Below, piece after piece: positions 1 through 64,000 of a stretch of DNA of 64,000 bases (within the stretch, counting starts at the first letter, position 1; each line of letters begins with the position of its first letter). The stretch is from Aureibaculum flavum. Lineage in GTDB: Bacteria; Bacteroidota; Bacteroidia; Flavobacteriales; Flavobacteriaceae. The stretch lies in the NCBI RefSeq assembly GCF_016406085.1, contig NZ_JAEHFJ010000003.1, forward strand, positions 374,288-438,287. Direction: 5' to 3'. Made by a program: the position numbers and the translations under genes. Below the pieces are notes generated by a model. It was not told the origin of the DNA, ran no database searches, and saw only the letters and a list, made by a program, of their open reading frames with translations.

Positions 1-462
1 ATTTTTAACATTGTTTTCTGTGGATTGGTTTTTCTGATTAGTAACAATGTTTTTAGTAGCTCTATTTTTTTGGCTTGACGCTTCGGTCGTTGTTATTAAA
101 CTTTCTTTAACCTCAGTATTTATAAGATTCTTATCTCCGCTATTTTTTTCAGAACTGATGCCATCTTCAGAAGATTGATTTTCTTTAGATACATTATCAT
201 CTGTATTAGTATTAGTGATAACATTTGTACCTGGAACATCTGGTTTTATGTTCTGACTATTATAAATTCTATAACCCACGGGAATTAAAAATAACAGAAT
301 TGCCGCTGCACCTGCTAAACGCAACCACAGCGGTATAATTCTTCTCTTCTTCTTTTTCACAAGTTCTTTTTCAATGCCTTTCCAAACATTGGGTTCAGGA
401 AAAACTTCATAGTCTTTGAATTTTTCCTGAAACAATCTATCTATATTTTTATGATCACTCAT
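1..462 (-). CDS. Membrane protein partner of ECF sigma factor (partial, C-terminus off window)
   Basis: An open frame of 154 codons starts with ATG at 462 and runs off the left edge. The first 40 residues are charged and contain a VWKGIEKEL segment followed by a KKKKRRI stop-transfer-like basic stretch. One membrane helix follows at about residues 46-62 (WLRLAGAAAILLFLIPVGY), and then a low-complexity Asn/Thr/Ser/Glu-rich region. It starts 3 bases after the stop of the ECF sigma factor gene, so the two are almost certainly co-transcribed. Flavobacterial genomes commonly pair an ECF sigma gene with a single-helix protein whose C-terminal half is a predicted outer-membrane-like beta-barrel. The position suggests an anti-sigma or sigma-linked envelope sensor, but no recognised anti-sigma domain is visible in the part shown. 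Confidence 0.75.
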   Translation of the reverse strand, partial: MSDHKNIDRLFQEKFKDYEVFPEPNVWKGIEKELVKKKKRRIIPLWLRLAGAAAILLFLIPVGYRIYNSQNIKPDVPGTNVITNTNTDDNVSKENQSSEDGISSEKNSGDKNLINTEVKESLITTTEASSQKNRATKNIVTNQKNQSTENNVKN

Positions 463-465
463 TTA

Positions 466-1008
466 TTAAAGTGCTTCGTTCTTCATTAGTTGGTTGGCTT
501 CTATTTTATCTCTCAATATTACTCTTGCCCTTGATAGGTTTGATTTAGAGGTTCCTTCAGAAATATTTAACATTTTGGCAATTTCTTTGTGCGGATAGCC
601 GTCTAAAACATACAAATTAAAGACCATTTGATACCTTTCTGGTAACTCTTGAATTAAATTAAGTAAAAAATCTAATTGAATATCTTCTTCATCTAATTCT
701 ACCTCAACCTCAACATCTGGTATTTCTTCATTGACAAGGCTTAAAACATTTTTTTTTCGATACGTCTGTAAAGAAGTGTTAATAATGATTCTTTTTAACC
801 ACCCCTCAAATGAACCTTTATGTTCATATTGTTCAATTTTTTCAAAGATGGTAATAAAACCGTTATGTAAATTGTCTTGTGCTTCTTCGTAATTTTTTGA
901 ATATTTCAGACATAGCCCAAACAATTTACCAGCATATAGCTGGTAAATTTGAGATTGGGCTTTTATATCTTTTTGCTTACAGCTATTTATGAGCTTTTTT
1001 AAACTCAT
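466..1008 (-). CDS. RNA polymerase sigma factor, ECF subfamily
   Basis: This 180-residue protein has the ECF sigma-70 layout. Region 2 lies at about residues 10-80 (QIYQLYAGKLFGLCLKYS, then the FEGWLKRIIINTSL helix) and region 4 at about 110-170, with a helix-turn-helix (HKEIAKMLNISEGTSKSNLS). An acidic linker rich in Glu and Asp joins them. Such factors redirect core RNA polymerase to a small regulon, often for envelope stress. The ATG start at 1008 is followed directly by a conserved-looking N-terminus. The gene ends 3 bases before the membrane protein gene downstream, which is its likely regulator or regulated partner. The promoter specificity cannot be read from the sequence. Confidence 0.93.
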   Translation of the reverse strand: MSLKKLINSCKQKDIKAQSQIYQLYAGKLFGLCLKYSKNYEEAQDNLHNGFITIFEKIEQYEHKGSFEGWLKRIIINTSLQTYRKKNVLSLVNEEIPDVEVEVELDEEDIQLDFLLNLIQELPERYQMVFNLYVLDGYPHKEIAKMLNISEGTSKSNLSRARVILRDKIEANQLMKNEAL

Positions 1009-1170
1009 ACTTTATATTATGTGTTAATTGTTAAACTCATTAACTTATTTCACTGCCTTATTTCTTTATACCACTTTCAAAATATTGACCGTAACACAGA
1101 CTGTGCTCATGTATTTTACCATGTCTAAAAAATAGCAAAATAGTAGTCAACAAATATATTAATTAACAAA

Positions 1171-1584
1171 CTAATTAATTACAGGTACAACCACATCTTC
1201 AAAAGTATCGTTACCATCACTATCTTCTCCTTTCCAAAATTTAAAGGTATAATCTTCTGATTGTTCAACATTTACCACAAATTCATATTCCATTGTTACC
1301 GGAACATCTGAGCATTGATCATTTTCATCAACAATTGATACAATTGCAATTTCTCTAGTTGTATCCACTTGTTTATAATACAAATCATAAAAAGAATGAC
1401 ATGCATCAGGCAAATCATATTCAACTTTAATTGTATATGACATTCCTAATTCAAATTCATCTGGAACAACATACGATTTAATCGGCAATGTTTTAAGGAC
1501 CAAATTTGTGTCATTATCATCATTTAAACTACATGAAACTAATGTAACAGCAACCAAAAAGGTTAATAAAACTTTTTTAATCAT
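1171..1584 (-). CDS. Small lipoprotein of unknown function
   Basis: This 137-residue protein has a typical lipoprotein signal: MIKK start, hydrophobic core and lipobox LVSC with Cys18, followed by Asp/Asn-rich residues. The mature part is acidic and contains regularly spaced hydrophobic strands (SYTIKVEYDLP, MEYEFVVNVEQS), suggesting an immunoglobulin-like beta-sandwich. I do not recognise a family. It lies between the serpin gene upstream (69-base gap) and the sigma factor downstream (162-base gap), all on the minus strand, so co-transcription with the serpin is possible. An 11-bp palindrome CACAG-A-CTGTG lies between it and the sigma gene at 1095-1105. Confidence 0.8.
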   Translation of the reverse strand: MIKKVLLTFLVAVTLVSCSLNDDNDTNLVLKTLPIKSYVVPDEFELGMSYTIKVEYDLPDACHSFYDLYYKQVDTTREIAIVSIVDENDQCSDVPVTMEYEFVVNVEQSEDYTFKFWKGEDSDGNDTFEDVVVPVIN

Positions 1585-1653
1585 AATTCTAATTTTTTTT
1601 TAAATTGTATATTAAAGATGTATCGATTGCAATAAGGTTGCGTAGATTTTAAT

Positions 1654-2871
1654 TTATTCAACTACAGGCATACCAATTTTTCCTATAAAGCAGATGGCAT
1701 TGGTTTTCTTTTCCGTAATTAAGAACAGAAAAGGCTTATTTAAAGTCATTCTAGTACTTGAGCCTGTTGAGGTTGTTCCAATTCCGATAGTTGTTACAGC
1801 AGCTGCTTCTGTTCCTTTTTCATTTACTTCTATAAATGTTTTTTGCTTTACAAAAGCTATTTGCGTAGCTATCTCGCTAATTCCGCTAAAATCAGCAGCG
1901 TCGGTAAAAGCAATATCCAACCCTAAATTATCAAGTGCTTCATTAAACATTTTTTCGTAGGCGAAAGTAAATTTTGGCATACTTAAAGACATCCTGGTTT
2001 CATTGTATTGACTAAGCCAATTGTACCAACTTTCATCATTCATTTCTGCAATAATATCTGTAACGTTTTTATCTTCATTTGGTAAAAGCACGATCATACT
2101 ATATTTATCATTTTTGTACGGCAATATAACCGATGAAAATAGGCTGTTCGATAGAAATGATAAATCTTGTTCCATATTCATCATGGCAACACTTTTAGTA
2201 TTTCCTTCTTCGGGATAAAAAGACTGATCATTTGTGTTTTCTTCTTTAAATTGATATTTCCAGTCGCTTTTAAAATACAAAGCATTGATTGCAAACAAAA
2301 CCATATTTGGCGAAATATTATCAATAACAGTTGGTATTTTCTGTTGCGTCTTATCAGCAACCCAATTATTGATAATATCTACAGATTTCGGGTCTTGAAA
2401 ATCTAAGTTTTGCACCTTAGCATCATAAAATTGTTTATTCAAATCGATAAATGCATCCTTCACAGGAAAAGAGTTTTTAATCCATAATGAATTGGCGATA
2501 TTAAATATAGCTCCAGAATTATTATCTGATAACTGAGCTATGAGGTTTTGGTTGACTAAATTAACTTCTTCTAAAGTGGCATTTCCATAATTAAAAACAC
2601 TATTAAAGGCCTCTTTAGTTTGGTTTTCGGCTCCATTGTAAACCATACCTAACGCCAATGAGGCACTAACCGGTGAAATCATATAATTTTGTGAAGATTC
2701 TTCTTTTGCTATTTCTTTAAAAAGCGAAAACGCAAACTTATTATTTGCCTTTACAATTTCGCCACTTTTAGCTATTGACTCAAAATCAGGTATAGGAGTT
2801 TTTATATCTGATTCACATGATAGTAAAAGGTTAGACAAGATCAGAGACAAGCATAAATAGAAGTTCTTCAT
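1654..2871 (-). CDS. Serpin-family protease inhibitor, lipoprotein
   Basis: This 405-residue protein is a full-length serpin (family length about 370-400 plus signal). Residues 1-19 are a lipoprotein signal ending in LLLSC, so it should be anchored to a membrane facing the periplasm or cell surface. Visible serpin landmarks are NYMISPVSASLALGMVYNGA (shutter region), NALYFKSDWKYQF and the C-terminal NKPFLFLI. The reactive-centre hinge EKGTEAAAVTTIG begins near residue 351. Its small residues at P15-P9 are those required for an inhibitory serpin. Counting from the hinge places P1-P1' at Thr-Ser, which would favour elastase-like targets, but the loop is about two residues longer than in alpha-1-antitrypsin, so the scissile bond is uncertain. 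It is divergently transcribed from the LuxE-like gene, 71 bases away. Confidence 0.95.
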   Translation of the reverse strand: MKNFYLCLSLILSNLLLSCESDIKTPIPDFESIAKSGEIVKANNKFAFSLFKEIAKEESSQNYMISPVSASLALGMVYNGAENQTKEAFNSVFNYGNATLEEVNLVNQNLIAQLSDNNSGAIFNIANSLWIKNSFPVKDAFIDLNKQFYDAKVQNLDFQDPKSVDIINNWVADKTQQKIPTVIDNISPNMVLFAINALYFKSDWKYQFKEENTNDQSFYPEEGNTKSVAMMNMEQDLSFLSNSLFSSVILPYKNDKYSMIVLLPNEDKNVTDIIAEMNDESWYNWLSQYNETRMSLSMPKFTFAYEKMFNEALDNLGLDIAFTDAADFSGISEIATQIAFVKQKTFIEVNEKGTEAAAVTTIGIGTTSTGSSTRMTLNKPFLFLITEKKTNAICFIGKIGMPVVE

Positions 2872-2924
2872 TTGAAATTGGTTTGAATTTTGTCTAAAGA
2901 TGCTTAATATAAGTAAAGGTTGCT

Positions 2925-2932
2925 TAATTTTG
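2925..2932 (+). promoter_or_regulatory. Candidate -7 promoter box (TAATTTTG)
   Basis: This matches the Bacteroidota -7 consensus TAnnTTTG and lies 10 bases before the ATG of the LuxE-like gene. That would give a nearly leaderless transcript. No clear -33 TTTG is visible, so this could be a chance match. Confidence 0.4.
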
Positions 2933-2942
2933 TCCTTTTATT

Positions 2943-3917
2943 ATGAACCTAGATACTATTTTCGAAATACAATCTGAAGAGGATTTTACCAAACTGGCTT
3001 TGACTATTTTTAAATATCAATTTAAGAATAATAAAGTGTATCGTTCTTTTTGTACGCTATTAAATGTTTATCCCAGTGACATAAAAAGTATTGAAGAAAT
3101 TCCTTTTTTACCTATTCAGTTTTTTAAATCGCATCATGTAGTATCGTCTAGAGATGCTGTTCAACAAATTTTTACCAGTTCCGGAACGACAGGAACGGCA
3201 ACCAGTAAACATTATGTAACTGATCTTTCTACCTATGAACAAAGTTACCTCAACGCCTTTAAGTATTTTTATGGAAATATAGAAGAATATACCGTTTTAG
3301 CACTGCTACCCTCCTATTTAGAAAGAGAAGGATCTTCATTAATTTATATGGTTGATGATTTGATTAAAAAATCTAAAAAACCAGAGAGTGGATTTTATTT
3401 AGACAATTTATCTACACTAAAAGACACCCTTGTTAAATTAGATGAGAAAGGGGAAAAAGTGTTACTTATTGGAGTTTCTTTTGCTTTATTAGATCTAGTT
3501 GAAAACTATACTTTCAATCTCAAAAACACCATTATTATGGAAACAGGAGGTATGAAAGGAAGACGTAAAGAGTTAATTAGAAATGAACTGCACAACTTAT
3601 TAATTGACGGTTTCGGTGTTGATAAAATTCACTCAGAATACGGAATGACAGAATTATTAAGCCAGGGCTATTCTAAGGGTCATGGTATTTTTAATACACC
3701 GCCTTGGATGAAAATTTTGATACGTGACACAGAAGATCCCCTACAACTTTTATCTCATGAAAAAACAGGTGGACTTAATGTTATTGACTTGGCAAATATT
3801 AATTCGTGTTCGTTTATTGCTACGCAAGATTTAGGTAAAAACTATACAAATGGTAGTTTCGAAATCTTAGGTCGTTTTGACCATTCAGATGTAAGAGGAT
3901 GTAATTTACTAGTTTGA
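2943..3917 (+). CDS. LuxE-like acyl-protein synthetase / adenylate-forming enzyme
   Basis: This 324-residue protein resembles the LuxE (acyl-protein synthetase) branch of adenylate-forming enzymes. The phosphate-binding loop TSSGTTGT is at about residues 78-85. Other family-like segments are EEIPFLPIQFFKSH near the N-terminus, METGGMKGRR in the middle, and SEYGMTELLSQGYS, which resembles the ATP-binding YGxTE motif. LuxE activates a fatty acid as acyl-AMP and passes it to a cysteine. Here no luxC, luxD or luciferase genes are nearby, so light production is not implied; family members also occur in lipid and surface-polymer loci. The gene stands alone, divergent from the serpin gene and followed by a bidirectional hairpin. 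Substrate unknown. Confidence 0.85.
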   Translation: MNLDTIFEIQSEEDFTKLALTIFKYQFKNNKVYRSFCTLLNVYPSDIKSIEEIPFLPIQFFKSHHVVSSRDAVQQIFTSSGTTGTATSKHYVTDLSTYEQSYLNAFKYFYGNIEEYTVLALLPSYLEREGSSLIYMVDDLIKKSKKPESGFYLDNLSTLKDTLVKLDEKGEKVLLIGVSFALLDLVENYTFNLKNTIIMETGGMKGRRKELIRNELHNLLIDGFGVDKIHSEYGMTELLSQGYSKGHGIFNTPPWMKILIRDTEDPLQLLSHEKTGGLNVIDLANINSCSFIATQDLGKNYTNGSFEILGRFDHSDVRGCNLLV

Positions 3918-3945
3918 GAAAAAGTTTAAATTAGAACCTAAAAAA

Positions 3946-3988
3946 TTGAGCTAATTTAACCTGATATAAGGTGCACTAATTAGCTCAA
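3946..3988. terminator. Bidirectional hairpin terminator between LuxE-like gene and tetR
   Basis: A perfect 11-bp stem (TTGAGCTAATT at 3946-3956 with AATTAGCTCAA at 3978-3988) surrounds a 21-base loop and is followed by a T-rich stretch. It lies between two convergent genes and can serve both. Confidence 0.6.
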
Positions 3989-4016
3989 ATTGATTATTAT
4001 TTTTTAAATTGCCTGT

Positions 4017-4667
4017 TTAACTTACCAACTGATAACGCCTTACACTACTATCTTGCTCAGAAATCTTTAAAGAATCTAAATAATTTTTAAATTGTTCTAT
4101 ATAGTTATAAAAGATGCTTTTATCATTTGTAATTCGCTTCATTGTTCTCACTCCTTCTAAAGAATTTATAATAAATTCTGCGGCTGGTTCCGTATTAATG
4201 TGCCTATCCAAATAGCCATCATCAATTCCTCGATATAAAAAATTAATCAAAGCAACTTTCCATTCATTCATTATATCCTTCAATTGCAATTGTAATTCAT
4301 AATCGTTTTCTTCATGACTCAGATCTACAATAAAATTCACTAACGGACTTCCTAAATTTTGATTTAATGATTTGTCATTTATTAATTTGTCTTGCAACAA
4401 GTCTGAAAGTATAAATATCGGATTACCGCGTTCTGATAAAGGTTCAATAAAATCGCTATGAATTTCCTTACTTACTCGTTCTTGAATTACAGACTGAACA
4501 AAATGATGTTTATTATCAAAATGATAGTAAAATGCACCTTTGGTTAAGCTAACATCTTTTATAATAGTATCTATACTTACAGCATGATACCCATACATTT
4601 TAATTAATTCATAGCCTTTATCAATTAATTTCTGCCTGGTCAATCTTCGTTTTATTTCTTGAGTCAT
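4017..4667 (-). CDS. TetR/AcrR family transcriptional regulator
   Basis: This 216-residue protein has an N-terminal TetR helix-turn-helix at about residues 8-55, with the signature segments GYELIKMYGYHAVSIDTII and LTKGAFYYHFDNKHHFV. A helical ligand-binding C-terminal domain follows. TetR proteins repress nearby genes until a small ligand binds. It is convergent with the LuxE-like gene. It lies downstream of the efflux operon, which has its own TetR as first gene, so its target is not obvious. A hyphenated palindrome at 4713-4727 upstream of its start is a candidate autoregulatory operator. Confidence 0.93.
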   Translation of the reverse strand: MTQEIKRRLTRQKLIDKGYELIKMYGYHAVSIDTIIKDVSLTKGAFYYHFDNKHHFVQSVIQERVSKEIHSDFIEPLSERGNPIFILSDLLQDKLINDKSLNQNLGSPLVNFIVDLSHEENDYELQLQLKDIMNEWKVALINFLYRGIDDGYLDRHINTEPAAEFIINSLEGVRTMKRITNDKSIFYNYIEQFKNYLDSLKISEQDSSVRRYQLVS

Positions 4668-4989
4668 TTTTCCACTTATTTTAAATACTGATGCTCCCGA
4701 AACCTCGGTACAGTAATATGTTATTACATTGATAAAACAATTTTGAAGAGTGAATTCCTACTTTTTAATTTTATAATTTTCTGAAAGGTTAAATACTAAC
4801 TAGTTTGTTATAAATATTATTATTAATATAAAACTTAATAAAAACAGGGGCTAACAATCATTTTAATACTGTTTAGTTTGCATTTTTATTAAATATATAT
4901 TCGCTAGTTGTACTATTAAGTTTGGTAATGAATGGTCCTTTTGTAATTTTCATCATCTAAAAATATCCAAACATTTTATACATCTACAA
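4668..4989. other. Intergenic region upstream of tetR
   Basis: This non-coding AT-rich stretch holds two dyad elements close to the tetR start: a CCGA-AACC-TCGG hairpin flanked by TACTG/CAGTA at about 4686-4717, and GTAATA-TGT-TATTAC at 4713-4727. No open frame of note and no RNA gene is visible. It leads into the tandem repeat at 4990. Confidence 0.5.
4713..4727. promoter_or_regulatory. Candidate TetR operator (GTAATA-N3-TATTAC)
   Basis: A 6-bp inverted repeat with a 3-base spacer lies 46 bases upstream of the minus-strand tetR start codon. Dyads of this kind in front of a tetR gene are often its own operator. Assignment rests on position only. Confidence 0.35.
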
Positions 4990-5211
4990 ACAACATTTAT
5001 TCACGCATCTTAAAATTAGATAAATGCTATTTTCAGTAATTCTTAGTGGTAATTCTTTTAAATAAAGGTAAATATTTATGCAACAAGGTAAAATCTAGAT
5101 ACAACATTTATTCACGCATCTTAAAATTAGATAAATGCTATTTTCAGTAATTCTTAATGGTAATTCTTTTAAATAAAGGTAAATATTTATGCAACAAGGT
5201 AAAATCTAGAT
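4990..5211. repeat. Tandem duplication of a 111-bp unit
   Basis: Two head-to-tail copies, 4990-5100 and 5101-5211, differ at a single base (G at 5046 versus A at 5157). Each unit is non-coding and contains smaller internal repeats (GTAATTCTT twice). The array ends 8 bases beyond the stop codon of the efflux operon's last gene, so it forms the 3' untranslated region of that operon. Near-identity implies a recent duplication. Confidence 0.95.
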
Positions 5212-5219
5212 AATGGTAT

Positions 5220-6434
5220 TCAATCTTGAGATTTCATCATTTGAGATTCTTTAAAAGCTCTTCTTTTTAACGAAATGGAAGCCAACACAAAATAAATTAG
5301 ACTTAATATCCATAAATGATTCCATTCGTTTAGAACTTCGAAGAAGCTGGCCTTCATTTGTGTTAATCGTACAAAACCATTGATACCAGGAGTTGAAGGA
5401 ATTAATTTTGCCAAGCCTTTATAAAATTCAGAAAACCCTTCTACAGGAAAAGATAATCCGCTCAACATTAGTGATGGAACCGAAATAAGTACCAAAAAGA
5501 CAATAGCTTCTTCACGTCTTTTGAAAAAGGAACTGATGGAGATACCCAAAAATACGGTAGAAAAGACATAGGGTACCAAAAATAGATATATGGTCAGTAA
5601 CGAAGACCTAACGGGAATTGAAAATAGTGTATAAACAATACCAACTTGAATGGGGATAACCACCATAAAAATAGCTGTATATAAACATGCTTTTGCCAAC
5701 AAAATAGGAATGGTTCCACCTGGGTGTAATAATCTGGGAAAATTTGTATGCGTAGATATGTATTCTTGTCTTGAACCACTTAAAATACCAATACCCATAA
5801 GCAACACTAATTGTACAAGTAAAGCCGTTAGCATTGGAATTAAATAATTTGCATAACCTGCAGAAGAATTAAATAAACTCGTAGAAATTGCTTTTATAGG
5901 TGTGTAATTTTGTTGTGCTTCATCAATCGTTTTACCTAAGGCCATTTGTTTTTTAATAACAATTCCTGCAGAAAAGTAACCGTTAATTGTAGTGACATCT
6001 CCCAAAACTTTTTTGTAAAAAATCATATTAGCAGCATCAGAAAAAGTAGTAATGGTCGTTTGTTTTCCGCTACGAATGTTTTTTTCAAAGTTTTTAGGAA
6101 TAATAACAATTCCCATGATATCTTTTGAATAGTAAGCCACTTTGGCTGCTTGCACATCAGTGTAATTTGAGACGGTTTTTAAGCCCTCTGTAGCATCTAA
6201 CATATTGATGTAATCTCTACTCATTTTTGAGCCGTCTTGATTAATAACAGCCACAGGAACTTCTTCGACTACTTGATTGGAATATATATAGGTGTAAGCA
6301 ATCAAAATAACAACAGTCATTAATATAAAAGTGCTTATAACTGCTTTATCAGATTTAATAGCATTCCATTCCGTAGAAATGGTATTCCAAAAGGAGGTTT
6401 TCGCTTTATAATATGTTTTAAAAGATACCTTCAT
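5220..6434 (-). CDS. ABC-2 type transporter permease (second subunit)
   Basis: This 404-residue protein has the ABC-2 exporter permease plan. There is one N-terminal helix (about 32-50), then a large periplasmic loop carrying the family-typical VPVAVINQDGSKMSRDYIN and DIMGIVIIPKNFEKNI segments. Five C-terminal helices lie from about residue 195 on. It resembles the YhhJ/YbhR/YbhS family, which works with an HlyD-type adaptor to export drugs or other small molecules. It starts 1 base after the stop of the preceding permease gene and is the last gene of the operon. No ATP-binding subunit is encoded next to it. Together with the preceding permease it probably forms a heterodimer in the inner membrane. 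Confidence 0.92.
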   Translation of the reverse strand: MKVSFKTYYKAKTSFWNTISTEWNAIKSDKAVISTFILMTVVILIAYTYIYSNQVVEEVPVAVINQDGSKMSRDYINMLDATEGLKTVSNYTDVQAAKVAYYSKDIMGIVIIPKNFEKNIRSGKQTTITTFSDAANMIFYKKVLGDVTTINGYFSAGIVIKKQMALGKTIDEAQQNYTPIKAISTSLFNSSAGYANYLIPMLTALLVQLVLLMGIGILSGSRQEYISTHTNFPRLLHPGGTIPILLAKACLYTAIFMVVIPIQVGIVYTLFSIPVRSSLLTIYLFLVPYVFSTVFLGISISSFFKRREEAIVFLVLISVPSLMLSGLSFPVEGFSEFYKGLAKLIPSTPGINGFVRLTQMKASFFEVLNEWNHLWILSLIYFVLASISLKRRAFKESQMMKSQD

Positions 6435-6435
6435 T

Positions 6436-7605
6436 TTAAATATGATGCTTAAATTTTCCTTTAATAAATAGCCTTTTTAATTTAAACCAACCCAGTGTAA
6501 GCGGTACAATACATAATACAATTAATATGGCTAAAGATTTTAAAGAATAATACATTGGAAAACCACGTTGAGACTGGTCTAATAACAATTCGAAAAAATG
6601 AGTAAATGGAAAAATTTGGCTTACCCATTGCATAAATTTTGGCATTCCAAAAATTGGAAATGTAATTCCTGAAAAGGATAAACTAACCGCTGCAAAACCA
6701 GATGCTATTGTTAATGCTTCTCTAAAACTATTGGTTAATGCAATAATTAATAATGCAAAAGATTGATTGGCAATTATTAACAAAAGAAGGCCTACCAATA
6801 CTCCAATTTTACTTCCATGAAAAGGGAAATCTTGCCATACGTACATACTGATTAGCATAATTACACCTACCAACATAAACCAAAGCGTATAGGGTAACAC
6901 TTTTCCTACAATAATTGACCATAGATTTCCATTTGCAATGCTTAACAATTTATTCCCTTTATTATACTTTAAATCAGTCCCGAAACAGTACGTAGTGGTA
7001 AGAATGACAAACAATTGGAAAAACATAGCCAAAAACCCTGTATTAAGATAATAGGAGTAATTGGTGAACGGATTCGATAGCACATGATTGTTAGTTGTTA
7101 ACGGTTGAAAATTAACAATGGCCTGTTGGGTAGAAATTCCTTGTTTACGTTGTTTTTCAATGTTAATTCCAGCCGAAATAGTTCCTATTACTTTTCTAAA
7201 AGCTTTGTATTCTAACCCTCCAGCTAAAATTAAATCACTGTTGTATTGGTTTATGATATTTACTTGCTTGCCTTTTTTTAAGTTTACTTCAAAATCTTGA
7301 GGAATAGTTATAAGTCCATATACTTTCCCTAGCCTTATGAGTTCTTCACCTTTTTGCTCATTTAATGGGAAATAGCTTACTTCCAATTCTGGAGATGATT
7401 CTAATTGGGAAATTACATTTCTTGAAATTGATGAATGATCTAAATCTATAATTGCAATAGGTAAATTTCGTGCAACACCATCACTTAAAAGTGTATTAAA
7501 GAATAAAATTGAGACAAAAGGAAGTAGTATAGCAAAAATGAATGTCGTTTTTGAACTAAATAATTGTGCTATTTCTCGCTTCGCTATTTGTACTGATGGT
7601 TTCAT
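6436..7605 (-). CDS. ABC-2 type transporter permease (first subunit)
   Basis: With a start at ATG 7605 this is 389 residues. That ATG lies one base after the HlyD stop codon and is preceded by AAGGA at good spacing; a longer frame would need a TTG at 7632 inside the HlyD gene. It has an N-terminal helix (about 16-38), a periplasmic loop with LPIAIIDLDHSSISRNVI and VYGLITIPQDFEVNLKKGKQ, and several C-terminal helices. It is a paralogue of the next gene, and the pair likely form the membrane channel of an efflux ABC transporter. The operon continues with a one-base gap. Confidence 0.92.
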   Translation of the reverse strand: MKPSVQIAKREIAQLFSSKTTFIFAILLPFVSILFFNTLLSDGVARNLPIAIIDLDHSSISRNVISQLESSPELEVSYFPLNEQKGEELIRLGKVYGLITIPQDFEVNLKKGKQVNIINQYNSDLILAGGLEYKAFRKVIGTISAGINIEKQRKQGISTQQAIVNFQPLTTNNHVLSNPFTNYSYYLNTGFLAMFFQLFVILTTTYCFGTDLKYNKGNKLLSIANGNLWSIIVGKVLPYTLWFMLVGVIMLISMYVWQDFPFHGSKIGVLVGLLLLIIANQSFALLIIALTNSFREALTIASGFAAVSLSFSGITFPIFGMPKFMQWVSQIFPFTHFFELLLDQSQRGFPMYYSLKSLAILIVLCIVPLTLGWFKLKRLFIKGKFKHHI

Positions 7606-7606
7606 T

Positions 7607-8611
7607 TTATTCCTTAAATTGAGAATAATCAATTAAAATACTCATTCCAGGACGTAATTCTGTCTCTTCAGAAACCGGAGATGCTTTTATTTCAAATGTT
7701 CTAACATCAAAATCACCAGTAGCCTTTGTTGCATTCCATGTTGCATAGTCACCTAATGGAGCCACATAGTATATTTTAAATTTTACTTTTTTGTTGTTTA
7801 ACGCAGGAATAGTAGCTTCAAACTCTGATTCTTTTTTAAAATTCATTAAGCTCGTTTCTTTTACATTTACAATAGCATAACTATTCGATAAATCAATTAA
7901 GTGAGCTACAGGATAACCAGCTCCAACCAGCTCCCCTTCTTCCGGTAAAAAGTTAAGGACCTCAGCATCAATAGGAGCAATGATATTGCGTTCGTTTTTA
8001 TAGCTTTCTAATTCTATTAAAGCACCGTCAGCCTGTTTCACCAATGCAGAAGCAGCTTCAATATCTTCATTTCTAGCACCTTTTAAGGCCATTTGATAAC
8101 CACTTAAAGCCGTTTCTTGATCTTTTAATGCGGCTTCTTTTTTCGCAAAAATTTCATCGCGTTGTTGTTCAGAAATAACACCATCTTTAAACAGGTTCTC
8201 CATTCTTTCAAATGTTTTTTTCATCACATTAGCTGCAGCCGTTGCTTTTCCGTAGATACTTTTTGCGGCTTGTATTTCTTCTTTACGAGCACCGTTTAGA
8301 GCTTTATTTTTTTGAGCATTTGCTGCGTCTTTTAAAGCCAATGCTTGTTGCTCTTTTGCCATAATTTCAGGACTTTTAAGAGTAGCCAGTAATTGTCCTT
8401 TTTTAACACTTGCACCTTCTTTTACCTCAAAAGTGTTAATCCTTGTGGGTATTTTAGCAGATAGATAAATTTCTTTCGCTTCAATTCTACCTTGTAATAC
8501 AATCGACTTAGGTTTATTTAAAAACCAAATACCAATTAACACTAAAATGGCAATAAGTACAATGCTAAAAAGTGATTTTATAAATTTTGCATTTTTCATT
8601 TTATTTTTCAT
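7607..8611 (-). CDS. HlyD-family periplasmic adaptor (membrane fusion protein)
   Basis: This 334-residue protein has one N-terminal membrane helix (about 11-28) and a biotinyl-lipoyl-like domain split around a long coiled-coil hairpin (about 75-205, rich in Ala, Lys, Glu and Gln). The second lipoyl half contains NIIAPIDAEVLNFLPEEGE. A beta-barrel domain follows, ending in the LRPGMSILIDY motif typical of HlyD/EmrA/YbhG adaptors. It would bridge the inner-membrane permeases to the TolC-like channel. The ATG at 8611 overlaps the TolC gene by 11 bases; a second ATG at 8599, just after the TolC stop, would shorten it by four residues and is equally plausible. Confidence 0.93.
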   Translation of the reverse strand: MKNKMKNAKFIKSLFSIVLIAILVLIGIWFLNKPKSIVLQGRIEAKEIYLSAKIPTRINTFEVKEGASVKKGQLLATLKSPEIMAKEQQALALKDAANAQKNKALNGARKEEIQAAKSIYGKATAAANVMKKTFERMENLFKDGVISEQQRDEIFAKKEAALKDQETALSGYQMALKGARNEDIEAASALVKQADGALIELESYKNERNIIAPIDAEVLNFLPEEGELVGAGYPVAHLIDLSNSYAIVNVKETSLMNFKKESEFEATIPALNNKKVKFKIYYVAPLGDYATWNATKATGDFDVRTFEIKASPVSEETELRPGMSILIDYSQFKE

Positions 8612-9971
8612 TTAAGAATGATTCTGTTTCGCCAATACGTACCATAAGCTCACCATAAGCTACATTGTACAGGTATAAAGCTTTTATTTTATGTAATTTT
8701 ATTTCAGTTAATTTTAATGTTGCGTCTACAACTTCTAATGAAGTTCCCGTACCTTCTTCAAAAGCACGTGTTCGCATAAATTTTAATTTTTCAGCAAAAG
8801 TTTCATCGGTTTTAAGACTTTCAAATTGTTCCAATTGCTTTTCAATTTCATTGTATAATTTTTCCGTGTAGGTCGTTAAATTCAGTCGAGCTTGTTTGTC
8901 TAAAGCTTCTATTTGAGATACTTTGTATTTAGAAGCTTTTATTTTATGTTCGCGTTGAAAGCCATTGAACAATTCCCATTCTACACTAAGACCCGCAAGC
9001 CATTTTGTATCAGCTAAAGGTAAATTGTCTTTCCAAAATAAATATTTTCCGAAAACACCAACCTTTGGAAAATAATCACTGTTCTCTACTTTGACCCCAA
9101 CTTTTGCCAATTCACGATTCTTCTCAATTGTTTTAAGTTGCTTATTTTCTTTTAACATATCGTTTTGAAATTCGTTTAACGGTTTCAAAATAGATGGATC
9201 TGTAAACGTGGTAGAAATAGTTTCAAGGTTATCAGTACCAATTAAATTCTTTAATGCCGTTGTTGCTAGAGCAACATCTTTTTTTGCTGCTAATAATTCT
9301 CTGTTGGCATTAGATAAAGCAACTTTTGCATTTAAGGTTTCTACTTCTGGAATCATTCCGTTTTCAAAAAACTTGTCAGCTTGGTTACTATGTAATAATA
9401 CTGTTTCATAAACTTCCTTTCGTAAAACTTCAGCTTCCTTAGCCAGCTTTAATCTAAAGAAATAGGTAATTAGATTAACCGTTAATTCATCTTCTTTTAA
9501 CCGATGATTATTTTCTGAAAGTTGTAATTTAATATCTGAAGCTTTATTAGCGGCATTAATTTTTCCACCAGCATAAAGTGGCATTGAAATATCAGCAGAA
9601 GCAAAACCTATGTTTTTATCTAATAATGAAAAATTCCAATCGCCTAGAACAGCGGTTGGGTCAGAAATACTTAATAAACCGCCAACCATGTCTCGTTCTG
9701 TGTTTAAATCTGCCGTAATATCTTTATCTAAATTTAAATAAGTACCAGAAAGACTGACTGTAGGAAGCCGTAATCCTTTGGTTGCTTTATTCTCTTCTTC
9801 CATTGATTTAACCTCAAAATTAGAAGCCTTAATTTCTCCATTTTCAGTTAACATTAAATCATGTGCTTTTTTCAGCGTAAGTTCTTGTGCGTTCACACCA
9901 GTGCCAAATAAAACCAGAATACAAGTCGTTATTTTTAATATTGACACTATTTTTATTTTATTAAACTCCAT
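8601..9971 (-). CDS. TolC-family outer membrane efflux protein
   Basis: This 456-residue protein has a signal peptide (about 1-28, ending GVNAQ). It shows the duplicated helix-hairpin structure of outer membrane efflux proteins, including long Ala/Lys/Glu/Leu helices (residues 50-80, 145-240, 275-300, 345-440) and the strand segment LNLTTYTEKLYNEIE. An AAAGGAA ribosome binding site precedes the ATG at 9971. It is the second gene of the operon after tetR, with a 10-base gap. It provides the outer membrane exit duct for the ABC-2/HlyD exporter encoded downstream. Confidence 0.93.
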   Translation of the reverse strand: MEFNKIKIVSILKITTCILVLFGTGVNAQELTLKKAHDLMLTENGEIKASNFEVKSMEEENKATKGLRLPTVSLSGTYLNLDKDITADLNTERDMVGGLLSISDPTAVLGDWNFSLLDKNIGFASADISMPLYAGGKINAANKASDIKLQLSENNHRLKEDELTVNLITYFFRLKLAKEAEVLRKEVYETVLLHSNQADKFFENGMIPEVETLNAKVALSNANRELLAAKKDVALATTALKNLIGTDNLETISTTFTDPSILKPLNEFQNDMLKENKQLKTIEKNRELAKVGVKVENSDYFPKVGVFGKYLFWKDNLPLADTKWLAGLSVEWELFNGFQREHKIKASKYKVSQIEALDKQARLNLTTYTEKLYNEIEKQLEQFESLKTDETFAEKLKFMRTRAFEEGTGTSLEVVDATLKLTEIKLHKIKALYLYNVAYGELMVRIGETESFLNEK

Positions 9972-9981
9972 TTCCTTTCAT

Positions 9982-10572
9982 TTACATTTTTAAAAACTTT
10001 AAAATATTGGCTGTCAAATAGTTTAAGTCATCACTATCTTTTGATTGTTCTAAACCAAAGGCTTTATTTCTTTTAAAATTGATATAATCAACCGGATAAA
10101 TTAAGATGTGGTAATGCAATTGAAACAAACTAATAGTATCAGAAACTTCACCTGAAGTTATCCCTATACGTTTTATGTTTTCCATTAAACCAAAATGTTT
10201 TACTTTAAGTTCTTCCGATAAATTAAAATTTTCATTGTGTAATAATTGATAGTAGAATTTAGAAGCAATCGTTTCATTTTTGGAATACACTATTCTATTT
10301 CTAATAAAAGTGTTGATAATAGGTTCAATTGTTGTGGGATTTAGTGTTAATAAAAACTCTAATTCATTAACCAATGACATCACTTTCTTCGAGTATAAAT
10401 CATTAATTAAATCTTGTTTTCCACTATATATACGGTATAAATAACCTCCACTAACATTTGCGTTTTTGGCTATCATGGCTATTGTAGTTGCTTCAATACC
10501 ATGTGTAACAATGGTTTCCATTGTAGCCTCTTTAATACGATTTATTTTATCTTCGTCAATTTTACGTGCCAT
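9982..10572 (-). CDS. TetR-family regulator of the efflux operon
   Basis: This 196-residue protein has the TetR helix-turn-helix at about residues 9-52 (ATMETIVTHGIEATTIAMIA, then NANVSGGYLYRIYSGKQDLI) and a helical effector-binding domain. It is the first gene of the five-gene operon tetR-tolC-hlyD-permease-permease, a common self-repressing arrangement in Bacteroidota. Upstream lie a TAATTTTG -7 box and an AATAAATG-N6-CATTTATT dyad (10609-10630), which covers the region where -33 contacts are expected. Loss of repression would induce both the regulator and the pump. Confidence 0.93.
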   Translation of the reverse strand: MARKIDEDKINRIKEATMETIVTHGIEATTIAMIAKNANVSGGYLYRIYSGKQDLINDLYSKKVMSLVNELEFLLTLNPTTIEPIINTFIRNRIVYSKNETIASKFYYQLLHNENFNLSEELKVKHFGLMENIKRIGITSGEVSDTISLFQLHYHILIYPVDYINFKRNKAFGLEQSKDSDDLNYLTANILKFLKM

Positions 10573-10598
10573 ATTAAATAGAATAATTATTTACACTA

Positions 10599-10606
10599 CA
10601 AAATTA
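10599..10606 (-). promoter_or_regulatory. Candidate -7 box of the efflux operon (TAATTTTG)
   Basis: On the minus strand this matches TAnnTTTG and lies 27 bases upstream of the tetR start codon. No canonical -33 TTTG is seen at 19 bp; that region is occupied by the dyad at 10609-10630. Confidence 0.55.
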
Positions 10607-10608
10607 TG

Positions 10609-10630
10609 AATAAATGTTCATTCATTTATT
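10609..10630. promoter_or_regulatory. Candidate TetR operator (AATAAATG-N6-CATTTATT)
   Basis: Perfect 8-bp inverted repeats around a 6-base spacer lie immediately upstream of the candidate -7 box of the efflux operon. The position fits autorepression by the TetR protein encoded first in the operon. This is inferred from position and symmetry only. Confidence 0.55.
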
Positions 10631-10724
10631 ATAAATCGTAATATTTTATAATTTATTGTGCAAACCCATTAATTTTACTAGTGATAACCATTGGAAGGAC
10701 AGTTTATTAATGATAATCAATATT

Positions 10725-10806
10725 TTATCAGGATAATAAAACTTGATTTTTGGGGAGGAAAATTATCCTTAATTACAGATTAAATAGTTACCTTATTATC
10801 GATAAT
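10725..10806. promoter_or_regulatory. TTATC/GATAA dyads upstream of the hydrolase gene
   Basis: Two related palindromes, TTATC-AG-GATAA at 10725-10736 and ATTATCGATAAT at 10795-10806, lie between the efflux operon and the alpha/beta hydrolase gene. Further GATAA half-sites are nearby. They may bind a regulator of the hydrolase gene. In such AT-rich DNA, chance is possible. Confidence 0.25.
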
Positions 10807-10840
10807 TCTTGTGGCTTTTGAAAAACATAAATTAAGTTAA

Positions 10841-11794
10841 ATGGAAGATAGAAATTACATACCAGATGTACTCGGAGATAATTTTAAAAAATTAACCTTG
10901 CCCCTTCCCGATGATTATGAAGGAAAAGCAGTTGCAACTCTAATATGCCATAAAACGGACAAACCTTCACTTAAAGCCATTTTATACATCCATGGTTTTA
11001 ACGACTATTTCTTTCAAACGGCTTTGGCTAAAAAGTTTAATGAACAAGGGTATAATTTTTATGCATTAGATTTGAGAAAGTATGGACGTTCTTATTTGCC
11101 TCACCAAAAACTAAACAATGTTCGTTCGCTTACTGAATATGATGAGGAAATAGACATTTCTTTAAAGATTATCCAATCAGAAAATAACAATCGGGTACTT
11201 TTAATGGGACATTCAAATGGTGGACTTATTGTAACCAATTATGCAAAGAGGCATCTAAAAAGCAATTTGTTTCATGGAATACTATGTAATAGTCCCTTTT
11301 ACGATTTTAATTTAAGCACTATTGAGCGAAAAATAGGAGTTCCGATATTGTCTATGCTCGCCAACTATTATCCTGACAAACGTATAAAAAGTGGTTTGTC
11401 AAAGTTATATGGTTTAAGTCTCCATATAGATTACCATGGTGAATGGAACTATTCGCTGACTTGGAAACCTCTTATTATACCAACGGTAAATCTGAGTTTT
11501 ATAAGAGCCATACATAAAGCACAAAAAAATATAAAAAACAATTTTGTTATTGATGTTCCCATACTCGTAATGCATAGTGATAAATCTGTTTTTGAACATA
11601 ATTGGTCTGATAATTTCAAACACGGAGATGCCGTTTTAAATGTAAATCATATCTCAAAAATTGCCAATACTTTCAAAGGAAATGTTACTGTATGTGAAAT
11701 TAAAAATGCCATGCATGATCTGTTTCTTTCTGAAAAAACTGTAAGAGAAAGTGCTTATGAGAAGATGTTTGCATGGGTTGGTGATAACTTTTAA
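10841..11794 (+). CDS. Alpha/beta hydrolase (serine hydrolase, lysophospholipase-like)
   Basis: This 317-residue protein has the alpha/beta hydrolase fold: an oxyanion-region IHGFNDYFF near residue 50 and the nucleophile elbow GHSNGG with Ser125. An acid residue is probably in the MHSDKSV segment, and the catalytic His is probably in KNAMHDLFL near the C-terminus. It resembles the Hydrolase_4 / monoacylglycerol-lipase group, which cleaves lipid esters. There is no signal peptide, so it should be cytoplasmic. It stands alone, divergent from the efflux operon across 268 bases. The substrate is not deducible. Confidence 0.9.
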   Translation: MEDRNYIPDVLGDNFKKLTLPLPDDYEGKAVATLICHKTDKPSLKAILYIHGFNDYFFQTALAKKFNEQGYNFYALDLRKYGRSYLPHQKLNNVRSLTEYDEEIDISLKIIQSENNNRVLLMGHSNGGLIVTNYAKRHLKSNLFHGILCNSPFYDFNLSTIERKIGVPILSMLANYYPDKRIKSGLSKLYGLSLHIDYHGEWNYSLTWKPLIIPTVNLSFIRAIHKAQKNIKNNFVIDVPILVMHSDKSVFEHNWSDNFKHGDAVLNVNHISKIANTFKGNVTVCEIKNAMHDLFLSEKTVRESAYEKMFAWVGDNF

Positions 11795-12023
11795 AATAGA
11801 GCTTTGTACTAATACTATTTATCTTAAATGAAAACATATAAACCAAAAGCATAAATAGGAAAGGCATTTCACCCGCTATTGATTTTAGATTTGATTTTTA
11901 AGATTTGGATTTATATAGGGTTCATATGTATTGTTTTAGTACATAGTTTAACTTGATTCTAAATGCTATTTTAGCTAGATTCGCTTTTCATTAGATAAAT
12001 AAAAATTGAAACGTTTTTTATCA

Positions 12024-12041
12024 GTACGTTGTAAACAATTA
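12024..12041 (+). repeat. Left inverted repeat of a cassette-like unit
   Basis: The segment GTACGTTGTAAACAATTA reappears inverted after the lipoprotein gene at 12593-12613, with one substitution and a 3-base insertion. The core TTGTAAACA is identical. Together they bracket the single gene 12088-12594. Confidence 0.6.
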
Positions 12042-12087
12042 AAAACGAAATATTTATTTAACGTAAACTGTCATATAAAAAATTCCT

Positions 12088-12594
12088 ATGAGAAATATAC
12101 TATTAATTCTGACTGTAATTACTTTAATTAGCTGTGATAACAAAACAGATAAAAACAACAATTCTATAATCGGAATGCAATTTCAAAATTTCAGACAATT
12201 AAATCAACTTGAAAAATATACTAAAGTAAGTGACACAACAATTTATGAAAGTAATTTAGAACCAAAATATGGAATTCTACAATTACGCGACAACTCAAAT
12301 AATTTAGTGATATTTAAGAGTATTTCACTTGATTCAATTAGAAACACAACTTTTAAAATTTTAGATACTTTAATTATTCCTAACCCAAATAAAACAGAAT
12401 TGATAACAATTGGTTATTGTCAAATAAATAATGACAACAATGAGAATCTCATAGCATTAGTTGATAAGACTGACAGTTTAAAGATACAGAATATTAAGAA
12501 AATTTGGAAAGCAAATACAGATTCAGAAAAAATTGAAAAAGTTAATAATCTGAACGAAATTAATTGTATTAATGAATGGTTTGTTAAAAAATAA
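12088..12594 (+). CDS. Hypothetical lipoprotein in a cassette-like unit
   Basis: This 168-residue protein has a lipoprotein signal with lipobox LISC (Cys16). The mature part is Asn/Lys/Ile-rich and polar, with no family that I recognise. Its codon use is even more AT-biased than that of its neighbours. The gene is isolated, preceded by about 290 non-coding bases. It is flanked by inverted repeats (12024-12041 and 12593-12613) and followed at once by a large nested palindrome (12616-12712). This suggests a mobile or recently captured single-gene unit. No promoter of the TAnnTTTG type is evident directly upstream. Confidence 0.75.
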   Translation: MRNILLILTVITLISCDNKTDKNNNSIIGMQFQNFRQLNQLEKYTKVSDTTIYESNLEPKYGILQLRDNSNNLVIFKSISLDSIRNTTFKILDTLIIPNPNKTELITIGYCQINNDNNENLIALVDKTDSLKIQNIKKIWKANTDSEKIEKVNNLNEINCINEWFVKK

Positions 12595-12613
12595 CTGTTT
12601 ACAACACCGTACA
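12593..12613 (-). repeat. Right inverted repeat of a cassette-like unit
   Basis: Read on the minus strand this is GTACGGTGTTGTAAACAGTTA, the inverted partner of 12024-12041. It overlaps the last bases of the lipoprotein stop codon and abuts the nested palindrome. Confidence 0.6.
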
Positions 12614-12615
12614 AA

Positions 12616-12712
12616 ATTAATTGCTTGGTTAGGGCGTATTTACGAAAGTCCTCACGGACTTTCTTGGTTAAGTAATTATATACTAAATTCATAGCTTAAC
12701 CACGCAATTAAT
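12616..12712. repeat. Nested imperfect palindrome (possible dispersed repeat or cassette end)
   Basis: Outer arms ATTAATTGCTTGGTTA (12616-12631) and TAACCACGCAATTAAT (12697-12712) pair at 15 of 16 positions. Inside lies a perfect 8-bp hairpin, GAAAGTCC-TCAC-GGACTTTC (12644-12663), and an alternative stem GGTTAAG/CTTAACC (12666-12672 with 12695-12701). The whole can fold into one branched structure in RNA or single-stranded DNA. It may also serve as a terminator between the convergent lipoprotein gene and tyrS. From memory, similar elements follow small lipoprotein genes in other Flavobacteriaceae; I cannot verify that here. Confidence 0.7.
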
Positions 12713-12758
12713 AATACACAAACACGATAAGCGAACTCCTAAAAATTAACCTCTAACC

Positions 12759-14054
12759 CTAAACCACGCTCAACAAAAAGTAATTTTTCTTACCACGTTG
12801 TAACAACACAAACTTATCTGCAATTAAATCGTTTACAGAAAGTGTATAATCATCTTTAACTTTTTCCTTATTAATAGCTATAGAATTTTCCTTTAAAGCT
12901 CTTCTTGCCTCTCCATTTGATTTTAAAAATCCTGATTTTTCATTTAATGCCGCAATGATATCTATTCCTTCTTCAAGATCAGTTCTAGAAATTTCTGCTT
13001 GTGGCACACCTTCAAATACATCTAAAAAGGTTTTTTCGTCTACACCTTTTAAATCTGCTGAGGTAGATTTACCAAACAAAATATTAGACGCCTTTATAGC
13101 ATTTTCTAATGCTTCTTTAGAATGAACCATGGTAGTAACTTCATTACCAATGGTTTTTTGTAGCAAACGTAAATGTGGCTGTTCTTTATGCTCTTCTATT
13201 AATTTTTCTATAGTTTCTTTATCTAAAAAAGTAAAAATTTTAATATACTTTTCAGCATCTTCATCAGAAGAATTTAACCAATATTGGTAAAATTTATAAG
13301 GTGAAGTTCTTTCTGGGTCTAACCAAACATTTCCACCTTCTGATTTACCAAACTTGGTACCATCAGCTTTCGTTATTAATGTACAGGTAATAGCATACGC
13401 CTTTCCTTGTACTTTACGACGGATTAACTCTGTACCTGTAGTAATATTACCCCATTGATCAGAACCACCCATTTGGAGTAGACAGTTCTTTTCATTGTAT
13501 AAATGTAAAAAATCATAACCTTGAATCAATTGGTAGGTAAACTCAGTAAAGCTCATTCCTTCATTAGATTCAGCATTTAATCTGTTTTTTACAGAATCTT
13601 TAGCCATCATGTAATTTACAGTAATATGCTTACCGATATCTCTGGCAAAATCTAAAAAGGACAATTCTTTCATCCAATCGTAATTGTTTACCAATTCCGC
13701 TGCATTATCTGCACCAGAAGTAAAATCTAAAAATTTTGATAATTGACCTTTAATTCCATTAACATTTTTAGTTAATGCTTCTTCATCTAACAAATTTCTT
13801 TCATTAGATTTTCCTGAAGGATCACCTATCATACCTGTTGCTCCACCTACTAACGCAATAGGTTTGTGACCAAATTGTTGAAAATGTTTTAGTATAATAA
13901 TAGGCACTAATCCGCCAATATGTAAAGAGTCTGCTGTAGGATCAAAACCTATATAAGCTGAAGTTACTTCTTTATTCAATTGTTCTTCAGTGCCCGGCAT
14001 TGCATCGTGCAATAGGCCTCTCCATCGTAATTCTTCAACAAAATTATTAGTCAT
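12759..14054 (-). CDS. tyrS: Tyrosine-tRNA ligase
   Basis: This 431-residue class I aminoacyl-tRNA synthetase charges tRNA-Tyr in the cytoplasm. The HIGH-type motif is HIGG at residues 45-48 in [11 protein letters not shown], and the KMSKS-type motif is KFGKS at 234-238. Tyrosine-recognition segments [12 protein letters not shown] and [11 protein letters not shown] are intact. The C-terminal 60 residues form the S4-like RNA-binding domain. Length and start match the bacterial TyrRS family. It is monocistronic and minus strand, with a -7 box at 14071-14078. Confidence 0.98.
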
Positions 14055-14070
14055 AATAGTAAATTTTTGA

Positions 14071-14078
14071 CAAAGATA
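14071..14078 (-). promoter_or_regulatory. -7 promoter box of tyrS (TATCTTTG)
   Basis: On the minus strand this is a perfect TAnnTTTG match located 17 bases upstream of the tyrS ATG, the spacing seen at several other genes in this window. Confidence 0.6.
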
Positions 14079-14254
14079 TGCTTAATCATAAAAAGGGTAA
14101 AGTAAATAATGGAATTTAAGTTTTATTTGAATCAAAACACCACTATAATCCCCTCTAGGGAACAATTTTCTCCTTAAAACTTTCCACAAATTGAAATACA
14201 TACAATTTCGCATATATATTTAGTATACTAAGGATTATTAGTTATTTTAGAGGC

Positions 14255-15265
14255 ATGATTTTAGTTACAGGTGGCACAGGTTTAGTGGGTTCTCATTTGT
14301 TGTACCAATTGGCACAGCAAGAAGAAAAAATTGTGGCCATTCATAGAAAAAACAGCAATTTAGAAGCTGTTAAAAATGTATTTTCTTATTTCTCGTCTAA
14401 TTATGAGCTACTTTTTAATTTAATAATTTGGGTAGAAGCAGATCTTAGTGACGTACCTGCTCTAGATTTTGCTTTTAAAGGAGTTACTAAAGTTTATCAT
14501 AGTGCTGCTATGATTTCTTTTAGTGCGTCTGATTATCGAATAATGCGAAAAATTAACATTGATGGTACCGCTAATATTGTTAACCTATGTGTTGCCAATC
14601 AAGTTGAAAAATTGTGTTTTGTAAGTTCAGTGGCTGCTGTAGGAAAACCCTTAACCGGTAAAAATATTGATGAAGACAACGAATGGAATGTGGCCGATAA
14701 TAATTATGGCTATGCAATTTCAAAATACGGTTCTGAAATAGAAGTTTGGCGAGCAGGACAGGAAGGAGTAGATGTTGTTATAGTAAACCCTGGCGTAATT
14801 TTAGGGGCTGGATTTTGGAAAACAGGTTCTGGAAAATTATTTGATAAAAGTTATAATGGATTCCCTTTTTATACGGAAGGAATTACTGGTTTTGTTGATG
14901 TACAGGATGTTGCAAATATCATGATTAAGCTAATGAATAGTAATATTAAAAATCAACGCTTTATTTTAGTTAGTGAAAGTGCTTCTTTTAAAAAGGTTTT
15001 CTATGCTATTCCAGATGCGTTTAATAAAAAAAGACCAACAATTAAAGTCACCAAACTTCTAAGTGGTATAGGTTGGCGTGTAAATTGGTTGTTAAGTAAA
15101 TTCTCAGGTAAAACACCCATGATAACCAAACAATCTGCAAATTCGGCTCATAATAGTTATTATTATTCCAATAAAAAGATAAAAGAAGCTATTGATTATC
15201 AGTTTATTCCACTAGAAGAAACCATAAAAAATGTATGTGAAAATTATATAAAGGATCAGAATTAA
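14255..15265 (+). CDS. NAD-dependent epimerase/dehydratase (extended SDR)
   Basis: This 336-residue Rossmann-fold protein starts with the dinucleotide-binding motif TGGTGLVGSHL (residues 5-15). The extended-SDR catalytic pair is in YAISK (Tyr and Lys separated by three residues), preceded by the FVSSVAAVG strand that carries the active-site Ser. Family members modify nucleotide sugars, dihydroflavonols or sterol-like substrates; the substrate here is unknown. It is divergent from tyrS and convergent with the DUF4296 gene, with only 19 bases between stops. The neighbouring genes are the same in many Flavobacteriaceae as far as I recall. Confidence 0.9.
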   Translation: MILVTGGTGLVGSHLLYQLAQQEEKIVAIHRKNSNLEAVKNVFSYFSSNYELLFNLIIWVEADLSDVPALDFAFKGVTKVYHSAAMISFSASDYRIMRKINIDGTANIVNLCVANQVEKLCFVSSVAAVGKPLTGKNIDEDNEWNVADNNYGYAISKYGSEIEVWRAGQEGVDVVIVNPGVILGAGFWKTGSGKLFDKSYNGFPFYTEGITGFVDVQDVANIMIKLMNSNIKNQRFILVSESASFKKVFYAIPDAFNKKRPTIKVTKLLSGIGWRVNWLLSKFSGKTPMITKQSANSAHNSYYYSNKKIKEAIDYQFIPLEETIKNVCENYIKDQN

Positions 15266-15284
15266 TAATACTAATGACTTATTC

Positions 15285-15668
15285 TTACTTTACAAGTTCT
15301 CTAGTTTCATTAATAATTGAATCCATTTCAGTTTCTGGCTGATAAATTTTCTTTTTTTCTTTAAGCCTTCTATTAACCTCCTCAAACATTTTTTGATAGT
15401 CATCTATCTTAGAAGTATAAAACAAATTACTTTCGCTAAATTGAGTACTGTCTATTTTATACTTTTCAAAAACTAACGGTAAGTAATTAATATTATTTCT
15501 CTTATCTATTGTTTGTACTGATCTCGCTCCTCTTGCAATATAAATATCTGTCCAAATCTTAATCATTTGATCTTTTTCTATCAAATTATCAGGTTTCTTA
15601 TAGATCGTCTTACTAGTACAAGAAACTATAAAAAGGAAAGCCAAAAATGGATATAATAATTTTTTCAC
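15285..15668 (-). CDS. DUF4296 family lipoprotein
   Basis: This 127-residue protein begins at a GTG (15668) and has a lipoprotein signal with lipobox IVSC (Cys17). The mature region matches my recollection of DUF4296, with the segments KPDNLIEKDQMIKIWTDIYI, NINYLPLVFEKYKID and FYTSKIDDYQKMF. It is helical and charged, with a C-terminal coiled-coil tendency. The function of the family is unknown. It follows dihydroorotase by 97 bases on the same strand and probably shares its transcript. The absence of an ATG near the signal peptide supports the GTG start. Confidence 0.88.
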   Translation of the reverse strand: MKKLLYPFLAFLFIVSCTSKTIYKKPDNLIEKDQMIKIWTDIYIARGARSVQTIDKRNNINYLPLVFEKYKIDSTQFSESNLFYTSKIDDYQKMFEEVNRRLKEKKKIYQPETEMDSIINETRELVK

Positions 15669-15765
15669 TTGATATATTAATTTACAATTATTTATATAAA
15701 CAGTATTCCTAATGGGTTGAGAAAAAAGTATAGAATTTTACTATTATTATTTTTCACAAAATCTT

Positions 15766-17109
15766 CTAAGAGGGTCTTGTAAAAGTTAATTGCATTCCTC
15801 GATTATCATCATCAAATTTACCGTGATTATAAACTAATTTTCCATTGACAAACGTATGAGTAATTTCCGAATTAAATGTTGTTCCTTCAAATGGAGACCA
15901 ACCACATTTATATAAAAGACCTTCTTTTGATATGGTTTGAGGCGACTCTAAATCTACCAAAACTAAATCGGCATAATAACCTTTTCTTATATACCCCCTC
16001 TTTTCTATTTGAAATAATATGGCTGGATTATGACACATTTTTTCAACTAACTTTTCTAGTGATAAAATACCATGATGTGTAGCTTCTAACATTGCTAGTA
16101 ATCCATGTTGCACTAATGGTCCGCCACTTGGAGCTTTCGTATAAATTTGTGATTTTTCTTCTAACGTATGTGGTGCATGGTCAGTTGCAATCACATCTAT
16201 TTTATCAGTTAAAAGAGCTTTCCATAGTCCTTTTTTATCCTCTTTGGTTTTAATAGCAGGGTTCCATTTTATAAAAGTCCCTTTTTCTTTATAAAAAGAA
16301 TCGTCAAACCAAAGATGATGTACACAAACTTCAGCCGTAATTTTCTTTTCTTCTAATGGAATATCATTTCTAAACAAAACCGTTTCTCTCGCTGTTGATA
16401 AATGAAAAACATGTAATCTAGCTCCTGTTTTTTGAGCTAATGCAACTGCTTTTGATGAAGAAATATAACATGCTTCTTCACTTCTTATTTTTGGATGGAA
16501 ATCCATAGGAATATTATCTCCATACATTGTTTTGGCACTTGCCAAGTTATCTTTTATAGTTGTTTCGTCCTCACAATGCACAGCTATAAGCATTTTAGTA
16601 GATGAAAATATCTTTTCAAGTACTTTTTCATCGTCTACTAACATATTACCTGTAGAAGAGCCTAAAAACAATTTTATAGCTGCCACTTTATGCGGATCTG
16701 TTTTTAAAAGTTCCTCTAAATTATCATTTGTACCGCCAAACATAAAAGAATAATTGGCATAAGAAGTATTTGCTGCAATATCAAATTTATCTTGTAATAA
16801 AGCTTGAGTTGTAGCTTGAGGTACCGTATTTGGCATTTCAATAAACGACGTAATACCTCCTGCAACAGCAGCCTTACTTTCTGTACCAATATTAGCTTTA
16901 TGCGTTAAACCAGGCTCACGAAAATGAACTTGATCATCAATAACACCAGGCATAACATATTTACCCAGCCCATCAATAATTTGCGTGTTGGTTGGTACAT
17001 TATCAATGGTTCCTACTTCAGCAATCAACTGATCTTCAATCAAAATATCTCCAGTGATTATTTCACCTTCATTTATTATTTTAACGTTTTTTATAAGTGT
17101 TCTGTTCAT
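15766..17109 (-). CDS. pyrC: Dihydroorotase (amidohydrolase family)
   Basis: This 447-residue amidohydrolase converts N-carbamoyl-aspartate to dihydroorotate in pyrimidine synthesis. Landmarks are GVIDDQVHFREPGLTHK (residues 55-71), KLFLGSSTGNML (carboxylated-lysine region), AVHCED, RLHVFHLST and DVIATDHAPH. The first metal-binding position, usually His in the HxHxR motif, is Gln60 here. I recall this as usual in the Bacteroidota branch, so it is not by itself a sign of inactivity. It lies between a polyprenyl-phosphate glycosyltransferase and the DUF4296 gene on the same strand, an arrangement typical of flavobacteria. Confidence 0.92.
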   Translation of the reverse strand: MNRTLIKNVKIINEGEIITGDILIEDQLIAEVGTIDNVPTNTQIIDGLGKYVMPGVIDDQVHFREPGLTHKANIGTESKAAVAGGITSFIEMPNTVPQATTQALLQDKFDIAANTSYANYSFMFGGTNDNLEELLKTDPHKVAAIKLFLGSSTGNMLVDDEKVLEKIFSSTKMLIAVHCEDETTIKDNLASAKTMYGDNIPMDFHPKIRSEEACYISSSKAVALAQKTGARLHVFHLSTARETVLFRNDIPLEEKKITAEVCVHHLWFDDSFYKEKGTFIKWNPAIKTKEDKKGLWKALLTDKIDVIATDHAPHTLEEKSQIYTKAPSGGPLVQHGLLAMLEATHHGILSLEKLVEKMCHNPAILFQIEKRGYIRKGYYADLVLVDLESPQTISKEGLLYKCGWSPFEGTTFNSEITHTFVNGKLVYNHGKFDDDNRGMQLTFTRPS

Positions 17110-17165
17110 AGTCTTGTTAAAATTCTAGTCCTTGATATTTACATATCAAAGTAAATTATATTGAT

Positions 17166-17885
17166 TTATTTTGGAAGTCCTTTTAATTTCATTTTAATTA
17201 CTCCTAAAATGGCTTCACCAATTATGGAACTATCCATTTTAGATTTACCTAATGCTCTATCCGTAAAGATAACGGAAACTTCTTTAATGTTAAATCCATG
17301 TTTCCATGCTTTAAATTTCATTTCGATCTGAAAAGCATATCCTACAAATTTAATCTTATCAAGTTTAATAGTTTCCAACACATTTCGTTTATAACAAACA
17401 AAACCCGCGGTTGTGTCATGAATAGGTATCCTAGTAATAAACTGCACATATTTGCTCGCAAAATAGGACATTAAAACTCTATTCATAGGCCAATTAACCA
17501 CATTTACACCTTTAGAATAACGAGAACCTATAGAAACATCGGCTCCGTAATCGTGACAAGCTTGGTACAATCTTATTAAATCTTTTGGGTCATGAGAAAA
17601 ATCGGCATCCATTTCTATGATATAATCATATTTTTTTGCCAAAGCCCATTTAAAACCATGAATATACGCTGTGCCGAGTCCTGTTTTTCCTTTTCTTTTT
17701 TCTAAAAATAAACGAGAAGGAAACTGAGCTTGTAAACGTTCTACAATTGCTCCTGTTCCGTCTGGAGAATTATCATCTACAACCAATACATCAAATGCCT
17801 TTTGTAATGAAAATACGGTCTTAACCATGTTTTCAATATTTTCTTTTTCGTTATATGTGGGTATAATGACTAAAGTGTCTGACAT
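17166..17885 (-). CDS. Polyprenol-phosphate mannosyltransferase (GT2)
   Basis: This 239-residue glycosyltransferase family 2 protein resembles dolichol/polyprenol-phosphate mannose synthases. The nucleotide-binding strand is VVDDNSPDGTG (about 35-46). The metal-binding DxD-type motif is MDADFSHDP at about residue 95. The acceptor region contains DTTAGFVCYKR, and the C-terminal IKEVSVIFTDRALGKSKM is characteristic of the DPM1 group. It would transfer a sugar from GDP-mannose (or a similar donor) to a lipid phosphate at the inner face of the membrane. There is no C-terminal membrane anchor. It heads the minus-strand set with dihydroorotase and DUF4296, with two -7 boxes upstream. Confidence 0.9.
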   Translation of the reverse strand: MSDTLVIIPTYNEKENIENMVKTVFSLQKAFDVLVVDDNSPDGTGAIVERLQAQFPSRLFLEKRKGKTGLGTAYIHGFKWALAKKYDYIIEMDADFSHDPKDLIRLYQACHDYGADVSIGSRYSKGVNVVNWPMNRVLMSYFASKYVQFITRIPIHDTTAGFVCYKRNVLETIKLDKIKFVGYAFQIEMKFKAWKHGFNIKEVSVIFTDRALGKSKMDSSIIGEAILGVIKMKLKGLPK

Positions 17886-17902
17886 TGTAATAATTTAATC
17901 TA

Positions 17903-17921
17903 CAAATTTAGAGCAAAGGTA
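17903..17921 (-). promoter_or_regulatory. Two overlapping-phase -7 boxes upstream of the GT2 gene
   Basis: On the minus strand, TAAATTTG (17910-17903) and TACCTTTG (17921-17914) both match TAnnTTTG. They lie 18 and 29 bases upstream of the GT2 ATG. Either could be the promoter. Confidence 0.5.
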
Positions 17922-17935
17922 AAATAAAATATTAC

Positions 17936-17943
17936 TAATTTTG
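17936..17943 (+). promoter_or_regulatory. -7 promoter box of the DUF4271 gene (TAATTTTG)
   Basis: A TAnnTTTG match lies 18 bases upstream of the ATG at 17962. It is back to back with the promoters of the divergent GT2 gene. Confidence 0.55.
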
Positions 17944-17961
17944 TGTTAATAATTTCAAACC

Positions 17962-18618
17962 ATGTTAGAAGCTACTGAACGTATTGTTGTATCAAAAGAT
18001 TGGATTACAATAGTACTTCTAATTGCTGTTACTTTACTGATTTTAAACCGATTAAAATCGAATGATAGATATTATAAACTAAAAAATTTATTATTTAATA
18101 ATACTTATATAAATAGTTTTTCAAAGGCCAACCCATTACTATTCAATTCATTTAGTATAATTTTTCTAGCCGTTTATGTAATTATTATATCTTTCTTGTT
18201 ATTTATTATTGTACATTTAGTAGAACCTGAAATGGCTTCCTATGACTTTTTATTTTACCTCAAAATTGCTTTTGTTGTATGTGTTTTTTTTGCCATTAGA
18301 ATTATTGCAGGTTTACTTCTGGGAATTTTAATTGAAAAAGAAAGGATTCAGACACACTTTACATTCTTGAAAGCAAGCTATTTAAGTAATTATAGTCTCA
18401 TTATGCTCCCATTAATTGCTATTCATTTTTATGTAAATTCTACAATATATTCCTATTTTTTGTTGTTTACAGCAGCTGCATTATTTCTTTATTATTACGT
18501 TTTATTGGTCAAAACAAATCAATCTTTAGTTTTTGGAAAATCGTTTTATTTTATTTTGTATCTTTGCACGCTCGAAATAGCTCCTTTTATAATAATGATC
18601 AAATATTTTATTTTATAA
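17962..18618 (+). CDS. DUF4271 family integral membrane protein
   Basis: This 218-residue protein has about six predicted membrane helices (about residues 13-32, 64-88, 98-122, 143-160, 164-184 and 195-217). It fits the DUF4271 family, which in flavobacteria sits immediately upstream of the uroporphyrinogen-III synthase gene, as here. The function of the family is unknown; the fixed neighbourhood hints at a role tied to heme or envelope assembly, which is inference only. A short C-rich hairpin (18699-18714) separates it from hemD. Confidence 0.85.
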   Translation: MLEATERIVVSKDWITIVLLIAVTLLILNRLKSNDRYYKLKNLLFNNTYINSFSKANPLLFNSFSIIFLAVYVIIISFLLFIIVHLVEPEMASYDFLFYLKIAFVVCVFFAIRIIAGLLLGILIEKERIQTHFTFLKASYLSNYSLIMLPLIAIHFYVNSTIYSYFLLFTAAALFLYYYVLLVKTNQSLVFGKSFYFILYLCTLEIAPFIIMIKYFIL

Positions 18619-18698
18619 GGGCAATTAAGAGAAAAGTGTTTATTTAACGCCTTAACCTTATTTTCAGTTACGCTGACAATTAAAAATTAAGGCATGCC

Positions 18699-18714
18699 TC
18701 CCGACTATTCGGGA
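18699..18714. repeat. Short hairpin TCCCGA-CTAT-TCGGGA
   Basis: A perfect 6-bp stem with a 4-base loop lies between the DUF4271 gene and hemD. It lacks a T-run, so it is at best a weak terminator or an RNA-processing element. Its last base overlaps an in-frame ATG upstream of the preferred hemD start. Confidence 0.4.
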
Positions 18715-18740
18715 TGATCAATAAAAACTATATAATACAG

Positions 18741-19484
18741 ATGAAAGTAAAAACTATTTTAGTTTCTCAACCCGCTCCAAGTACGAAGCAATCTCCATAC
18801 TTCGATTTATCCGATAAGCAAAAGGTAAAAATTGATTTTAGATCTTTTATTCATGTTGAATCGGTTGACGCAAGAGAAGTAAGAAATCAAAAAATTGACT
18901 TATCTAATTTTACAGCTGTTATTTTTACCAGTAGAAATGCAATTAATAACTATTTTAGAATAGCAGAAGAAATGCGTTTTACAGTACCTGATGATATGAA
19001 GTACTTCTGTCAATCTGAGGCTGTAGCTTATTATTTACAAAAATATGTAGTCTATAGAAAACGTAAAATTTATGTAGGTGAGCGTACTTTTCAAGATTTA
19101 TTAAAACAAATTAAAAAACACAAAACAGAATCCTTTTTATTACCTTCTTCAGATAAATTAAAACCCTTAGTTCCAGAGTTATTAAATGAACTTGATATAA
19201 AATGGGAAAAAGCGGTACTTTATAAAACCGTAACTAGTGATTTATCTGATTTAAAGAATGTTTTATATGATGTTTTAGTATTTTTTAGTCCTTCAGGTAT
19301 TGAGTCATTATTTCTTAATTTTCCAGATTTTAAGCAAAATGATACTAGGATTGCAGTCTTTGGAAACACTACTATTAAAGCCGCAGAAGAAGCTGGATTA
19401 CGTATAGATATTACTGCACCAAGTAAAGAAACACCATCTATGACAATGGCATTAGAACATTATATTAAAAATGTAAATAAATAG
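18741..19484 (+). CDS. hemD: Uroporphyrinogen-III synthase
   Basis: With the start at ATG 18741 this is 247 residues. An in-frame ATG at 18714 exists, but it lies in a hairpin and adds nine non-conserved residues, whereas MKVKTILVSQPAP is the expected N-terminus. The protein has two alternating Rossmann-like domains. HemD-typical segments are FTAVIFTSRNAINNYFRI, KYFCQSEAVAYYLQ and LVFFSPSGIESLF. A domain-2 strand, IAVFGNTTIKAAEEAGL, precedes the C-terminal MTMALEHYI helix. It cyclises hydroxymethylbilane to uroporphyrinogen III in heme synthesis. A strong bidirectional terminator separates it from recA. Confidence 0.9.
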   Translation: MKVKTILVSQPAPSTKQSPYFDLSDKQKVKIDFRSFIHVESVDAREVRNQKIDLSNFTAVIFTSRNAINNYFRIAEEMRFTVPDDMKYFCQSEAVAYYLQKYVVYRKRKIYVGERTFQDLLKQIKKHKTESFLLPSSDKLKPLVPELLNELDIKWEKAVLYKTVTSDLSDLKNVLYDVLVFFSPSGIESLFLNFPDFKQNDTRIAVFGNTTIKAAEEAGLRIDITAPSKETPSMTMALEHYIKNVNK

Positions 19485-19502
19485 ACATTTACTTAAAACC
19501 AT

Positions 19503-19535
19503 AAAAAAAGCGGACATTAAATGTCCGCTTTTTTT
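19503..19535. terminator. Bidirectional intrinsic terminator between hemD and recA
   Basis: A perfect 9-bp stem, AGCGGACAT-TAA-ATGTCCGCT, is flanked by an A-run on the left and a T-run on the right. It can terminate the convergent hemD and recA transcripts. Confidence 0.9.
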
Positions 19536-19549
19536 ATGGTCAAAATATT

Positions 19550-20557
19550 TTATTTTTCTTTATTGATTTCAACAAGAATTTTACCTTCTAATTCTTCAGC
19601 TAAATCAGGATTATCTTTAATTAAAGATTTTACAGCATCTCTACCTTGTCCTAATTTAGTCTCACCATAACTAAACCAAGAACCACTTTTCTTAATAATT
19701 CCTAATTCTACACCAATATCTAGTATTTCACCAACTTTAGAAATACCTTCACCATACATAATATCAAACTCAGCCATTCGGAAAGGTGGTGCTACTTTGT
19801 TCTTAACCACTTTTACTTTAGTACTATTACCTATGACTCTATCACCATCTTTAATTTGTGTTCTACGTCTAATATCTAAACGAACAGATGCATAAAATTT
19901 TAAGGCATTACCACCAGTAGTAGTCTCTGGGTTACCAAACATTACACCAATTTTTTCACGCAATTGGTTAATAAATATTACTGTACATTTTGTTTTACTT
20001 ATAGTTCCAGTAAGTTTACGTAAAGCCTGAGACATTAAACGAGCATGTAAACCCATTTTAGAATCACCCATTTCACCTTCAATTTCACTTTTTGGTGTAA
20101 GTGCTGCAACTGAATCAATTACCACAATATCAATAGCTCCTGATCTAATTAAATTATCAGCTATTTCCAAAGCTTGTTCTCCATGATCTGGTTGCGAGAT
20201 GATTAAATTATCAATATCAATACCTAAATTCTGTGCATAATATCTATCAAAAGCGTGTTCTGCATCAATAAATGCCGCAATTCCACCAGCTTTCTGAGCT
20301 TCTGCAATTGCGTGTAACGTTAATGTTGTTTTACCTGAAGATTCTGGTCCATAAATTTCTATTACTCTACCTCTTGGATAACCACCAACACCTAAAGCTA
20401 TATCTAATCCTAAAGAACCAGATGGAATTGCTTCAATATCTTCTGCAACATCGTCTCCTAAACGCATTACTGAACCTTTTCCGTATGTTTTATCTAATTT
20501 ATCTAAAGTTAATTGTAAAGCCTTTAGTTTTGCCGTTTTTTCTTTGTCTTCTGCCAT
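19550..20557 (-). CDS. recA: Recombinase RecA
   Basis: This 335-residue protein is a canonical RecA. It has Walker A GPESSGKT at residues 70-77, Walker [11 protein letters not shown], the [10 protein letters not shown] and [22 protein letters not shown] loops, and a C-terminal acidic tail that is short in this group. It forms ATP-dependent filaments on single-stranded DNA for homologous recombination and damage signalling. It is monocistronic on the minus strand. The 329 bases upstream show no LexA-like box that I can recognise, in keeping with the absence of a classical SOS system in many flavobacteria. Confidence 0.98.
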
Positions 20558-20886
20558 AATTCTACTTAAAAGTATATTTAAAATAATAGTCGCTAAAATA
20601 CGAAAAAGAACTTTAAATTTTATACCATAAAAAAGTAATGTTTATAATTACTATGAATAGTATACTTTTTATTATAATGATATATTAAAAAAAAAATTCT
20701 TTTCGTTTTGTTGCTCTTTAGGTATTATTCCTTTGAGTAATAACTTACAAAGTAATAATATTTGAATTACTAATCCTTAAAATATTCACAATCCAAACGA
20801 AAACTTTCAACTTGGTAATCTTCAAATAGATTTTGCAACCTACTTAGCCCTTTTAAATAAATCTATGAATTAAAAATAGTTTATTT
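20558..20886. other. Intergenic region between nudK and recA
   Basis: The stretch is AT-rich and non-coding, holding the recA promoter region and the 3' end of the rpiB-GNAT-nudK transcript. A CTTTG/CAAAG inverted pair surrounds a short spacer near 20731-20752. No clear TAnnTTTG box, open frame or RNA gene is visible. Confidence 0.5.
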
Positions 20887-21471
20887 TTAATCTAGTAATT
20901 TTTCAATTGCAGCATGTTGCAATAAAATAACCGTTTTTGCATCATTTATTTCACCAGTTTTAATCATTTCTAAAGCATTTTTAAAAGGCATTTCTAATAC
21001 TTCAATTTCTTCAGTTTCTGAAGCTAATCCTCCGCCTTCATTTACTTTCATATCCTCATTATATTCTCCAATAAAGTAGTATATCTTTTCAGTAACTGCA
21101 CCAGGTGTTGAATAAATTACAAATACTTTTTTAACTTTTTCTAAGAGATAACCTGTTTCTTCTTCGGCCTCTTTTTTTATACAAGTAATGGGATCATCTT
21201 CATCTAATAAACCTGCACAAACCTCTATTGACATACCATCATCATTACCATTTAAATAACTAGGCATTCTAAATTGTTTGGTTAATATAACGGTACCTTT
21301 TATATTATTAAATAATAAAATACACGCCCCATCACCTCTATCGTAACTCTCTCTATTCTGGTTTTGCCAAGAACCATTTTTTAACTGATAATCAAAATTT
21401 ACCTTATCTAAGGTGTACCAATCATTTGATAAATTAGTAATCTTTTTTATTTTTACTTTAGGATTGTTCAT
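20887..21471 (-). CDS. nudK: GDP-mannose pyrophosphatase, NUDIX hydrolase (NudK-like)
   Basis: This 194-residue protein closely follows the layout of Escherichia coli NudK. The shared segments include ESYDRGDGACILLF, LTKQFRMPSYLNGNDDG, the Nudix region GLLDEDDP followed by KKEAEEETGY (about 87-108), the family-specific STPGAVTEKIYYFIGEY, and MPFKNALEMIKTGEINDAKT. NudK-type enzymes hydrolyse GDP-mannose to GMP and mannose-1-phosphate. In the Nudix box Lys replaces the usual Arg before the first Glu. It is the last gene of a tight rpiB-GNAT-nudK operon and overlaps the GNAT gene by 14 bases. Confidence 0.9.
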   Translation of the reverse strand: MNNPKVKIKKITNLSNDWYTLDKVNFDYQLKNGSWQNQNRESYDRGDGACILLFNNIKGTVILTKQFRMPSYLNGNDDGMSIEVCAGLLDEDDPITCIKKEAEEETGYLLEKVKKVFVIYSTPGAVTEKIYYFIGEYNEDMKVNEGGGLASETEEIEVLEMPFKNALEMIKTGEINDAKTVILLQHAAIEKLLD

Positions 21472-21910
21472 TGTCTAATATCATATATATATGTGGGATT
21501 CCATCTTCTAGATATCCTTCTCCTTTTTGTTGAAAACCAAAAGATTCATAGAAATTCTTAAGGTAAACTTGTGCTCCTATTTTTATAGGAGTTTTTCCAT
21601 ATAGTTTATAGGTTTCATTTATTGTTCGCTCTATAAGCTTCTTACCTAGTTCTTGTTTTCTAAAATTTTCATGCACTACTACTCTACCAAATGCAACTTG
21701 TACATAATAATCTCCAGGTTTAAAAATTCTGGTATATGCTATGACTTCATTATTATTTATACAAAAAAAGTGATGAGCAAGTTGATCTTTATTATCTAAT
21801 TCTGGATAGGGACAATTTTGTTCAACAACAAAAATATCTATTCGAAGTTTTAAAATAGAATAAAATTCATTTAAAGATAATTGATCAAATGTTTTTAAAA
21901 ACCATTGCAT
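21458..21910 (-). CDS. GNAT family N-acetyltransferase (ElaA-like)
   Basis: This 150-residue protein has the short GNAT fold. The N-terminal half contains LRIDIFVVEQNCPYPELDNKD, which is characteristic of the ElaA group. The acetyl-CoA loop is in VHENFRKQELGKKLIE, and the C-terminal strand region is KNFYESFGFQQKGEGYLEDG. It likely transfers acetyl groups to a small molecule or protein; the substrate is unknown. It starts one base after the rpiB stop codon and overlaps nudK, so the three genes are translationally linked. Confidence 0.9.
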   Translation of the reverse strand: MQWFLKTFDQLSLNEFYSILKLRIDIFVVEQNCPYPELDNKDQLAHHFFCINNNEVIAYTRIFKPGDYYVQVAFGRVVVHENFRKQELGKKLIERTINETYKLYGKTPIKIGAQVYLKNFYESFGFQQKGEGYLEDGIPHIYMILDNEQS

Positions 21911-21911
21911 T

Positions 21912-22343
21912 TTATGAACAAGCTATTTTATCAACTCTAGTCTGATGACGCCCACCTTCAAAATCCATATTTAAAAAAATATCAACAAAATTAATTGCTT
22001 GATGTACTGAAACAAATCGTGCAGGAATACTTAATATATTTGCATCATTATGTTGTCTTGCTAACGCAACCAATTCATTATTCCAACATAGAGCTGCTCT
22101 AATTCCTTGATGTTTATTGGCCGCAATTTGTGCACCATTGCCACTTCCACAAATGGTTATACCAAAATCAACCTCTTTATTTTCTACAGCATTAGCTACT
22201 GGATGAACAAAATCTGGATAATCAACACTATCATCGGTATCAGTTCCAAAATTTATAACGGTATGTCCGTTTTCCTCTAAATGCTTTACTATAGCTTTCT
22301 TGTAATCGGTACCTGCGTGGTCATTACCTATTGCAATCTTCAT
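21912..22343 (-). CDS. rpiB: Ribose-5-phosphate isomerase B
   Basis: This 143-residue protein matches the LacAB/RpiB family: GNDHAGTDYKK at the N-terminus, the phosphate-binding and catalytic CGSGNGAQIAANK (Cys about residue 65), ALCWNNELVALARQHNDANI, and a C-terminal GGRHQTRVDKI. It interconverts ribose-5-phosphate and ribulose-5-phosphate in the pentose phosphate pathway. It is first in the rpiB-GNAT-nudK operon and is preceded by a long AT-rich gap. Confidence 0.96.
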   Translation of the reverse strand: MKIAIGNDHAGTDYKKAIVKHLEENGHTVINFGTDTDDSVDYPDFVHPVANAVENKEVDFGITICGSGNGAQIAANKHQGIRAALCWNNELVALARQHNDANILSIPARFVSVHQAINFVDIFLNMDFEGGRHQTRVDKIACS

Positions 22344-23028
22344 TTTTTATATATTTTAATTTAAAATTCAAATTTACCACTATTTAACTTTATGAACATT
22401 AAAATTTTAAATTGTTAATAGCTTTTGGCAATAATTTAAGAATTAGACCTTTAAACAATCCTACAATTGTTAATCAAATATCAATTAAATTTTATAATAA
22501 TAATTTGTATTCTTAATTAAAAGGTTAAGAGAAATATTACTAATACAAACCTAATTTAGTTATCATAATTTGAGATGAATTTATTAACATATAAAAACAA
22601 GGTTTTCAACTAAAATTTTAATTATTCTTTACAATAAACTAGTTAATAACAGTTGTTAACAACCTGTGTTTAGAATTGATTATTTATTTGATTTATAGTT
22701 GGTTTAACTAATAAATAATAGCTCATAAAATGTTAAACAAAATTTAACAACTTAATATCAAAATAAATATTGCATTATTTATTGTAACTATTAACAACAT
22801 ATAATAACAATCATTTCTTTTCTAAAATTTTAAAATAAAAAAAATATTATATTATATATGTTGATAAGTAAAAATTAAGCAAACACAAGTAGGTAAATTT
22901 ATGTTGTGAGTGAATACCTTATTATTAATACTAATAAGTAGTTTTTTTACTTTTTTTCACTTTTTATCTAAAATATTGTAAATTAGCGACCTTAACTATG
23001 AACTAAGAAAACTTAAACCCCCTATGTT
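22344..23028. other. Long AT-rich intergenic region (685 bp)
   Basis: This stretch is far more AT-rich than its surroundings and contains no credible open frame or RNA gene. It has repeated TTAACAAC motifs (22656-22663, 22744-22751, 22791-22798). There is an imperfect palindrome GTTAATAACAGTTGTTAAC (from about 22642), together with several TGTTAA variants. Near the right end, poly-T tracts and TTGTAAATTAG precede the NHL protein gene. It holds the promoters of the divergent rpiB operon and the NHL gene; most of its length is unexplained. I see no DnaA box cluster. Confidence 0.6.
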
Positions 23029-24330
23029 ATGAAAAAAAATTACATTATTTTATTATTTTTATGCCTTGTGTATACTGCACAAAGTCAAACAATTACTACG
23101 GTAGCAGGTACTGGATCTTCGGGATTTTCTGGAGATGGTGGTTTAGCTACTACAGCAAAGTTAAATTTACCATTTAATTTAACTTTTGACAAGTCTGATA
23201 ATATTTATATTGCAGATACTTATAATAATAGTATTAGAAGAATTGATAAGGAATCAGGTATCATTACAACAGTAGTTGGTACAGCTGATAAAAAACAAGT
23301 TAGCGAATTAAAAACCCCAACGGGATTAACATTTGATAATTACAATAACCTATATGTTGCTGATTTAGCTAATTTACGTATTAGAAAGATAAATTTAGAT
23401 ACAGGTAGTTCTATTACGTTAGTTGGAAAAAAATCAGAAACAGAATTTCCTAATATTAATGAATATTTAGGAGGTCCTTTTAATGTTGTTTTTGACAAGC
23501 ATGGAAATCTTTTTGTTTCTGTAAACGGTGATAGTAATGTTAAAAAAGTTGATTTTACAACGGGTAAGGTAACTATTATTGCAGGTACTGGTGAAGTAGG
23601 TTTTTCTGGAGATGGAGGACAAGCTTCTGCTGCTAAATTAGCCAACCCAACAGGTTTAGCTTTAGACGGTAAAGGAAATCTTTTTGTTTCTGATAGTGGT
23701 AACGAACGTATTAGAAAAATAAATTTATCAACGGGTGTTATTACAACTGTAGCCGGAACCGGAGAAACAGGATTTGTAGGAGAAAATATTGATGCAACTA
23801 AAGCTCAATTAGCAAATCCATTAGGTTTAGCTATTAATAATAATGGTGATTTATTTGTTGTGGATAGAGGTAATAATATGGTAAGAAAAATTGCACTTTC
23901 TACAGGTAAAATTACAACGGTAGCTGGTAATGGTGAGTCTGGATTTTCAGGAGATGGTGAATTAGCAAAAGATGCAAAATTATCTAATCCTACCGGTTTA
24001 GCTTTTAATAAAACTGGTGAATTATTTGTTGTAGATAGAGGTAATAATAGAATTAGAAAAATATCAGGTTTAGCCTCTGCAGATACTGATGAAGTTTCAT
24101 TAGAAGCAAGTATAAAAGTATATCCTAATCCAAGTACAGATAAAATAACTATCGATATAAAAGATAACGTTGAATTGAAATATGTTTTAATGTTTGATTC
24201 TAATGGTAGTCAGGTAAAAGTGCAATTAAAAGACAAGTCTTTAAATGTAGCTAAATTACCAAGAGGTATTTATGTACTTAGAATTGCAACATCTGAAGGT
24301 TCAACAGAACAAAAGGTTGTATTAGAATAA
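23029..24330 (+). CDS. NHL-repeat protein exported by T9SS (C-terminal sorting domain)
   Basis: This 433-residue protein has a signal peptide (about 1-19, ending in AQSQ). Six or so NHL repeats follow, with the recurring pattern GxSGFSGDGG...A.LxxPxGLxFDxxGNLFVxDxGNxRIRKI, forming a beta-propeller from about residue 22 to 345. The last 72 residues (from about 362, VYPNPSTDKITI to VLE) are a type A T9SS sorting domain, ending with the usual LPRGIYVLRI strand. It should be secreted through the outer membrane by T9SS and anchored or released at the surface. NHL propellers bind proteins or glycans; the ligand is unknown. A terminator follows at 24351-24380. Confidence 0.92.
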   Translation: MKKNYIILLFLCLVYTAQSQTITTVAGTGSSGFSGDGGLATTAKLNLPFNLTFDKSDNIYIADTYNNSIRRIDKESGIITTVVGTADKKQVSELKTPTGLTFDNYNNLYVADLANLRIRKINLDTGSSITLVGKKSETEFPNINEYLGGPFNVVFDKHGNLFVSVNGDSNVKKVDFTTGKVTIIAGTGEVGFSGDGGQASAAKLANPTGLALDGKGNLFVSDSGNERIRKINLSTGVITTVAGTGETGFVGENIDATKAQLANPLGLAINNNGDLFVVDRGNNMVRKIALSTGKITTVAGNGESGFSGDGELAKDAKLSNPTGLAFNKTGELFVVDRGNNRIRKISGLASADTDEVSLEASIKVYPNPSTDKITIDIKDNVELKYVLMFDSNGSQVKVQLKDKSLNVAKLPRGIYVLRIATSEGSTEQKVVLE

Positions 24331-24350
24331 AAAATAACAATTATTTAATT

Positions 24351-24380
24351 AAAAGCCTCGATGACTATCGGGGCTTTTTT
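24351..24380 (+). terminator. Intrinsic terminator after the NHL protein gene
   Basis: A 12-bp stem with one G-T pair (AAAAGCCTCGAT-GACT-ATCGGGGCTTTT) is followed by a T-run. It separates the NHL gene from rnr, whose ATG is 28 bases further on. Confidence 0.85.
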
Positions 24381-24408
24381 GTTATATTTCGGCTAGAATA
24401 AATAAAGT

Positions 24409-26616
24409 ATGTCAAAAAAGAGATTTCAATATAAAAAGAAAGGTAATGTAGTTAAAGATTTATCTACAAAAATTTTAAAAACATTAAATCAAAATTCAAA
24501 ACAGTCGTTTAATTATAAACAAATAGCCGCGAGTTTAGATATTACAGATGCTAATGGTAGACAACAAATTATACAAAATTTGGAAGCCTTAAAGCTAAAG
24601 GAACGAATCGAAGAAACTGAAAAGGGTAAGTATAAAATTATACAAAACGAACATTATCATGTTGGTATTTTAGATGTTACATCTAATAAAAATGCCTATT
24701 TTATTTCGGATACTTTAGAGCACGATGCCTTTATACCAACGATAAATTTAAATCGTGGACTAGATGGTGATACGGTAAAAGTTTATGTGTATAGAAGGCG
24801 AAATAATGATAAGTACGAAGGTGAAGTAACTGAAATTATAGAACGTGCTAAAACCGAATTTGTTGGTGTTTTACAAATGAGTAAAAATTTCGGATTTGTA
24901 ATACCAGACAATAATAAGATGTATGCAGATATTTTTATATCTAAAAATAATATAGACGGAGCAGAACATGGAGATAAAGTATTGGCTGAATTAACAGATT
25001 GGCCAAATAATTCTAAGAATCCTTTTGGTAAAATTATTACGGTTTTAGGTAAACCTGGAGAACACGATACTGAAATTCACTCTATTTTATTAGAATATGG
25101 TCTTCCGTATCAGTTTCCTGAAAAAGTTGAAGATGATGCCACCAAATTAGTAACAGAAGTGAGTGCAAAAGATATTTCGGAACGGAGGGATATGCGTAAA
25201 ACGTTAACTTTTACAATAGATCCTAAAGATGCCAAAGATTTTGATGATGCTTTATCTTTTAAAGAACTAGAAAATGGAAATTTTGAAATAGGAATTCATA
25301 TTGCAGATGTATCGCATTATGTGCAACCAGATACAATTTTAGATCAAGAAGCTTATGAAAGGGCAACTTCAGTATATTTAGTAGATAGAGTTGTACCTAT
25401 GTTGCCAGAAGTATTGTCTAATGGAGTATGTTCTTTAAGACCTAATGAAGAAAAATTAACTTTTTCAGCGGTTTTTGAAATGGATCAGAAAGGACATGTT
25501 ATAAACGAATGGTTTGGTAGAACGGTTACATATTCAGACCAACGTTTTGCATATGAAGAAGCTCAGCATATAATAGAAACTTTTGAAAATACAATTCCTG
25601 AGGATATATCGATAACGGGAAAAAGTTATAAAGTAACTGATGATATTGTAAAAGCAACTTTAAAGTTAGACGAACTGGCAAAAAAACTTAGAAAAAGACG
25701 CTTACAACAAGGAGCAATTACTTTTGATAGGGTAGAAGTGAAGTTTAATTTAAATGAAGATGCTGAACCAACTGGGGTTTATTTTAAAGAATCTAAAGAT
25801 GCGAATAAGCTAATTGAAGAATTTATGCTTTTAGCTAATAAAAAAGTAGCTGAATTTGTAGGAAAAAAGAAAAATGGTACACCTACAAAAAATACGTTTA
25901 TTTATAGAATACATGATGAACCTAATTCTGATAAACTAGCTGGTTTACAAGAAATTATAAGTAAGTTCGGATACAAAATTAATACCCAAACAAAAGAAAC
26001 AACTTCTAATTCATTAAACAAGTTGTTAAGTGATGTAAATGGCAAGCCGGAAGAGAATATGATAGAAACTTTAACTATCCGTTCAATGAGCAAAGCAATT
26101 TATACTACGGATAATATTGGACATTACGGATTAGCATTTGACTATTACAGTCATTTTACGTCACCTATTAGACGTTATCCTGATGTGATGACACATAGAT
26201 TACTTCAACATTATTTGGATGGAGGAAAATCGCCCGATGCAGCACCTTACGAGAAAAGATGTGAACACTCTTCAGAAAGAGAAATGTTAGCATCTAAAGC
26301 AGAACGTGATTCTATTAAATACATGCAGGTTAAATACATGCAAAATCATCAAGATGAAGAATTTGTAGGTGTGATATCAGGAGTTACGGAATGGGGTATT
26401 TATATAGAAATTATAGAAAATAAGTGTGAAGGAATGGTACGTACTCGAGATATTAAGGACGATTATTATATCTATGATGAAAAGCAATACGCTTTGGTTG
26501 GACAGTCTACAAATAATCTATATCAGTTGGGAGATGAAGTTACTGTAAAAGTGAAAAAGACAGATTTAGAACGTAAACACTTAGATTTTTACTTAATAAA
26601 TGGAAATGGTGATTAA
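24409..26616 (+). CDS. rnr: Ribonuclease R
   Basis: This 735-residue RNase II/RNB family exoribonuclease degrades structured RNA 3' to 5'. The order is a basic N-terminal helix-turn-helix (about 10-85), two cold-shock-like domains (about 85-240) and the RNB domain with catalytic DPKDAKDFDD at residues 271-280. The RNB domain also has FTSPIRRYPDVMTHR near 585. The C-terminal S1 domain runs from about 640 to 728 (FVGVISGVTEWGIYIEI). The length is slightly below that of E. coli RNase R, as usual in Bacteroidota. It is monocistronic and followed by a long palindrome. Confidence 0.97.
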   Translation: MSKKRFQYKKKGNVVKDLSTKILKTLNQNSKQSFNYKQIAASLDITDANGRQQIIQNLEALKLKERIEETEKGKYKIIQNEHYHVGILDVTSNKNAYFISDTLEHDAFIPTINLNRGLDGDTVKVYVYRRRNNDKYEGEVTEIIERAKTEFVGVLQMSKNFGFVIPDNNKMYADIFISKNNIDGAEHGDKVLAELTDWPNNSKNPFGKIITVLGKPGEHDTEIHSILLEYGLPYQFPEKVEDDATKLVTEVSAKDISERRDMRKTLTFTIDPKDAKDFDDALSFKELENGNFEIGIHIADVSHYVQPDTILDQEAYERATSVYLVDRVVPMLPEVLSNGVCSLRPNEEKLTFSAVFEMDQKGHVINEWFGRTVTYSDQRFAYEEAQHIIETFENTIPEDISITGKSYKVTDDIVKATLKLDELAKKLRKRRLQQGAITFDRVEVKFNLNEDAEPTGVYFKESKDANKLIEEFMLLANKKVAEFVGKKKNGTPTKNTFIYRIHDEPNSDKLAGLQEIISKFGYKINTQTKETTSNSLNKLLSDVNGKPEENMIETLTIRSMSKAIYTTDNIGHYGLAFDYYSHFTSPIRRYPDVMTHRLLQHYLDGGKSPDAAPYEKRCEHSSEREMLASKAERDSIKYMQVKYMQNHQDEEFVGVISGVTEWGIYIEIIENKCEGMVRTRDIKDDYYIYDEKQYALVGQSTNNLYQLGDEVTVKVKKTDLERKHLDFYLINGNGD

Positions 26617-26642
26617 AAATATGTTTTAAGAAACATAATTAT

Positions 26643-26717
26643 TATGAAAATCGGTTAGTATTTAAATACTAACCGATTTTCATATATAACCGATATAACC
26701 GATTTTTTTATTGAAGT
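26643..26717. repeat. 42-bp perfect palindrome followed by AACCGAT repeats (terminator)
   Basis: Positions 26643-26684 form an uninterrupted perfect palindrome centred on TTTAAA, giving a 21-bp arm with TCGGTTAGTA on the left and TACTAACCGA on the right. Immediately downstream the motif ATAACCGAT occurs twice more (26686-26705 region) and is followed by seven T. The left TCGGTT arm could therefore pair with any of three right-hand AACCGA copies. It lies between convergent rnr and the cytochrome lipoprotein gene and probably terminates both. Confidence 0.85.
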
Positions 26718-26742
26718 TAAAATCAAAGGTTAGAAACGGAAT

Positions 26743-27147
26743 TTAGTCTTCCGTAGTATTTTCCATATATACCTCAATGGCCTTAACTTCTAAAAGAGAT
26801 AATTTTGATACAAAAGTATCAATATTCATCTGCATAATAGCTATTTGGTCTTCGTCTGTGTCCACAATAGGTTTAACTTTTCCTTGTAAAAAGTCTGCAA
26901 TACTTTTTTCTTGCTCATTATATGTTTCTACAATATTTTTTATTGTAGGACCAACCTCTGAAGGCTGTTTGAAATGACAAGCATCACAAATGTTTTCGTT
27001 AAAAAGTTTTTCACCTAGCTCTATTTGTATAGAGAGATTATTACTTTGAGCTGCATTAAGTTCGTTTTTTTCTGATTTCGATTTTTGGTCTTGGCAACTT
27101 ACCAAAGTAACTATAATCATAACGGCAATTGGAAGGAGATTTTTCAT
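26743..27147 (-). CDS. Cytochrome c-like lipoprotein
   Basis: This 134-residue protein has a lipoprotein signal with lipobox LVSC (Cys18). It has a single heme c attachment motif, CDACH (Cys54, Cys57, His58), preceded by GEKLFNENI as in small class I cytochromes. A GPTIKNIVETY segment follows, and several Met residues (IAIMQMN) could supply the sixth heme ligand. It would be a membrane-anchored periplasmic electron carrier. It is a single gene convergent with rnr. Its promoter region contains a palindrome overlapping the -7 box (27157-27178), suggesting repression. Confidence 0.88.
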   Translation of the reverse strand: MKNLLPIAVMIIVTLVSCQDQKSKSEKNELNAAQSNNLSIQIELGEKLFNENICDACHFKQPSEVGPTIKNIVETYNEQEKSIADFLQGKVKPIVDTDEDQIAIMQMNIDTFVSKLSLLEVKAIEVYMENTTED

Positions 27148-27156
27148 AAATCATAA

Positions 27157-27178
27157 TTTAGATTTACTCAAATCTAAA
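27157..27178 (-). promoter_or_regulatory. Promoter -7 box embedded in a palindrome (cytochrome lipoprotein)
   Basis: A perfect 9-bp inverted repeat, TTTAGATTT-ACTC-AAATCTAAA, lies 10 bases upstream of the start codon. The minus strand of its right arm contains TAGATTTG (27176-27169), a TAnnTTTG -7 box. A protein bound to the dyad would block the promoter; alternatively it forms a 5'-leader hairpin. Confidence 0.5.
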
Positions 27179-27424
27179 GAATGGTAGTTGGTCTTGAAAT
27201 GATAAATATCAATTTTTAAAAATGCATGCTGATTTTATAACTAAAAGCAACATATTTTAACGACTTAGATTGCTAGCAGTTTATAGTATCTAGTTAATAA
27301 ACCTATGGCCATATTAAAAAACGCTAATTTAGAATTGAAACATCAATATTTTTAGTTACTCAATAGTAATGGCAATTAAATTTGCCTTTTAACAAATAAT
27401 TATGCACAATTCACGTTTAATTAC
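27179..27424. other. Intergenic region between cytochrome lipoprotein and tatA
   Basis: The region is AT-rich and non-coding. It holds upstream sequences of two divergent genes. No RNA gene or repeat is visible. Confidence 0.5.
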
Positions 27425-27432
27425 TACCTTTG
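27425..27432 (+). promoter_or_regulatory. -7 promoter box of tatA (TACCTTTG)
   Basis: A TAnnTTTG match lies 19 bases before the tatA ATG, the spacing seen repeatedly in this window. Confidence 0.6.
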
Positions 27433-27451
27433 TTTTATAAATTTTTAAGAA

Positions 27452-27646
27452 ATGATATCAGCAACAATATTTTTAGGATGGCTAGGCGGTCAAGAAGTTA
27501 TTATTATCGGGATAATAATTTTACTACTTTTTGGAGGAAGAAAAATACCTGAATTAATGAAAGGCCTTGGTGGTGGAATAAAAGAATTTAAAAAAGCCAC
27601 AAAGGATGAAGAGGAAGATAAGAAGAAAGAAAAAATTACAGATTAA
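27452..27646 (+). CDS. tatA: Sec-independent protein translocase subunit TatA
   Basis: This 64-residue protein has the TatA/E layout: a short N-terminal region, one membrane helix (about 14-27, [14 protein letters not shown]), the [22 protein letters not shown] hinge plus amphipathic helix, and a highly charged tail. TatA oligomers form the pore through which folded proteins with twin-arginine signals cross the inner membrane. tatC is not nearby. The gene is monocistronic, with a promoter -7 box and a strong terminator. Confidence 0.95.
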
Positions 27647-27660
27647 TAATAATCTAAAAT

Positions 27661-27690
27661 AAAAAAAAGTCGCAATTTGCGACTTTTTTT
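27661..27690. terminator. Bidirectional terminator after tatA
   Basis: The stem AGTCGCA-ATT-TGCGACT is flanked by eight A and seven T. It serves tatA and the convergent SPFH gene. Confidence 0.9.
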
Positions 27691-27749
27691 ATGTATTATA
27701 TTTAAAGGATAACTTAATATTAGCTATCAATAATAAATGATTTCCTTTT

Positions 27750-28703
27750 TTAATCTTCTAAGAGATTTTGATTTCCTTTTTGTTTTTCTAGTTCTGCCTT
27801 TTTCATAGCCTCACCAATTTGATTACTTGCCGAAAAAGAAGCGACCATATTATTTAACATATCGCTACCTGCTTGTGGCGAATTAGGTAACAAAATTAAG
27901 TTAGAGTTCGTATGTTCACCAATAGATTGTAATGTATCATAATGTTGAGTTACTACAATAAGTGCAGAAGCTTCTTGCGAGTTAATACCCACTTTATTCA
28001 GTACTTCAACAGATTCCTCTAAACCACGTGCAATTTCTCTACGTTGGTCTGCAATACCTTGTCCTTGTAATCGTTTACTTTCTGCTTCCGCTTTTGCTTT
28101 TTCAACAATTAAAATCCTTGCAGCATCACCTTCATATTGTGCAGCAGTTTTTTCACGATCAGCTGCGTTAATACGATTCATAGCTACTTTTACTTGTGCA
28201 TCTGGATCAATATCTGTTACTAAGGTTTTAATAATATCAAAACCATAGTCTAACATGGCATCTTTTAATTCGTTTTTTACAGCAATAGCAATATCATCTT
28301 TTTTAACAAAGACATCATCTAATTTCATTTTTGGCACTTCTGCACGCACTACATCAAATACATAACTGGTAATTTGGTCATGAGGATATTCTAATTTATA
28401 AAAAGCTTCGTAAACCTTTTCTCTAATAATAACATATTGCACAGATACCTTTATTTTTACAAATACATCATCTAAGGTTTTTGTTTCCACAATTACATCT
28501 AATTGCTGAATTTTTAAGCTTACTTTACCAGCTATTTTATCAATAAAAGGTATTTTTAATTGAAATCCTGAATGTCTAATACTTAAAAATCTACCAAACC
28601 TTTCTACAATAGCAACAGTCTGTTGTTTTACGATAAAAATTGAGGCGAAAAAAATTATTAATCCGATAAAAATAAAGGGAATGTACCCAATATATGCTTC
28701 CAT
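27750..28703 (-). CDS. SPFH/Band 7 domain protein (stomatin/QmcA-like)
   Basis: This 317-residue protein has one N-terminal membrane helix (about 5-25), followed by the SPFH domain (about 28-190; IVERFGRFLSIRHSGFQLKIPF, IQQLDVIVETKTLDDVFV) and a coiled-coil region (about 190-240). A hydrophobic C-terminal stretch contains ALIVVTQHYDTLQSIG. It resembles bacterial QmcA/stomatin proteins, which form ring-like scaffolds in membrane microdomains and often associate with membrane proteases. No NfeD partner gene is adjacent. It is divergent from the small membrane protein gene. Confidence 0.92.
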   Translation of the reverse strand: MEAYIGYIPFIFIGLIIFFASIFIVKQQTVAIVERFGRFLSIRHSGFQLKIPFIDKIAGKVSLKIQQLDVIVETKTLDDVFVKIKVSVQYVIIREKVYEAFYKLEYPHDQITSYVFDVVRAEVPKMKLDDVFVKKDDIAIAVKNELKDAMLDYGFDIIKTLVTDIDPDAQVKVAMNRINAADREKTAAQYEGDAARILIVEKAKAEAESKRLQGQGIADQRREIARGLEESVEVLNKVGINSQEASALIVVTQHYDTLQSIGEHTNSNLILLPNSPQAGSDMLNNMVASFSASNQIGEAMKKAELEKQKGNQNLLED

Positions 28704-28759
28704 AGTGTTTTTTGTTTAAGGTTAAAAAGTTTAAGTTGATAAAGTTAATGATAATTCTG

Positions 28760-28767
28760 TATTTTTG
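28760..28767 (+). promoter_or_regulatory. -7 promoter box (TATTTTTG)
   Basis: A TAnnTTTG match lies 18 bases upstream of the ATG at 28786, which heads a likely two-gene unit with the thioesterase. Confidence 0.55.
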
Positions 28768-28785
28768 ATGTATAAAGTATAAATA

Positions 28786-29139
28786 ATGAAAAAAGTTGTA
28801 GGGATTATTGTTGCTATAGCAGCTGTTTTATTAATTGGTTATTTTCTATTTGTTTATTACGCCACTTACAGTGAAGGTTTTAGATCAGGAGAATTGATAA
28901 AAATTACGCATAAAGGACTATTATTTAAAACATGGGAAGGTGAAATAAGCCAAGGTGTATCTGAATCACAACATTTTAGTTTTTCTGTAGAAGGCTCTGA
29001 AGATAAGGTAATTCAACAACTAAAAGATATGCAAGGGCAACAGGTAAAATTGACTTATAAAGAACGTTTTGCCACTTTTCCATGGTTGGGTGATACCAAA
29101 TATTTTGTTACAGAAGTAGAGAAAACGATTAGAGAGTAG
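28786..29139 (+). CDS. Small conserved membrane-anchored protein of unknown function
   Basis: This 117-residue protein has one N-terminal helix (about 4-25) and an extracytoplasmic domain beginning YATYSEGFRSGELIKITHKG. Repeated motifs of this flavobacterial family include LLFKTWEGEI, FSFSVEG and LTYKERFATFPWLGDTKYF. As I recall, homologues are sometimes labelled 6-phosphogluconate dehydrogenase, but nothing here resembles that enzyme: there is no nucleotide-binding fold and the protein is far too short. Its fold looks like a small all-beta domain. It is followed after 19 bases by the thioesterase gene and is probably co-transcribed. Confidence 0.85.
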   Translation: MKKVVGIIVAIAAVLLIGYFLFVYYATYSEGFRSGELIKITHKGLLFKTWEGEISQGVSESQHFSFSVEGSEDKVIQQLKDMQGQQVKLTYKERFATFPWLGDTKYFVTEVEKTIRE

Positions 29140-29158
29140 CTTATTATATAAAGATAAT

Positions 29159-29704
29159 ATGACGTCAAAATTTAAAACATCAACTGATTCTGAGATTATT
29201 TTAACAGAATTAATGCAACCCAATTATTCTAATTTTAGTGGTAAAATTCATGGAGGGTTTATTTTGTCATTAATGGACAAAGCAGCTTTTGCCTGTGCAT
29301 CTAAATACTCTGGTCAATATTGTGTAACGGCATCAGTGAATAGAGTCGATTTTTTGAATCCTATTGAAGTAGGTGAGTTGGTTACGATGAAAGCTCAAAT
29401 AAATTATGTGGGTAATACATCCATGGTAGTTGGCATACGTGTGGAATCTCAAAATATACAAACGGGTGAGATAAAACATTGTAATTCTTCTTACTTTTCT
29501 ATGGTTGCTAAGGACGAAAAAGGAAAAAATGTAAAGGTTCCAGGGTTAATTATTAGAAATAATAATGAAATGAGAAGGTTTTTGAGATCTATTAAAAGAT
29601 TAAAATCGAGCAATGAAAGAGACCAAGAATTTAAACTAGAAAATTTTAATCCTGATCTTTATAAAAACCACCTTGATTCTTACAATATTAAATTTCAATA
29701 TTAA
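29159..29704 (+). CDS. Acyl-CoA thioesterase (hotdog fold)
   Basis: This 181-residue protein has a single hotdog domain in the first 130 residues. It shows the acyl-CoA hydrolase signature GKIHGGFILSLMDKAAFACASKYSG and a second strand region, ASVNRVDFLNPIEVGELV, as in the YciA/BFIT group. It hydrolyses acyl-CoA thioesters. The basic C-terminal 50 residues (from about 130) lie outside the domain. It is the second gene of a probable pair and is convergent with gltX. Confidence 0.92.
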   Translation: MTSKFKTSTDSEIILTELMQPNYSNFSGKIHGGFILSLMDKAAFACASKYSGQYCVTASVNRVDFLNPIEVGELVTMKAQINYVGNTSMVVGIRVESQNIQTGEIKHCNSSYFSMVAKDEKGKNVKVPGLIIRNNNEMRRFLRSIKRLKSSNERDQEFKLENFNPDLYKNHLDSYNIKFQY

Positions 29705-29782
29705 TTTTTAATCAAAATCAAAGAGCCTAACAAGGTTTTAAAAGATTCAGAATTATATTCCCTGATATTAATTAATTTGATG

Positions 29783-31336
29783 TTAGAGACGCTCTATTGC
29801 TTTTTCAATACGTTCAATAGTGTCTTTCTTACCAATTAGGTCCATTATATCAAAAATATGAGGACCTTGCATAGCTCCAACCAAACTCAATCGTAACGGT
29901 TGCATAACTTTACCAAATCCAATTTCTTTGTTTGTAATCCATTCTTTTACAATGTTCTCAATATTTTTTGAATTAAAATCTTGTATTGGATTAAGCACTG
30001 AAATTAATTCATTCATTAATTCAGTAGTACCTTCTTTCCATTGTTTTTTGGCTTTATCATCATAAGATGTTGGGGCAATAAAAAAGAAACTACCTAAGCT
30101 TAATAGGTCAGAAACAAAAGTGGCTCTCTCTTTTATCAATGAAACTACTTGTTTGATATAGTTTTTATCCTCTAAATGTTTCGCTGTTTTTTTAAATGAT
30201 TCCATTAAAGTTGGATTGGAATTCATTGCTAAAATATGAAGAGAGAACAAATCAGCTAATTCATCATCACTTTTTAGTTGCAGGTATTGTTGGTTAAACC
30301 ATTTCGTTTTGTCCGGATTAAATTTTGCACCAGCTTTACTTACATGTTTTAGGCTAAAAGAGTGGACAAGTTCTTCTAATGAATAAATTTCTTTTTCAGA
30401 ACCGCTACCTTCGTTCCATCCTAATAAAGCTAACATATTAACCACAGCTTCTGGAAAATAGCCATCTTCTTTATATCCACGTGAAACATCACCGTTATTT
30501 CGCCATTCCAATGGAAAAACAGGAAAGCCTAATTTGTCACCATCACGTTTACTTAATTTACCTTTACCTTCTGGTTTTAGAATAAGAGGTAAGTGAGCAA
30601 ATTGTGGGGCATCCCAACCAAAAGCTCTATATAATAATATGTGTAATGCCATTGATGGTAACCATTCTTCACCACGTATAACATGACTAATTTCCATTAA
30701 ATGATCATCTACAATATTTGCTAAATGATAGGTTGGCATTCCGTCCGATTTGAACAAAATTTTATCATCCAACACATTGGTATCAATTGTTATTTCTCCT
30801 CTAATAATATCATTGAGTAGCAACGTCTCATTTTCTGGCGATTTAAAACGAATTACATACTTTTCACCAGAATCAATTCTTTTTTGAACTGTATCTGCAT
30901 CAAGCGATAATGAATTGTCTAATTTTAACCGGTTATGCCAGTTGTATATAAATGTTTTACCCTTAGCTTCATGGTCTTTTCTATGAAAATCTAATTTTTC
31001 AGAAGTGTCAAAAGCATAGTAGGCATTACCATTTGCAATTAATATATCAATATGTTTTTTATAAATTTCCTTACGTTCAGATTGTCGGTACGGTCCGTGG
31101 TTTCCACCAATTTCAGGTCCTTCATCAAAAGGAAAATTAAGCCAATTAAGAGCATCTACTATGTATTTTTCAGCACCTTCTACATAACGGTTTTGGTCAG
31201 TATCTTCAATTCGTAGAATAAAAGTACCACCATTTTTTTTAGCAAATAAATAATTGAATAATGCGGTTCTAACACCACCAATATGTAATGGTCCTGTTGG
31301 ACTAGGAGCAAATCTTACCCTTACGTTGTTAATCAT
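29783..31336 (-). CDS. gltX: Glutamate-tRNA ligase
   Basis: With the ATG at 31336 this is 517 residues. A longer frame would begin at a TTG (31357) that lies inside the promoter -7 box, so it is rejected. Class I motifs are HIGG at residues 18-21 in APSPTGPLHIGGVRT, and KLSKR at 260-264. The glutamate-binding LRIEDTDQNR and anticodon-binding C-terminal helices are present. It charges tRNA-Glu (possibly also tRNA-Gln, if an amidotransferase route is used). A partial parS-like sequence falls inside the gene at 30473-30488, in the codons for DVSRGY. Confidence 0.97.
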   Translation of the reverse strand: MINNVRVRFAPSPTGPLHIGGVRTALFNYLFAKKNGGTFILRIEDTDQNRYVEGAEKYIVDALNWLNFPFDEGPEIGGNHGPYRQSERKEIYKKHIDILIANGNAYYAFDTSEKLDFHRKDHEAKGKTFIYNWHNRLKLDNSLSLDADTVQKRIDSGEKYVIRFKSPENETLLLNDIIRGEITIDTNVLDDKILFKSDGMPTYHLANIVDDHLMEISHVIRGEEWLPSMALHILLYRAFGWDAPQFAHLPLILKPEGKGKLSKRDGDKLGFPVFPLEWRNNGDVSRGYKEDGYFPEAVVNMLALLGWNEGSGSEKEIYSLEELVHSFSLKHVSKAGAKFNPDKTKWFNQQYLQLKSDDELADLFSLHILAMNSNPTLMESFKKTAKHLEDKNYIKQVVSLIKERATFVSDLLSLGSFFFIAPTSYDDKAKKQWKEGTTELMNELISVLNPIQDFNSKNIENIVKEWITNKEIGFGKVMQPLRLSLVGAMQGPHIFDIMDLIGKKDTIERIEKAIERL

Positions 31337-31354
31337 TTCGTTAAAATTAGAGTG

Positions 31355-31362
31355 CAAAGATA
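31355..31362 (-). promoter_or_regulatory. -7 promoter box of gltX (TATCTTTG)
   Basis: A minus-strand TAnnTTTG match lies 18 bases upstream of the ATG at 31336. It excludes the upstream TTG as a start codon. Confidence 0.65.
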
Positions 31363-31463
31363 GTATTTGACAATGAAAATGCTATTTTTGAGTTTAAATA
31401 TCTTTTACTTAAAATTCCAATCTACTAATGTAGTGGCACTAAGGTTTACTATTAAATTGATAA

Positions 31464-32336
31464 ATGATTAAAAAAATACTAATAACTTCTATGTTGCTCT
31501 TGGTTGCATTTCATGGTTTTTCGCAAAATGAAAAACCAAATGATGAGAAGTTGAGCATGAAGAAAGGGCGACCCAATTATATTGGAGTTACCTTGGGTTT
31601 TGGTGCTGGAAACTTTAGAGATTTTGCTACGTCACCACTTATATATAAAGGAAACCCTTTTTATTTATCATTGTCAACATTGAAAATGGACAATAGAAGG
31701 GAGACGGAATCTTTGTTTTCCTTTGCTTTTGGCAACTATAATAGTATTTATAACAATCATTCAGCAAGTAGTAATGTTTATATTTTTTCACTTTACCATT
31801 CGGAGTTGTTTCAACTTAATAAGCTGAGTTCGGAAAAATGGAATGTAAAAATTGGGGGGCTATTAAATACTACAGCTAACCTTAGATTTAATCCGTCACT
31901 TTTAAATAATGATTTTGGTTATGAAATAATCCCAACTTTATTTGGTTCTTTGAAAGTTACTAGAGATATAAGTCGCGAAAGAGCTAAGAACAAAAAGTTT
32001 TTATTTATAAAATATAAATTAAAACCAACATCAAGAAATTTAGCATTTAAACTGAATGTTGGATTGATAAATAGTGCTTATCGCAATGGTTATGTATATA
32101 CAGGTCAGTCTTCCGTTTTAAATGATCCTAAAGCTTTTGATGATTATCAGTTTGATTTTTTTTCTGGGTTTAGAATGAATACTGTTTTAGATTATACGGT
32201 TGCTTTGAAAAATAAGAATAAAATTCAATTCTCTTATTTATGGGATGCTTATAAAACGGGAGGTGATATTAATATATTTGAAATGGCTCAACACACGGTA
32301 AAGTTTACACTGTTATTTAATACTAATAATAAATAA
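31464..32336 (+). CDS. Predicted outer-membrane beta-barrel-like protein, unknown function
   Basis: This 290-residue protein has a signal peptide (about 1-20, ending in GFSQ). It then has many alternating aromatic and polar strands (YIGVTLGFGAGNF, LFSFAFGNYN, WNVKIGGLLNT, IQFSYLWDAY, HTVKFTLLF) and a near C-terminal strand, as in outer-membrane barrels. I do not recognise a family. A gap of only 24 bases leads into the S41 protease gene, so the two are likely co-expressed. Confidence 0.75.
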   Translation: MIKKILITSMLLLVAFHGFSQNEKPNDEKLSMKKGRPNYIGVTLGFGAGNFRDFATSPLIYKGNPFYLSLSTLKMDNRRETESLFSFAFGNYNSIYNNHSASSNVYIFSLYHSELFQLNKLSSEKWNVKIGGLLNTTANLRFNPSLLNNDFGYEIIPTLFGSLKVTRDISRERAKNKKFLFIKYKLKPTSRNLAFKLNVGLINSAYRNGYVYTGQSSVLNDPKAFDDYQFDFFSGFRMNTVLDYTVALKNKNKIQFSYLWDAYKTGGDINIFEMAQHTVKFTLLFNTNNK

Positions 32337-32360
32337 GGAGGTTGGATTAATTTTAATTAC

Positions 32361-33359
32361 ATGAAAAAATTAATAATATGTATAGCATTATGTGCACTCT
32401 TTTCTTGTGAAAAGGCATTGTTTGACGAGGATATGGCATCTACTGATCCTAAAGTTAATTTTGAATACTTGTGGAAGGAATGCAATGAAAAATATTCATA
32501 TTTTGAATTGAAAAATATCGATTGGGATGCGATAAAATCAAAATATGAGGTTAAAATATTTGATGGAATGTCTCAAGATTCTTTATTTAATGTTTTGGGA
32601 GCCATGTTAACGGAATTAAAAGATGATCATACGAATCTAATTTCGAACTTTAATGTTTCTAAGTTTGGTGTAAAATATTTGGGTCAGGATAATTTTGATT
32701 GGAGAATAATTGAAGATCATTATTTAAATCAAGAGTATTATACTTCTGGACCATTTAAACATAATTTTATAGACAATGGTGATATTGGGTATGTACGTTT
32801 TGCATCTTTTCCAGGTAACATTGATGGAGCTAATTTGGGGTTTGTTTTAAATAGATATAAAAATACGAAAGGGCTTATTTTAGATCTAAGAGAAAATGGA
32901 GGAGGAGCAGTGAGTGATGTATTTAATTTGTTAAATAGATTTGTTGAAAGTAAGACCTTAATTAATTATTCAAGAATTAAGTCGGGTCCGGAGCATAACG
33001 ATTTTTCAGAAGACAAACCTGTCTATATTTCGCCTTACAATGGAATAAGATATAAAAATAAAGTAGCGGTGTTAACAGATAGAGGTACCTATAGTGCAGG
33101 CTCATTTACCGCTCTTGCAACCAAGGCACTTCCCAATTTGATACTCATTGGAGATACTACTGGAGGAGGTTTAGGTTTACCTAATGGAGGACAATTACCT
33201 AATGGTTGGTTTTATCGATTTTCTGTAACACAGGCTTTAACATTAGATAAAAATCCGGATTATGAAAATGGAGTTCCACCTGACATAAAAGTTCTTTTTA
33301 ATTGGGGTGATTTGACAAAAGATGAAATTATTGAACGCAGCATCTTAGAATTACAATAA
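32361..33359 (+). CDS. S41 family peptidase, lipoprotein
   Basis: This 332-residue protein has a lipoprotein signal with lipobox LFSC (Cys16). An N-terminal helical part precedes the tail-specific protease core with YVRFASFPGN, GLILDLRENGGGAVSDVF and the nucleophile region RGTYSAGSFTA (Ser245). GDTTGGGLGLPNG and NGVPPDIKV follow near the end. There is no obvious PDZ domain, as in many Bacteroidota S41 lipoproteins. It likely cleaves periplasmic or surface peptides at C-termini. It is downstream of the barrel-like protein and 43 bases upstream of the DUF4175 gene. Confidence 0.9.
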   Translation: MKKLIICIALCALFSCEKALFDEDMASTDPKVNFEYLWKECNEKYSYFELKNIDWDAIKSKYEVKIFDGMSQDSLFNVLGAMLTELKDDHTNLISNFNVSKFGVKYLGQDNFDWRIIEDHYLNQEYYTSGPFKHNFIDNGDIGYVRFASFPGNIDGANLGFVLNRYKNTKGLILDLRENGGGAVSDVFNLLNRFVESKTLINYSRIKSGPEHNDFSEDKPVYISPYNGIRYKNKVAVLTDRGTYSAGSFTALATKALPNLILIGDTTGGGLGLPNGGQLPNGWFYRFSVTQALTLDKNPDYENGVPPDIKVLFNWGDLTKDEIIERSILELQ

Positions 33360-33402
33360 ATTTGCGTTTCTTTAGGTAAAACAGCAACAAGAAGAAAGAA
33401 AT

Positions 33403-36400
33403 TTGAATAACTTCAATAACATACAACAAAAGTTACAACAGTTCATTAAAAAGTACTATACCAATGAATTGATTAAAGGACTCATATTATTTGTATCCTT
33501 TGGTTTACTGTATTTTTTAATTACTGTATTTATTGAGTACTTTTTGTGGTTGCCACCACTAGCAAGAAGTGTGTTATTCTTTGTTTTTATTGCAGTAGAA
33601 CTTGCTTTATTCATTAAATTTATTGCCATTCCTTTAGCAAGGTTATTTGGTTTACAAAAAGGAATAACATTATCAGAGGCATCTTTTATAATAGGTAAAC
33701 ATTTTTCTGAGGTTGATGATAAATTGTTAAATGTATTGCAACTAAATAAGGATAAAAATCAATCAGAATTATTATTGGCTAGTATTGAACAGAAATCCAA
33801 AAGTTTGGAGCCGATACCGTTTATAAATGCTATTAGTTTTAAAGGAAATATTAAATATCTTAAATATTTATTCATTCCAATTTTAATATGGGTTTTTATG
33901 TTACTTACAGGTAACAATTCTATATTTAATGAAAGTTTTGATAGGGTAGTTCATTATAAAACGGCTTATGAACCGCCAGCTCTTTTTACTTTTGTAGTAT
34001 TAAATGATAAGTTGCAAGATGTAGAAGGACAACCATTTGATTTGATTGTTGCAACCGAAGGAAGTGTGGTTCCTGAAAATATAACGATTCATTTTAACAA
34101 TGAGAGTTATATGTTGAAGGATTTGAATGGTAATTTTACGCATCAATTCAATAACCTAAAGGAACCAATAGAATTTTATTTAGAGGCTAATGATGTTCGA
34201 TCTAGGCCATATCAGTTGGATGTTTTAAGAACGCCAAATGTTACGGGGTTCGAAATGTATATGAACTATCCTGCATATACAGGAAAAAAAGATGAACTTA
34301 TTAAAAATACGGGTAATGCTGTTATTCCTGAAGGATCTACAGTAACCTGGAATATTACTACAAAAGCGACGGATTCAATGAATTTTGTATCCGATAAAAG
34401 AAAGGCATTTACACTGAAGTCTGATAATAATTTTTCTATTTCTAAACGCGTTAGAAATACTTTGAATTATCAAATAACAACTTCCAATCGTGGTTTAAAA
34501 GATTATGAAAAACTTGAGTATACACTACAAGTAATTGGTGATGAACACCCGAAAATTGAAGTGAAATCAGATATTGATTCTATAAGTAGAGGTCCTGTAC
34601 AATTTGTAGGACAATTGAGTGATGATTACGGACTTAAAAAGCTTCAATTGGTGTATTATGATGTGAAAAACAAAAAAGCATTGCAAATAGCACCGATTAG
34701 TGTTAATAAGTCAACCTTTGAGGAGTTTTACTATATTTTCTCACCAGAAATATTAAAGATTGATTTGGGTAAAGCTTATGAAATGTATTTTGAGGTTTAT
34801 GATAATGACGGTACAAATGGAAGTAAGGTAACAATAAGTCAAACGTTTACTTATTATAATAAAACACAGCAAGAAATTACGGATGATTTATTGAAGGAGC
34901 AAAAACAGAATTTAGAAGAGCTTAATAAGATAAATAATAATAGTGAAAAACTAAATAAGGAGTTAGATGCGTTCTCTAAGAAGTTAAGAAAGAAGTCTGA
35001 CTTAAATTGGAATGATAAAAAGGAGTTTGATCAATTTTTAAAGCGACAAGAGCAGTATAAACAAATGCAAGAAAAACATACTGAAAACTTGAAAGAGAAT
35101 TTAGATGAGCAAGAACGTAATGATGAAAATACTGAAATTAAAGACAAAAAGGAAGAGTTAAAAAAACGAATTGAGGAGGCACAAGAACTTCAAGAGAAAA
35201 ATAATTTGTTAGATCAATTAAAAAAAATGTCTGAGAAACTTGAGAAAGAAGAGATGTTGAATAAATTGGATAAACTAACGGAACAGAACAAACAAGAAAA
35301 AAAGACGTTGGAAAGATTGCTGGAACTATCTAAACGGTTTTTTGTTGAGAAAAAGGCAGCTCAAATCACACAGAAATTAGATTCACTGTCTAGTAAGCAA
35401 GAAGAAGAATCGAAAAAAGAGGAGAGTAAAATTCAAGATCAAGAAAAACTAAATAAAGATTTTGAATCGATTAAGAAGGATTTTGATGAAATGAGGAAAC
35501 AGAATCAAAATTTAGCTCAACCTATGAAATTTCCAGATACGAAACAGGAAGAAAAGACGATTGAAGAATTGATGGAAAGAGCTAAAGAAAATTTAGATGA
35601 AAAAAATGCTGAAGAAAATAATAATAATAATAAACCAGAACAAAAGGATCAAAATAAAAAGGATGCTAAGACCAATCAAAAGGCAGCTGCAAAAAAACAA
35701 AAAGAATTAAGTAAAAAGATGGGTGGTGCAATGATGGAAATGCAAGGGGAAATGCTTCAAGAGAACATAGATGATCTTAAGGCAATTTTGGAGAATTTAT
35801 TAACATTTTCATTTGATCAAGAAAAATTATTGGACGCCTTTGATGGTATAGATGCAAGCCATGCAGAGTTTCCTAAATTGCTTAGAAAACAACAAATAAT
35901 TAAAGAAAACTTTGAACATATTGATGATAGTTTATATACCCTTTCATTACGTGTACCACAATTAACCACAAAAATTCAAGAGGATTTGGCTGATGCTCAT
36001 TATAATTTGAATAAGTCTTTAGATAATATTGCTGAAAATTTTATTGTTCCGGGAAGATCAAACCAACAATACACAATGACTGCTGCAAATAATTTAGCGG
36101 ACATGTTAAGTGATATGTTAAACAGCCTACAAAACCCGAGTATGGGTCAAGGTAAGGGTAAGGGGGGAAAACCAGAGTTTAGTCTCCCAGATATCATTAA
36201 AAAGCAAGGAGAATTACAGAAAAAGATGAAGGAAGGTATGAAGAAAGGAGAAGGTGAAAAGAAAAAAGGTAAGGATGGTGAAAAAGGAAAAGAAGGTGAA
36301 CCTAAAGGTGGTGAAGGTGGGAGTGAACAAATGAGTGGTGAACAATATCAAATTTATCAAGAGCAGAATGCTTTGAAGGAGGCTTTAAAAGAAATGATGG

Positions 36401-36747
36401 GTAAAGATGGAAAAAACGGGGTAAACGGACAGAAGGCAATAAAACAAATGGAACAATTGGAAAAACAATTATTAGACAAAGGGTTTAGTAATGATGTTTT
36501 AGAACAGATGCAGCAGTTAGAACACGAACTTCTTAAGTTGGAGGATGCTCAGTTAGAGCAAGGAAAGGATACGAAAAGAAAGTCGGAAATTAATACAAAA
36601 AACTTTGAACAAAGAACAATTCCTGAAATAAAAGGTGATAAACTCTTTTTTAGTAAGGATGAAATTTTAAATAGAGAACCGTTGCCTTTACGTAATAATT
36701 ATAAAAAGAAAGTGCAACAGTATTTTAAAGAAACAGTAAAAGAATGA
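33403..36747 (+). CDS. DUF4175 family large membrane-anchored coiled-coil protein
   Basis: This 1114-residue protein has three N-terminal membrane helices (about 24-46, 50-72, 149-168) and an extracytoplasmic beta-rich part (about 170-485). A long Lys/Glu/Gln-rich coiled coil runs from about 489 to 780, followed by helical C-terminal parts and a Gly/Lys/Glu low-complexity linker near 910-975. It fits DUF4175, a Bacteroidota family of unknown role encoded next to ybeY and mnmG. The only in-frame start is a TTG at 33403 (a stop codon lies 30 bases upstream and no ATG or GTG intervenes), preceded by a purine-rich AAGAAAGAA. Its stop overlaps the ybeY start by 4 bases (ATGA), indicating coupled translation. 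Confidence 0.9.
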   Translation: MNNFNNIQQKLQQFIKKYYTNELIKGLILFVSFGLLYFLITVFIEYFLWLPPLARSVLFFVFIAVELALFIKFIAIPLARLFGLQKGITLSEASFIIGKHFSEVDDKLLNVLQLNKDKNQSELLLASIEQKSKSLEPIPFINAISFKGNIKYLKYLFIPILIWVFMLLTGNNSIFNESFDRVVHYKTAYEPPALFTFVVLNDKLQDVEGQPFDLIVATEGSVVPENITIHFNNESYMLKDLNGNFTHQFNNLKEPIEFYLEANDVRSRPYQLDVLRTPNVTGFEMYMNYPAYTGKKDELIKNTGNAVIPEGSTVTWNITTKATDSMNFVSDKRKAFTLKSDNNFSISKRVRNTLNYQITTSNRGLKDYEKLEYTLQVIGDEHPKIEVKSDIDSISRGPVQFVGQLSDDYGLKKLQLVYYDVKNKKALQIAPISVNKSTFEEFYYIFSPEILKIDLGKAYEMYFEVYDNDGTNGSKVTISQTFTYYNKTQQEITDDLLKEQKQNLEELNKINNNSEKLNKELDAFSKKLRKKSDLNWNDKKEFDQFLKRQEQYKQMQEKHTENLKENLDEQERNDENTEIKDKKEELKKRIEEAQELQEKNNLLDQLKKMSEKLEKEEMLNKLDKLTEQNKQEKKTLERLLELSKRFFVEKKAAQITQKLDSLSSKQEEESKKEESKIQDQEKLNKDFESIKKDFDEMRKQNQNLAQPMKFPDTKQEEKTIEELMERAKENLDEKNAEENNNNNKPEQKDQNKKDAKTNQKAAAKKQKELSKKMGGAMMEMQGEMLQENIDDLKAILENLLTFSFDQEKLLDAFDGIDASHAEFPKLLRKQQIIKENFEHIDDSLYTLSLRVPQLTTKIQEDLADAHYNLNKSLDNIAENFIVPGRSNQQYTMTAANNLADMLSDMLNSLQNPSMGQGKGKGGKPEFSLPDIIKKQGELQKKMKEGMKKGEGEKKKGKDGEKGKEGEPKGGEGGSEQMSGEQYQIYQEQNALKEALKEMMGKDGKNGVNGQKAIKQMEQLEKQLLDKGFSNDVLEQMQQLEHELLKLEDAQLEQGKDTKRKSEINTKNFEQRTIPEIKGDKLFFSKDEILNREPLPLRNNYKKKVQQYFKETVKE

Positions 36748-37160
36748 TTGAATTTAATTATCAAAAGGAGTTTGAATTTAACAATTCAAATGATATAAGT
36801 GGTTGGTTATCAGGGGCTATTAAAGATGAAAATTATAAGGAAGATGCTATTAATTATATCTTTTGCGATGATATATATTTATTAGAATTGAATGTTAAAC
36901 ATTTAGAACACAACACGTTAACGGATATTATAACCTTTGATTATAACCTCGGGAAATTGATAAGTTCAGATATTTTTATAAGTGTTGATCGAGTGTTAGA
37001 AAACTCGGTTAAGTATGCTGTTAATTTTGATGATGAATTAAATCGTGTTATGATTCATGGTATACTTCATTTATGTGGTTATAAAGACAAGACAAAAGAG
37101 GAGAAACTACTAATGCGAGAGAAAGAGGATTATTACTTATCTTTGCGGACTTTTAAATAA
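36744..37160 (+). CDS. ybeY: Endoribonuclease YbeY (16S rRNA maturation)
   Basis: This 138-residue protein has the YbeY fold with the zinc-binding segment HGILHLCGYKD (His105, His109). The third position, His in E. coli, is Asp115 here, which I recall as common in Bacteroidota. Other family segments are NTLTDIITFDY and SSDIFISVDRV. YbeY acts in 16S rRNA 3'-end processing and ribosome quality control. It overlaps the DUF4175 gene by 4 bases and is followed by a 212-bp gap that holds the first parS site. Confidence 0.93.
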   Translation: MIEFNYQKEFEFNNSNDISGWLSGAIKDENYKEDAINYIFCDDIYLLELNVKHLEHNTLTDIITFDYNLGKLISSDIFISVDRVLENSVKYAVNFDDELNRVMIHGILHLCGYKDKTKEEKLLMREKEDYYLSLRTFK

Positions 37161-37273
37161 TATAACTCGGAATGTATAAAATAAAATGAACACTATTCTA
37201 TTCATGAATTTTAAGCATATTAGAGAATATATAAGTAATATTAATTAACCCATGTGGAAATATAGGAACAGAT

Positions 37274-37289
37274 TGTTCCACGTGAAACA
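37274..37289. promoter_or_regulatory. parS site 1 (perfect consensus)
   Basis: TGTTCCACGTGAAACA is identical to the classical ParB-binding parS sequence of Bacillus subtilis. It lies between ybeY and mnmG. Its left half also belongs to a second dyad, GGAACA-GAT-TGTTCC (37265-37279). ParB dimers bind parS and spread to organise the origin region for segregation by ParA. Confidence 0.95.
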
Positions 37290-37372
37290 TCCATCATCTG
37301 CTTTGTTTATAGTTATGATTGATTTAGGGATGATCTGGACATTAAAAATAATAACTAGTATCACATAAAACA

Positions 37373-39250
37373 ATGAGTATTTTTCAAGACATATATGATG
37401 TAATTGTAGTTGGTGGTGGTCATGCAGGTAGTGAAGCTGCAGCAGCTAGTGCTAATATGGGCTCTAAGACGTTGTTGATTACCATGAGTTTACAAAACAT
37501 CGCTCAAATGAGTTGTAACCCTGCTATGGGTGGTATTGCAAAAGGACAAATTGTTAGAGAGATTGATGCCTTGGGTGGTTATAGTGGAATTGTTTCTGAC
37601 AAATCGGCTATTCAATTTAAAATGCTGAATAAATCAAAAGGACCAGCAATGTGGAGCCCAAGGGTTCAGAGTGATAGAATGCGATTTGCTGAAGAGTGGA
37701 GAAAAATGTTGGAGCAAACTGAGAATTTAGATTTCTTCCAAGATATGGTCAATGGTTTGATTGTTGAAAACGGAAAAATTACTGGTGTAAAAACAGGTTT
37801 GGGATTAACGATAAAGTGCAAGTCAGTTATCTTAACAGCTGGTACTTTTTTAAATGGATTAATACATATTGGTGAAAAAAACTTTGGTGGAGGTAGAGCA
37901 GGTGAAAAAGCTTCAACAGGTATAACTGAAGACTTAGTTAAGTTGGGCTTCGAATCTGGTAGAATGAAAACTGGAACACCACCTAGAGTGGATGGTAGGT
38001 CTTTAGATTATTCTAAAATGACTGAGCAGCCTGGAGATATTAAACCAGAAAAATTCTCTTATACAAATTTAACAAAACCATTGGTACACCAAAAGTCTTG
38101 TCATATGACGTATACGAGTCTCGAAGTGCATGACTTGTTACGAACTGGTTTTGATAGGTCTCCAATGTTTAATGGTAGAATACAAAGTATTGGTCCAAGA
38201 TATTGTCCTTCTATAGAGGATAAAATAGATAGGTTTGCTACCAAAGATAGGCATCAAATGTTTATTGAACCAGAAGGATGGAATACAGTTGAGGTCTATG
38301 TAAATGGTTTTTCAACTTCTTTACCTGAAGATGTTCAAGCTAAAGCATTACGTAAAGTTGCAGGATTCGAACATGTAAAATTTTTTAGATTTGGTTATGC
38401 AATTGAGTATGATTATTTTCCTCCAACACAATTAAAACATACACTTGAAACTAAGCTGGTGGAGAATTTATATTTTGCTGGTCAGATTAATGGAACCACG
38501 GGTTATGAAGAAGCAGGTTCGCAAGGATTAATGGCAGGTATAAATGCGGCTTTAAAAATACAGGAGCGTGAGCCATTTATTTTAAAACGTAGTGAAGCGT
38601 ATATAGGCGTTTTAATAGATGATTTAATCACAAAAGGCACAGAAGAACCTTATAGAATGTTTACCTCAAGGGCAGAGTATAGAACTTTGTTAAGACAAGA
38701 TAATGCTGATTTACGATTAACGCCAATGTCTTATGAAATAGGATTAGCGTCTAAAGAACAATTAGATCGTGTTCATGAAAAGCAAGTAAAAACAGATTTG
38801 TTTGTTGCTTTTCTTAAAGATACAAGTATTAAACCTAAAGATGTAAATCCGATATTGATAAACAAAAAAACGGCTGAGGTTGATCAATCTATGAAGATGA
38901 TTAAATTAGCTTCTAGACCGCAATTAGATTTTGATGATGTGAGACAGTTTCCTGGTGTTAATGATTTTATTATTGATAATATTATTGACGATGAAATTGT
39001 TGAGCAAACAGAAATTCATGTAAAATATGCTGGTTATATAGAAAAGGAAAAGAACAATGCTGATAAACTTAATAGACTAGAAAACATTTCTATTCCTTCT
39101 GATTTTGATTATCATAAATTGAAATCATTGTCTTTTGAGGCTCGCGAAAAATTAACAAAAATTCAACCAACGAGTATCTCTCAGGCAAGTAGAATTTCTG
39201 GTGTTAAACCAAGTGATGTTTCTGTATTGTTGGTTTATATGGGTAGATAG
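37373..39250 (+). CDS. mnmG: tRNA uridine-5-carboxymethylaminomethyl modification enzyme MnmG
   Basis: This 625-residue FAD-dependent protein works with MnmE to modify the wobble uridine of certain tRNAs. The FAD motif VVGGGHAGSEAA is near residue 13. Family signatures are QMSCNPAMGGIAKG, KMLNKSKGPAMWSPR, RAGEKASTGITEDL, GTPPRVDGRSLDY, the second catalytic Cys region RIQSIGPRYCPSIEDKI, and GQINGTTGYEEAGSQGL. The length matches the family. parS sites lie on both sides of it. mnmG next to chromosome-partition elements is also seen in B. subtilis, near its origin. Confidence 0.98.
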   Translation: MSIFQDIYDVIVVGGGHAGSEAAAASANMGSKTLLITMSLQNIAQMSCNPAMGGIAKGQIVREIDALGGYSGIVSDKSAIQFKMLNKSKGPAMWSPRVQSDRMRFAEEWRKMLEQTENLDFFQDMVNGLIVENGKITGVKTGLGLTIKCKSVILTAGTFLNGLIHIGEKNFGGGRAGEKASTGITEDLVKLGFESGRMKTGTPPRVDGRSLDYSKMTEQPGDIKPEKFSYTNLTKPLVHQKSCHMTYTSLEVHDLLRTGFDRSPMFNGRIQSIGPRYCPSIEDKIDRFATKDRHQMFIEPEGWNTVEVYVNGFSTSLPEDVQAKALRKVAGFEHVKFFRFGYAIEYDYFPPTQLKHTLETKLVENLYFAGQINGTTGYEEAGSQGLMAGINAALKIQEREPFILKRSEAYIGVLIDDLITKGTEEPYRMFTSRAEYRTLLRQDNADLRLTPMSYEIGLASKEQLDRVHEKQVKTDLFVAFLKDTSIKPKDVNPILINKKTAEVDQSMKMIKLASRPQLDFDDVRQFPGVNDFIIDNIIDDEIVEQTEIHVKYAGYIEKEKNNADKLNRLENISIPSDFDYHKLKSLSFEAREKLTKIQPTSISQASRISGVKPSDVSVLLVYMGR

Positions 39251-39331
39251 TTAAATGGACATGCTTGTTTGTTCTTATTCATTTAAAATTAAGGATTAGA
39301 TGTATCATTTTTAATCCATATAATTATAAAG

Positions 39332-39347
39332 GGTTCCACGTGAAACA
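39332..39347. promoter_or_regulatory. parS site 2 (one mismatch), contains a start codon
   Basis: GGTTCCACGTGAAACA differs from consensus TGTTNCACGTGAAACA only at the first base. The GTG at 39340-39342, within the central CACGTG, is the probable start codon of the following membrane protein gene, with AAAGGG just upstream as ribosome binding site. Confidence 0.9.
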
Positions 39348-39852
39348 AAATACTAAAACAAATTCAAACTCTAAGATTTTAAAAAATGAAGTTTTTTTAA
39401 AACAGCACTTATCTAAGTTAAGTTTGGTTTTTATTCTCTTACCATTTCTGTTTTTTGTTATGACGTTGAGTGTTTTCAATAGTTATTTTTTATTGTTTAG
39501 TTTACTATCCATTCCAGTTTTAAGTTTAAACTACAAGTACGTAATTAAAAATAATTTTGAAAATAAATTAGTAATTAGAATGTTTAGTTTTTCTTTTTTT
39601 TCTCAAAAGAAAACGTTGTTGTATCCAATTTATATTTCTATAGTTCATCAGGGTTATAAGGAAGCTGGAGGTATGATGTGGTATCCTACAGTTTTGGGTG
39701 AAGTACGCTACAAATTATATGTTATAAAGTTTTTTCATGGTAAAAAACAAGATACAGTCTTTAAAACTTCTAACAAGGAAAAAGCTATTTATAAGGCGAA
39801 CGAGCTTTCAAAATTATTAAATGTTAGAATATATAATACTTTAAAATCATAG
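39340..39852 (+). CDS. Membrane protein of unknown function starting inside parS
   Basis: With the GTG at 39340 this is 170 residues. A longer frame would need a TTG at 39265 with no ribosome binding site, whereas AAAGGG lies seven bases before the GTG. After a polar N-terminus there are two membrane helices (about 29-48 and 51-66). A cytoplasmic beta-rich domain follows, with RMFSFSFFSQKKTLLYP and VLGEVRYKLYVIKFFHG, resembling bacterial PH-like membrane proteins. No family is recognised. It sits between mnmG and the methyltransferase. Its stop codon overlaps parS site 3, so its start and stop both lie in parS sites. Confidence 0.7.
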   Translation: MKQNTKTNSNSKILKNEVFLKQHLSKLSLVFILLPFLFFVMTLSVFNSYFLLFSLLSIPVLSLNYKYVIKNNFENKLVIRMFSFSFFSQKKTLLYPIYISIVHQGYKEAGGMMWYPTVLGEVRYKLYVIKFFHGKKQDTVFKTSNKEKAIYKANELSKLLNVRIYNTLKS

Positions 39853-39866
39853 TTCCACGTGAAACA
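39851..39866. promoter_or_regulatory. parS site 3 (one mismatch), contains a start codon
   Basis: AGTTCCACGTGAAACA differs from consensus only at the first base. Its first two bases are the end of the TAG stop of the preceding gene, and its GTG (39859-39861) is the start of the methyltransferase gene. Confidence 0.9.
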
Positions 39867-40743
39867 AATATTAAAATCCCCAATAAAAAATAACAATTTA
39901 GAACCTTATATTTCGTGTGAAGACTATACAGTTTCACGTGAAACGTTTTCAATTTTTATTGATAAAGAGTCTGAATTATTAGTTACAACGCCACAACCCA
40001 AAGAAGAAGAATTGGGTAAATATTACGAAAGTGAATCCTACATTTCGCATTCAGATACAAAAAAATCTGTTGTAGATAAATTATATCATTCAGTTAGAAA
40101 TTATACCATAAAGAAAAAAGTAAAACTGATTAACGCTTTCAATGCTGACGAAAAAACTATTTTAGATATTGGTGCTGGAACGGGTGATTTTTTGGCTGCT
40201 TGTCAAATTGACGGATGGAAAGTTACGGGAGTGGAACCAAACGAAAAAGCGGTAGAAATATTGAATTCCAAATTAGGAAGTTTTAAAGTTCAAATTTTTT
40301 CTGATATCTATGAATTAAATTCGGAATCTTATGATGTCATAACCATGTGGCATGTGTTAGAACATGTTCCAAATCTTAGAGAATATATTGCCAAATTAAA
40401 ATTGCTTTTAAAACCAAATGGAACCCTAATTGTAGCAGTTCCAAATTTTAAAAGTTTTGATGCAAATCATTATAAAGAATTTTGGGCGGCTTATGATGTG
40501 CCAAGACATCTTTGGCATTTTTCTAGAAAATCAATTTCAGATTTATTTGGACAAGAAAACATGAAAGTAGAAAAAGTACTACCAATGAAGTTTGACTCCT
40601 TTTATGTTAGTTTACTTTCAGAAAAATACAAAACAGGTAAGTCTAACTTATTAAAGGCATTCTGGGTAGGATTAAAGTCAAATAGAAAAGCAAGATCCTC
40701 TAAAGAGTATTCATCGCTAATTTATATTATTAAAAACGCTTAA
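39859..40743 (+). CDS. Class I SAM-dependent methyltransferase
   Basis: This 294-residue protein has an N-terminal 90-residue extension (CEDYTVSRETFSIFI, VTTPQPKEEELGKYYESESY) typical of the flavobacterial family encoded next to mnmG. The methyltransferase core follows, with DIGAGTGDFL (Asp103 on), GVEPNEKA, MWHVLEHVPNLREYI and LKPNGTLIVAVPN. The substrate is unknown. Translation starts at a GTG that is part of parS site 3 and lies 6 bases after the preceding stop codon, so it is probably translationally coupled. parS site 4 is within the codons for VSRET. Confidence 0.88.
   Translation: MKQILKSPIKNNNLEPYISCEDYTVSRETFSIFIDKESELLVTTPQPKEEELGKYYESESYISHSDTKKSVVDKLYHSVRNYTIKKKVKLINAFNADEKTILDIGAGTGDFLAACQIDGWKVTGVEPNEKAVEILNSKLGSFKVQIFSDIYELNSESYDVITMWHVLEHVPNLREYIAKLKLLLKPNGTLIVAVPNFKSFDANHYKEFWAAYDVPRHLWHFSRKSISDLFGQENMKVEKVLPMKFDSFYVSLLSEKYKTGKSNLLKAFWVGLKSNRKARSSKEYSSLIYIIKNA
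39930..39945. promoter_or_regulatory. parS site 4 (inside the methyltransferase coding region)
   Basis: AGTTTCACGTGAAACG keeps the 14-bp palindromic core GTTTCACGTGAAAC and differs from consensus only at the outermost base on each side. It encodes Val-Ser-Arg-Glu-Thr of the methyltransferase. Confidence 0.85.
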
Positions 40744-40856
40744 TATTAAATTTAAGGGGTTTTAAGCTATTTTGTAGCTAGTGTTGGTGTTACACTATAA
40801 ACTTCCATAGAAACTCTTTAAAATGACAGTGTTTTAAGGTCACTTTCTATAAATAG

Positions 40857-40896
40857 TACTTATAAGTATCTAAAGTGTTATAAATTATACTTATAA
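40857..40896. promoter_or_regulatory. Repeated TACTTATAA motifs upstream of the OmpH-like gene
   Basis: TACTTATAAGTA (perfect 12-bp palindrome, 40857-40868) and a second TACTTATAA (40888-40896) are 31 bp apart, about three helical turns. They lie 35-75 bp upstream of the -7 box of the OmpH-like gene. They are candidate activator or repressor sites. Confidence 0.35.
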
Positions 40897-40930
40897 CATT
40901 AATTTTAGATATAGAGCGAGGTTATTTTTA

Positions 40931-40938
40931 TATATTTG
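40931..40938 (+). promoter_or_regulatory. -7 promoter box of the OmpH-like gene (TATATTTG)
   Basis: A TAnnTTTG match lies 25 bases upstream of the ATG at 40964. Confidence 0.6.
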
Positions 40939-40963
40939 CCAAAATTTAAAATATACGTAAAGA

Positions 40964-41485
40964 ATGAAGAATTTAGTAATTGTAGTTATTGTTGCACTTG
41001 GATTATTTTCTTGTCAACAATCTGTAAAAATCGCCTATGTAGATGTTGAGGAGATAATGAAAGAGTATAAGGGCACCAAGGAAACGGAAGCAACGATGAA
41101 AGTATCGTCTGATAAGTTAAAGGCTGAACTAGATGGTTTAATTGCTAATTGGCAAAACAAAGCTAAAGTTTATCAAGAAGGTATGCAGAAAATGTCTGCA
41201 AATGCAAGAGCTGAAAAAGAGCAAGCTTTAATGCAAGAGCAACAGCAAATAAATCAACGTCAACAAGTTATACAACAACAAGTACAAACTGAAGGTCAAG
41301 AAAGTTTAGAATCACTGTCAAAAGAAATTAATGATTTTGTAAAGACTTATGCTGAGGGTAAAGGTTACAACTTTGTATTAGGTACTACTGGAAGTAACGG
41401 AACAGTAATGTATGGTGAGGAAAAAGCGGACATTACAGATGATGTTTTAGTACAATTAAACAAATCTTACAAAAGTAAGGAGTAA
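40964..41485 (+). CDS. OmpH/Skp-family lipoprotein chaperone
   Basis: This 173-residue protein has a lipoprotein signal with lipobox LFSC (Cys17). The OmpH/Skp layout follows: an IAYVDVEEIMKEY strand, a long Gln/Glu/Lys coiled-coil hairpin (about 45-130) and a C-terminal strand region (GYNFVLGTTGSNGTVMYG). Skp holds unfolded outer-membrane proteins in the periplasm. Classical Skp is soluble, so lipid anchoring is a difference seen in Bacteroidota paralogues. Its own promoter and terminator make it monocistronic. Confidence 0.88.
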   Translation: MKNLVIVVIVALGLFSCQQSVKIAYVDVEEIMKEYKGTKETEATMKVSSDKLKAELDGLIANWQNKAKVYQEGMQKMSANARAEKEQALMQEQQQINQRQQVIQQQVQTEGQESLESLSKEINDFVKTYAEGKGYNFVLGTTGSNGTVMYGEEKADITDDVLVQLNKSYKSKE

Positions 41486-41514
41486 TTTAAAACTACTTAT
41501 AATCAATACGTTAG

Positions 41515-41546
41515 GCCTGATAATTCATTTTATCAGGCTTTTTTTT
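41515..41546 (+). terminator. Intrinsic terminator after the OmpH-like gene
   Basis: A 9-bp stem (GCCTGATAA with TTATCAGGC), a 6-base loop and eight T follow the stop codon by about 30 bases. Confidence 0.92.
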
Positions 41547-41624
41547 GTTAATAAGTTGTTGATAACAAATACTTAATTATAAAATCTTTCGTTATGAATA
41601 AGCTAACAGAACTTAGATTTAATA

Positions 41625-44537
41625 ATGAAGAAATTTATATTATTTACAACGCTATTGTGTTTTTCTTTTTCAGTTTTTTCACAAACTGCTGAGAGTAAAT
41701 ATTTAATAAAATATTTAGAAACCAATACTACACAACCAGATTATGGTGTAACTTTTTTAAGTGATAATCAGTTTATATACAAATCTCCAAACACTGAAAA
41801 AATAAATACGAATAGCTTGAAGCTGTCGGAATCGAATTTATTTTTGGCAACTTTAGGTGAAGAAGGAGACATTGTTGAGAAAAAACAAATCCAGGGACTG
41901 CCAACAAATAAGGTAACAAAAACTGGAGCTTCTTATAGTTCTGATTTAAGAACTGTTTACTATTCAGCTAAGAAATATAGAAAGACGCCTAAAAGAAAAG
42001 ATAAAGAGCAATTATTTAAAGCTCAAGTTGATGCTGAAGGAAACTGGATTAACGTTGAAAAATTACCATTTTCAAATGATCGTTATTCTTTTGGAGAACC
42101 TTCTTTAAGTAAAAGTGGTGAAGAGTTATATTTTACATCTGATATGCCTTCTTCATTGGGTGGGTTAGATATTTTTATGGTTGCCATAAATGATGATGGT
42201 AGTTTTGGAGACCCTATTAACATGGGTAATAAAATTAATACTTCTGGAAACGAAGTAACACCATATATTACTGAAGATTTAACATTATACTTTTCATCTG
42301 ACAATCATAAAGACGGATTAGGTAATTTAGATATATATACCATTGACTTAAAAAACCCAACAGCTATCGCTGAGCATTTAGATGCTCCTATTAATAGTTT
42401 AAATGACGACTTTGCATTTATTATTAATGGTAGTGACAATAAAGGTTATTTTTCTTCAAACAGATTACAAGGTCAAAACAATTATGATATTTATTCTTTT
42501 TTAGTTGAAAAAACAAAAGAAGATGGTCCTTGTGTTCAAGAAATTACAGGTATCGTAAAAGATAATGGTACACAAGAAATTATTGAGGATGCAATTATTA
42601 CTTTATATGACGGAGAAAATGCAGAAATTGAAGAGTTTAGAACAGATGCTGATGGTATGTATTCTATTACCCTAGACTGTAACAAAACATATACAATTAA
42701 AGCAGGAGCTAAAAATTACAATACGGAAGATCATATTGTGAATACAGCTAATTATTTAGAAGCACCAACGTTGGAAGCCAACAAGTTCCTAATTAAGAAA
42801 TCAGCTGAAGAAATTGAAAATGATAATACGCTAATAGGTGCAATTGAAGATGAAGAAACAGTTATCGCCGTAGCTGAGGAAATCAACGAAGTTAAAAATG
42901 GTATTGAAGAAGCAGTAGAAGAGGAGGCTTATGAAGAGAAGGAAGAAACGATTGCTAAGGTAGTTGAGACTGCTACTTCAGCAGAAGAAGATGAAGCAAC
43001 TATTGAAGCTGTTTATTTCGGATTTGACAAATCAATTATTACATCTAAGGCTGCTAGAGAATTAGATAAATTAGGTGATATTTTAAGGAATAATAAGAGT
43101 ATTCATGTGGAGTTATCATCTTATACAGATTCAAGAGGTAATAGTGATTACAACTTAAAGCTATCAGAACGCAGAGCAAGAGCATCAGCTGATTATTTAG
43201 TATCTCTAGGTGTTGATAGAGGCAGAATAAAAGCGAAAGGATATGGAGAAAGTAAAATGGTTAATAAATGTATAGATGGAATTGAGTGTAGTGAAGCTGC
43301 ACATGAAAAGAATAGAAGAACTGAAATTGCATTTATAAATCCACAAGCTTCAATAGAAAATTTTGATAACAATTCAGTAAGTGATCAAACCGAAATTTTC
43401 GTAGAGAAAGCTAAAGAGCCAATTCAAAAAGTTGTAGAAACATCCGGTTATAATGAGACACAAAAAATAGAACCGATAATAAAGGAAAGTGATGAAATAG
43501 AAGAAGTAATTGAACCAGAAAATGAAATTGTAAATGTAACTTCTACTCCAGTTAATAGTTTAGCCGAAAATGATAAACCAATTATAACTGAAAAATTAAG
43601 AGAAGATGCAGTCATTAATGAATCTACGATCGAGAACAAAAAAAAAGAGGAAGTATTAGTTTCTGAATCATTAACTAATAATGTAACTACAACTAATGAA
43701 ATAGAAAAAAAAACAAGTCCTTTAAATGAACCTACCGAGGAAGAGGAGACTTTAAGTGAAGAAGCAAAATGGTTAAATAAGGAAATTGAAAAAAGTAACG
43801 AAGACTATAGTTCAATTGAAACTGAAAAAACGGAGAAAAAAAAACCGCAGTTAATAGAAACGATAACGGAAGAAAATCAGAAAACCTCAGTTAAAAATGA
43901 ACCTATAGATGAAGATATTAATAAATTAATTGCCACTGCTAAGGCTGAAGAAAAAGTAGCGGAAAAGTTTAACTTTGAGCGTGAAGATGCCCAAACGAAA
44001 AGTGCAATTAGTACAACTGATCCAAACGAATTGTTGGCCGATTTAAAAGCTAAACGAGAATCTGAGGAAAATGACATCAATCAATCAGAAGTAAAGCAAA
44101 TAGAAAAAAAAGTAACAGCAGCAATTGAGCCAACAACTAAAAAAGAGGTAGTTCTAAATACTAGCGAGGTCAGTGTAAAAGCTATGCAAAGTAAAAAAGG
44201 CAAATATGTAGAAACCTATAATGCCAAAAAGATAAATGCTTTACGAGTAATATTTAGAATTCAACCGAACATAAAAGCCATCAAAGGATACAAAGATGCT
44301 TATGTAGTAATTAAGTCTCCTCAAGGAAAAGTAGTAAACGAAAAAGGTGTATTTACATTAGAAAACGGTGATGATCAATCTTATACGGATTTAACTACGC
44401 TTTTCTACAATAAACAAAGTATTAAAGCCGTAATGTTCATTGATAAAATAGTGCATAAATTCACTAAAGGAACATATACTGTTAATATTTTTATTGACGG
44501 GGTAGATGTAGGGGAAAATGTTTTAACGCTATCTTAA
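41625..44537 (+). CDS. OmpA-family protein with propeller, internal OmpA domain and long C-terminal extension
   Basis: This 970-residue protein has a signal peptide (about 1-19, ending VFSQ). WD40-like PD40 repeats follow (about 100-290; SLSKSGEELYFTSD, LTLYFSSDNHKDGLGNLDIY) and then a carboxypeptidase regulatory-like domain (about 308-375). After an acidic linker comes an OmpA peptidoglycan-binding domain (about 459-569; VYFGFDKSIIT, SERRARASADYLVSLGV, EKNRRTEIAF). OmpA domains normally close such proteins, but here about 400 residues follow. These comprise a Glu/Lys/Thr-rich disordered stretch and a folded end domain (about 855-970, FRIQPNIKAIKGYKDAYVVI). It probably links the outer membrane to peptidoglycan. 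The first part resembles T9SS PorE without its TPR, but identity as PorE is not claimed. It overlaps the convergent DoxX gene by 9 bases. Confidence 0.88.
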   Translation: MKKFILFTTLLCFSFSVFSQTAESKYLIKYLETNTTQPDYGVTFLSDNQFIYKSPNTEKINTNSLKLSESNLFLATLGEEGDIVEKKQIQGLPTNKVTKTGASYSSDLRTVYYSAKKYRKTPKRKDKEQLFKAQVDAEGNWINVEKLPFSNDRYSFGEPSLSKSGEELYFTSDMPSSLGGLDIFMVAINDDGSFGDPINMGNKINTSGNEVTPYITEDLTLYFSSDNHKDGLGNLDIYTIDLKNPTAIAEHLDAPINSLNDDFAFIINGSDNKGYFSSNRLQGQNNYDIYSFLVEKTKEDGPCVQEITGIVKDNGTQEIIEDAIITLYDGENAEIEEFRTDADGMYSITLDCNKTYTIKAGAKNYNTEDHIVNTANYLEAPTLEANKFLIKKSAEEIENDNTLIGAIEDEETVIAVAEEINEVKNGIEEAVEEEAYEEKEETIAKVVETATSAEEDEATIEAVYFGFDKSIITSKAARELDKLGDILRNNKSIHVELSSYTDSRGNSDYNLKLSERRARASADYLVSLGVDRGRIKAKGYGESKMVNKCIDGIECSEAAHEKNRRTEIAFINPQASIENFDNNSVSDQTEIFVEKAKEPIQKVVETSGYNETQKIEPIIKESDEIEEVIEPENEIVNVTSTPVNSLAENDKPIITEKLREDAVINESTIENKKKEEVLVSESLTNNVTTTNEIEKKTSPLNEPTEEEETLSEEAKWLNKEIEKSNEDYSSIETEKTEKKKPQLIETITEENQKTSVKNEPIDEDINKLIATAKAEEKVAEKFNFEREDAQTKSAISTTDPNELLADLKAKRESEENDINQSEVKQIEKKVTAAIEPTTKKEVVLNTSEVSVKAMQSKKGKYVETYNAKKINALRVIFRIQPNIKAIKGYKDAYVVIKSPQGKVVNEKGVFTLENGDDQSYTDLTTLFYNKQSIKAVMFIDKIVHKFTKGTYTVNIFIDGVDVGENVLTLS

Positions 44538-44936
44538 AATATAAACACCAAATACAGTTACCATAAAGTAAACTACAATGGTCATAGCTCCTGCGTAATC
44601 CTTTGCAACCCGTTGACCGAACAACAACATTAATAATATTTTTGAGGCTATTACAGCGGCTAAAAAACCTATTGTAGTACTTTCAGAAATATATACTTGT
44701 ATAATACCTACGATACTTAAAAAGCCTACAATTACTTCACTTACCAAAATGATAATTAGTAATAGCGGCACACTATTTCTTAGAAATGTTTTTGCAAAAT
44801 GATCTTTTAAAAAAGATACATTTCCTTGCCAATCTGTTATTTTTTCGATACCAGATTGTAAAAAGGTAATCGTAATAAATACTAAGATTAAAAGCTGTGG
44901 GGCAAATTTTATACCTGTATTATATAGGTTTTCCAT
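44529..44936 (-). CDS. DoxX family membrane protein
   Basis: This 135-residue protein has four predicted helices (about 13-30, 55-75, 82-103, 112-134) and the DoxX-like FLQSGIEKITDWQGNV segment after helix 1. DoxX-like proteins are small membrane proteins associated with quinone or thiosulfate redox reactions in some organisms; the role here is unknown. The last 9 bases overlap the end of the convergent OmpA-family gene. It is a single gene. Confidence 0.88.
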   Translation of the reverse strand: MENLYNTGIKFAPQLLILVFITITFLQSGIEKITDWQGNVSFLKDHFAKTFLRNSVPLLLIIILVSEVIVGFLSIVGIIQVYISESTTIGFLAAVIASKILLMLLFGQRVAKDYAGAMTIVVYFMVTVFGVYILR

Positions 44937-45033
44937 GGTTATTGGTTTTAATCAAAGATAAGGAAAAAAACCCCCATTTTTCAGGGATGCAATAAACCCC
45001 ACTATTCATGTATCAAATTGTACAATAATCATT

Positions 45034-45041
45034 TAATTTTG
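45034..45041 (+). promoter_or_regulatory. Candidate -7 promoter box of the macroglobulin gene (TAATTTTG)
   Basis: A TAnnTTTG match lies 56 bases upstream of the ATG at 45098. It is the only such box in the gap. Confidence 0.45.
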
Positions 45042-45097
45042 TGGTTATATAGTCATATTGTAGCGTATCCGCAGTATTCTAACTTAACCCTTTTATA

Positions 45098-48000
45098 ATG
45101 AAGTTCTTAAATCGTATTTTTAGCCTATTCTTATTATTGATAATTGTAATATCATGTAAAAAAGAAAATCCCCAAGAAGATACTGATAACCTTTTTAAAT
45201 TTAAAGATTATATTTATTACACTACTTCAGGTGTTGTCTCTGTTACTGAATCTTTGCAAATAGGTTTGGCGAAGGAAGTGGAAGGTTGGGAGCCCGATAC
45301 AGAAATTTCAGAAGATCTTATTACGATTTCACCAGCTGTAAAAGGAAAATTAAAGGCATTAAATTCAAGAACATTTGTTTTTAACCCAGATGAAAATTTA
45401 AAACCAGATACTGAATACACCGTCACGGTAAATCTTTCAGAAATGTATTTAAACGTTCCATCAGAGTTTAAGGAATATACGTTTAAGTTTAAAACAATTA
45501 AACCAAATTTTGCTTTAAATACAAATAACTTACAATCATATAGTAAAGAATGGCAATACATTGAAGGTGTTTTACGCTCTGCTGATGTAATTCCATTAGA
45601 AATGGTAGAAAAATTAGTTCGTGTTACTCAAAATGGCAAACCATTATCTGTAAAATGGTTGCCTGTATCACAGAATTCTTCGGTATATCAATTTAAAATT
45701 GATAGTATACAACGATTAAAAGACGATTCAGAAATAGATATAAAATGGTCAGGTAAAGAAGTTGGAATTGATAATGTAGGTGAAGCAAAAAGAGTTATCC
45801 CTGGCATTAGCAATTTTTCGATCGTGAATGCAGATGTAATTCAATCACCTGAACAACATTTAGCATTAAATTTTTCAGATCCAATTAAAAAGCAACAGAA
45901 TTTTAAAGGTTTGGTTGCAATAGCAGGAGCTCAAAATTTAAAATATGTAGTAGATGGAAATGTATTGAAAGTTTATCCTGGAACACGATTAAAGGGTAAT
46001 GTACAAGTAGATGTTTTTTCTGGTATAACCAATGTATACGGTTTTAAATTCAAGAAAAAATTCTCGGAACAAATCGCTTTTGAAGAGCTAAAACCTGCGG
46101 TTAAATTAATGAGTAATGGCGTTATTCTGCCAGATTCAAAAAATTTGCAACTCAATTTTGAAGCCGTTAATTTAAAAGCAGTAGATATTAGAGTAATCAA
46201 AATTTTTGAGAACAATATTTTGCAATTCTTACAAGAAGAAAATCTCAATGGTATTAATAGTTACAGTATAAGACGTGTGGGTCGTCGTGTAGCAAAACAA
46301 ACCATGACGTTGATAAAATCTGATATAGAAAATGACGGTAAATGGAAAACCTATGCTGTAGACCTTTCTAAGATGATTAAAGCAGATCCTGGGGCTATTT
46401 ATAGAATTGAATTAAGTTTTACCCAAGAGTATGCTTTAAATACTTGTGATGGAAGTCAATTGGTTACTAACGTTGAAACTGAAGATTACGATGAGTATTT
46501 TGAAGAGGATGATTATAATGATACGAACCTAGCGGAAGATGAACTAGAAGAACGCGAAGAACAATATTGGGATAACTTGATTTACAATTATAAAAACCAC
46601 AGATATTATAATTGGGAGGATAGAGAAAACCCTTGTAAGGAGGCTTATTATTTTAACGAGAATAATATTGCTACGGCTAATGTAATGGCAACTAACTTAG
46701 GTGTTATTGCTAAAAAAGGAGTTGATAAATCATATCATTTTGCAGTAACCGATATTTTGACAACCAATCCAATTTCTGGAGCTAAAATAGTATTGTACAA
46801 TTTTCAACAACAAGAAATCGGGACTGTAAATACAGACAGTCAAGGCTTTGCTTTGTTCAAAGCAGATAAAAATGCACATTTTGCTGTGGTTTCTAATTCC
46901 GGACAAAAAACCTATCTCAAACTAAATGACGGTTATTCACTGTCGTTAAGTAAGTTTGACGTTTCAGGTAAACAATTACAAAAAGGTTTAAAAGGTTATA
47001 TTTATGGTGAGCGTGGTGTTTGGAGACCTGGAGACAGTATTCATTTAACTTTTGTGTTAAACGATGTTGCAAATCCGCTCCCAAAAAACCATCCTGTTAA
47101 GTTAGAAATTACAGATCCTCATGGTAAATTAACGCATAAATTAATAGATACTGATGGAAAAAATGGCTTCCATAAGTTTACCGTTGTCACGGATGAAACA
47201 GCTGCTACAGGTAATTGGAATGCTAAAATAAGTGTAGGGGGAGCAAATTTCTATCAAGCATTAAAAGTAGAAACGGTAAAGCCAAATCGTTTAAAAATTG
47301 CTATTGATTTTGAAGATGAAATTTTAACTGCTAATAAACCTATTGACGGAAAGCTTTCCGTTAAATGGCTTCATGGTGCAGATGCAAAAAATTTGAAAGC
47401 TGATGTAAAAGTCAAATTTACAAGTACTTCAACAGCGTTTGATAAGTATCCAAATTATGTTTTTTCTGACCCTACTAGGAAATTTACTCCAGAAGAAGTA
47501 ACCGTATTTGACGGTAACTTGGATGCTGAAGGGAATGCAAATTTGACTAAAAAACTGAGTTTTAATAGTAAAGCTCCAGGAATGTTAAGGGCGTCATTTT
47601 TAACGAGAGCATTTGAAAACGGTGGCGACTTCTCTATTGATGTTATTTCAAAGAATTTTGCACCTTATAATGCTTTTGTGGGCTTACAATCTCCAGAAGC
47701 TAAGGCTTATGGTTCTTATTTCACGGATGAAGATGTTGAGTTTGATGTGGTAACCGTGAATAATCAAGGAAACCCTATTGCTAAAAAAGGAGTTCAAGTA
47801 AAAGTATATAAAGTAGAATGGCGTTGGTGGTGGAACTCGTCTTATGACGATTTAGCTTCATATGTAGGTAGTCAATATCACAAACCAATTTTAACTAAAG
47901 TAATTAATACTTCCGCTAATGGTAAGGGTACTTTTAAAATTAATGTACCTGATGAAGAGGGTGGAAGATACTTAATCAGAATTTATGATCCAGAAAGTGG

Positions 48001-50674
48001 TCATGCAACAGGAAGAACAGCTTATTTTTATAAAGATTGGTGGAAAAGGCCTGCTGGTAGCGATGCTTCTGGTGCTACAATGTTGGTGTTTTCATCTGAT
48101 AAGACCGATTATAATGTAGGTGAAAAGGCAAAGATTACCTTCCCATCAGGAACCGTAGGTAGGGCATTAATTAGTATAGAAAATGGAACGGAAGTAATTG
48201 ATCAAAGATGGATTAAAACCCAGAAAGGAGAAACAACTACTGAAATTGATATCACGAAAGAAATGGCTCCAAATGTGTTTGTAAACATATCATTGTTGCA
48301 GCCACATGCTTCAACGGCAAATGACTTGCCAATTCGTATGTATGGTGTAATTCCGTTGATGGTTAAAGATCCGAATACAATTTTAGAACCTCAAATTTCA
48401 ATGCCAAAAGTATTGAAACCTGAAGAAAAATTTACAGTTAAAGTGAGTGAAAAACAAGGTAAATCAATGACGTATACCTTAGCCGTAGTTGATGATGGTT
48501 TATTAGATTTAACACGATTTAAAACCCCAAATGCTTGGGATGAATTTTATAGTAAAGAAGCTTTAGGTGTAAAAACTTGGGATATTTTTGATTATGTAAT
48601 TGGAGCTTATGGAGGCACAATTGCTCAGATATTTGCTATTGGAGGTGATGAAGATGCAGGACCTAAAAAACCTAAAAAAGCGAATAGATTTAAGCCTGTG
48701 GTTACGTATTTAGGACCTTTTACATTAGATAAAGGAAAAACAGCATCGCACGAAATACAGATGCCTAAATACATTGGTTCAGTTAGAACTATGGTTATTG
48801 CTGGTGACAATTCTAAAGAAGCTTATGGAAGTGCTAGTGAAACAACGCCCGTTCGTAAACCATTAATGGTATTATCTTCCTTACCAAGGAAGTTAAGTCC
48901 TGGTGAAAAAGTAACATTACCTGTTACTATTTTTGCAATGGAAGACAAAGTAAAAAGAGCGAACATCAGTTTAAAATTAAGTGATGGAATCACTATTGTT
49001 GGTGAACAAACGCAATCAGTATCTTTTGATAAACCAGATGAGAAAATGGTTTATTTTGAGTTAGATGTTAGCAAAGCACAAGGAATTGGTAGTATTGAAG
49101 TATTGGCCTCTGGTAATGGAGAGAAATCATCTTATAAAGTCGAAATTGATGTTGTTAATCCCAACCCGGTGAGTTCACGTTCAACACAAGTAGTTTTAGA
49201 ACCAAATGCATCTCAAAATATTGATTTTACTAGTTTTGGAGTGCCAGGAACAAGCTTTGCTCACGTAGAGTTTTCTACCTTGCCTCCGATGGATTTTACA
49301 AGAAGGTTACAGTATTTAATTCGTTACCCGCATGGTTGTGTAGAACAAACTACATCAAGCGGTTTCCCTCAATTGTATTTGACAGATATATTGGACTTGA
49401 CTTTTGATAAAAAACAAGAAATTGATAATAACATTAAAAAGACAGTAGAACGTTTGGGCAGATATCAAACTCCAAGTGGTGGATTAAGTTATTGGATGGG
49501 ACAAAACAATGCCAATGATTGGGGAACAAGTTATGCAGGTCATTTCATGCTAGAAGCACAGAAAAAAGGATATGTAATGCCTTTAACCTTTATGAATAAT
49601 TGGTTAAAGTATCAGCAAGATGCGGCTAGAAATTGGAGAGCAAATTCTAGACGATACAATACGGATTTAGCACAAGCATATAGACTATATACCTTAGCAT
49701 TAGCGGGTCATGCAGATTTAGGTTCAATGAACAGGTTACGAGAATATAACGAACTTTCTAACGACGCAAAATGGCGATTGGCTGCGGCCTATGCCTTGGC
49801 AGGACAAAAAGAAGTGGCTAAAAAAATAGTTCAAACTGCAAATATCCATTTTGAATCGAATACTTATGATTATTATACCTACGGTTCAACAAATAGAAAT
49901 AGAGCTATGGCAATGGAAACTATGTTATTGACTGACAATCCAAAATCGAGAGAAATGTCGGAATATTTAGCAAAAGAATTATCAGCTGATCGATGGATGA
50001 GTACGCAAACAACAGCGTACAGTTTATTGGCAATGTCAAAAATGGTAGAAATTGGTGGAGGTAAAGATTTGAACGTAGCGTTTAGTAATAATGGAAATAA
50101 AAGTGATGCTGTGAGTACAAAAAAATCTATTGCCCAACGAAAATTGAAAATTGTAGATGGTGCTAATAGTTTAAAAGTAACCAATAAAAAAGCGAATACG
50201 GTTTATGTTACCGTATTGAATTCTGGAATTTTGCCGTTGGGCGAAGAGATGGTAGAAAAACGGAATTTAAGTGTGCAAGTAGTATATAAAGATACTGACG
50301 GAAGACGTATAGATGTTACAAAATTAGCTCAAGGAACTGATTTTACAGCTACAGTAACCGTGAGCAATTTAAAATACGAATATGTTGCTAATATCGCGTT
50401 AACGGAAATTTTCCCTTCTGGATGGGAAATTATAAATACTCGCTTTACTGATTATGGTAATTCTACCACAAGTCAGGCTAATTTCACAGATATTAGAGAT
50501 GATAGAGTTAATTTCTATTTTGATTTAGAAAGACAAAAAACGAAAACGTTTACCGTACAATTGAACGCTTCTTATCTAGGTAAATATTACTTGCCAGGTA
50601 TTCAAGCGGAAGCAATGTATGACAATGACTATTTTGTGCGAGACAAAGGACAGTGGATTCAGGTAATTAAATAA
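45098..50674 (+). CDS. Bacterial alpha-2-macroglobulin, lipoprotein
   Basis: This 1858-residue protein has a lipoprotein signal with lipobox VISC (Cys20). Successive macroglobulin beta domains include KGLKGYIYGERGVWRPGDSI near residue 630. A central A2M domain contains VRTMVIAGDNSKEAYGSASE. The thioester domain carries intact GCVEQT with Cys1414 and Gln1417 for the internal thioester, and a C-terminal receptor-like domain ends the protein. Such proteins trap attacking proteases: cleavage of a bait region exposes the thioester, which binds the protease covalently. It is followed by pbpC, the classical partner, which repairs peptidoglycan at breaches. An acidic insertion (EDDYNDTNLAEDELEEREEQ, about 465-490) is distinctive. 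Confidence 0.96.
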   Translation: MKFLNRIFSLFLLLIIVISCKKENPQEDTDNLFKFKDYIYYTTSGVVSVTESLQIGLAKEVEGWEPDTEISEDLITISPAVKGKLKALNSRTFVFNPDENLKPDTEYTVTVNLSEMYLNVPSEFKEYTFKFKTIKPNFALNTNNLQSYSKEWQYIEGVLRSADVIPLEMVEKLVRVTQNGKPLSVKWLPVSQNSSVYQFKIDSIQRLKDDSEIDIKWSGKEVGIDNVGEAKRVIPGISNFSIVNADVIQSPEQHLALNFSDPIKKQQNFKGLVAIAGAQNLKYVVDGNVLKVYPGTRLKGNVQVDVFSGITNVYGFKFKKKFSEQIAFEELKPAVKLMSNGVILPDSKNLQLNFEAVNLKAVDIRVIKIFENNILQFLQEENLNGINSYSIRRVGRRVAKQTMTLIKSDIENDGKWKTYAVDLSKMIKADPGAIYRIELSFTQEYALNTCDGSQLVTNVETEDYDEYFEEDDYNDTNLAEDELEEREEQYWDNLIYNYKNHRYYNWEDRENPCKEAYYFNENNIATANVMATNLGVIAKKGVDKSYHFAVTDILTTNPISGAKIVLYNFQQQEIGTVNTDSQGFALFKADKNAHFAVVSNSGQKTYLKLNDGYSLSLSKFDVSGKQLQKGLKGYIYGERGVWRPGDSIHLTFVLNDVANPLPKNHPVKLEITDPHGKLTHKLIDTDGKNGFHKFTVVTDETAATGNWNAKISVGGANFYQALKVETVKPNRLKIAIDFEDEILTANKPIDGKLSVKWLHGADAKNLKADVKVKFTSTSTAFDKYPNYVFSDPTRKFTPEEVTVFDGNLDAEGNANLTKKLSFNSKAPGMLRASFLTRAFENGGDFSIDVISKNFAPYNAFVGLQSPEAKAYGSYFTDEDVEFDVVTVNNQGNPIAKKGVQVKVYKVEWRWWWNSSYDDLASYVGSQYHKPILTKVINTSANGKGTFKINVPDEEGGRYLIRIYDPESGHATGRTAYFYKDWWKRPAGSDASGATMLVFSSDKTDYNVGEKAKITFPSGTVGRALISIENGTEVIDQRWIKTQKGETTTEIDITKEMAPNVFVNISLLQPHASTANDLPIRMYGVIPLMVKDPNTILEPQISMPKVLKPEEKFTVKVSEKQGKSMTYTLAVVDDGLLDLTRFKTPNAWDEFYSKEALGVKTWDIFDYVIGAYGGTIAQIFAIGGDEDAGPKKPKKANRFKPVVTYLGPFTLDKGKTASHEIQMPKYIGSVRTMVIAGDNSKEAYGSASETTPVRKPLMVLSSLPRKLSPGEKVTLPVTIFAMEDKVKRANISLKLSDGITIVGEQTQSVSFDKPDEKMVYFELDVSKAQGIGSIEVLASGNGEKSSYKVEIDVVNPNPVSSRSTQVVLEPNASQNIDFTSFGVPGTSFAHVEFSTLPPMDFTRRLQYLIRYPHGCVEQTTSSGFPQLYLTDILDLTFDKKQEIDNNIKKTVERLGRYQTPSGGLSYWMGQNNANDWGTSYAGHFMLEAQKKGYVMPLTFMNNWLKYQQDAARNWRANSRRYNTDLAQAYRLYTLALAGHADLGSMNRLREYNELSNDAKWRLAAAYALAGQKEVAKKIVQTANIHFESNTYDYYTYGSTNRNRAMAMETMLLTDNPKSREMSEYLAKELSADRWMSTQTTAYSLLAMSKMVEIGGGKDLNVAFSNNGNKSDAVSTKKSIAQRKLKIVDGANSLKVTNKKANTVYVTVLNSGILPLGEEMVEKRNLSVQVVYKDTDGRRIDVTKLAQGTDFTATVTVSNLKYEYVANIALTEIFPSGWEIINTRFTDYGNSTTSQANFTDIRDDRVNFYFDLERQKTKTFTVQLNASYLGKYYLPGIQAEAMYDNDYFVRDKGQWIQVIK

Positions 50675-50700
50675 TTGCCTTACTTTTACCCAATAGTATA

Positions 50701-50735
50701 ACCTACAAGGTCTTTTGGCTTTGTAGGTTTTGTTT
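50701..50735 (+). terminator. Hairpin between macroglobulin gene and pbpC
   Basis: An 8-bp stem (ACCTACAA with TTGTAGGT), a 12-base loop and a broken T-run (TTTTGTTT) lie 26 bases after the stop codon. It may be a partial terminator that lowers pbpC expression relative to the macroglobulin gene. Confidence 0.55.
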
Positions 50736-50754
50736 CTGCAATTGAAAATGCACA

Positions 50755-53106
50755 ATGAACAAAATAATTTCCTTAATTAGAACCCATAAAATCAAGAGTG
50801 TTATTATTGTAATACTTTTAATTTGGTATTATTTTTCATTACCCAAACAGCTTTTTTCTGAGCCCACTTCAACAGTTATTGAAAGTATAGATGGCCAACT
50901 ATTAGGAGCTCAAATTGCAACGGATGGGCAATGGCGTTTTCCAAACTCAGATAGTATTCCTACAAAATTTTCGGCTTCAATTGTTGCTTTTGAAGATGCT
51001 TATTTTTATAAACATCCTGGATTTAATCCAGTTTCTATTGCAAAAGCTTTTTGGCAGAATATAAAATCAGGAAGTGTAAAACGTGGCGGTAGTACCTTAA
51101 CGCAACAAGTAATTCGTTTATCGCGAAAAGGTCAAAGAAGAACGTATTTTGAAAAGTTAATTGAGATCATTCTAGCGACGCGTTTGGAGTTTCGCCATAG
51201 TAAAGATGATATTCTAGAGTTGTATGCCGCAAATGCTCCTTTTGGAGGAAATGTAGTGGGTTTAGATGTTGCTGCTTGGCGTTATTTTGGTAGAAACCCA
51301 AATGATTTATCTTGGGCGGAAAGTGCAACACTAGCTGTTTTACCAAATGCTCCGAGCCTAATCTATCCAGGTAAAAATCAACAACGGTTATTAGAAAAAC
51401 GAAATCGGTTACTAAAAAAATTATTTGAAGATCAAACCATTGATGAACTGACGTATGAGTTGGCTATTCAAGAAGCGTTGCCTCAAAAACCGTTTCCCTT
51501 ACCACAAATTGCTCCACATTTATTGCAAGTAGTAAATAGAGAAAATAAAGGTAAACGAATTAAAACATCTGTAGATAAAGCCCTACAGCAACGGGTAAAT
51601 ACTATTGTTAAGAACAATTACAATACCTTACAACAAAATCAAATCTATAATATTGGAGTATTGGTTTTAAATGTTAAAACGAGAAAAGTTATGGCATATG
51701 TGGGTAATGCTCCTACAGATAATGAACATCAAAAGGATGTAGATGTTGTGGATAAACCAAGAAGTACAGGTAGTATTTTAAAGCCATTTTTATACGCTGC
51801 AATGCTTGATGCTGGAGAAATTTTACCAAATACATTAGTAGCAGATGTTCCCACTCAAATAGCGAGCTATAACCCAAAAAACTTTAATTTAGAATATGAT
51901 GGTGCTGTCCCTGCGAGTAGAGCTCTATCGCGTTCTTTAAATGTCCCTGCTGTTAGAATGTTACAGCAGTTCGGCTTGGACAGGTTTCATCATTACGTAA
52001 AAAAATTAGGCTTAACAGATATTAAATACAATGCCAATCATTATGGATTGTCACTTATTTTAGGTGGTGCAGAAAGCAATTTATGGGATTTATGTAAAAG
52101 TTATGCTGGCATGTCATCAACCATTAATCATTACGAAGCAACCAGTGGTAAGTATTACACAAATGAGTTTGTAAATCCGACTTTTCTATCAGATACAGAA
52201 GTTGATTTTGGAAAATTATCTACTGAAAAAACGATATTTGATGCAGGGTCTATTTATATGACTTACGAATCATTAAAGGAAGTAAACAGGCCTCAAGGTG
52301 AAGAAAACTGGGAATTTTTTGATTCCTCCAAAGAAATTGCTTGGAAAACAGGCACTAGTTTCGGATTTAGAGATGCATGGGCTATTGGCTCAACCAAAGA
52401 TTATGTTGTTGGTGTTTGGGTGGGCAATGCTGATGGTGAAGGGCGACCGGGATTAGTAGGTGTGTCAACTGCTGCTCCAATTTTATTTGATGTTTTTGAT
52501 GTCTTACCTAGAAGTAAATGGTTTACCAAGCCATTCGATGAGTTAGAAAAAATTCCTGTGTGTGCTCAAAGTGGATATAGGGCTTCTGAAATTTGTGTGC
52601 AAAAAGATTCTGTTTTTGTACAACGAGCTGGATTAAAAACCAAGGCTTGTCCCTATCATGTATGGGTACATTTAGATGAAAGCGAACAACATCAGGTAAA
52701 CTCCTCTTGTTACCCTATTAATAAAATGAAACATACCTCCTGGTTTGTTTTGCCCCCTTTAGAGGCATTTTATTATCAAAGTAAAAACCCTTCTTATAAG
52801 AACCTACCTTCATTTTTACCAGGTTGTTTATCAAGTAATAAGGCGGTAATGGATTTTATTTACCCCAAGGAATCCGTTAAAGTATTTTTACCAAAAGATT
52901 TTGACGAAAATACCAATCAGTTGGTTTTTAGGCTTGCTCATAATATACCAGATATAAAAGTATTCTGGTATTTAGACGAGAACTATATGGGTACAACCCA
53001 AACTTTTCATGAATTGGCATTGCGTCCAAAATCAGGGAAACATATTGTTACTGTTGTTGATGAATTGGGCAACGAAATTAAGCGAGTAATTGAAATTACA
53101 GATTAA
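50755..53106 (+). CDS. pbpC: Penicillin-binding protein 1C (bifunctional)
   Basis: This 783-residue protein has an N-terminal membrane helix (about 13-28) and a glycosyltransferase family 51 domain (about 45-230; VAFEDAYFYKHPGFNP, GGSTLTQQVIRL, LELYAANAPFGGNVVG). The transpeptidase domain has SILK (Ser340), SLN (Ser394) and KTG (531-533). A C-terminal BiPBP_C-like beta domain starts at about 690. It polymerises and crosslinks peptidoglycan in the periplasm. The pairing with alpha-2-macroglobulin is a known conserved arrangement in many bacteria, thought to defend and repair the envelope. Confidence 0.96.
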   Translation: MNKIISLIRTHKIKSVIIVILLIWYYFSLPKQLFSEPTSTVIESIDGQLLGAQIATDGQWRFPNSDSIPTKFSASIVAFEDAYFYKHPGFNPVSIAKAFWQNIKSGSVKRGGSTLTQQVIRLSRKGQRRTYFEKLIEIILATRLEFRHSKDDILELYAANAPFGGNVVGLDVAAWRYFGRNPNDLSWAESATLAVLPNAPSLIYPGKNQQRLLEKRNRLLKKLFEDQTIDELTYELAIQEALPQKPFPLPQIAPHLLQVVNRENKGKRIKTSVDKALQQRVNTIVKNNYNTLQQNQIYNIGVLVLNVKTRKVMAYVGNAPTDNEHQKDVDVVDKPRSTGSILKPFLYAAMLDAGEILPNTLVADVPTQIASYNPKNFNLEYDGAVPASRALSRSLNVPAVRMLQQFGLDRFHHYVKKLGLTDIKYNANHYGLSLILGGAESNLWDLCKSYAGMSSTINHYEATSGKYYTNEFVNPTFLSDTEVDFGKLSTEKTIFDAGSIYMTYESLKEVNRPQGEENWEFFDSSKEIAWKTGTSFGFRDAWAIGSTKDYVVGVWVGNADGEGRPGLVGVSTAAPILFDVFDVLPRSKWFTKPFDELEKIPVCAQSGYRASEICVQKDSVFVQRAGLKTKACPYHVWVHLDESEQHQVNSSCYPINKMKHTSWFVLPPLEAFYYQSKNPSYKNLPSFLPGCLSSNKAVMDFIYPKESVKVFLPKDFDENTNQLVFRLAHNIPDIKVFWYLDENYMGTTQTFHELALRPKSGKHIVTVVDELGNEIKRVIEITD

Positions 53107-53173
53107 CTTTTATGTAAAATACTGAAAATGTAGTATCTTGCCATTAAATAACTCTAATTGCAACCCCTAACCC

Positions 53174-53905
53174 ATGTTAAAGACAGTAATTGTTGATGAC
53201 GAAATCAATGCACTCGAAGCTTTAGAATGGAAATTAAATCGTTATATTGATGACATAGAAATTATCAAATGTAACGATCCTAAAGAAGCCATAAATACAA
53301 TTGATAGAGAAAAACCAGATTTGGTTTTTTTAGATATTGAAATGCCAGAAATGGATGGATTTACTCTATTACAACAATTATCCTACACCAATTTTGATCT
53401 CATATTTACTACCGCACATGACGAGTTTGCTTTAAAAGCAATAAAAGTCTCTGCTATTGATTATTTGCTAAAGCCTGTAGATAAAGATGAATTAATTACC
53501 TCAGTTCAAAAAGTAAGAGTGTCTAGAAAAGAAAATGTAATTGAAGATAAATTACAATCTTTATTTTCAAATTTGAAAAGGAAAAATGATAAGATTAGTA
53601 TTGCAGCTGATGGTAAAATTTCTTTGTTTGACAGAGATGACATTGTAATGTTAAAAGCAGATAAAAGCTACACTACTGTTCATTTAAGTGATAAAAGGAC
53701 ATTATTAGTCACAAAAACGCTGAAAGAAGTTGAAAAGAAATTTAATTATCCTGAGTTTTTTCGAGTGCACGCCTCTTATTTGGTAAATATGAATCATGTT
53801 AAAGAATTTTCTAAAAAAGATGGAGATGTCTTAACGTTGATTAATAATTTAGAAGCTTCCGTTAGTAGAAACAAAAAAAATGAATTGTTAGAAAGGTTTT
53901 TCTAA
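53174..53905 (+). CDS. LytTR-family response regulator
   Basis: This 243-residue protein has a receiver domain (about 1-120) with acidic pocket Asp8/Asp9, phospho-acceptor Asp54 in VFLDIEMPEMDG and Lys in LLKPVDKDE. It also has a C-terminal LytTR DNA-binding domain (about 138-240; IVMLKADKSYTTVHL, FFRVHASYLVNMNHV). It pairs with the histidine kinase 38 bases downstream. Such systems usually control cell-surface or envelope genes. Its position after the macroglobulin-pbpC pair (68-base gap) suggests, without proof, a functional link. Confidence 0.95.
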   Translation: MLKTVIVDDEINALEALEWKLNRYIDDIEIIKCNDPKEAINTIDREKPDLVFLDIEMPEMDGFTLLQQLSYTNFDLIFTTAHDEFALKAIKVSAIDYLLKPVDKDELITSVQKVRVSRKENVIEDKLQSLFSNLKRKNDKISIAADGKISLFDRDDIVMLKADKSYTTVHLSDKRTLLVTKTLKEVEKKFNYPEFFRVHASYLVNMNHVKEFSKKDGDVLTLINNLEASVSRNKKNELLERFF

Positions 53906-53943
53906 TCATTTAATTTTCCCATTAGATTTATAAAAACCCCATT

Positions 53944-55272
53944 ATGCTATTTGAATTAAGTTCTGAATTATATGCATGGATAAGAGGAGGTTTGTTGTTT
54001 GCTGCATTATATAGCTTTTTATTCTTCATTCTAAATAAAAGAAAGCAATACCTTTATTACAGTTTATTTTTACTTTGTTTTTTTCTATACTATCTTAAAA
54101 ATATCAGTTATGGTAAATTCGATTTAATTTATGATTATATAAATTACCCTTTATTACTTTTAGGATTGGCTTCTTATATTGCCTTTGGTAGAGATGTTTT
54201 AGAAACAAAAAAGAAAATCCCAGAATGGGATCGGATGATTGTTTTGGCCATGCGTTCTACATTTATTATAGCATTCGTTTTTATTGGAATTCAATTCTTT
54301 TTTGGACATAATTATCAAGATAGGGCATTTATATTTTTAATGCCTATAATTGCTGTGTTTTCTGTTCTTACCTATTTTGTTTTAACTAAAATAGAGGGTA
54401 AGCATGTTACTTATTTTATTATTGGGTCTGTATCTTATTTGACATTGGCAATTGCAGCATATTTATTAAAAATGGCATTTGACAATGAACATTTTATGGG
54501 GTTGCAACCCAAATTATTAATGTATTTAGGTGCATTAATAGAAATGTTAATGACAGCTTTGTTAATCGGTAATAAGTTAAAAACATATGAAAAAAATAAG
54601 GTAAAAATTGAGAATGAGCTGGTCATAAAAACAAAAGAAATGAATGATCTAAAAATGACAATATTACAAACTCAAATGGATCCTCATTTTCTGTACAATT
54701 CATTAAATTCTATTAATAATTTTGTATTACAACACGATAAAGAAAAAGCATCAGATTATATTACAAAATTTTCTAGATTAATACGGGAAGTACTCAAAAA
54801 TTCTACCAGTTTAACGATACCATTAGAAGATGATTTAGGCATTTTAGGTTTATATATAAAATTAGAACAAATGCGGATGATTGGTGGCTTTGACTATATT
54901 GTAACTATAGATGAGGGTATCAATTTAAGAGATATTCAAGTACCACCGTTATTTATGCAACCTTATATTGAAAACGCTATTTGGCATGGGTTTAATACAA
55001 AAAAAAATTATAAAAGAATTAGCCTTTCCATTTACGATGAAGAAGACAATATACGTTGTGAAATAATAGACAATGGTGTAGGCATAAAGGAATCACAAGC
55101 TAAACGTGCAAAATATAAATCGGATAGAAAACCTTTTGGATTAAAAGCTTCAGAAGATAGAATAAAGCTCTTACATGAAAATCAAAAAGTATATGTAATT
55201 ATAGAAGATATTTCTGACCATAATAATACGGGTACAAAAGTTACCATCAAATTTCCCAAAAAGATACTTTAA
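53944..55272 (+). CDS. LytS-type sensor histidine kinase
   Basis: This 442-residue protein has about seven N-terminal membrane helices (residues about 10-210), as in 7TM-DISM sensors. A coiled-coil linker follows, and then the His_kinase module with phospho-acceptor His248 in MDPHFLYNSLNSINNFV. The ATPase part contains PPLFMQPYIENAIWHGF and the glycine boxes IDNGVGI and GTKVTIKFP. It phosphorylates the LytTR regulator encoded just upstream. There is no periplasmic sensor domain of size, so the signal is probably sensed in or at the membrane. Confidence 0.95.
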   Translation: MLFELSSELYAWIRGGLLFAALYSFLFFILNKRKQYLYYSLFLLCFFLYYLKNISYGKFDLIYDYINYPLLLLGLASYIAFGRDVLETKKKIPEWDRMIVLAMRSTFIIAFVFIGIQFFFGHNYQDRAFIFLMPIIAVFSVLTYFVLTKIEGKHVTYFIIGSVSYLTLAIAAYLLKMAFDNEHFMGLQPKLLMYLGALIEMLMTALLIGNKLKTYEKNKVKIENELVIKTKEMNDLKMTILQTQMDPHFLYNSLNSINNFVLQHDKEKASDYITKFSRLIREVLKNSTSLTIPLEDDLGILGLYIKLEQMRMIGGFDYIVTIDEGINLRDIQVPPLFMQPYIENAIWHGFNTKKNYKRISLSIYDEEDNIRCEIIDNGVGIKESQAKRAKYKSDRKPFGLKASEDRIKLLHENQKVYVIIEDISDHNNTGTKVTIKFPKKIL

Positions 55273-55422
55273 CAGGCTTTAATCAATTCAAACTAACGTT
55301 TTCAGGTATATTATTGTTCTTATTTTGCATTCTTTATTTACCATTTACTGCTAAAATCTTACCGTTTATTAATCTTTTCAGTTCATTCATTGAATTTAAT
55401 TCAGGCAAACAAAAACATAGCG

Positions 55423-55430
55423 TAAATTTG
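55423..55430 (+). promoter_or_regulatory. -7 promoter box (TAAATTTG)
   Basis: A TAnnTTTG match lies 29 bases upstream of the ATG at 55460 and supports that small gene over the opposite-strand frame. Confidence 0.55.
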
Positions 55431-55459
55431 AGATATAAATATTATTACTTGAAAACCCA

Positions 55460-55708
55460 ATGTCTATAACATCATTCTCTAAGCCATCAGATGTTGACGT
55501 ATTAAGCAATGTAGACACTAAAGGAAAAATGTTAGGTTTTGTAGATGAAGGTATGGTATTGCAAAATGCAGATGAGACGCGATACGTGAGAACAGTTAAA
55601 ATAAAATTGGAAGAAGAAGAAGTAATACAAAACATTGTGTATATAAAAACAGGGATTGATTGGGTTTTTAAAAAAACGGAAACCATTGCCGTGATTTCAC
55701 ATCCATAA
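55460..55708 (+). CDS. Small conserved-looking cytoplasmic protein, unknown function
   Basis: This 82-residue protein has no signal peptide or membrane helix. It is predicted to be mainly beta (KGKMLGFVDEGMVLQ, RYVRTVKIKLEEEEVIQNI, VYIKTGIDWVF). An opposite-strand frame exists over the same bases. The plus-strand gene is preferred because it has a -7 box at the right distance, balanced amino acid composition and a terminator downstream (55775-55813). Family not recognised. Confidence 0.7.
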   Translation: MSITSFSKPSDVDVLSNVDTKGKMLGFVDEGMVLQNADETRYVRTVKIKLEEEEVIQNIVYIKTGIDWVFKKTETIAVISHP

Positions 55709-55774
55709 AAAAATAAAGAGACTGATTCGTATAAGGGAAAATTACTATGAAAAGGAATGATTTAAAGTTATTCC

Positions 55775-55813
55775 AAAAAAACCTCAAAATGCTATTAATT
55801 TGAGGTTTTTTTT
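55775..55813 (+). terminator. Intrinsic terminator before the PorZ-like gene
   Basis: An 8-bp stem, ACCTCAAA with TTTGAGGT, is flanked by an A-run and followed by eight T. It ends the transcript of the small gene at 55460. Confidence 0.88.
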
Positions 55814-55872
55814 ATGCCTTTTTTAGAAAGTTGTAAGAATTCAAAATTGTTTTTGTTCTAGTTATTATTGAA

Positions 55873-55880
55873 TATCTTTG
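55873..55880 (+). promoter_or_regulatory. -7 promoter box of the PorZ-like gene (TATCTTTG)
   Basis: A TAnnTTTG match lies 17 bases upstream of the ATG at 55898. It overlaps a longer frame that begins at a TTG (55868), so that upstream start is rejected. Confidence 0.65.
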
Positions 55881-55897
55881 GCGGAAATCTATTCGTA

Positions 55898-58234
55898 ATG
55901 ATAAAGAGATTAATTTTCTTATTTGTGTTGATGTCTAACTTGTCTAGTTGGTCACAAACTGATTTTAGTTCAAATTGGGAAGATTTTTACTCGTACAACA
56001 ATGTAAAAGATTTTATTAAGGTTGAATCAAAAATATATGCGGTAACTGATAATGCCGTATTTATTTATGATACCGTAACTGAGGAAGTTGAAAAATTATC
56101 ATCTGTTCAAGGGTTGTCTGGAGAAACTACGTCCAGTATTTATTATAGTAAAATTCATAAAAAACTGGTTATAGGCTATCAAAATGGCTTATTGGAAATA
56201 GTTGATGACAAAGGTAAAATTACCCTAGCTACAGATATTCAACGTCTAAGTATTACAGGTGAAAAGGGGATAAATCACATAACAGAATACGATGATAAGC
56301 TCTATTTTTCTACGCCATTTGCAATTGTAGTTTATGATATTGAAAGACTAGAATATCAAGATACCTATTTCATTGGTAATAATTCTTCAACAGAAAATAT
56401 AAACCAAATTGCTATATATAACGATTTGATTTATGCAGCTACAGAAAACGGTATATATACCGCTGATGTAAATAGTAATAGTTTAATTGATTTTAATAAT
56501 TGGCAACAACCACAAGGTGACTTTATGGGCAATTTTAAAACCATAGAGGTCTTTAATAACGAGCTTTTTACGGCTAGGTTTAGTGGATTCTATAAAATTG
56601 TTGGAATGGGCTTACAGCTAATCAATTTTTTACCTGATACTATTTTACAAATAAAAGCATCTGAGAATTATATTACGGTGGCAACTCAAAAATCTGCTTA
56701 TGTTTATAATTCTTCATTATCACAAGAAGTTGTTGCCAATGCTACTGCAGATTATGATTATTCTTTACAAGCTGCTTTTGCAGAAGGTAATTCCATTTAT
56801 CTAGGCACAACAGAATTTGGAATTTTAAACCGTAGTTTTTCAAATGGTATCGAACACAATGAAATCCATCCGCAAGGTCCAATTTCAAACGATATATTTT
56901 CGATTACCTCAGAAAATGATCACATCTGGGTTGTTTATGGTGGCTATAACGATGCTTTTACGCCTCAACAGAGTGAGCGTCCGATAAGTCATTTTAATGG
57001 CTCAGACTGGGTTAATATACCTTACAGCAGTATAGCTCCTGTTAGAGATTTAGTGCATGTAACAGTAGATCCAGATAATATAGAAAAAGCGTATGTCAGT
57101 TCGTTCGGACAAACATCTGAAGGTCAACTCGGTGCCACGGGTGGAATTTTAGTAGTTGAAAATGATGAAATAGCAACTTTTTGGAACCAAACCAACAGTG
57201 GGTTAGAAGATTTAGCTCCAGATAATCTTAATTACAGTAGTGTTAGAATTAATGGTACTGCATTTGATAATCGTGGAAATTTTTGGGTAAGCAATTCTTG
57301 GGTAAATAATAGATTAAAAAAAAGAAGTCCTAGTGGGGCTTGGAGTGAGTTTGATCTAAGTTCAATTATTACCAGCGGTTCTTTCGGGTTAACCGAGCTA
57401 ATTGTTGATAGAACTGGTAGTATTTGGATCGGCTCTAGACGTAATGGTGTGCTAGTTTATAATGAAACAGGTGATAGAAAAAGAGCTTTAGTTACAGAAA
57501 CTAATAAAGGCTCTTTGCCCGATTCTAATGTTAGAACGTTGGCTGTTGATCGTAATAATAGAATTTGGATTGGTACAAAAAAAGGCTTGGTTGTTTATTT
57601 TAATGCAGGTAGTGTTTTTGACGATGCTATTTACGATGCTTCTTCAATAGTTATTGATGATGATGGTATTGCTAAAAAATTATTAGGAGATCAGTCTGTA
57701 AGTTCTATTGCTATAGATGGGGCTGACAATAAATGGTTTGGTACGGATACGGGTGGAGTGCTTGGTACAAATTCATCGGGGCAAGAGACTTTATTCAATT
57801 TTAATAAGAATAATTCACCTTTACCATCTAATAAAATTATTAAAATTAAAGTGGATAATAGCAACGGTAAGGTGTTTTTTGCAACGGATAAAGGTATGGT
57901 GGCTTTCAATAATAATGTAGCTCCATTTGGTGATGAATTGGGTGAGGTGTATGCCTATCCAAATCCTGTAAAAAAAGAGCATTCTTTTGTTACTATTGAT
58001 GGTAGAAATGGTACACATTTACCAAGAGGAACTAATGTGAAAATTTTAGATGCCTCGGGGCGATTGGTTCATGAAACCAACGTAGTTGAAGGACAGGAAT
58101 TAAAAGGAGGAAAGGTAATTTGGAACAAAACTAATTTAGCGGGCAGAAAAGTTGCCTCAGGCATTTATATAGTGCTTTTAACAATTCCAGATAGGTCAGA
58201 AACTTCAATAACTAAAATAGCAATAATCAATTAA
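55898..58234 (+). CDS. porZ: PorZ-like two-propeller protein with T9SS sorting-type C-terminal domain
   Basis: This 778-residue protein has a signal peptide (about 1-20, ending SWSQ). Two beta-propellers follow, made of two-component-regulator-propeller repeats (YAVTDNAVFIYD, IYAATENGIYTADV, IWIGSRRNGVLVYN, RIWIGTKKGLVVYF, KWFGTDTGGVLG). The C-terminal domain (from about 687, VYAYPNPVKKEHSFV to IIN) is of the T9SS sorting type. Length and architecture match PorZ of Porphyromonas gingivalis (776 residues), a surface component of the T9SS attachment complex that feeds anionic lipopolysaccharide to the sortase PorU. It starts at ATG 55898 and is followed after 11 bases by recO. Confidence 0.8.
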   Translation: MIKRLIFLFVLMSNLSSWSQTDFSSNWEDFYSYNNVKDFIKVESKIYAVTDNAVFIYDTVTEEVEKLSSVQGLSGETTSSIYYSKIHKKLVIGYQNGLLEIVDDKGKITLATDIQRLSITGEKGINHITEYDDKLYFSTPFAIVVYDIERLEYQDTYFIGNNSSTENINQIAIYNDLIYAATENGIYTADVNSNSLIDFNNWQQPQGDFMGNFKTIEVFNNELFTARFSGFYKIVGMGLQLINFLPDTILQIKASENYITVATQKSAYVYNSSLSQEVVANATADYDYSLQAAFAEGNSIYLGTTEFGILNRSFSNGIEHNEIHPQGPISNDIFSITSENDHIWVVYGGYNDAFTPQQSERPISHFNGSDWVNIPYSSIAPVRDLVHVTVDPDNIEKAYVSSFGQTSEGQLGATGGILVVENDEIATFWNQTNSGLEDLAPDNLNYSSVRINGTAFDNRGNFWVSNSWVNNRLKKRSPSGAWSEFDLSSIITSGSFGLTELIVDRTGSIWIGSRRNGVLVYNETGDRKRALVTETNKGSLPDSNVRTLAVDRNNRIWIGTKKGLVVYFNAGSVFDDAIYDASSIVIDDDGIAKKLLGDQSVSSIAIDGADNKWFGTDTGGVLGTNSSGQETLFNFNKNNSPLPSNKIIKIKVDNSNGKVFFATDKGMVAFNNNVAPFGDELGEVYAYPNPVKKEHSFVTIDGRNGTHLPRGTNVKILDASGRLVHETNVVEGQELKGGKVIWNKTNLAGRKVASGIYIVLLTIPDRSETSITKIAIIN

Positions 58235-58245
58235 ATTGGTACAAT

Positions 58246-58959
58246 ATGCTAATTACAAGTAAAGCAATTGTGCTTAACGCCATTAAATATGGCGACTACG
58301 ATCTTATTGTAAAATGCTATACAGAACAAGGATTACGGTCTTATTTAGTTAAGAGAATCTTTAAAGCAACAAAAGGCAAGTTATCTCCTGCATTTTTTCA
58401 ACCCCTAACGCAATTGGAAATAACAGCTAATTACAATAATAACAGGTCGTTACATTTTATAAAGGAGGCTAAAATTAGTACGCCATATATTACCATTCAT
58501 AATAACGTTATTAAACAAACCATGATGGTTTTTTTATCTGAAGTACTCTCTCATGCTTTAAAGGAAGAAGAAGAAAATCAGTCGTTGTTTAGTTATTTAG
58601 AAACTGCCTTTCAATGGTTAGATAGCCATTCAGACACCCCTAATTTTCATTTGGTGTTTTTGATGAATCTCACTAAATATTTAGGGTTCTATCCTGAAAA
58701 AGGTAACCAATTTTTGTATTTCGATTTAAATGAAGGAAAATTCACAAATCACATAATATCAAAGTTATACATTTCTGGTAAAAATTTAGATTATTTTAAA
58801 GCACTACTCGGCACAAATTTTGATGTAGAGAATGAGCTAAAACTGAATAAAACAAATAGACACGAGTTACTGGAAATTCTAATCCAATATTTTGAATTAC
58901 ATTTACCAGGATTTAGAAAACCGAGATCTTTAGAAGTTTTAAAAGCTGTGTTTAACTAG
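58246..58959 (+). CDS. recO: DNA repair protein RecO
   Basis: This 237-residue protein has the N-terminal OB-fold of RecO (about 1-80; AIVLNAIKYGDYDLIVKCYTEQGL, AFFQPLTQLEITANY). A helical C-terminal domain follows, with NLTKYLGFYPEKGNQ and a C-terminal HLPGFRKPRSLEVLK. It loads RecA on gapped DNA together with RecR. The zinc-binding Cys cluster of some RecO proteins is absent, which I recall as usual in Bacteroidota. It is co-transcribed with the PorZ-like gene. Confidence 0.93.
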   Translation: MLITSKAIVLNAIKYGDYDLIVKCYTEQGLRSYLVKRIFKATKGKLSPAFFQPLTQLEITANYNNNRSLHFIKEAKISTPYITIHNNVIKQTMMVFLSEVLSHALKEEEENQSLFSYLETAFQWLDSHSDTPNFHLVFLMNLTKYLGFYPEKGNQFLYFDLNEGKFTNHIISKLYISGKNLDYFKALLGTNFDVENELKLNKTNRHELLEILIQYFELHLPGFRKPRSLEVLKAVFN

Positions 58960-58990
58960 GTGTTTTAAAGGCCTATAATAAAATTATAAT

Positions 58991-59024
58991 CAATCTATAT
59001 TAACGAATTAAAACAAATAGATTG
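58991..59024. promoter_or_regulatory. Inverted repeat upstream of TonB receptor gene (CAATCTAT-N18-ATAGATTG)
   Basis: Perfect 8-bp arms lie 16 bases before the start codon of the heme-type receptor. They could be an operator or a leader hairpin that influences translation. No known iron box is recognised. Confidence 0.3.
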
Positions 59025-59039
59025 GTAAAATTAATAGAG

Positions 59040-61487
59040 ATGAAGCGTTTTTTATTACTTATTTTAATCTTTTCTTATGTTACTTCAAATGCACAAACAA
59101 TTACTGTTTTAGATGAAGAAAGCAGATTCCCAATTTCTAATGTGGCCATTTTTAATGAAAATAAAACAAAACATGTAGTTTCAGATAAGGATGGACAGGC
59201 CGATCTTTCTGTTTTTGAATTTAATGATATTTTATCTTTCACTCATTTTTCGTACATAGAATATGAAGTTTTAAAGCGGCAAATTACTACTGATATAATT
59301 ATTTTGAAAAGTACTGAACATACTTTAGATGAGGTTTTTTTATCCTCATCAAAAAGTAAGGAATCACGTAATCGAATTGCGGAACAAATAGATGTTTTTT
59401 CAATAAAAGATATTCAACGTATTTCTCCACAGACTTCGGCAGATTTGTTAGCGGAAATGCCTGGTATAAAAGTTCAAAAATCACAGTTCGGTGGTGGAAG
59501 TCCTGTATTACGAGGTATGGAATCAAATAGAGTGTTATTGGTGGTTGATGGTGTTCGTATGAACAATGCCATTTATAGAAAAGGACATTTACAAAATTCT
59601 ATTACGGTATCACCAACAATGTTAGACAGAACTGAAGTCATATTTGGTCCTTCGTCCGTTATTTATGGGTCTGATGCTTTAGGAGGTGTAATTCATTATT
59701 ATACTAGAAAACCAACGTTAAGCAATAAGCCTAATATAAATGGAGCTGGTTTGATGAGGTATAGTACGGTAAACAATGAATTTTCTGTACAGGCGGGAGT
59801 AGAACTCTCTTTTAAAAAATTAGCGAGTTACACGAGTATTTCTCACAGTAAGTTTGGTGATTTAATGATGGGTAAAAGTAGAAATCACGGTTTTGATGAT
59901 TGGGGCAAAGTAACTGAATACTCCAACAATACTAATGATTATTATAGTGAAACACCAATAGCTAACTCTAATCCCAATTTGCAAAAGAATACAGGATTTG
60001 ATCAAACTGATTTTTTACAAAAATTACTTATTCCACTTACTGATAAATCAAGTTTGAGTTTAAATTTACAATACAGTACTACTTCTGATATTCCGCGTTT
60101 TGATCGATTAACAGAAAGAAGAGATGGCGAGTTGCGATATGCAGAGTGGTATTATGGGCCGCAAAGTAGATTTATGGTATCAACTCAATTGGAGCTCAAC
60201 CCAGAAAAAAAATGGATGAACCATGGTTTGATAACATTGGCTTATCAAGATATAGAAGAATCTCGTATCGACAGAAAGTTTAACAGTCTAGATAGGTCTT
60301 ATAAAACAGAAAATGTAGACATTTTTAGCTTAAATGCAGACTTTTCTGTACCCTTAACAAAAACAAAAGATCGTATTTTATCTTATGGTGGTGAACTTAC
60401 GCATAACGATGTAGGCTCTAAGCCTGAAGGAAAAACGTTGGCTGTTAGTGGGAATACAATTACAGGTTATTCAGGTGCTTTTGCAGTACAATCTAGGTAT
60501 GCGGATGGCGGAAGTACGTATTCTACAGCTGCTACCTATGTAAATTATCGTCAAGATATTAGTAAGACCTCAACGTTAAATTCAGGAATTCGTTTTACCT
60601 ATACAAATTTAGCGGCTACTTGGATAGATGAAACTTTCTTCACATTACCAGATAATGATATCACTATCGATAATTCAGCGGTTACAGCTACATTTGGGTA
60701 CGTCTTTAAACCAGTTACTGATTGGCAATTCAATGGTGTATTATCTTCAGGATTTCGTTCACCAAATTTAGACGATACTGGTAAAGTACGCGAAAAGTCG
60801 GGTGATGTAACCGTACCAAATATTAATTTAAAACCAGAATTTGCCTATAATGCGGAACTGGGTATTTTAAAATATTTTAATAATAAAAAATTCTATGTTG
60901 GTGGTACAGTATATTACACGTTGTTAGATAATTATATTACACGTGAAGGCTTTGTTTTAAACGGAAACACAACGATGATTTATGAAGGAGAAGAAGCGAA
61001 TATTGTAGCCAATGTAAATAAAGACCAAGCCTATATTTATGGGGGAACTTTTGATATAAAAGGCACATTTTCTGAGTATTTTAGCACACGAGCTTCAATA
61101 ACGTATACCAAAGGAAAAGCGTATGATACTGAAGAACCCTTATCTTCAATTCCTCCACTTTTTGGTATGATAGAATTAAGCCATGAAAAAGGCAGGTTTA
61201 GCAGTAGTATTGATTTCAAGTTTAATGGTAGAAAAAGACCAGAAGACTATAATATTACGGAAGATATTGACCGTTATGATGAAACACCTTATTTAGCGGA
61301 AACAGATTCTTATTATGGTACACCAGCTTGGACAACCTTAAATATGAATTCAAAATACAAGCTCACAAAAAATCTTGATTTTATGGTTGCCGTTGACAAT
61401 ATTTTTGACATCCATTACAAAGAATTCGCCTCGGGTATTAGTGCACCAGGCCGTAATTTTTCTTTTACGTTGTTAGGTAATTTTTAG
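59040..61487 (+). CDS. TonB-dependent receptor (heme/hemoglobin-type)
   Basis: With ATG 59040 as start this is 815 residues; a longer frame begins at a TTG without signal character. There is a signal peptide (about 1-18, ending SNAQ) and a carboxypeptidase-like N-terminal domain (about 20-95). The plug (about 115-225) contains PQTSADLLAEMPGIKVQKS, GSPVLRGMESNRVLLVVDGV and FGPSSVIYGSDALGGVIHY. A 22-strand barrel ends in RNFSFTLLGNF with terminal Phe. The plug resembles hemoglobin/heme receptors (HmuR type). It would import a siderophore or heme with TonB energy. No ABC importer genes are near. Confidence 0.9.
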   Translation: MKRFLLLILIFSYVTSNAQTITVLDEESRFPISNVAIFNENKTKHVVSDKDGQADLSVFEFNDILSFTHFSYIEYEVLKRQITTDIIILKSTEHTLDEVFLSSSKSKESRNRIAEQIDVFSIKDIQRISPQTSADLLAEMPGIKVQKSQFGGGSPVLRGMESNRVLLVVDGVRMNNAIYRKGHLQNSITVSPTMLDRTEVIFGPSSVIYGSDALGGVIHYYTRKPTLSNKPNINGAGLMRYSTVNNEFSVQAGVELSFKKLASYTSISHSKFGDLMMGKSRNHGFDDWGKVTEYSNNTNDYYSETPIANSNPNLQKNTGFDQTDFLQKLLIPLTDKSSLSLNLQYSTTSDIPRFDRLTERRDGELRYAEWYYGPQSRFMVSTQLELNPEKKWMNHGLITLAYQDIEESRIDRKFNSLDRSYKTENVDIFSLNADFSVPLTKTKDRILSYGGELTHNDVGSKPEGKTLAVSGNTITGYSGAFAVQSRYADGGSTYSTAATYVNYRQDISKTSTLNSGIRFTYTNLAATWIDETFFTLPDNDITIDNSAVTATFGYVFKPVTDWQFNGVLSSGFRSPNLDDTGKVREKSGDVTVPNINLKPEFAYNAELGILKYFNNKKFYVGGTVYYTLLDNYITREGFVLNGNTTMIYEGEEANIVANVNKDQAYIYGGTFDIKGTFSEYFSTRASITYTKGKAYDTEEPLSSIPPLFGMIELSHEKGRFSSSIDFKFNGRKRPEDYNITEDIDRYDETPYLAETDSYYGTPAWTTLNMNSKYKLTKNLDFMVAVDNIFDIHYKEFASGISAPGRNFSFTLLGNF

Positions 61488-61532
61488 GTTATTATATATG
61501 TGAAGTCTCGTTTTTACTAAAAAATAATTAAC

Positions 61533-61540
61533 TATATTTG
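61533..61540 (+). promoter_or_regulatory. -7 promoter box of the receiver gene (TATATTTG)
   Basis: A TAnnTTTG match lies 71 bases upstream of the ATG at 61612. A CTTAACA/TGTTAAG inverted pair lies in the leader between them. Confidence 0.5.
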
Positions 61541-61611
61541 TAACAGTCGCTTAACATATTTTACAATACCAATCGCTTATATTCTTTCTTATTTGTTAAG
61601 TTGCCTTTTAG

Positions 61612-62133
61612 ATGACTATGAAAAATGATTTAACAGATAATCCTCCTGAAAATTGCAATACTATATTAATAGTTGAAGACAATCAATTGTTATCAGATGC
61701 AATTGAAATGATGATAAAATTATTGCCTGTAAAAGATTCATTACCAACGATTCATATTCAAAAAGCTATGGACTATGAGAATGCGGTGGTAAAAATTTTA
61801 GAAATTCCAAATCACGGAGACTTAAATACTGTGATTTTAGACATTAATCTCGGAAAGCAAAAAAAAAGAGAACGGAAATCGGGTCGAGAGTTGGGTGTTT
61901 TAATAAGAAAGCATGCTCCAAAAACCAAAATCATTGTTTTTACATCTCATAGCGATGAACTTGAAATAAATTCAATTTTAAAAAATATTAATCCTGAAGG
62001 ATTTTTAATAAAAGATGGTCGTACTGATCATAATTTGTTCCAAGAAGTAATATTAAAAGTGATTAATGGAGAAACTTATTATTGTGATACAGTTTTAAAT
62101 GTAATGAGCAATATAAAAATCCGAAATAAGTAA
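61612..62133 (+). CDS. Receiver-only response regulator
   Basis: This 173-residue protein has a receiver domain with the acidic pair in VEDNQ (about 22-23), phospho-acceptor Asp77 in VILDINLG, Thr/Ser in FTSHS and Lys in LIKDGR. The sequence continues as in NarL-type regulators (VINGETYYCDTVLNVM) but stops where the LuxR-type DNA-binding helix-turn-helix would begin. It therefore either acts by protein contact or is a truncated NarL-type protein. No histidine kinase gene is adjacent. A second ATG at 61618 is also possible. Confidence 0.88.
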   Translation: MTMKNDLTDNPPENCNTILIVEDNQLLSDAIEMMIKLLPVKDSLPTIHIQKAMDYENAVVKILEIPNHGDLNTVILDINLGKQKKRERKSGRELGVLIRKHAPKTKIIVFTSHSDELEINSILKNINPEGFLIKDGRTDHNLFQEVILKVINGETYYCDTVLNVMSNIKIRNK

Positions 62134-62171
62134 TTTATTTCAACTTGTTGGAGAATTAAAAAAGAGTAATA

Positions 62172-63524
62172 ATGTATAGATTTTTAACCCTTTTAGGATG
62201 TTTTTGTGTGTTATTTTCATGTAAAATGAGTAAAACTAACGTAAATGATATTTCAATTGAATTAACTAAAACTGATAATGACTCTATAGCTTTTGATAAT
62301 TTTTATTCAATAAAAATGGTATCTTCATTATATAATTTTAATCCAAAATTTTACCAATCTCAATTTGAATATAAAAATATACCTAATGTAGATTCACTAT
62401 TGATTTCAACGTTAGTTCAAGACTATAATAAATTTAAGTATGACTTATATAAGTTAGGTTTCCTTGATAGCTTGTCTCCCAGAATAGATAGCTTAATTGA
62501 AAAGAAGAAACCAGCTTTGAACGTTCAAGCTATTGTAACCTATTTTTCTAACGGTAAACAGACTGTTATTTTTGATGAAAATAATAATAAAGATTTTTCA
62601 GATGACCAGGTTTTAACTTTTAATGAAAATTATTATTTAGAGTATAAAGATCAGAGAATCGATACTAATTTACCTGTTCAAAATCTTAATCTAAGATTAG
62701 AAATAAACGACAGTATTATTTTTCAAAAACGAAAAGTTATTATTTACCCTAGTGCATATTCTTACTATACGGGTTCTTTAAGCAATGATGAGGTAATAAA
62801 TAAATCTAGAATTCATTTTAAATTTAAAGATTATTGGAAAGGTAAGTTTAGTTACCAAGACAAAAAATATGATTTAGCCATACAAGGTTTTCATCCTCGT
62901 TATTTAACGTTTCTTATAAAACCAGATTCATTTTCTTTTAGCAAAACGTCTTCAGAGTATAATGCGAATTTCACTTACAAATTAAAAGATACTATACAGC
63001 TGAATAATGATTACTTTGTTTTAGATACTATAAAACAAGATATGTTCGCTTTAAAATTAAAAAAACTTGATTCTTTAAAGGAATTTTTCAGTGATAAAAT
63101 GGGTTATAAACTCAAAGACTATCAGTTGTTAGATTTGAATACTATTCCATTTTCAGTTGATAGTGCTTTAAAAGAAAAAGATTATGTTCTATTAGATTTC
63201 TGGGGAACATGGTGTTTGCCTTGTAAAGCGTTAACTCCGCAATTGAAAAGCCTTTTTGATACGTTTGAAAATTTAAATATAGTAGGCATTGCTACGGATA
63301 GAGATATAGCCTCTGTTAAGGATTATGTAAAGAAAAACGATATTAGCTGGAAGAATACATTCAACGATGCCTCACCTAAGGGAATTAAAAGAGATTTAAG
63401 AATCTCAGCATATCCAACGTTTATATTAATTGATAATAACCGCAATATAGTATATCGGGGTGTTGGTAAGTTAGCCTTAAATGAAATAGAAGAGATAATT
63501 AACAAAAAAACCCGAAATAAGTAA
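62172..63524 (+). CDS. Thioredoxin-like lipoprotein (TlpA family)
   Basis: This 450-residue protein has a lipoprotein signal with lipobox LFSC (Cys17). A long N-terminal region of unknown fold (about 25-320) precedes a TlpA-type thioredoxin domain (about 325-450). The active site is WGTWCLPCK (Cys348, Cys351), and the cis-Pro is in ISAYPTFILID. It would act in the periplasm as a thiol-disulfide reductase, perhaps in cytochrome c or protein folding pathways. The gene follows the receiver gene by 38 bases and may share its transcript. Confidence 0.9.
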   Translation: MYRFLTLLGCFCVLFSCKMSKTNVNDISIELTKTDNDSIAFDNFYSIKMVSSLYNFNPKFYQSQFEYKNIPNVDSLLISTLVQDYNKFKYDLYKLGFLDSLSPRIDSLIEKKKPALNVQAIVTYFSNGKQTVIFDENNNKDFSDDQVLTFNENYYLEYKDQRIDTNLPVQNLNLRLEINDSIIFQKRKVIIYPSAYSYYTGSLSNDEVINKSRIHFKFKDYWKGKFSYQDKKYDLAIQGFHPRYLTFLIKPDSFSFSKTSSEYNANFTYKLKDTIQLNNDYFVLDTIKQDMFALKLKKLDSLKEFFSDKMGYKLKDYQLLDLNTIPFSVDSALKEKDYVLLDFWGTWCLPCKALTPQLKSLFDTFENLNIVGIATDRDIASVKDYVKKNDISWKNTFNDASPKGIKRDLRISAYPTFILIDNNRNIVYRGVGKLALNEIEEIINKKTRNK

Positions 63525-63593
63525 CATTTAGCAAAAGGGAGTAAGCTAAACGGTACTCATTAAGGGTTCATTAGTATCTTCTGTTAAGTTCTT

Positions 63594-64000
63594 TTAAAAA
63601 TCGAATTTATAGGTCAATCCACCAAAAACTTGTAAACCTTGCACATAGTAATTCGTATATTTTTGATAATCGCTACTTAATAAATTATTTACCTTAGCAA
63701 ACGCAGTAAGTTTTTCATTAAATTTATAACCTCCATTAAGGTTTAAATCTACATAATCACCTACGGTAACTCTAGTTGCTGGGTTAATTGGTGTTGAGAT
63801 TTCATCTTTGCGACTACCCACATAAAATATGTTAGCACCAGCAAACCAATTATCATTATTATAATCAGCAAAGGCACTTATTTTTAACGCAGGTAAGTTC
63901 CATGCTTTATCTTCGGTTTTAGTGTCGTATTGATTGAATTCTGCATTACCACCTAATTTTAACTGTTTTGATACATCTATAGTGACTTCTGCAAAACCAC
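63594..64000 (-). CDS. TonB-dependent receptor, C-terminal part (cut by window edge)
   Basis: The frame is open from the right edge to a stop at 63594. The 135 residues visible are successive outer-membrane beta-strands (VTIDVSKQLKLGGNAEF, LKISAFADYNNDNWFAGANIFY, YVDLNLNGGYKFNEKLTAFAKVNNLLSSDY) ending with a terminal GGLTYKFDF strand that finishes in Phe. That is the C-terminal signature of a TonB-dependent receptor barrel; KVNNLLSSDYQKY resembles the BtuB-like group. It is convergent with the thioredoxin-like gene. The ligand cannot be told from this part. Confidence 0.85.
   Translation of the reverse strand, partial: GFAEVTIDVSKQLKLGGNAEFNQYDTKTEDKAWNLPALKISAFADYNNDNWFAGANIFYVGSRKDEISTPINPATRVTVGDYVDLNLNGGYKFNEKLTAFAKVNNLLSSDYQKYTNYYVQGLQVFGGLTYKFDF

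Follow-up and report, generated by a model that had tools for sequence, protein, structure and literature searches.

The chromosomal ParABS systems of Bacillus, Caulobacter, and Pseudomonas comprise a few copies of the parS palindrome near the origin and one ParB with a ParA partner, and the ancestral origin neighbourhood is made of mnmE-mnmG-rsmG-parA-parB. According to the available portion of a study in Caulobacter, extra parS sites are tolerated mainly close to the existing cluster (PMC5815017). The available text of a Hi-C study of gut bacteria describes 12 strains, including two Bacteroidetes, whose parS sites cluster at an origin that was itself positioned partly by parS and skew; it also indicates that the origin of the Bacteroidetes strains is not systematically at dnaA, which is not a safe origin marker in such genomes (PMC10197239). 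The locus analyzed here lies in a window of 64,000 nucleotides (the whole stretch of Aureibaculum flavum DNA under study) and contains four palindromes that very probably form the parS cluster of a ParABS chromosomal centromere, a cluster that appears to be anchored to the tRNA-modification gene mnmG across the phylum (table 1). It resembles the Bacillus, Caulobacter, and Pseudomonas systems in its palindrome, its few origin-near sites, and its single ParB with a ParA-like partner, but differs from them in that parAB are on another contig and the sites are attached to mnmG. The likeness to the gut Bacteroidetes strains lies in the clustering of parS at an origin that is not systematically at dnaA; on the other hand, mnmG is not mentioned in the available text of that study (PMC10197239), and the best named relatives of the window are Flavobacteriaceae.

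Table 1. Features of the parS cluster and of the probable origin (window coordinates; mismatches counted against the parS reference 16-mer).
Feature	Position	Strand	Description
rpiB	21912-22343	-	TIGR01120; left of probable oriC
Probable oriC	22344-23028		685-base gap of 18% G+C; flanked by divergent rpiB and NHL-repeat gene (then rnr); GC skew sign change
rnr (RNase R)	24409-26616	+	TIGR02063; right of probable oriC
ybeY	36744-37160	+	TIGR00043; usual upstream neighbour of mnmG in the order
parS1	37274-37289		Perfect palindrome TGTTCCACGTGAAACA, 0 mismatches; spacer ybeY/mnmG
mnmG (gidA)	37373-39250	+	TIGR00136, 841 bits; bracketed by parS1 and parS2
parS2	39332-39347		1 mismatch; about 80 bases past mnmG stop
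Small ORF	39340-39852	+	170 codons from GTG within parS2; extra gene between mnmG and methyltransferase
parS3	39851-39866		1 mismatch
SAM-dependent methyltransferase	39859-40743	+	PF13489; usual downstream neighbour of mnmG in the order
parS4	39930-39945		2 mismatches, core intact; within methyltransferase frame, coding V-S-R-E-T

The four sites and their mismatches to the reference 16-mer TGTTNCACGTGNAACA, as given by an earlier sequence-only reading of the window, were confirmed to the base. Its statement that the window holds no other match with fewer than three mismatches is also correct, the six further matches having exactly three (10 in all, vs. 2.75 expected). With at most two mismatches, the four matches compare with 0.12 expected (100 dinucleotide shuffles, largest count 1), a control that speaks against chance for the whole cluster. 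That the palindromes are chance matches or a coding artefact, or that at least parS4 is merely a conserved protein motif, is suggested by the location of parS4 in a part of the methyltransferase where V-S-x-E is conserved. However, the exact core is found at this position in only one of 75 readable relatives (Lutimonas L087), so that coding alone rarely yields it and, given also the shuffles, we regard this explanation as extremely improbable. The location of parS4 inside the methyltransferase frame was absent from the sequence-only reading.

The genome scan with two mismatches that had been proposed as a check was informative only in part: the 16-mer gave 19 matches vs. 12 for the reversed pattern and is not specific, whereas the 14-base core GTTNCACGTGNAAC occurs exactly four times in the 4.75-Mb assembly, always in the mnmG cluster, and its reversed pattern never. 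All four core sites are thus confined to 2.7 kb of an assembly of 40 contigs, the gaps between which are unseen, and the even spread over the genome that had been raised as the case against a centromere did not appear. A plasmid origin of the cluster was dropped, as a megablast search of positions 37200-40750 against 72,556 plasmid records returned no match.

The other contrary case, a genome devoid of chromosomal ParB, did not materialize either. One ParB gene was found, beside a ParA-like gene on contig C1, and the cluster is on contig C20, in agreement with the earlier claim that parA/parB do not lie next to it. This ParB has the HTH expected of the family (PF17762, E-value 9.4e-38), matches TIGR00180 (above cut-off), has relatives among solved ParB/Spo0J chains, and contains GERR, which we take to be the CTPase motif. 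The ParA-like ATPase (256 residues) directly adjoins parB, and its matches to NCBIfam ParA-family models are all below their cut-offs. Of the NCBIfam models, Noc gives ParB its highest score (TIGR04285, 233 bits, under its cut-off of 315). Noc binds a palindrome (Noc-binding site, NBS) with a CCCGGG-type core; we did not retain this identity for the palindromes, because their core is CACGTG and ParB scores below the Noc cut-off.

A 400-kb scan places the GC-skew minimum at position 23,099 of the window, beside the AT-rich gap, and the parS sites lie about 14-17 kb away from it (14.2 kb for the first, 16.8 kb for the farthest), which bears out the expectation of a cluster near the skew switch. 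The cluster is therefore probably close to the replication origin, as judged from skew, gap, and gene context. Five relatives were scanned over 120-200 kb (minima are thus local, as in the 400-kb scan here). In four of them the sites lie about 16-21 kb from the minimum; the fifth, G056, has two shallow minima, which give about 51 or 89 kb. The rpiB gene also adjoins the skew minimum in G037, G003, and G056 (there one of the two shallow minima), and the minimum of G012 is not at rpiB. DnaA boxes were rejected as an origin marker here: the window has no excess of the classical box TTATNCACA (3 vs. 4.85 expected), all three copies lie outside the probable oriC, and a looser box, allowed one mismatch, is at background level (240 in the window vs. 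268 expected). The presence of a probable origin in the same window as the cluster had gone unremarked in the sequence-only reading. Its main proposal, that the window contains the chromosomal centromere, is supported by the unique core cluster, the nearby skew minimum, and the presence of a ParB gene; a ParABS centromere near oriC, whose sites would be candidate ParB sites served in trans, is well supported by these sequence features.

With each locus oriented by mnmG, we then read the flanks of this gene in 154 of 165 genomes of the phylum forming three overlapping samples, leaving out eight genomes (f14) without ParB and core sites and three (G034, G070, and G109) without mnmG over the cut-off; in 12 of the 154, a contig end shortens the flank on at least one side. 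The core site is present in 139 of these genomes, and in 131 of the 139 at least one copy lies inside mnmG or no more than 1.5 kb from it, as do 266 of the 326 core sites. The nearest site is at a median of 12 bases, counted from the TIGR00136 match, which starts inside the gene (parS1 of our window is at 105 bases so counted, and at 83 from the ATG). In named loci, parS is at mnmG in 79 of 80, the flanks, which extend to 10 kb at most on each side, hold no core site beyond 1.5 kb of mnmG, and the three control patterns matched 0, 0, and 1 times over 1.59 Mb. Eight of the 139 genomes have no site in the readable 1.5 kb beside mnmG; in two of them (G072 and G111) a contig end cuts the flank short, at 128 and 985 bases from mnmG, and on what can be read the remaining six are genuine exceptions. 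Family f9 lacks the core and has a one-base variant of it within 110 bases of mnmG in all eight genomes. Neither the core nor this variant was found in G067, G142, and G160, although ParB was found in the last two. The phylum-wide attachment to mnmG was missed by the sequence-only reading, and our literature searches found no description of it.

Such proximity to the ends of mnmG, together with possible GTG start codons in two of the sites here, could also be expected of regulatory palindromes that allow ParB, or a different factor recognising CACGTG, to control mnmG or the genes beside it, with a secondary centromere role or none. However, the sites track ParB (all eight genomes of the order without ParB keep mnmG and lack the core site), they persist when the recognised neighbours of mnmG change, their number and exact distance to mnmG vary widely among genomes, and they lie away from mnmG in at least six genomes, all of which makes a regulatory identity very unlikely.

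Neighbour turnover was assessed in 148 loci (six of the 154 failed the orientation check) with two MnmE and three RsmG queries, one of each checked against NCBIfam. Outside the class of this genome, mnmG has mnmE and/or rsmG as a neighbour in 27 of 45 loci; inside it, ybeY and/or the methyltransferase take that place in 84 of 103. Adjacent copies can be missed in these counts, as only 1.5 kb was read on many loci. On either side of mnmG, the recognised neighbours of the class are thus not those of the other loci of the phylum, and the sites remain at mnmG. In the order and phylum samples, the only ones in which parB was sought, it is never within 169 kb of mnmG on the same contig, and where one contig carries both genes (22 genomes) the separation is 0.17-2.2 Mb, with a median of 0.27 of the genome. 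The likeness to the ancestral neighbourhood resides in the mnmE and/or rsmG genes beside mnmG in the 27 loci, and the difference in the remoteness of parB and in the ybeY/methyltransferase neighbours of the class. We read the mnmG locus as the ancestral origin locus that dispersed, the centromere staying in place: parAB may have been the first to leave, followed within the class by mnmE and rsmG, parS remaining at the mnmG ends throughout. This is probably because a new parS is tolerated only near an existing cluster.

Whether the link to mnmG has a meaning of its own is another matter. The sites may be genuine parS whose association with mnmG reflects the inertia of two short intergenic spacers and is functionally meaningless, a sub-reading that overlaps the centromere explanation and to which we give about an even chance. 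In its favour, the arrangement looks old, since mnmE and/or rsmG still flank mnmG outside the class. In addition, sites lie away from mnmG in some genomes, and genomes that lack ParB retain mnmG without parS. Yet the site has stayed at mnmG in 131 of 139 genomes in spite of different recognised neighbours on both sides and of the distance to parB. In the centromere explanation that we favour, ParB from the distant parAB pair would load at the parS sites as a CTP-dependent clamp, the clamps might slide over mnmG and its neighbours, and ParA would pull the origin-proximal region towards the daughter cell halves. It is conceivable, though rather unlikely, that clamps are held over the transcribed body of mnmG, so that its transcription and centromere assembly affect each other; were mnmG part of the centromere in this way, a tRNA-modification enzyme would be tied to origin segregation across a whole phylum.

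The centromere has thus apparently stayed next to one gene through the displacement of parAB and of the recognised neighbours, and this fixity despite turnover makes what holds a bacterial centromere in place directly testable in tractable flavobacteria and Bacteroides. The presence of parS at mnmG also suggests a route, from sequence only, to the centromere of most chromosomes of the phylum, and perhaps to the origin region.

Finally, GTG triplets inside parS2 and parS3 are possible starts of the small ORF and of the methyltransferase, respectively. A general rule of parS as start codon was dropped, since, of the 67 named loci having both a downstream parS and the methyltransferase, 8 have the GTG of that parS in an open frame with the gene, which does not seem to stand out given one frame in three. 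The mechanical ORF list places the start of the small ORF at a TTG, at 39265; its product has no family match in NCBIfam or Pfam at an E-value of 0.001, and has a relative in one of the 80 named loci (Kordia L124). The bases 3' of parS3 are similar to those 3' of parS2.

The four palindromes that the sequence-only reading had placed around mnmG were all recovered in a scan of the window (see table), which holds no further match to TGTTNCACGTGNAACA with fewer than three mismatches and six more at exactly three. In 100 dinucleotide shuffles of the window, matches with at most two mismatches averaged 0.12, with a maximum of 1. Across the genome's own assembly (4,754,601 bases in 40 contigs), a search for the 16-mer that allowed two mismatches was too loose, giving 19 matches against 12 for the backwards pattern. 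The 14-base core of the palindrome, GTTNCACGTGNAAC, gave 4 matches and its reversed pattern none; all 4 lie in the window cluster, so that the genome-wide scan found the single cluster that had been anticipated. The second and third sites share a longer context, GTTCCACGTGAAACAAA and then similar bases, and lie at either end of a small ORF, as if the site had been duplicated when the ORF arrived between them. A family search with this ORF gave no match, and among 80 named mnmG loci it has one relative, in Kordia; it is an orphan between mnmG and a methyltransferase gene, with hydrophobic stretches visible by eye. The fourth site lies within the methyltransferase frame, where it encodes V-S-R-E-T, and an exact core occupies this position in 1 of 75 readable relatives, Lutimonas halocynthiae.

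Features of the window, and pieces of the parS array in genome G087
Feature	Location	Remarks
Probable oriC	22344-23028	685-base gap, 18% G+C
GC-skew sign switch	~22.5-23.2 kb
Cumulative GC-skew minimum	23,099	400-kb scan of contig C20; 14.2 kb from first parS
parS1	37274-37289	0 mismatches to TGTTNCACGTGNAACA
mnmG	37373-39250 (+)
parS2	39332-39347	1 mismatch
Small ORF	39340-39852	no family match
parS3	39851-39866	1 mismatch
parS4	39930-39945	2 mismatches
G087 array pieces	L313 (contig C24 end), L314, L315, L247 (contig C40 end)	12 core sites in all, four contigs

The comparison with GC skew agrees with the proposed proximity to the origin. The skew minimum adjoins an AT-rich gap with rpiB on one side and, divergently oriented, an NHL-repeat gene and then rnr on the other; skew, gene context and base composition together point to this gap as the probable origin. 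Five relatives were scanned over 120 kb around mnmG (200 kb in G056): the minimum lies 19–21 kb from the sites in G037 (between rpiB and rnr) and G003 (beside rpiB), 18–20 kb from them and away from rpiB in G012, and ~16 kb from them in G010, where rpiB was not found in the scanned stretch. In G056 the gap between rpiB and rnr holds a shallow minimum ~51 kb from the sites, and a second, slightly lower one lies at ~89 kb. Four origin-side stretches (the window gap, the rpiB-rnr gaps of G037 and G056, and from G003 an 804-base stretch next to rpiB) contain, in place of TTATNCACA, 7 copies of TTATTAACA against 0.4 expected from base composition and 5 of GTTATTAAC against 0.1; these motifs are possibly a DnaA-box variant of flavobacteria. 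The G056 stretch also has one TTATCCACA. A study of 12 gut strains, which include two Bacteroidetes, reports that the parS sites detected lie mostly in clusters at the origin; that origin was placed with the aid of parS and skew, backed by read coverage, and does not always coincide with dnaA (PMC10197239).

The window belongs to contig C20 and parAB to contig C1; parA and parB are therefore not beside the cluster, as the sequence-only reading had stated. The single HTH_ParB match of the genome (E-value 9.4e-38) falls in a 299-residue ParB directly adjoining a 256-residue ParA-like protein (3.3 kb read), whose matches to ParA-type families are all under their cut-offs. This ParB is above the cut-off of TIGR00180, scores higher with the Noc model TIGR04285 (233 bits, yet under the latter's cut-off of 315), and matches by sequence ParB, Spo0J and Noc chains of solved structure. 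ParB is present in 51 of 59 genomes sampled from the order and in 61/61 from the phylum. In the 22 order and phylum genomes where a single contig holds both parB and mnmG, the two are 169 kb to 2.2 Mb apart, and their median distance, 0.27 of the genome (11 of the 22 genome lengths being rounded table values), is about that expected for random placement.

The association of parS with mnmG extends far beyond this genome. Three overlapping samples (59 order, 60 class and 61 phylum genomes; 165 in all) contained the core in 41, 56 and 58 genomes, respectively; the phylum is Bacteroidota, judging from named organisms whose mnmG is related to that of the window. mnmG was placed by TIGR00136, and its flanks were read in 154 genomes to at most 1.5 kb or 8 kb per side; 139 of these genomes have at least one core site. 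Among the 139, a core site lies inside mnmG or no more than 1.5 kb from it in 131, within 150 bases in 126 and on both sides in 59, and all core sites of the genome are at mnmG in 110. Overall, 266 of 326 core sites fall within 1.5 kb or inside the gene (6 of the 266 inside), and the nearest site lies at a median distance of 12 bases from the profile match. Of the 80 named loci, mostly flavobacteria going by record titles, 79 carry a core site no further than 1.5 kb from mnmG, the exception being a Capnocytophaga metagenome contig (L141), and 64 carry one on both sides (66 if two sites touching the stop codon are counted as downstream). No core site was found beyond 1.5 kb in their flanks (up to 10 kb per side where the contig allows), and three control patterns matched 0, 0 and 1 times in 1.59 Mb. 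Among the matches listed for literature on bacterial parS and oriC, we found no description of parS at mnmG in Bacteroidota in the portions of text available. The 2007 parS survey of Livny and others may already include sites of this kind.

The exceptions provide natural controls. All eight order genomes without a ParB match, members of family f14 with sizes of 0.3–0.6 Mb, keep mnmG without a core site. Family f9 (G009, G021, G029, G035, G040, G045, G050 and G054) has ParB and no core site in 8/8 genomes; in each, a core variant that differs by one base (CACATG or CATGTG instead of CACGTG) lies 21–108 bases from mnmG, a change that may reflect altered ParB specificity, and G045 has one extra variant elsewhere. 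A variant within 25 bases of mnmG also occurs in G095, G154 and G103, the last with one on both sides and another ~40 kb off. The sole variant site lies elsewhere in G034 and in G005, where mnmG reaches the contig end. Genome scans found neither the core nor a tested one-base variant in G067, G109 (mnmG not found in the assembly), G142 and G160; the last two have ParB. Eight site-bearing genomes lack a site in the readable 1.5 kb at mnmG. Two of them, G072 and G111, are doubtful cases, since their contigs stop 128 and 985 bases, respectively, from the gene. The six others (G063, G082, G091, G125, G143 and G146) demonstrate that parS and mnmG can come apart: G082 has its sites on the mnmG contig, ~43 kb away from the gene, and G143 has them on the contig of parB, ~72 kb from that gene.

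An origin locus of the mnmE-mnmG-rsmG-parAB type is common in bacteria. In 148 loci that allowed orientation, mnmG has mnmE and/or rsmG as a recognised neighbour in 27 of the 45 that come from outside the class and in none of the 103 from within it (one MnmE and one RsmG query were confirmed), and ybeY and/or a methyltransferase gene adjoin mnmG in 84 of the 103. Of the 45 loci outside the class, 42 have parS near mnmG, as do 14 of 19 order and class loci without a recognised ybeY or methyltransferase gene. The most economical explanation is that such a locus was ancestral and came apart, parS remaining with mnmG. A functional coupling, in which mnmG would itself be part of the centromere, appears improbable because the link is broken in the exceptions and ParB-less genomes keep mnmG without parS; both also speak against a strict need for the link. 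Regarding retention at mnmG, a Caulobacter study reports that additional parS are tolerated chiefly close to the existing cluster (PMC5815017); if this rule holds here, the centromere would grow or creep solely from its present place.

In G087, a ybeY gene (40% identity over 133 residues by tblastn) is directly followed by a tandem array of 99-base units with one parS each, which reappears at a contig end upstream of mnmG; its pieces on separate contigs would join into what resembles a centromere array of the satellite type, placed between ybeY and mnmG. Four to seven parS lie upstream of mnmG in G002, in L096, L098, L104 and L105 (titled Flavobacterium) and in L110 (titled Limnohabitans). The 80 named loci have 38 spacings below 130 bases between sites, and 32 of these measure 34–71 bases.
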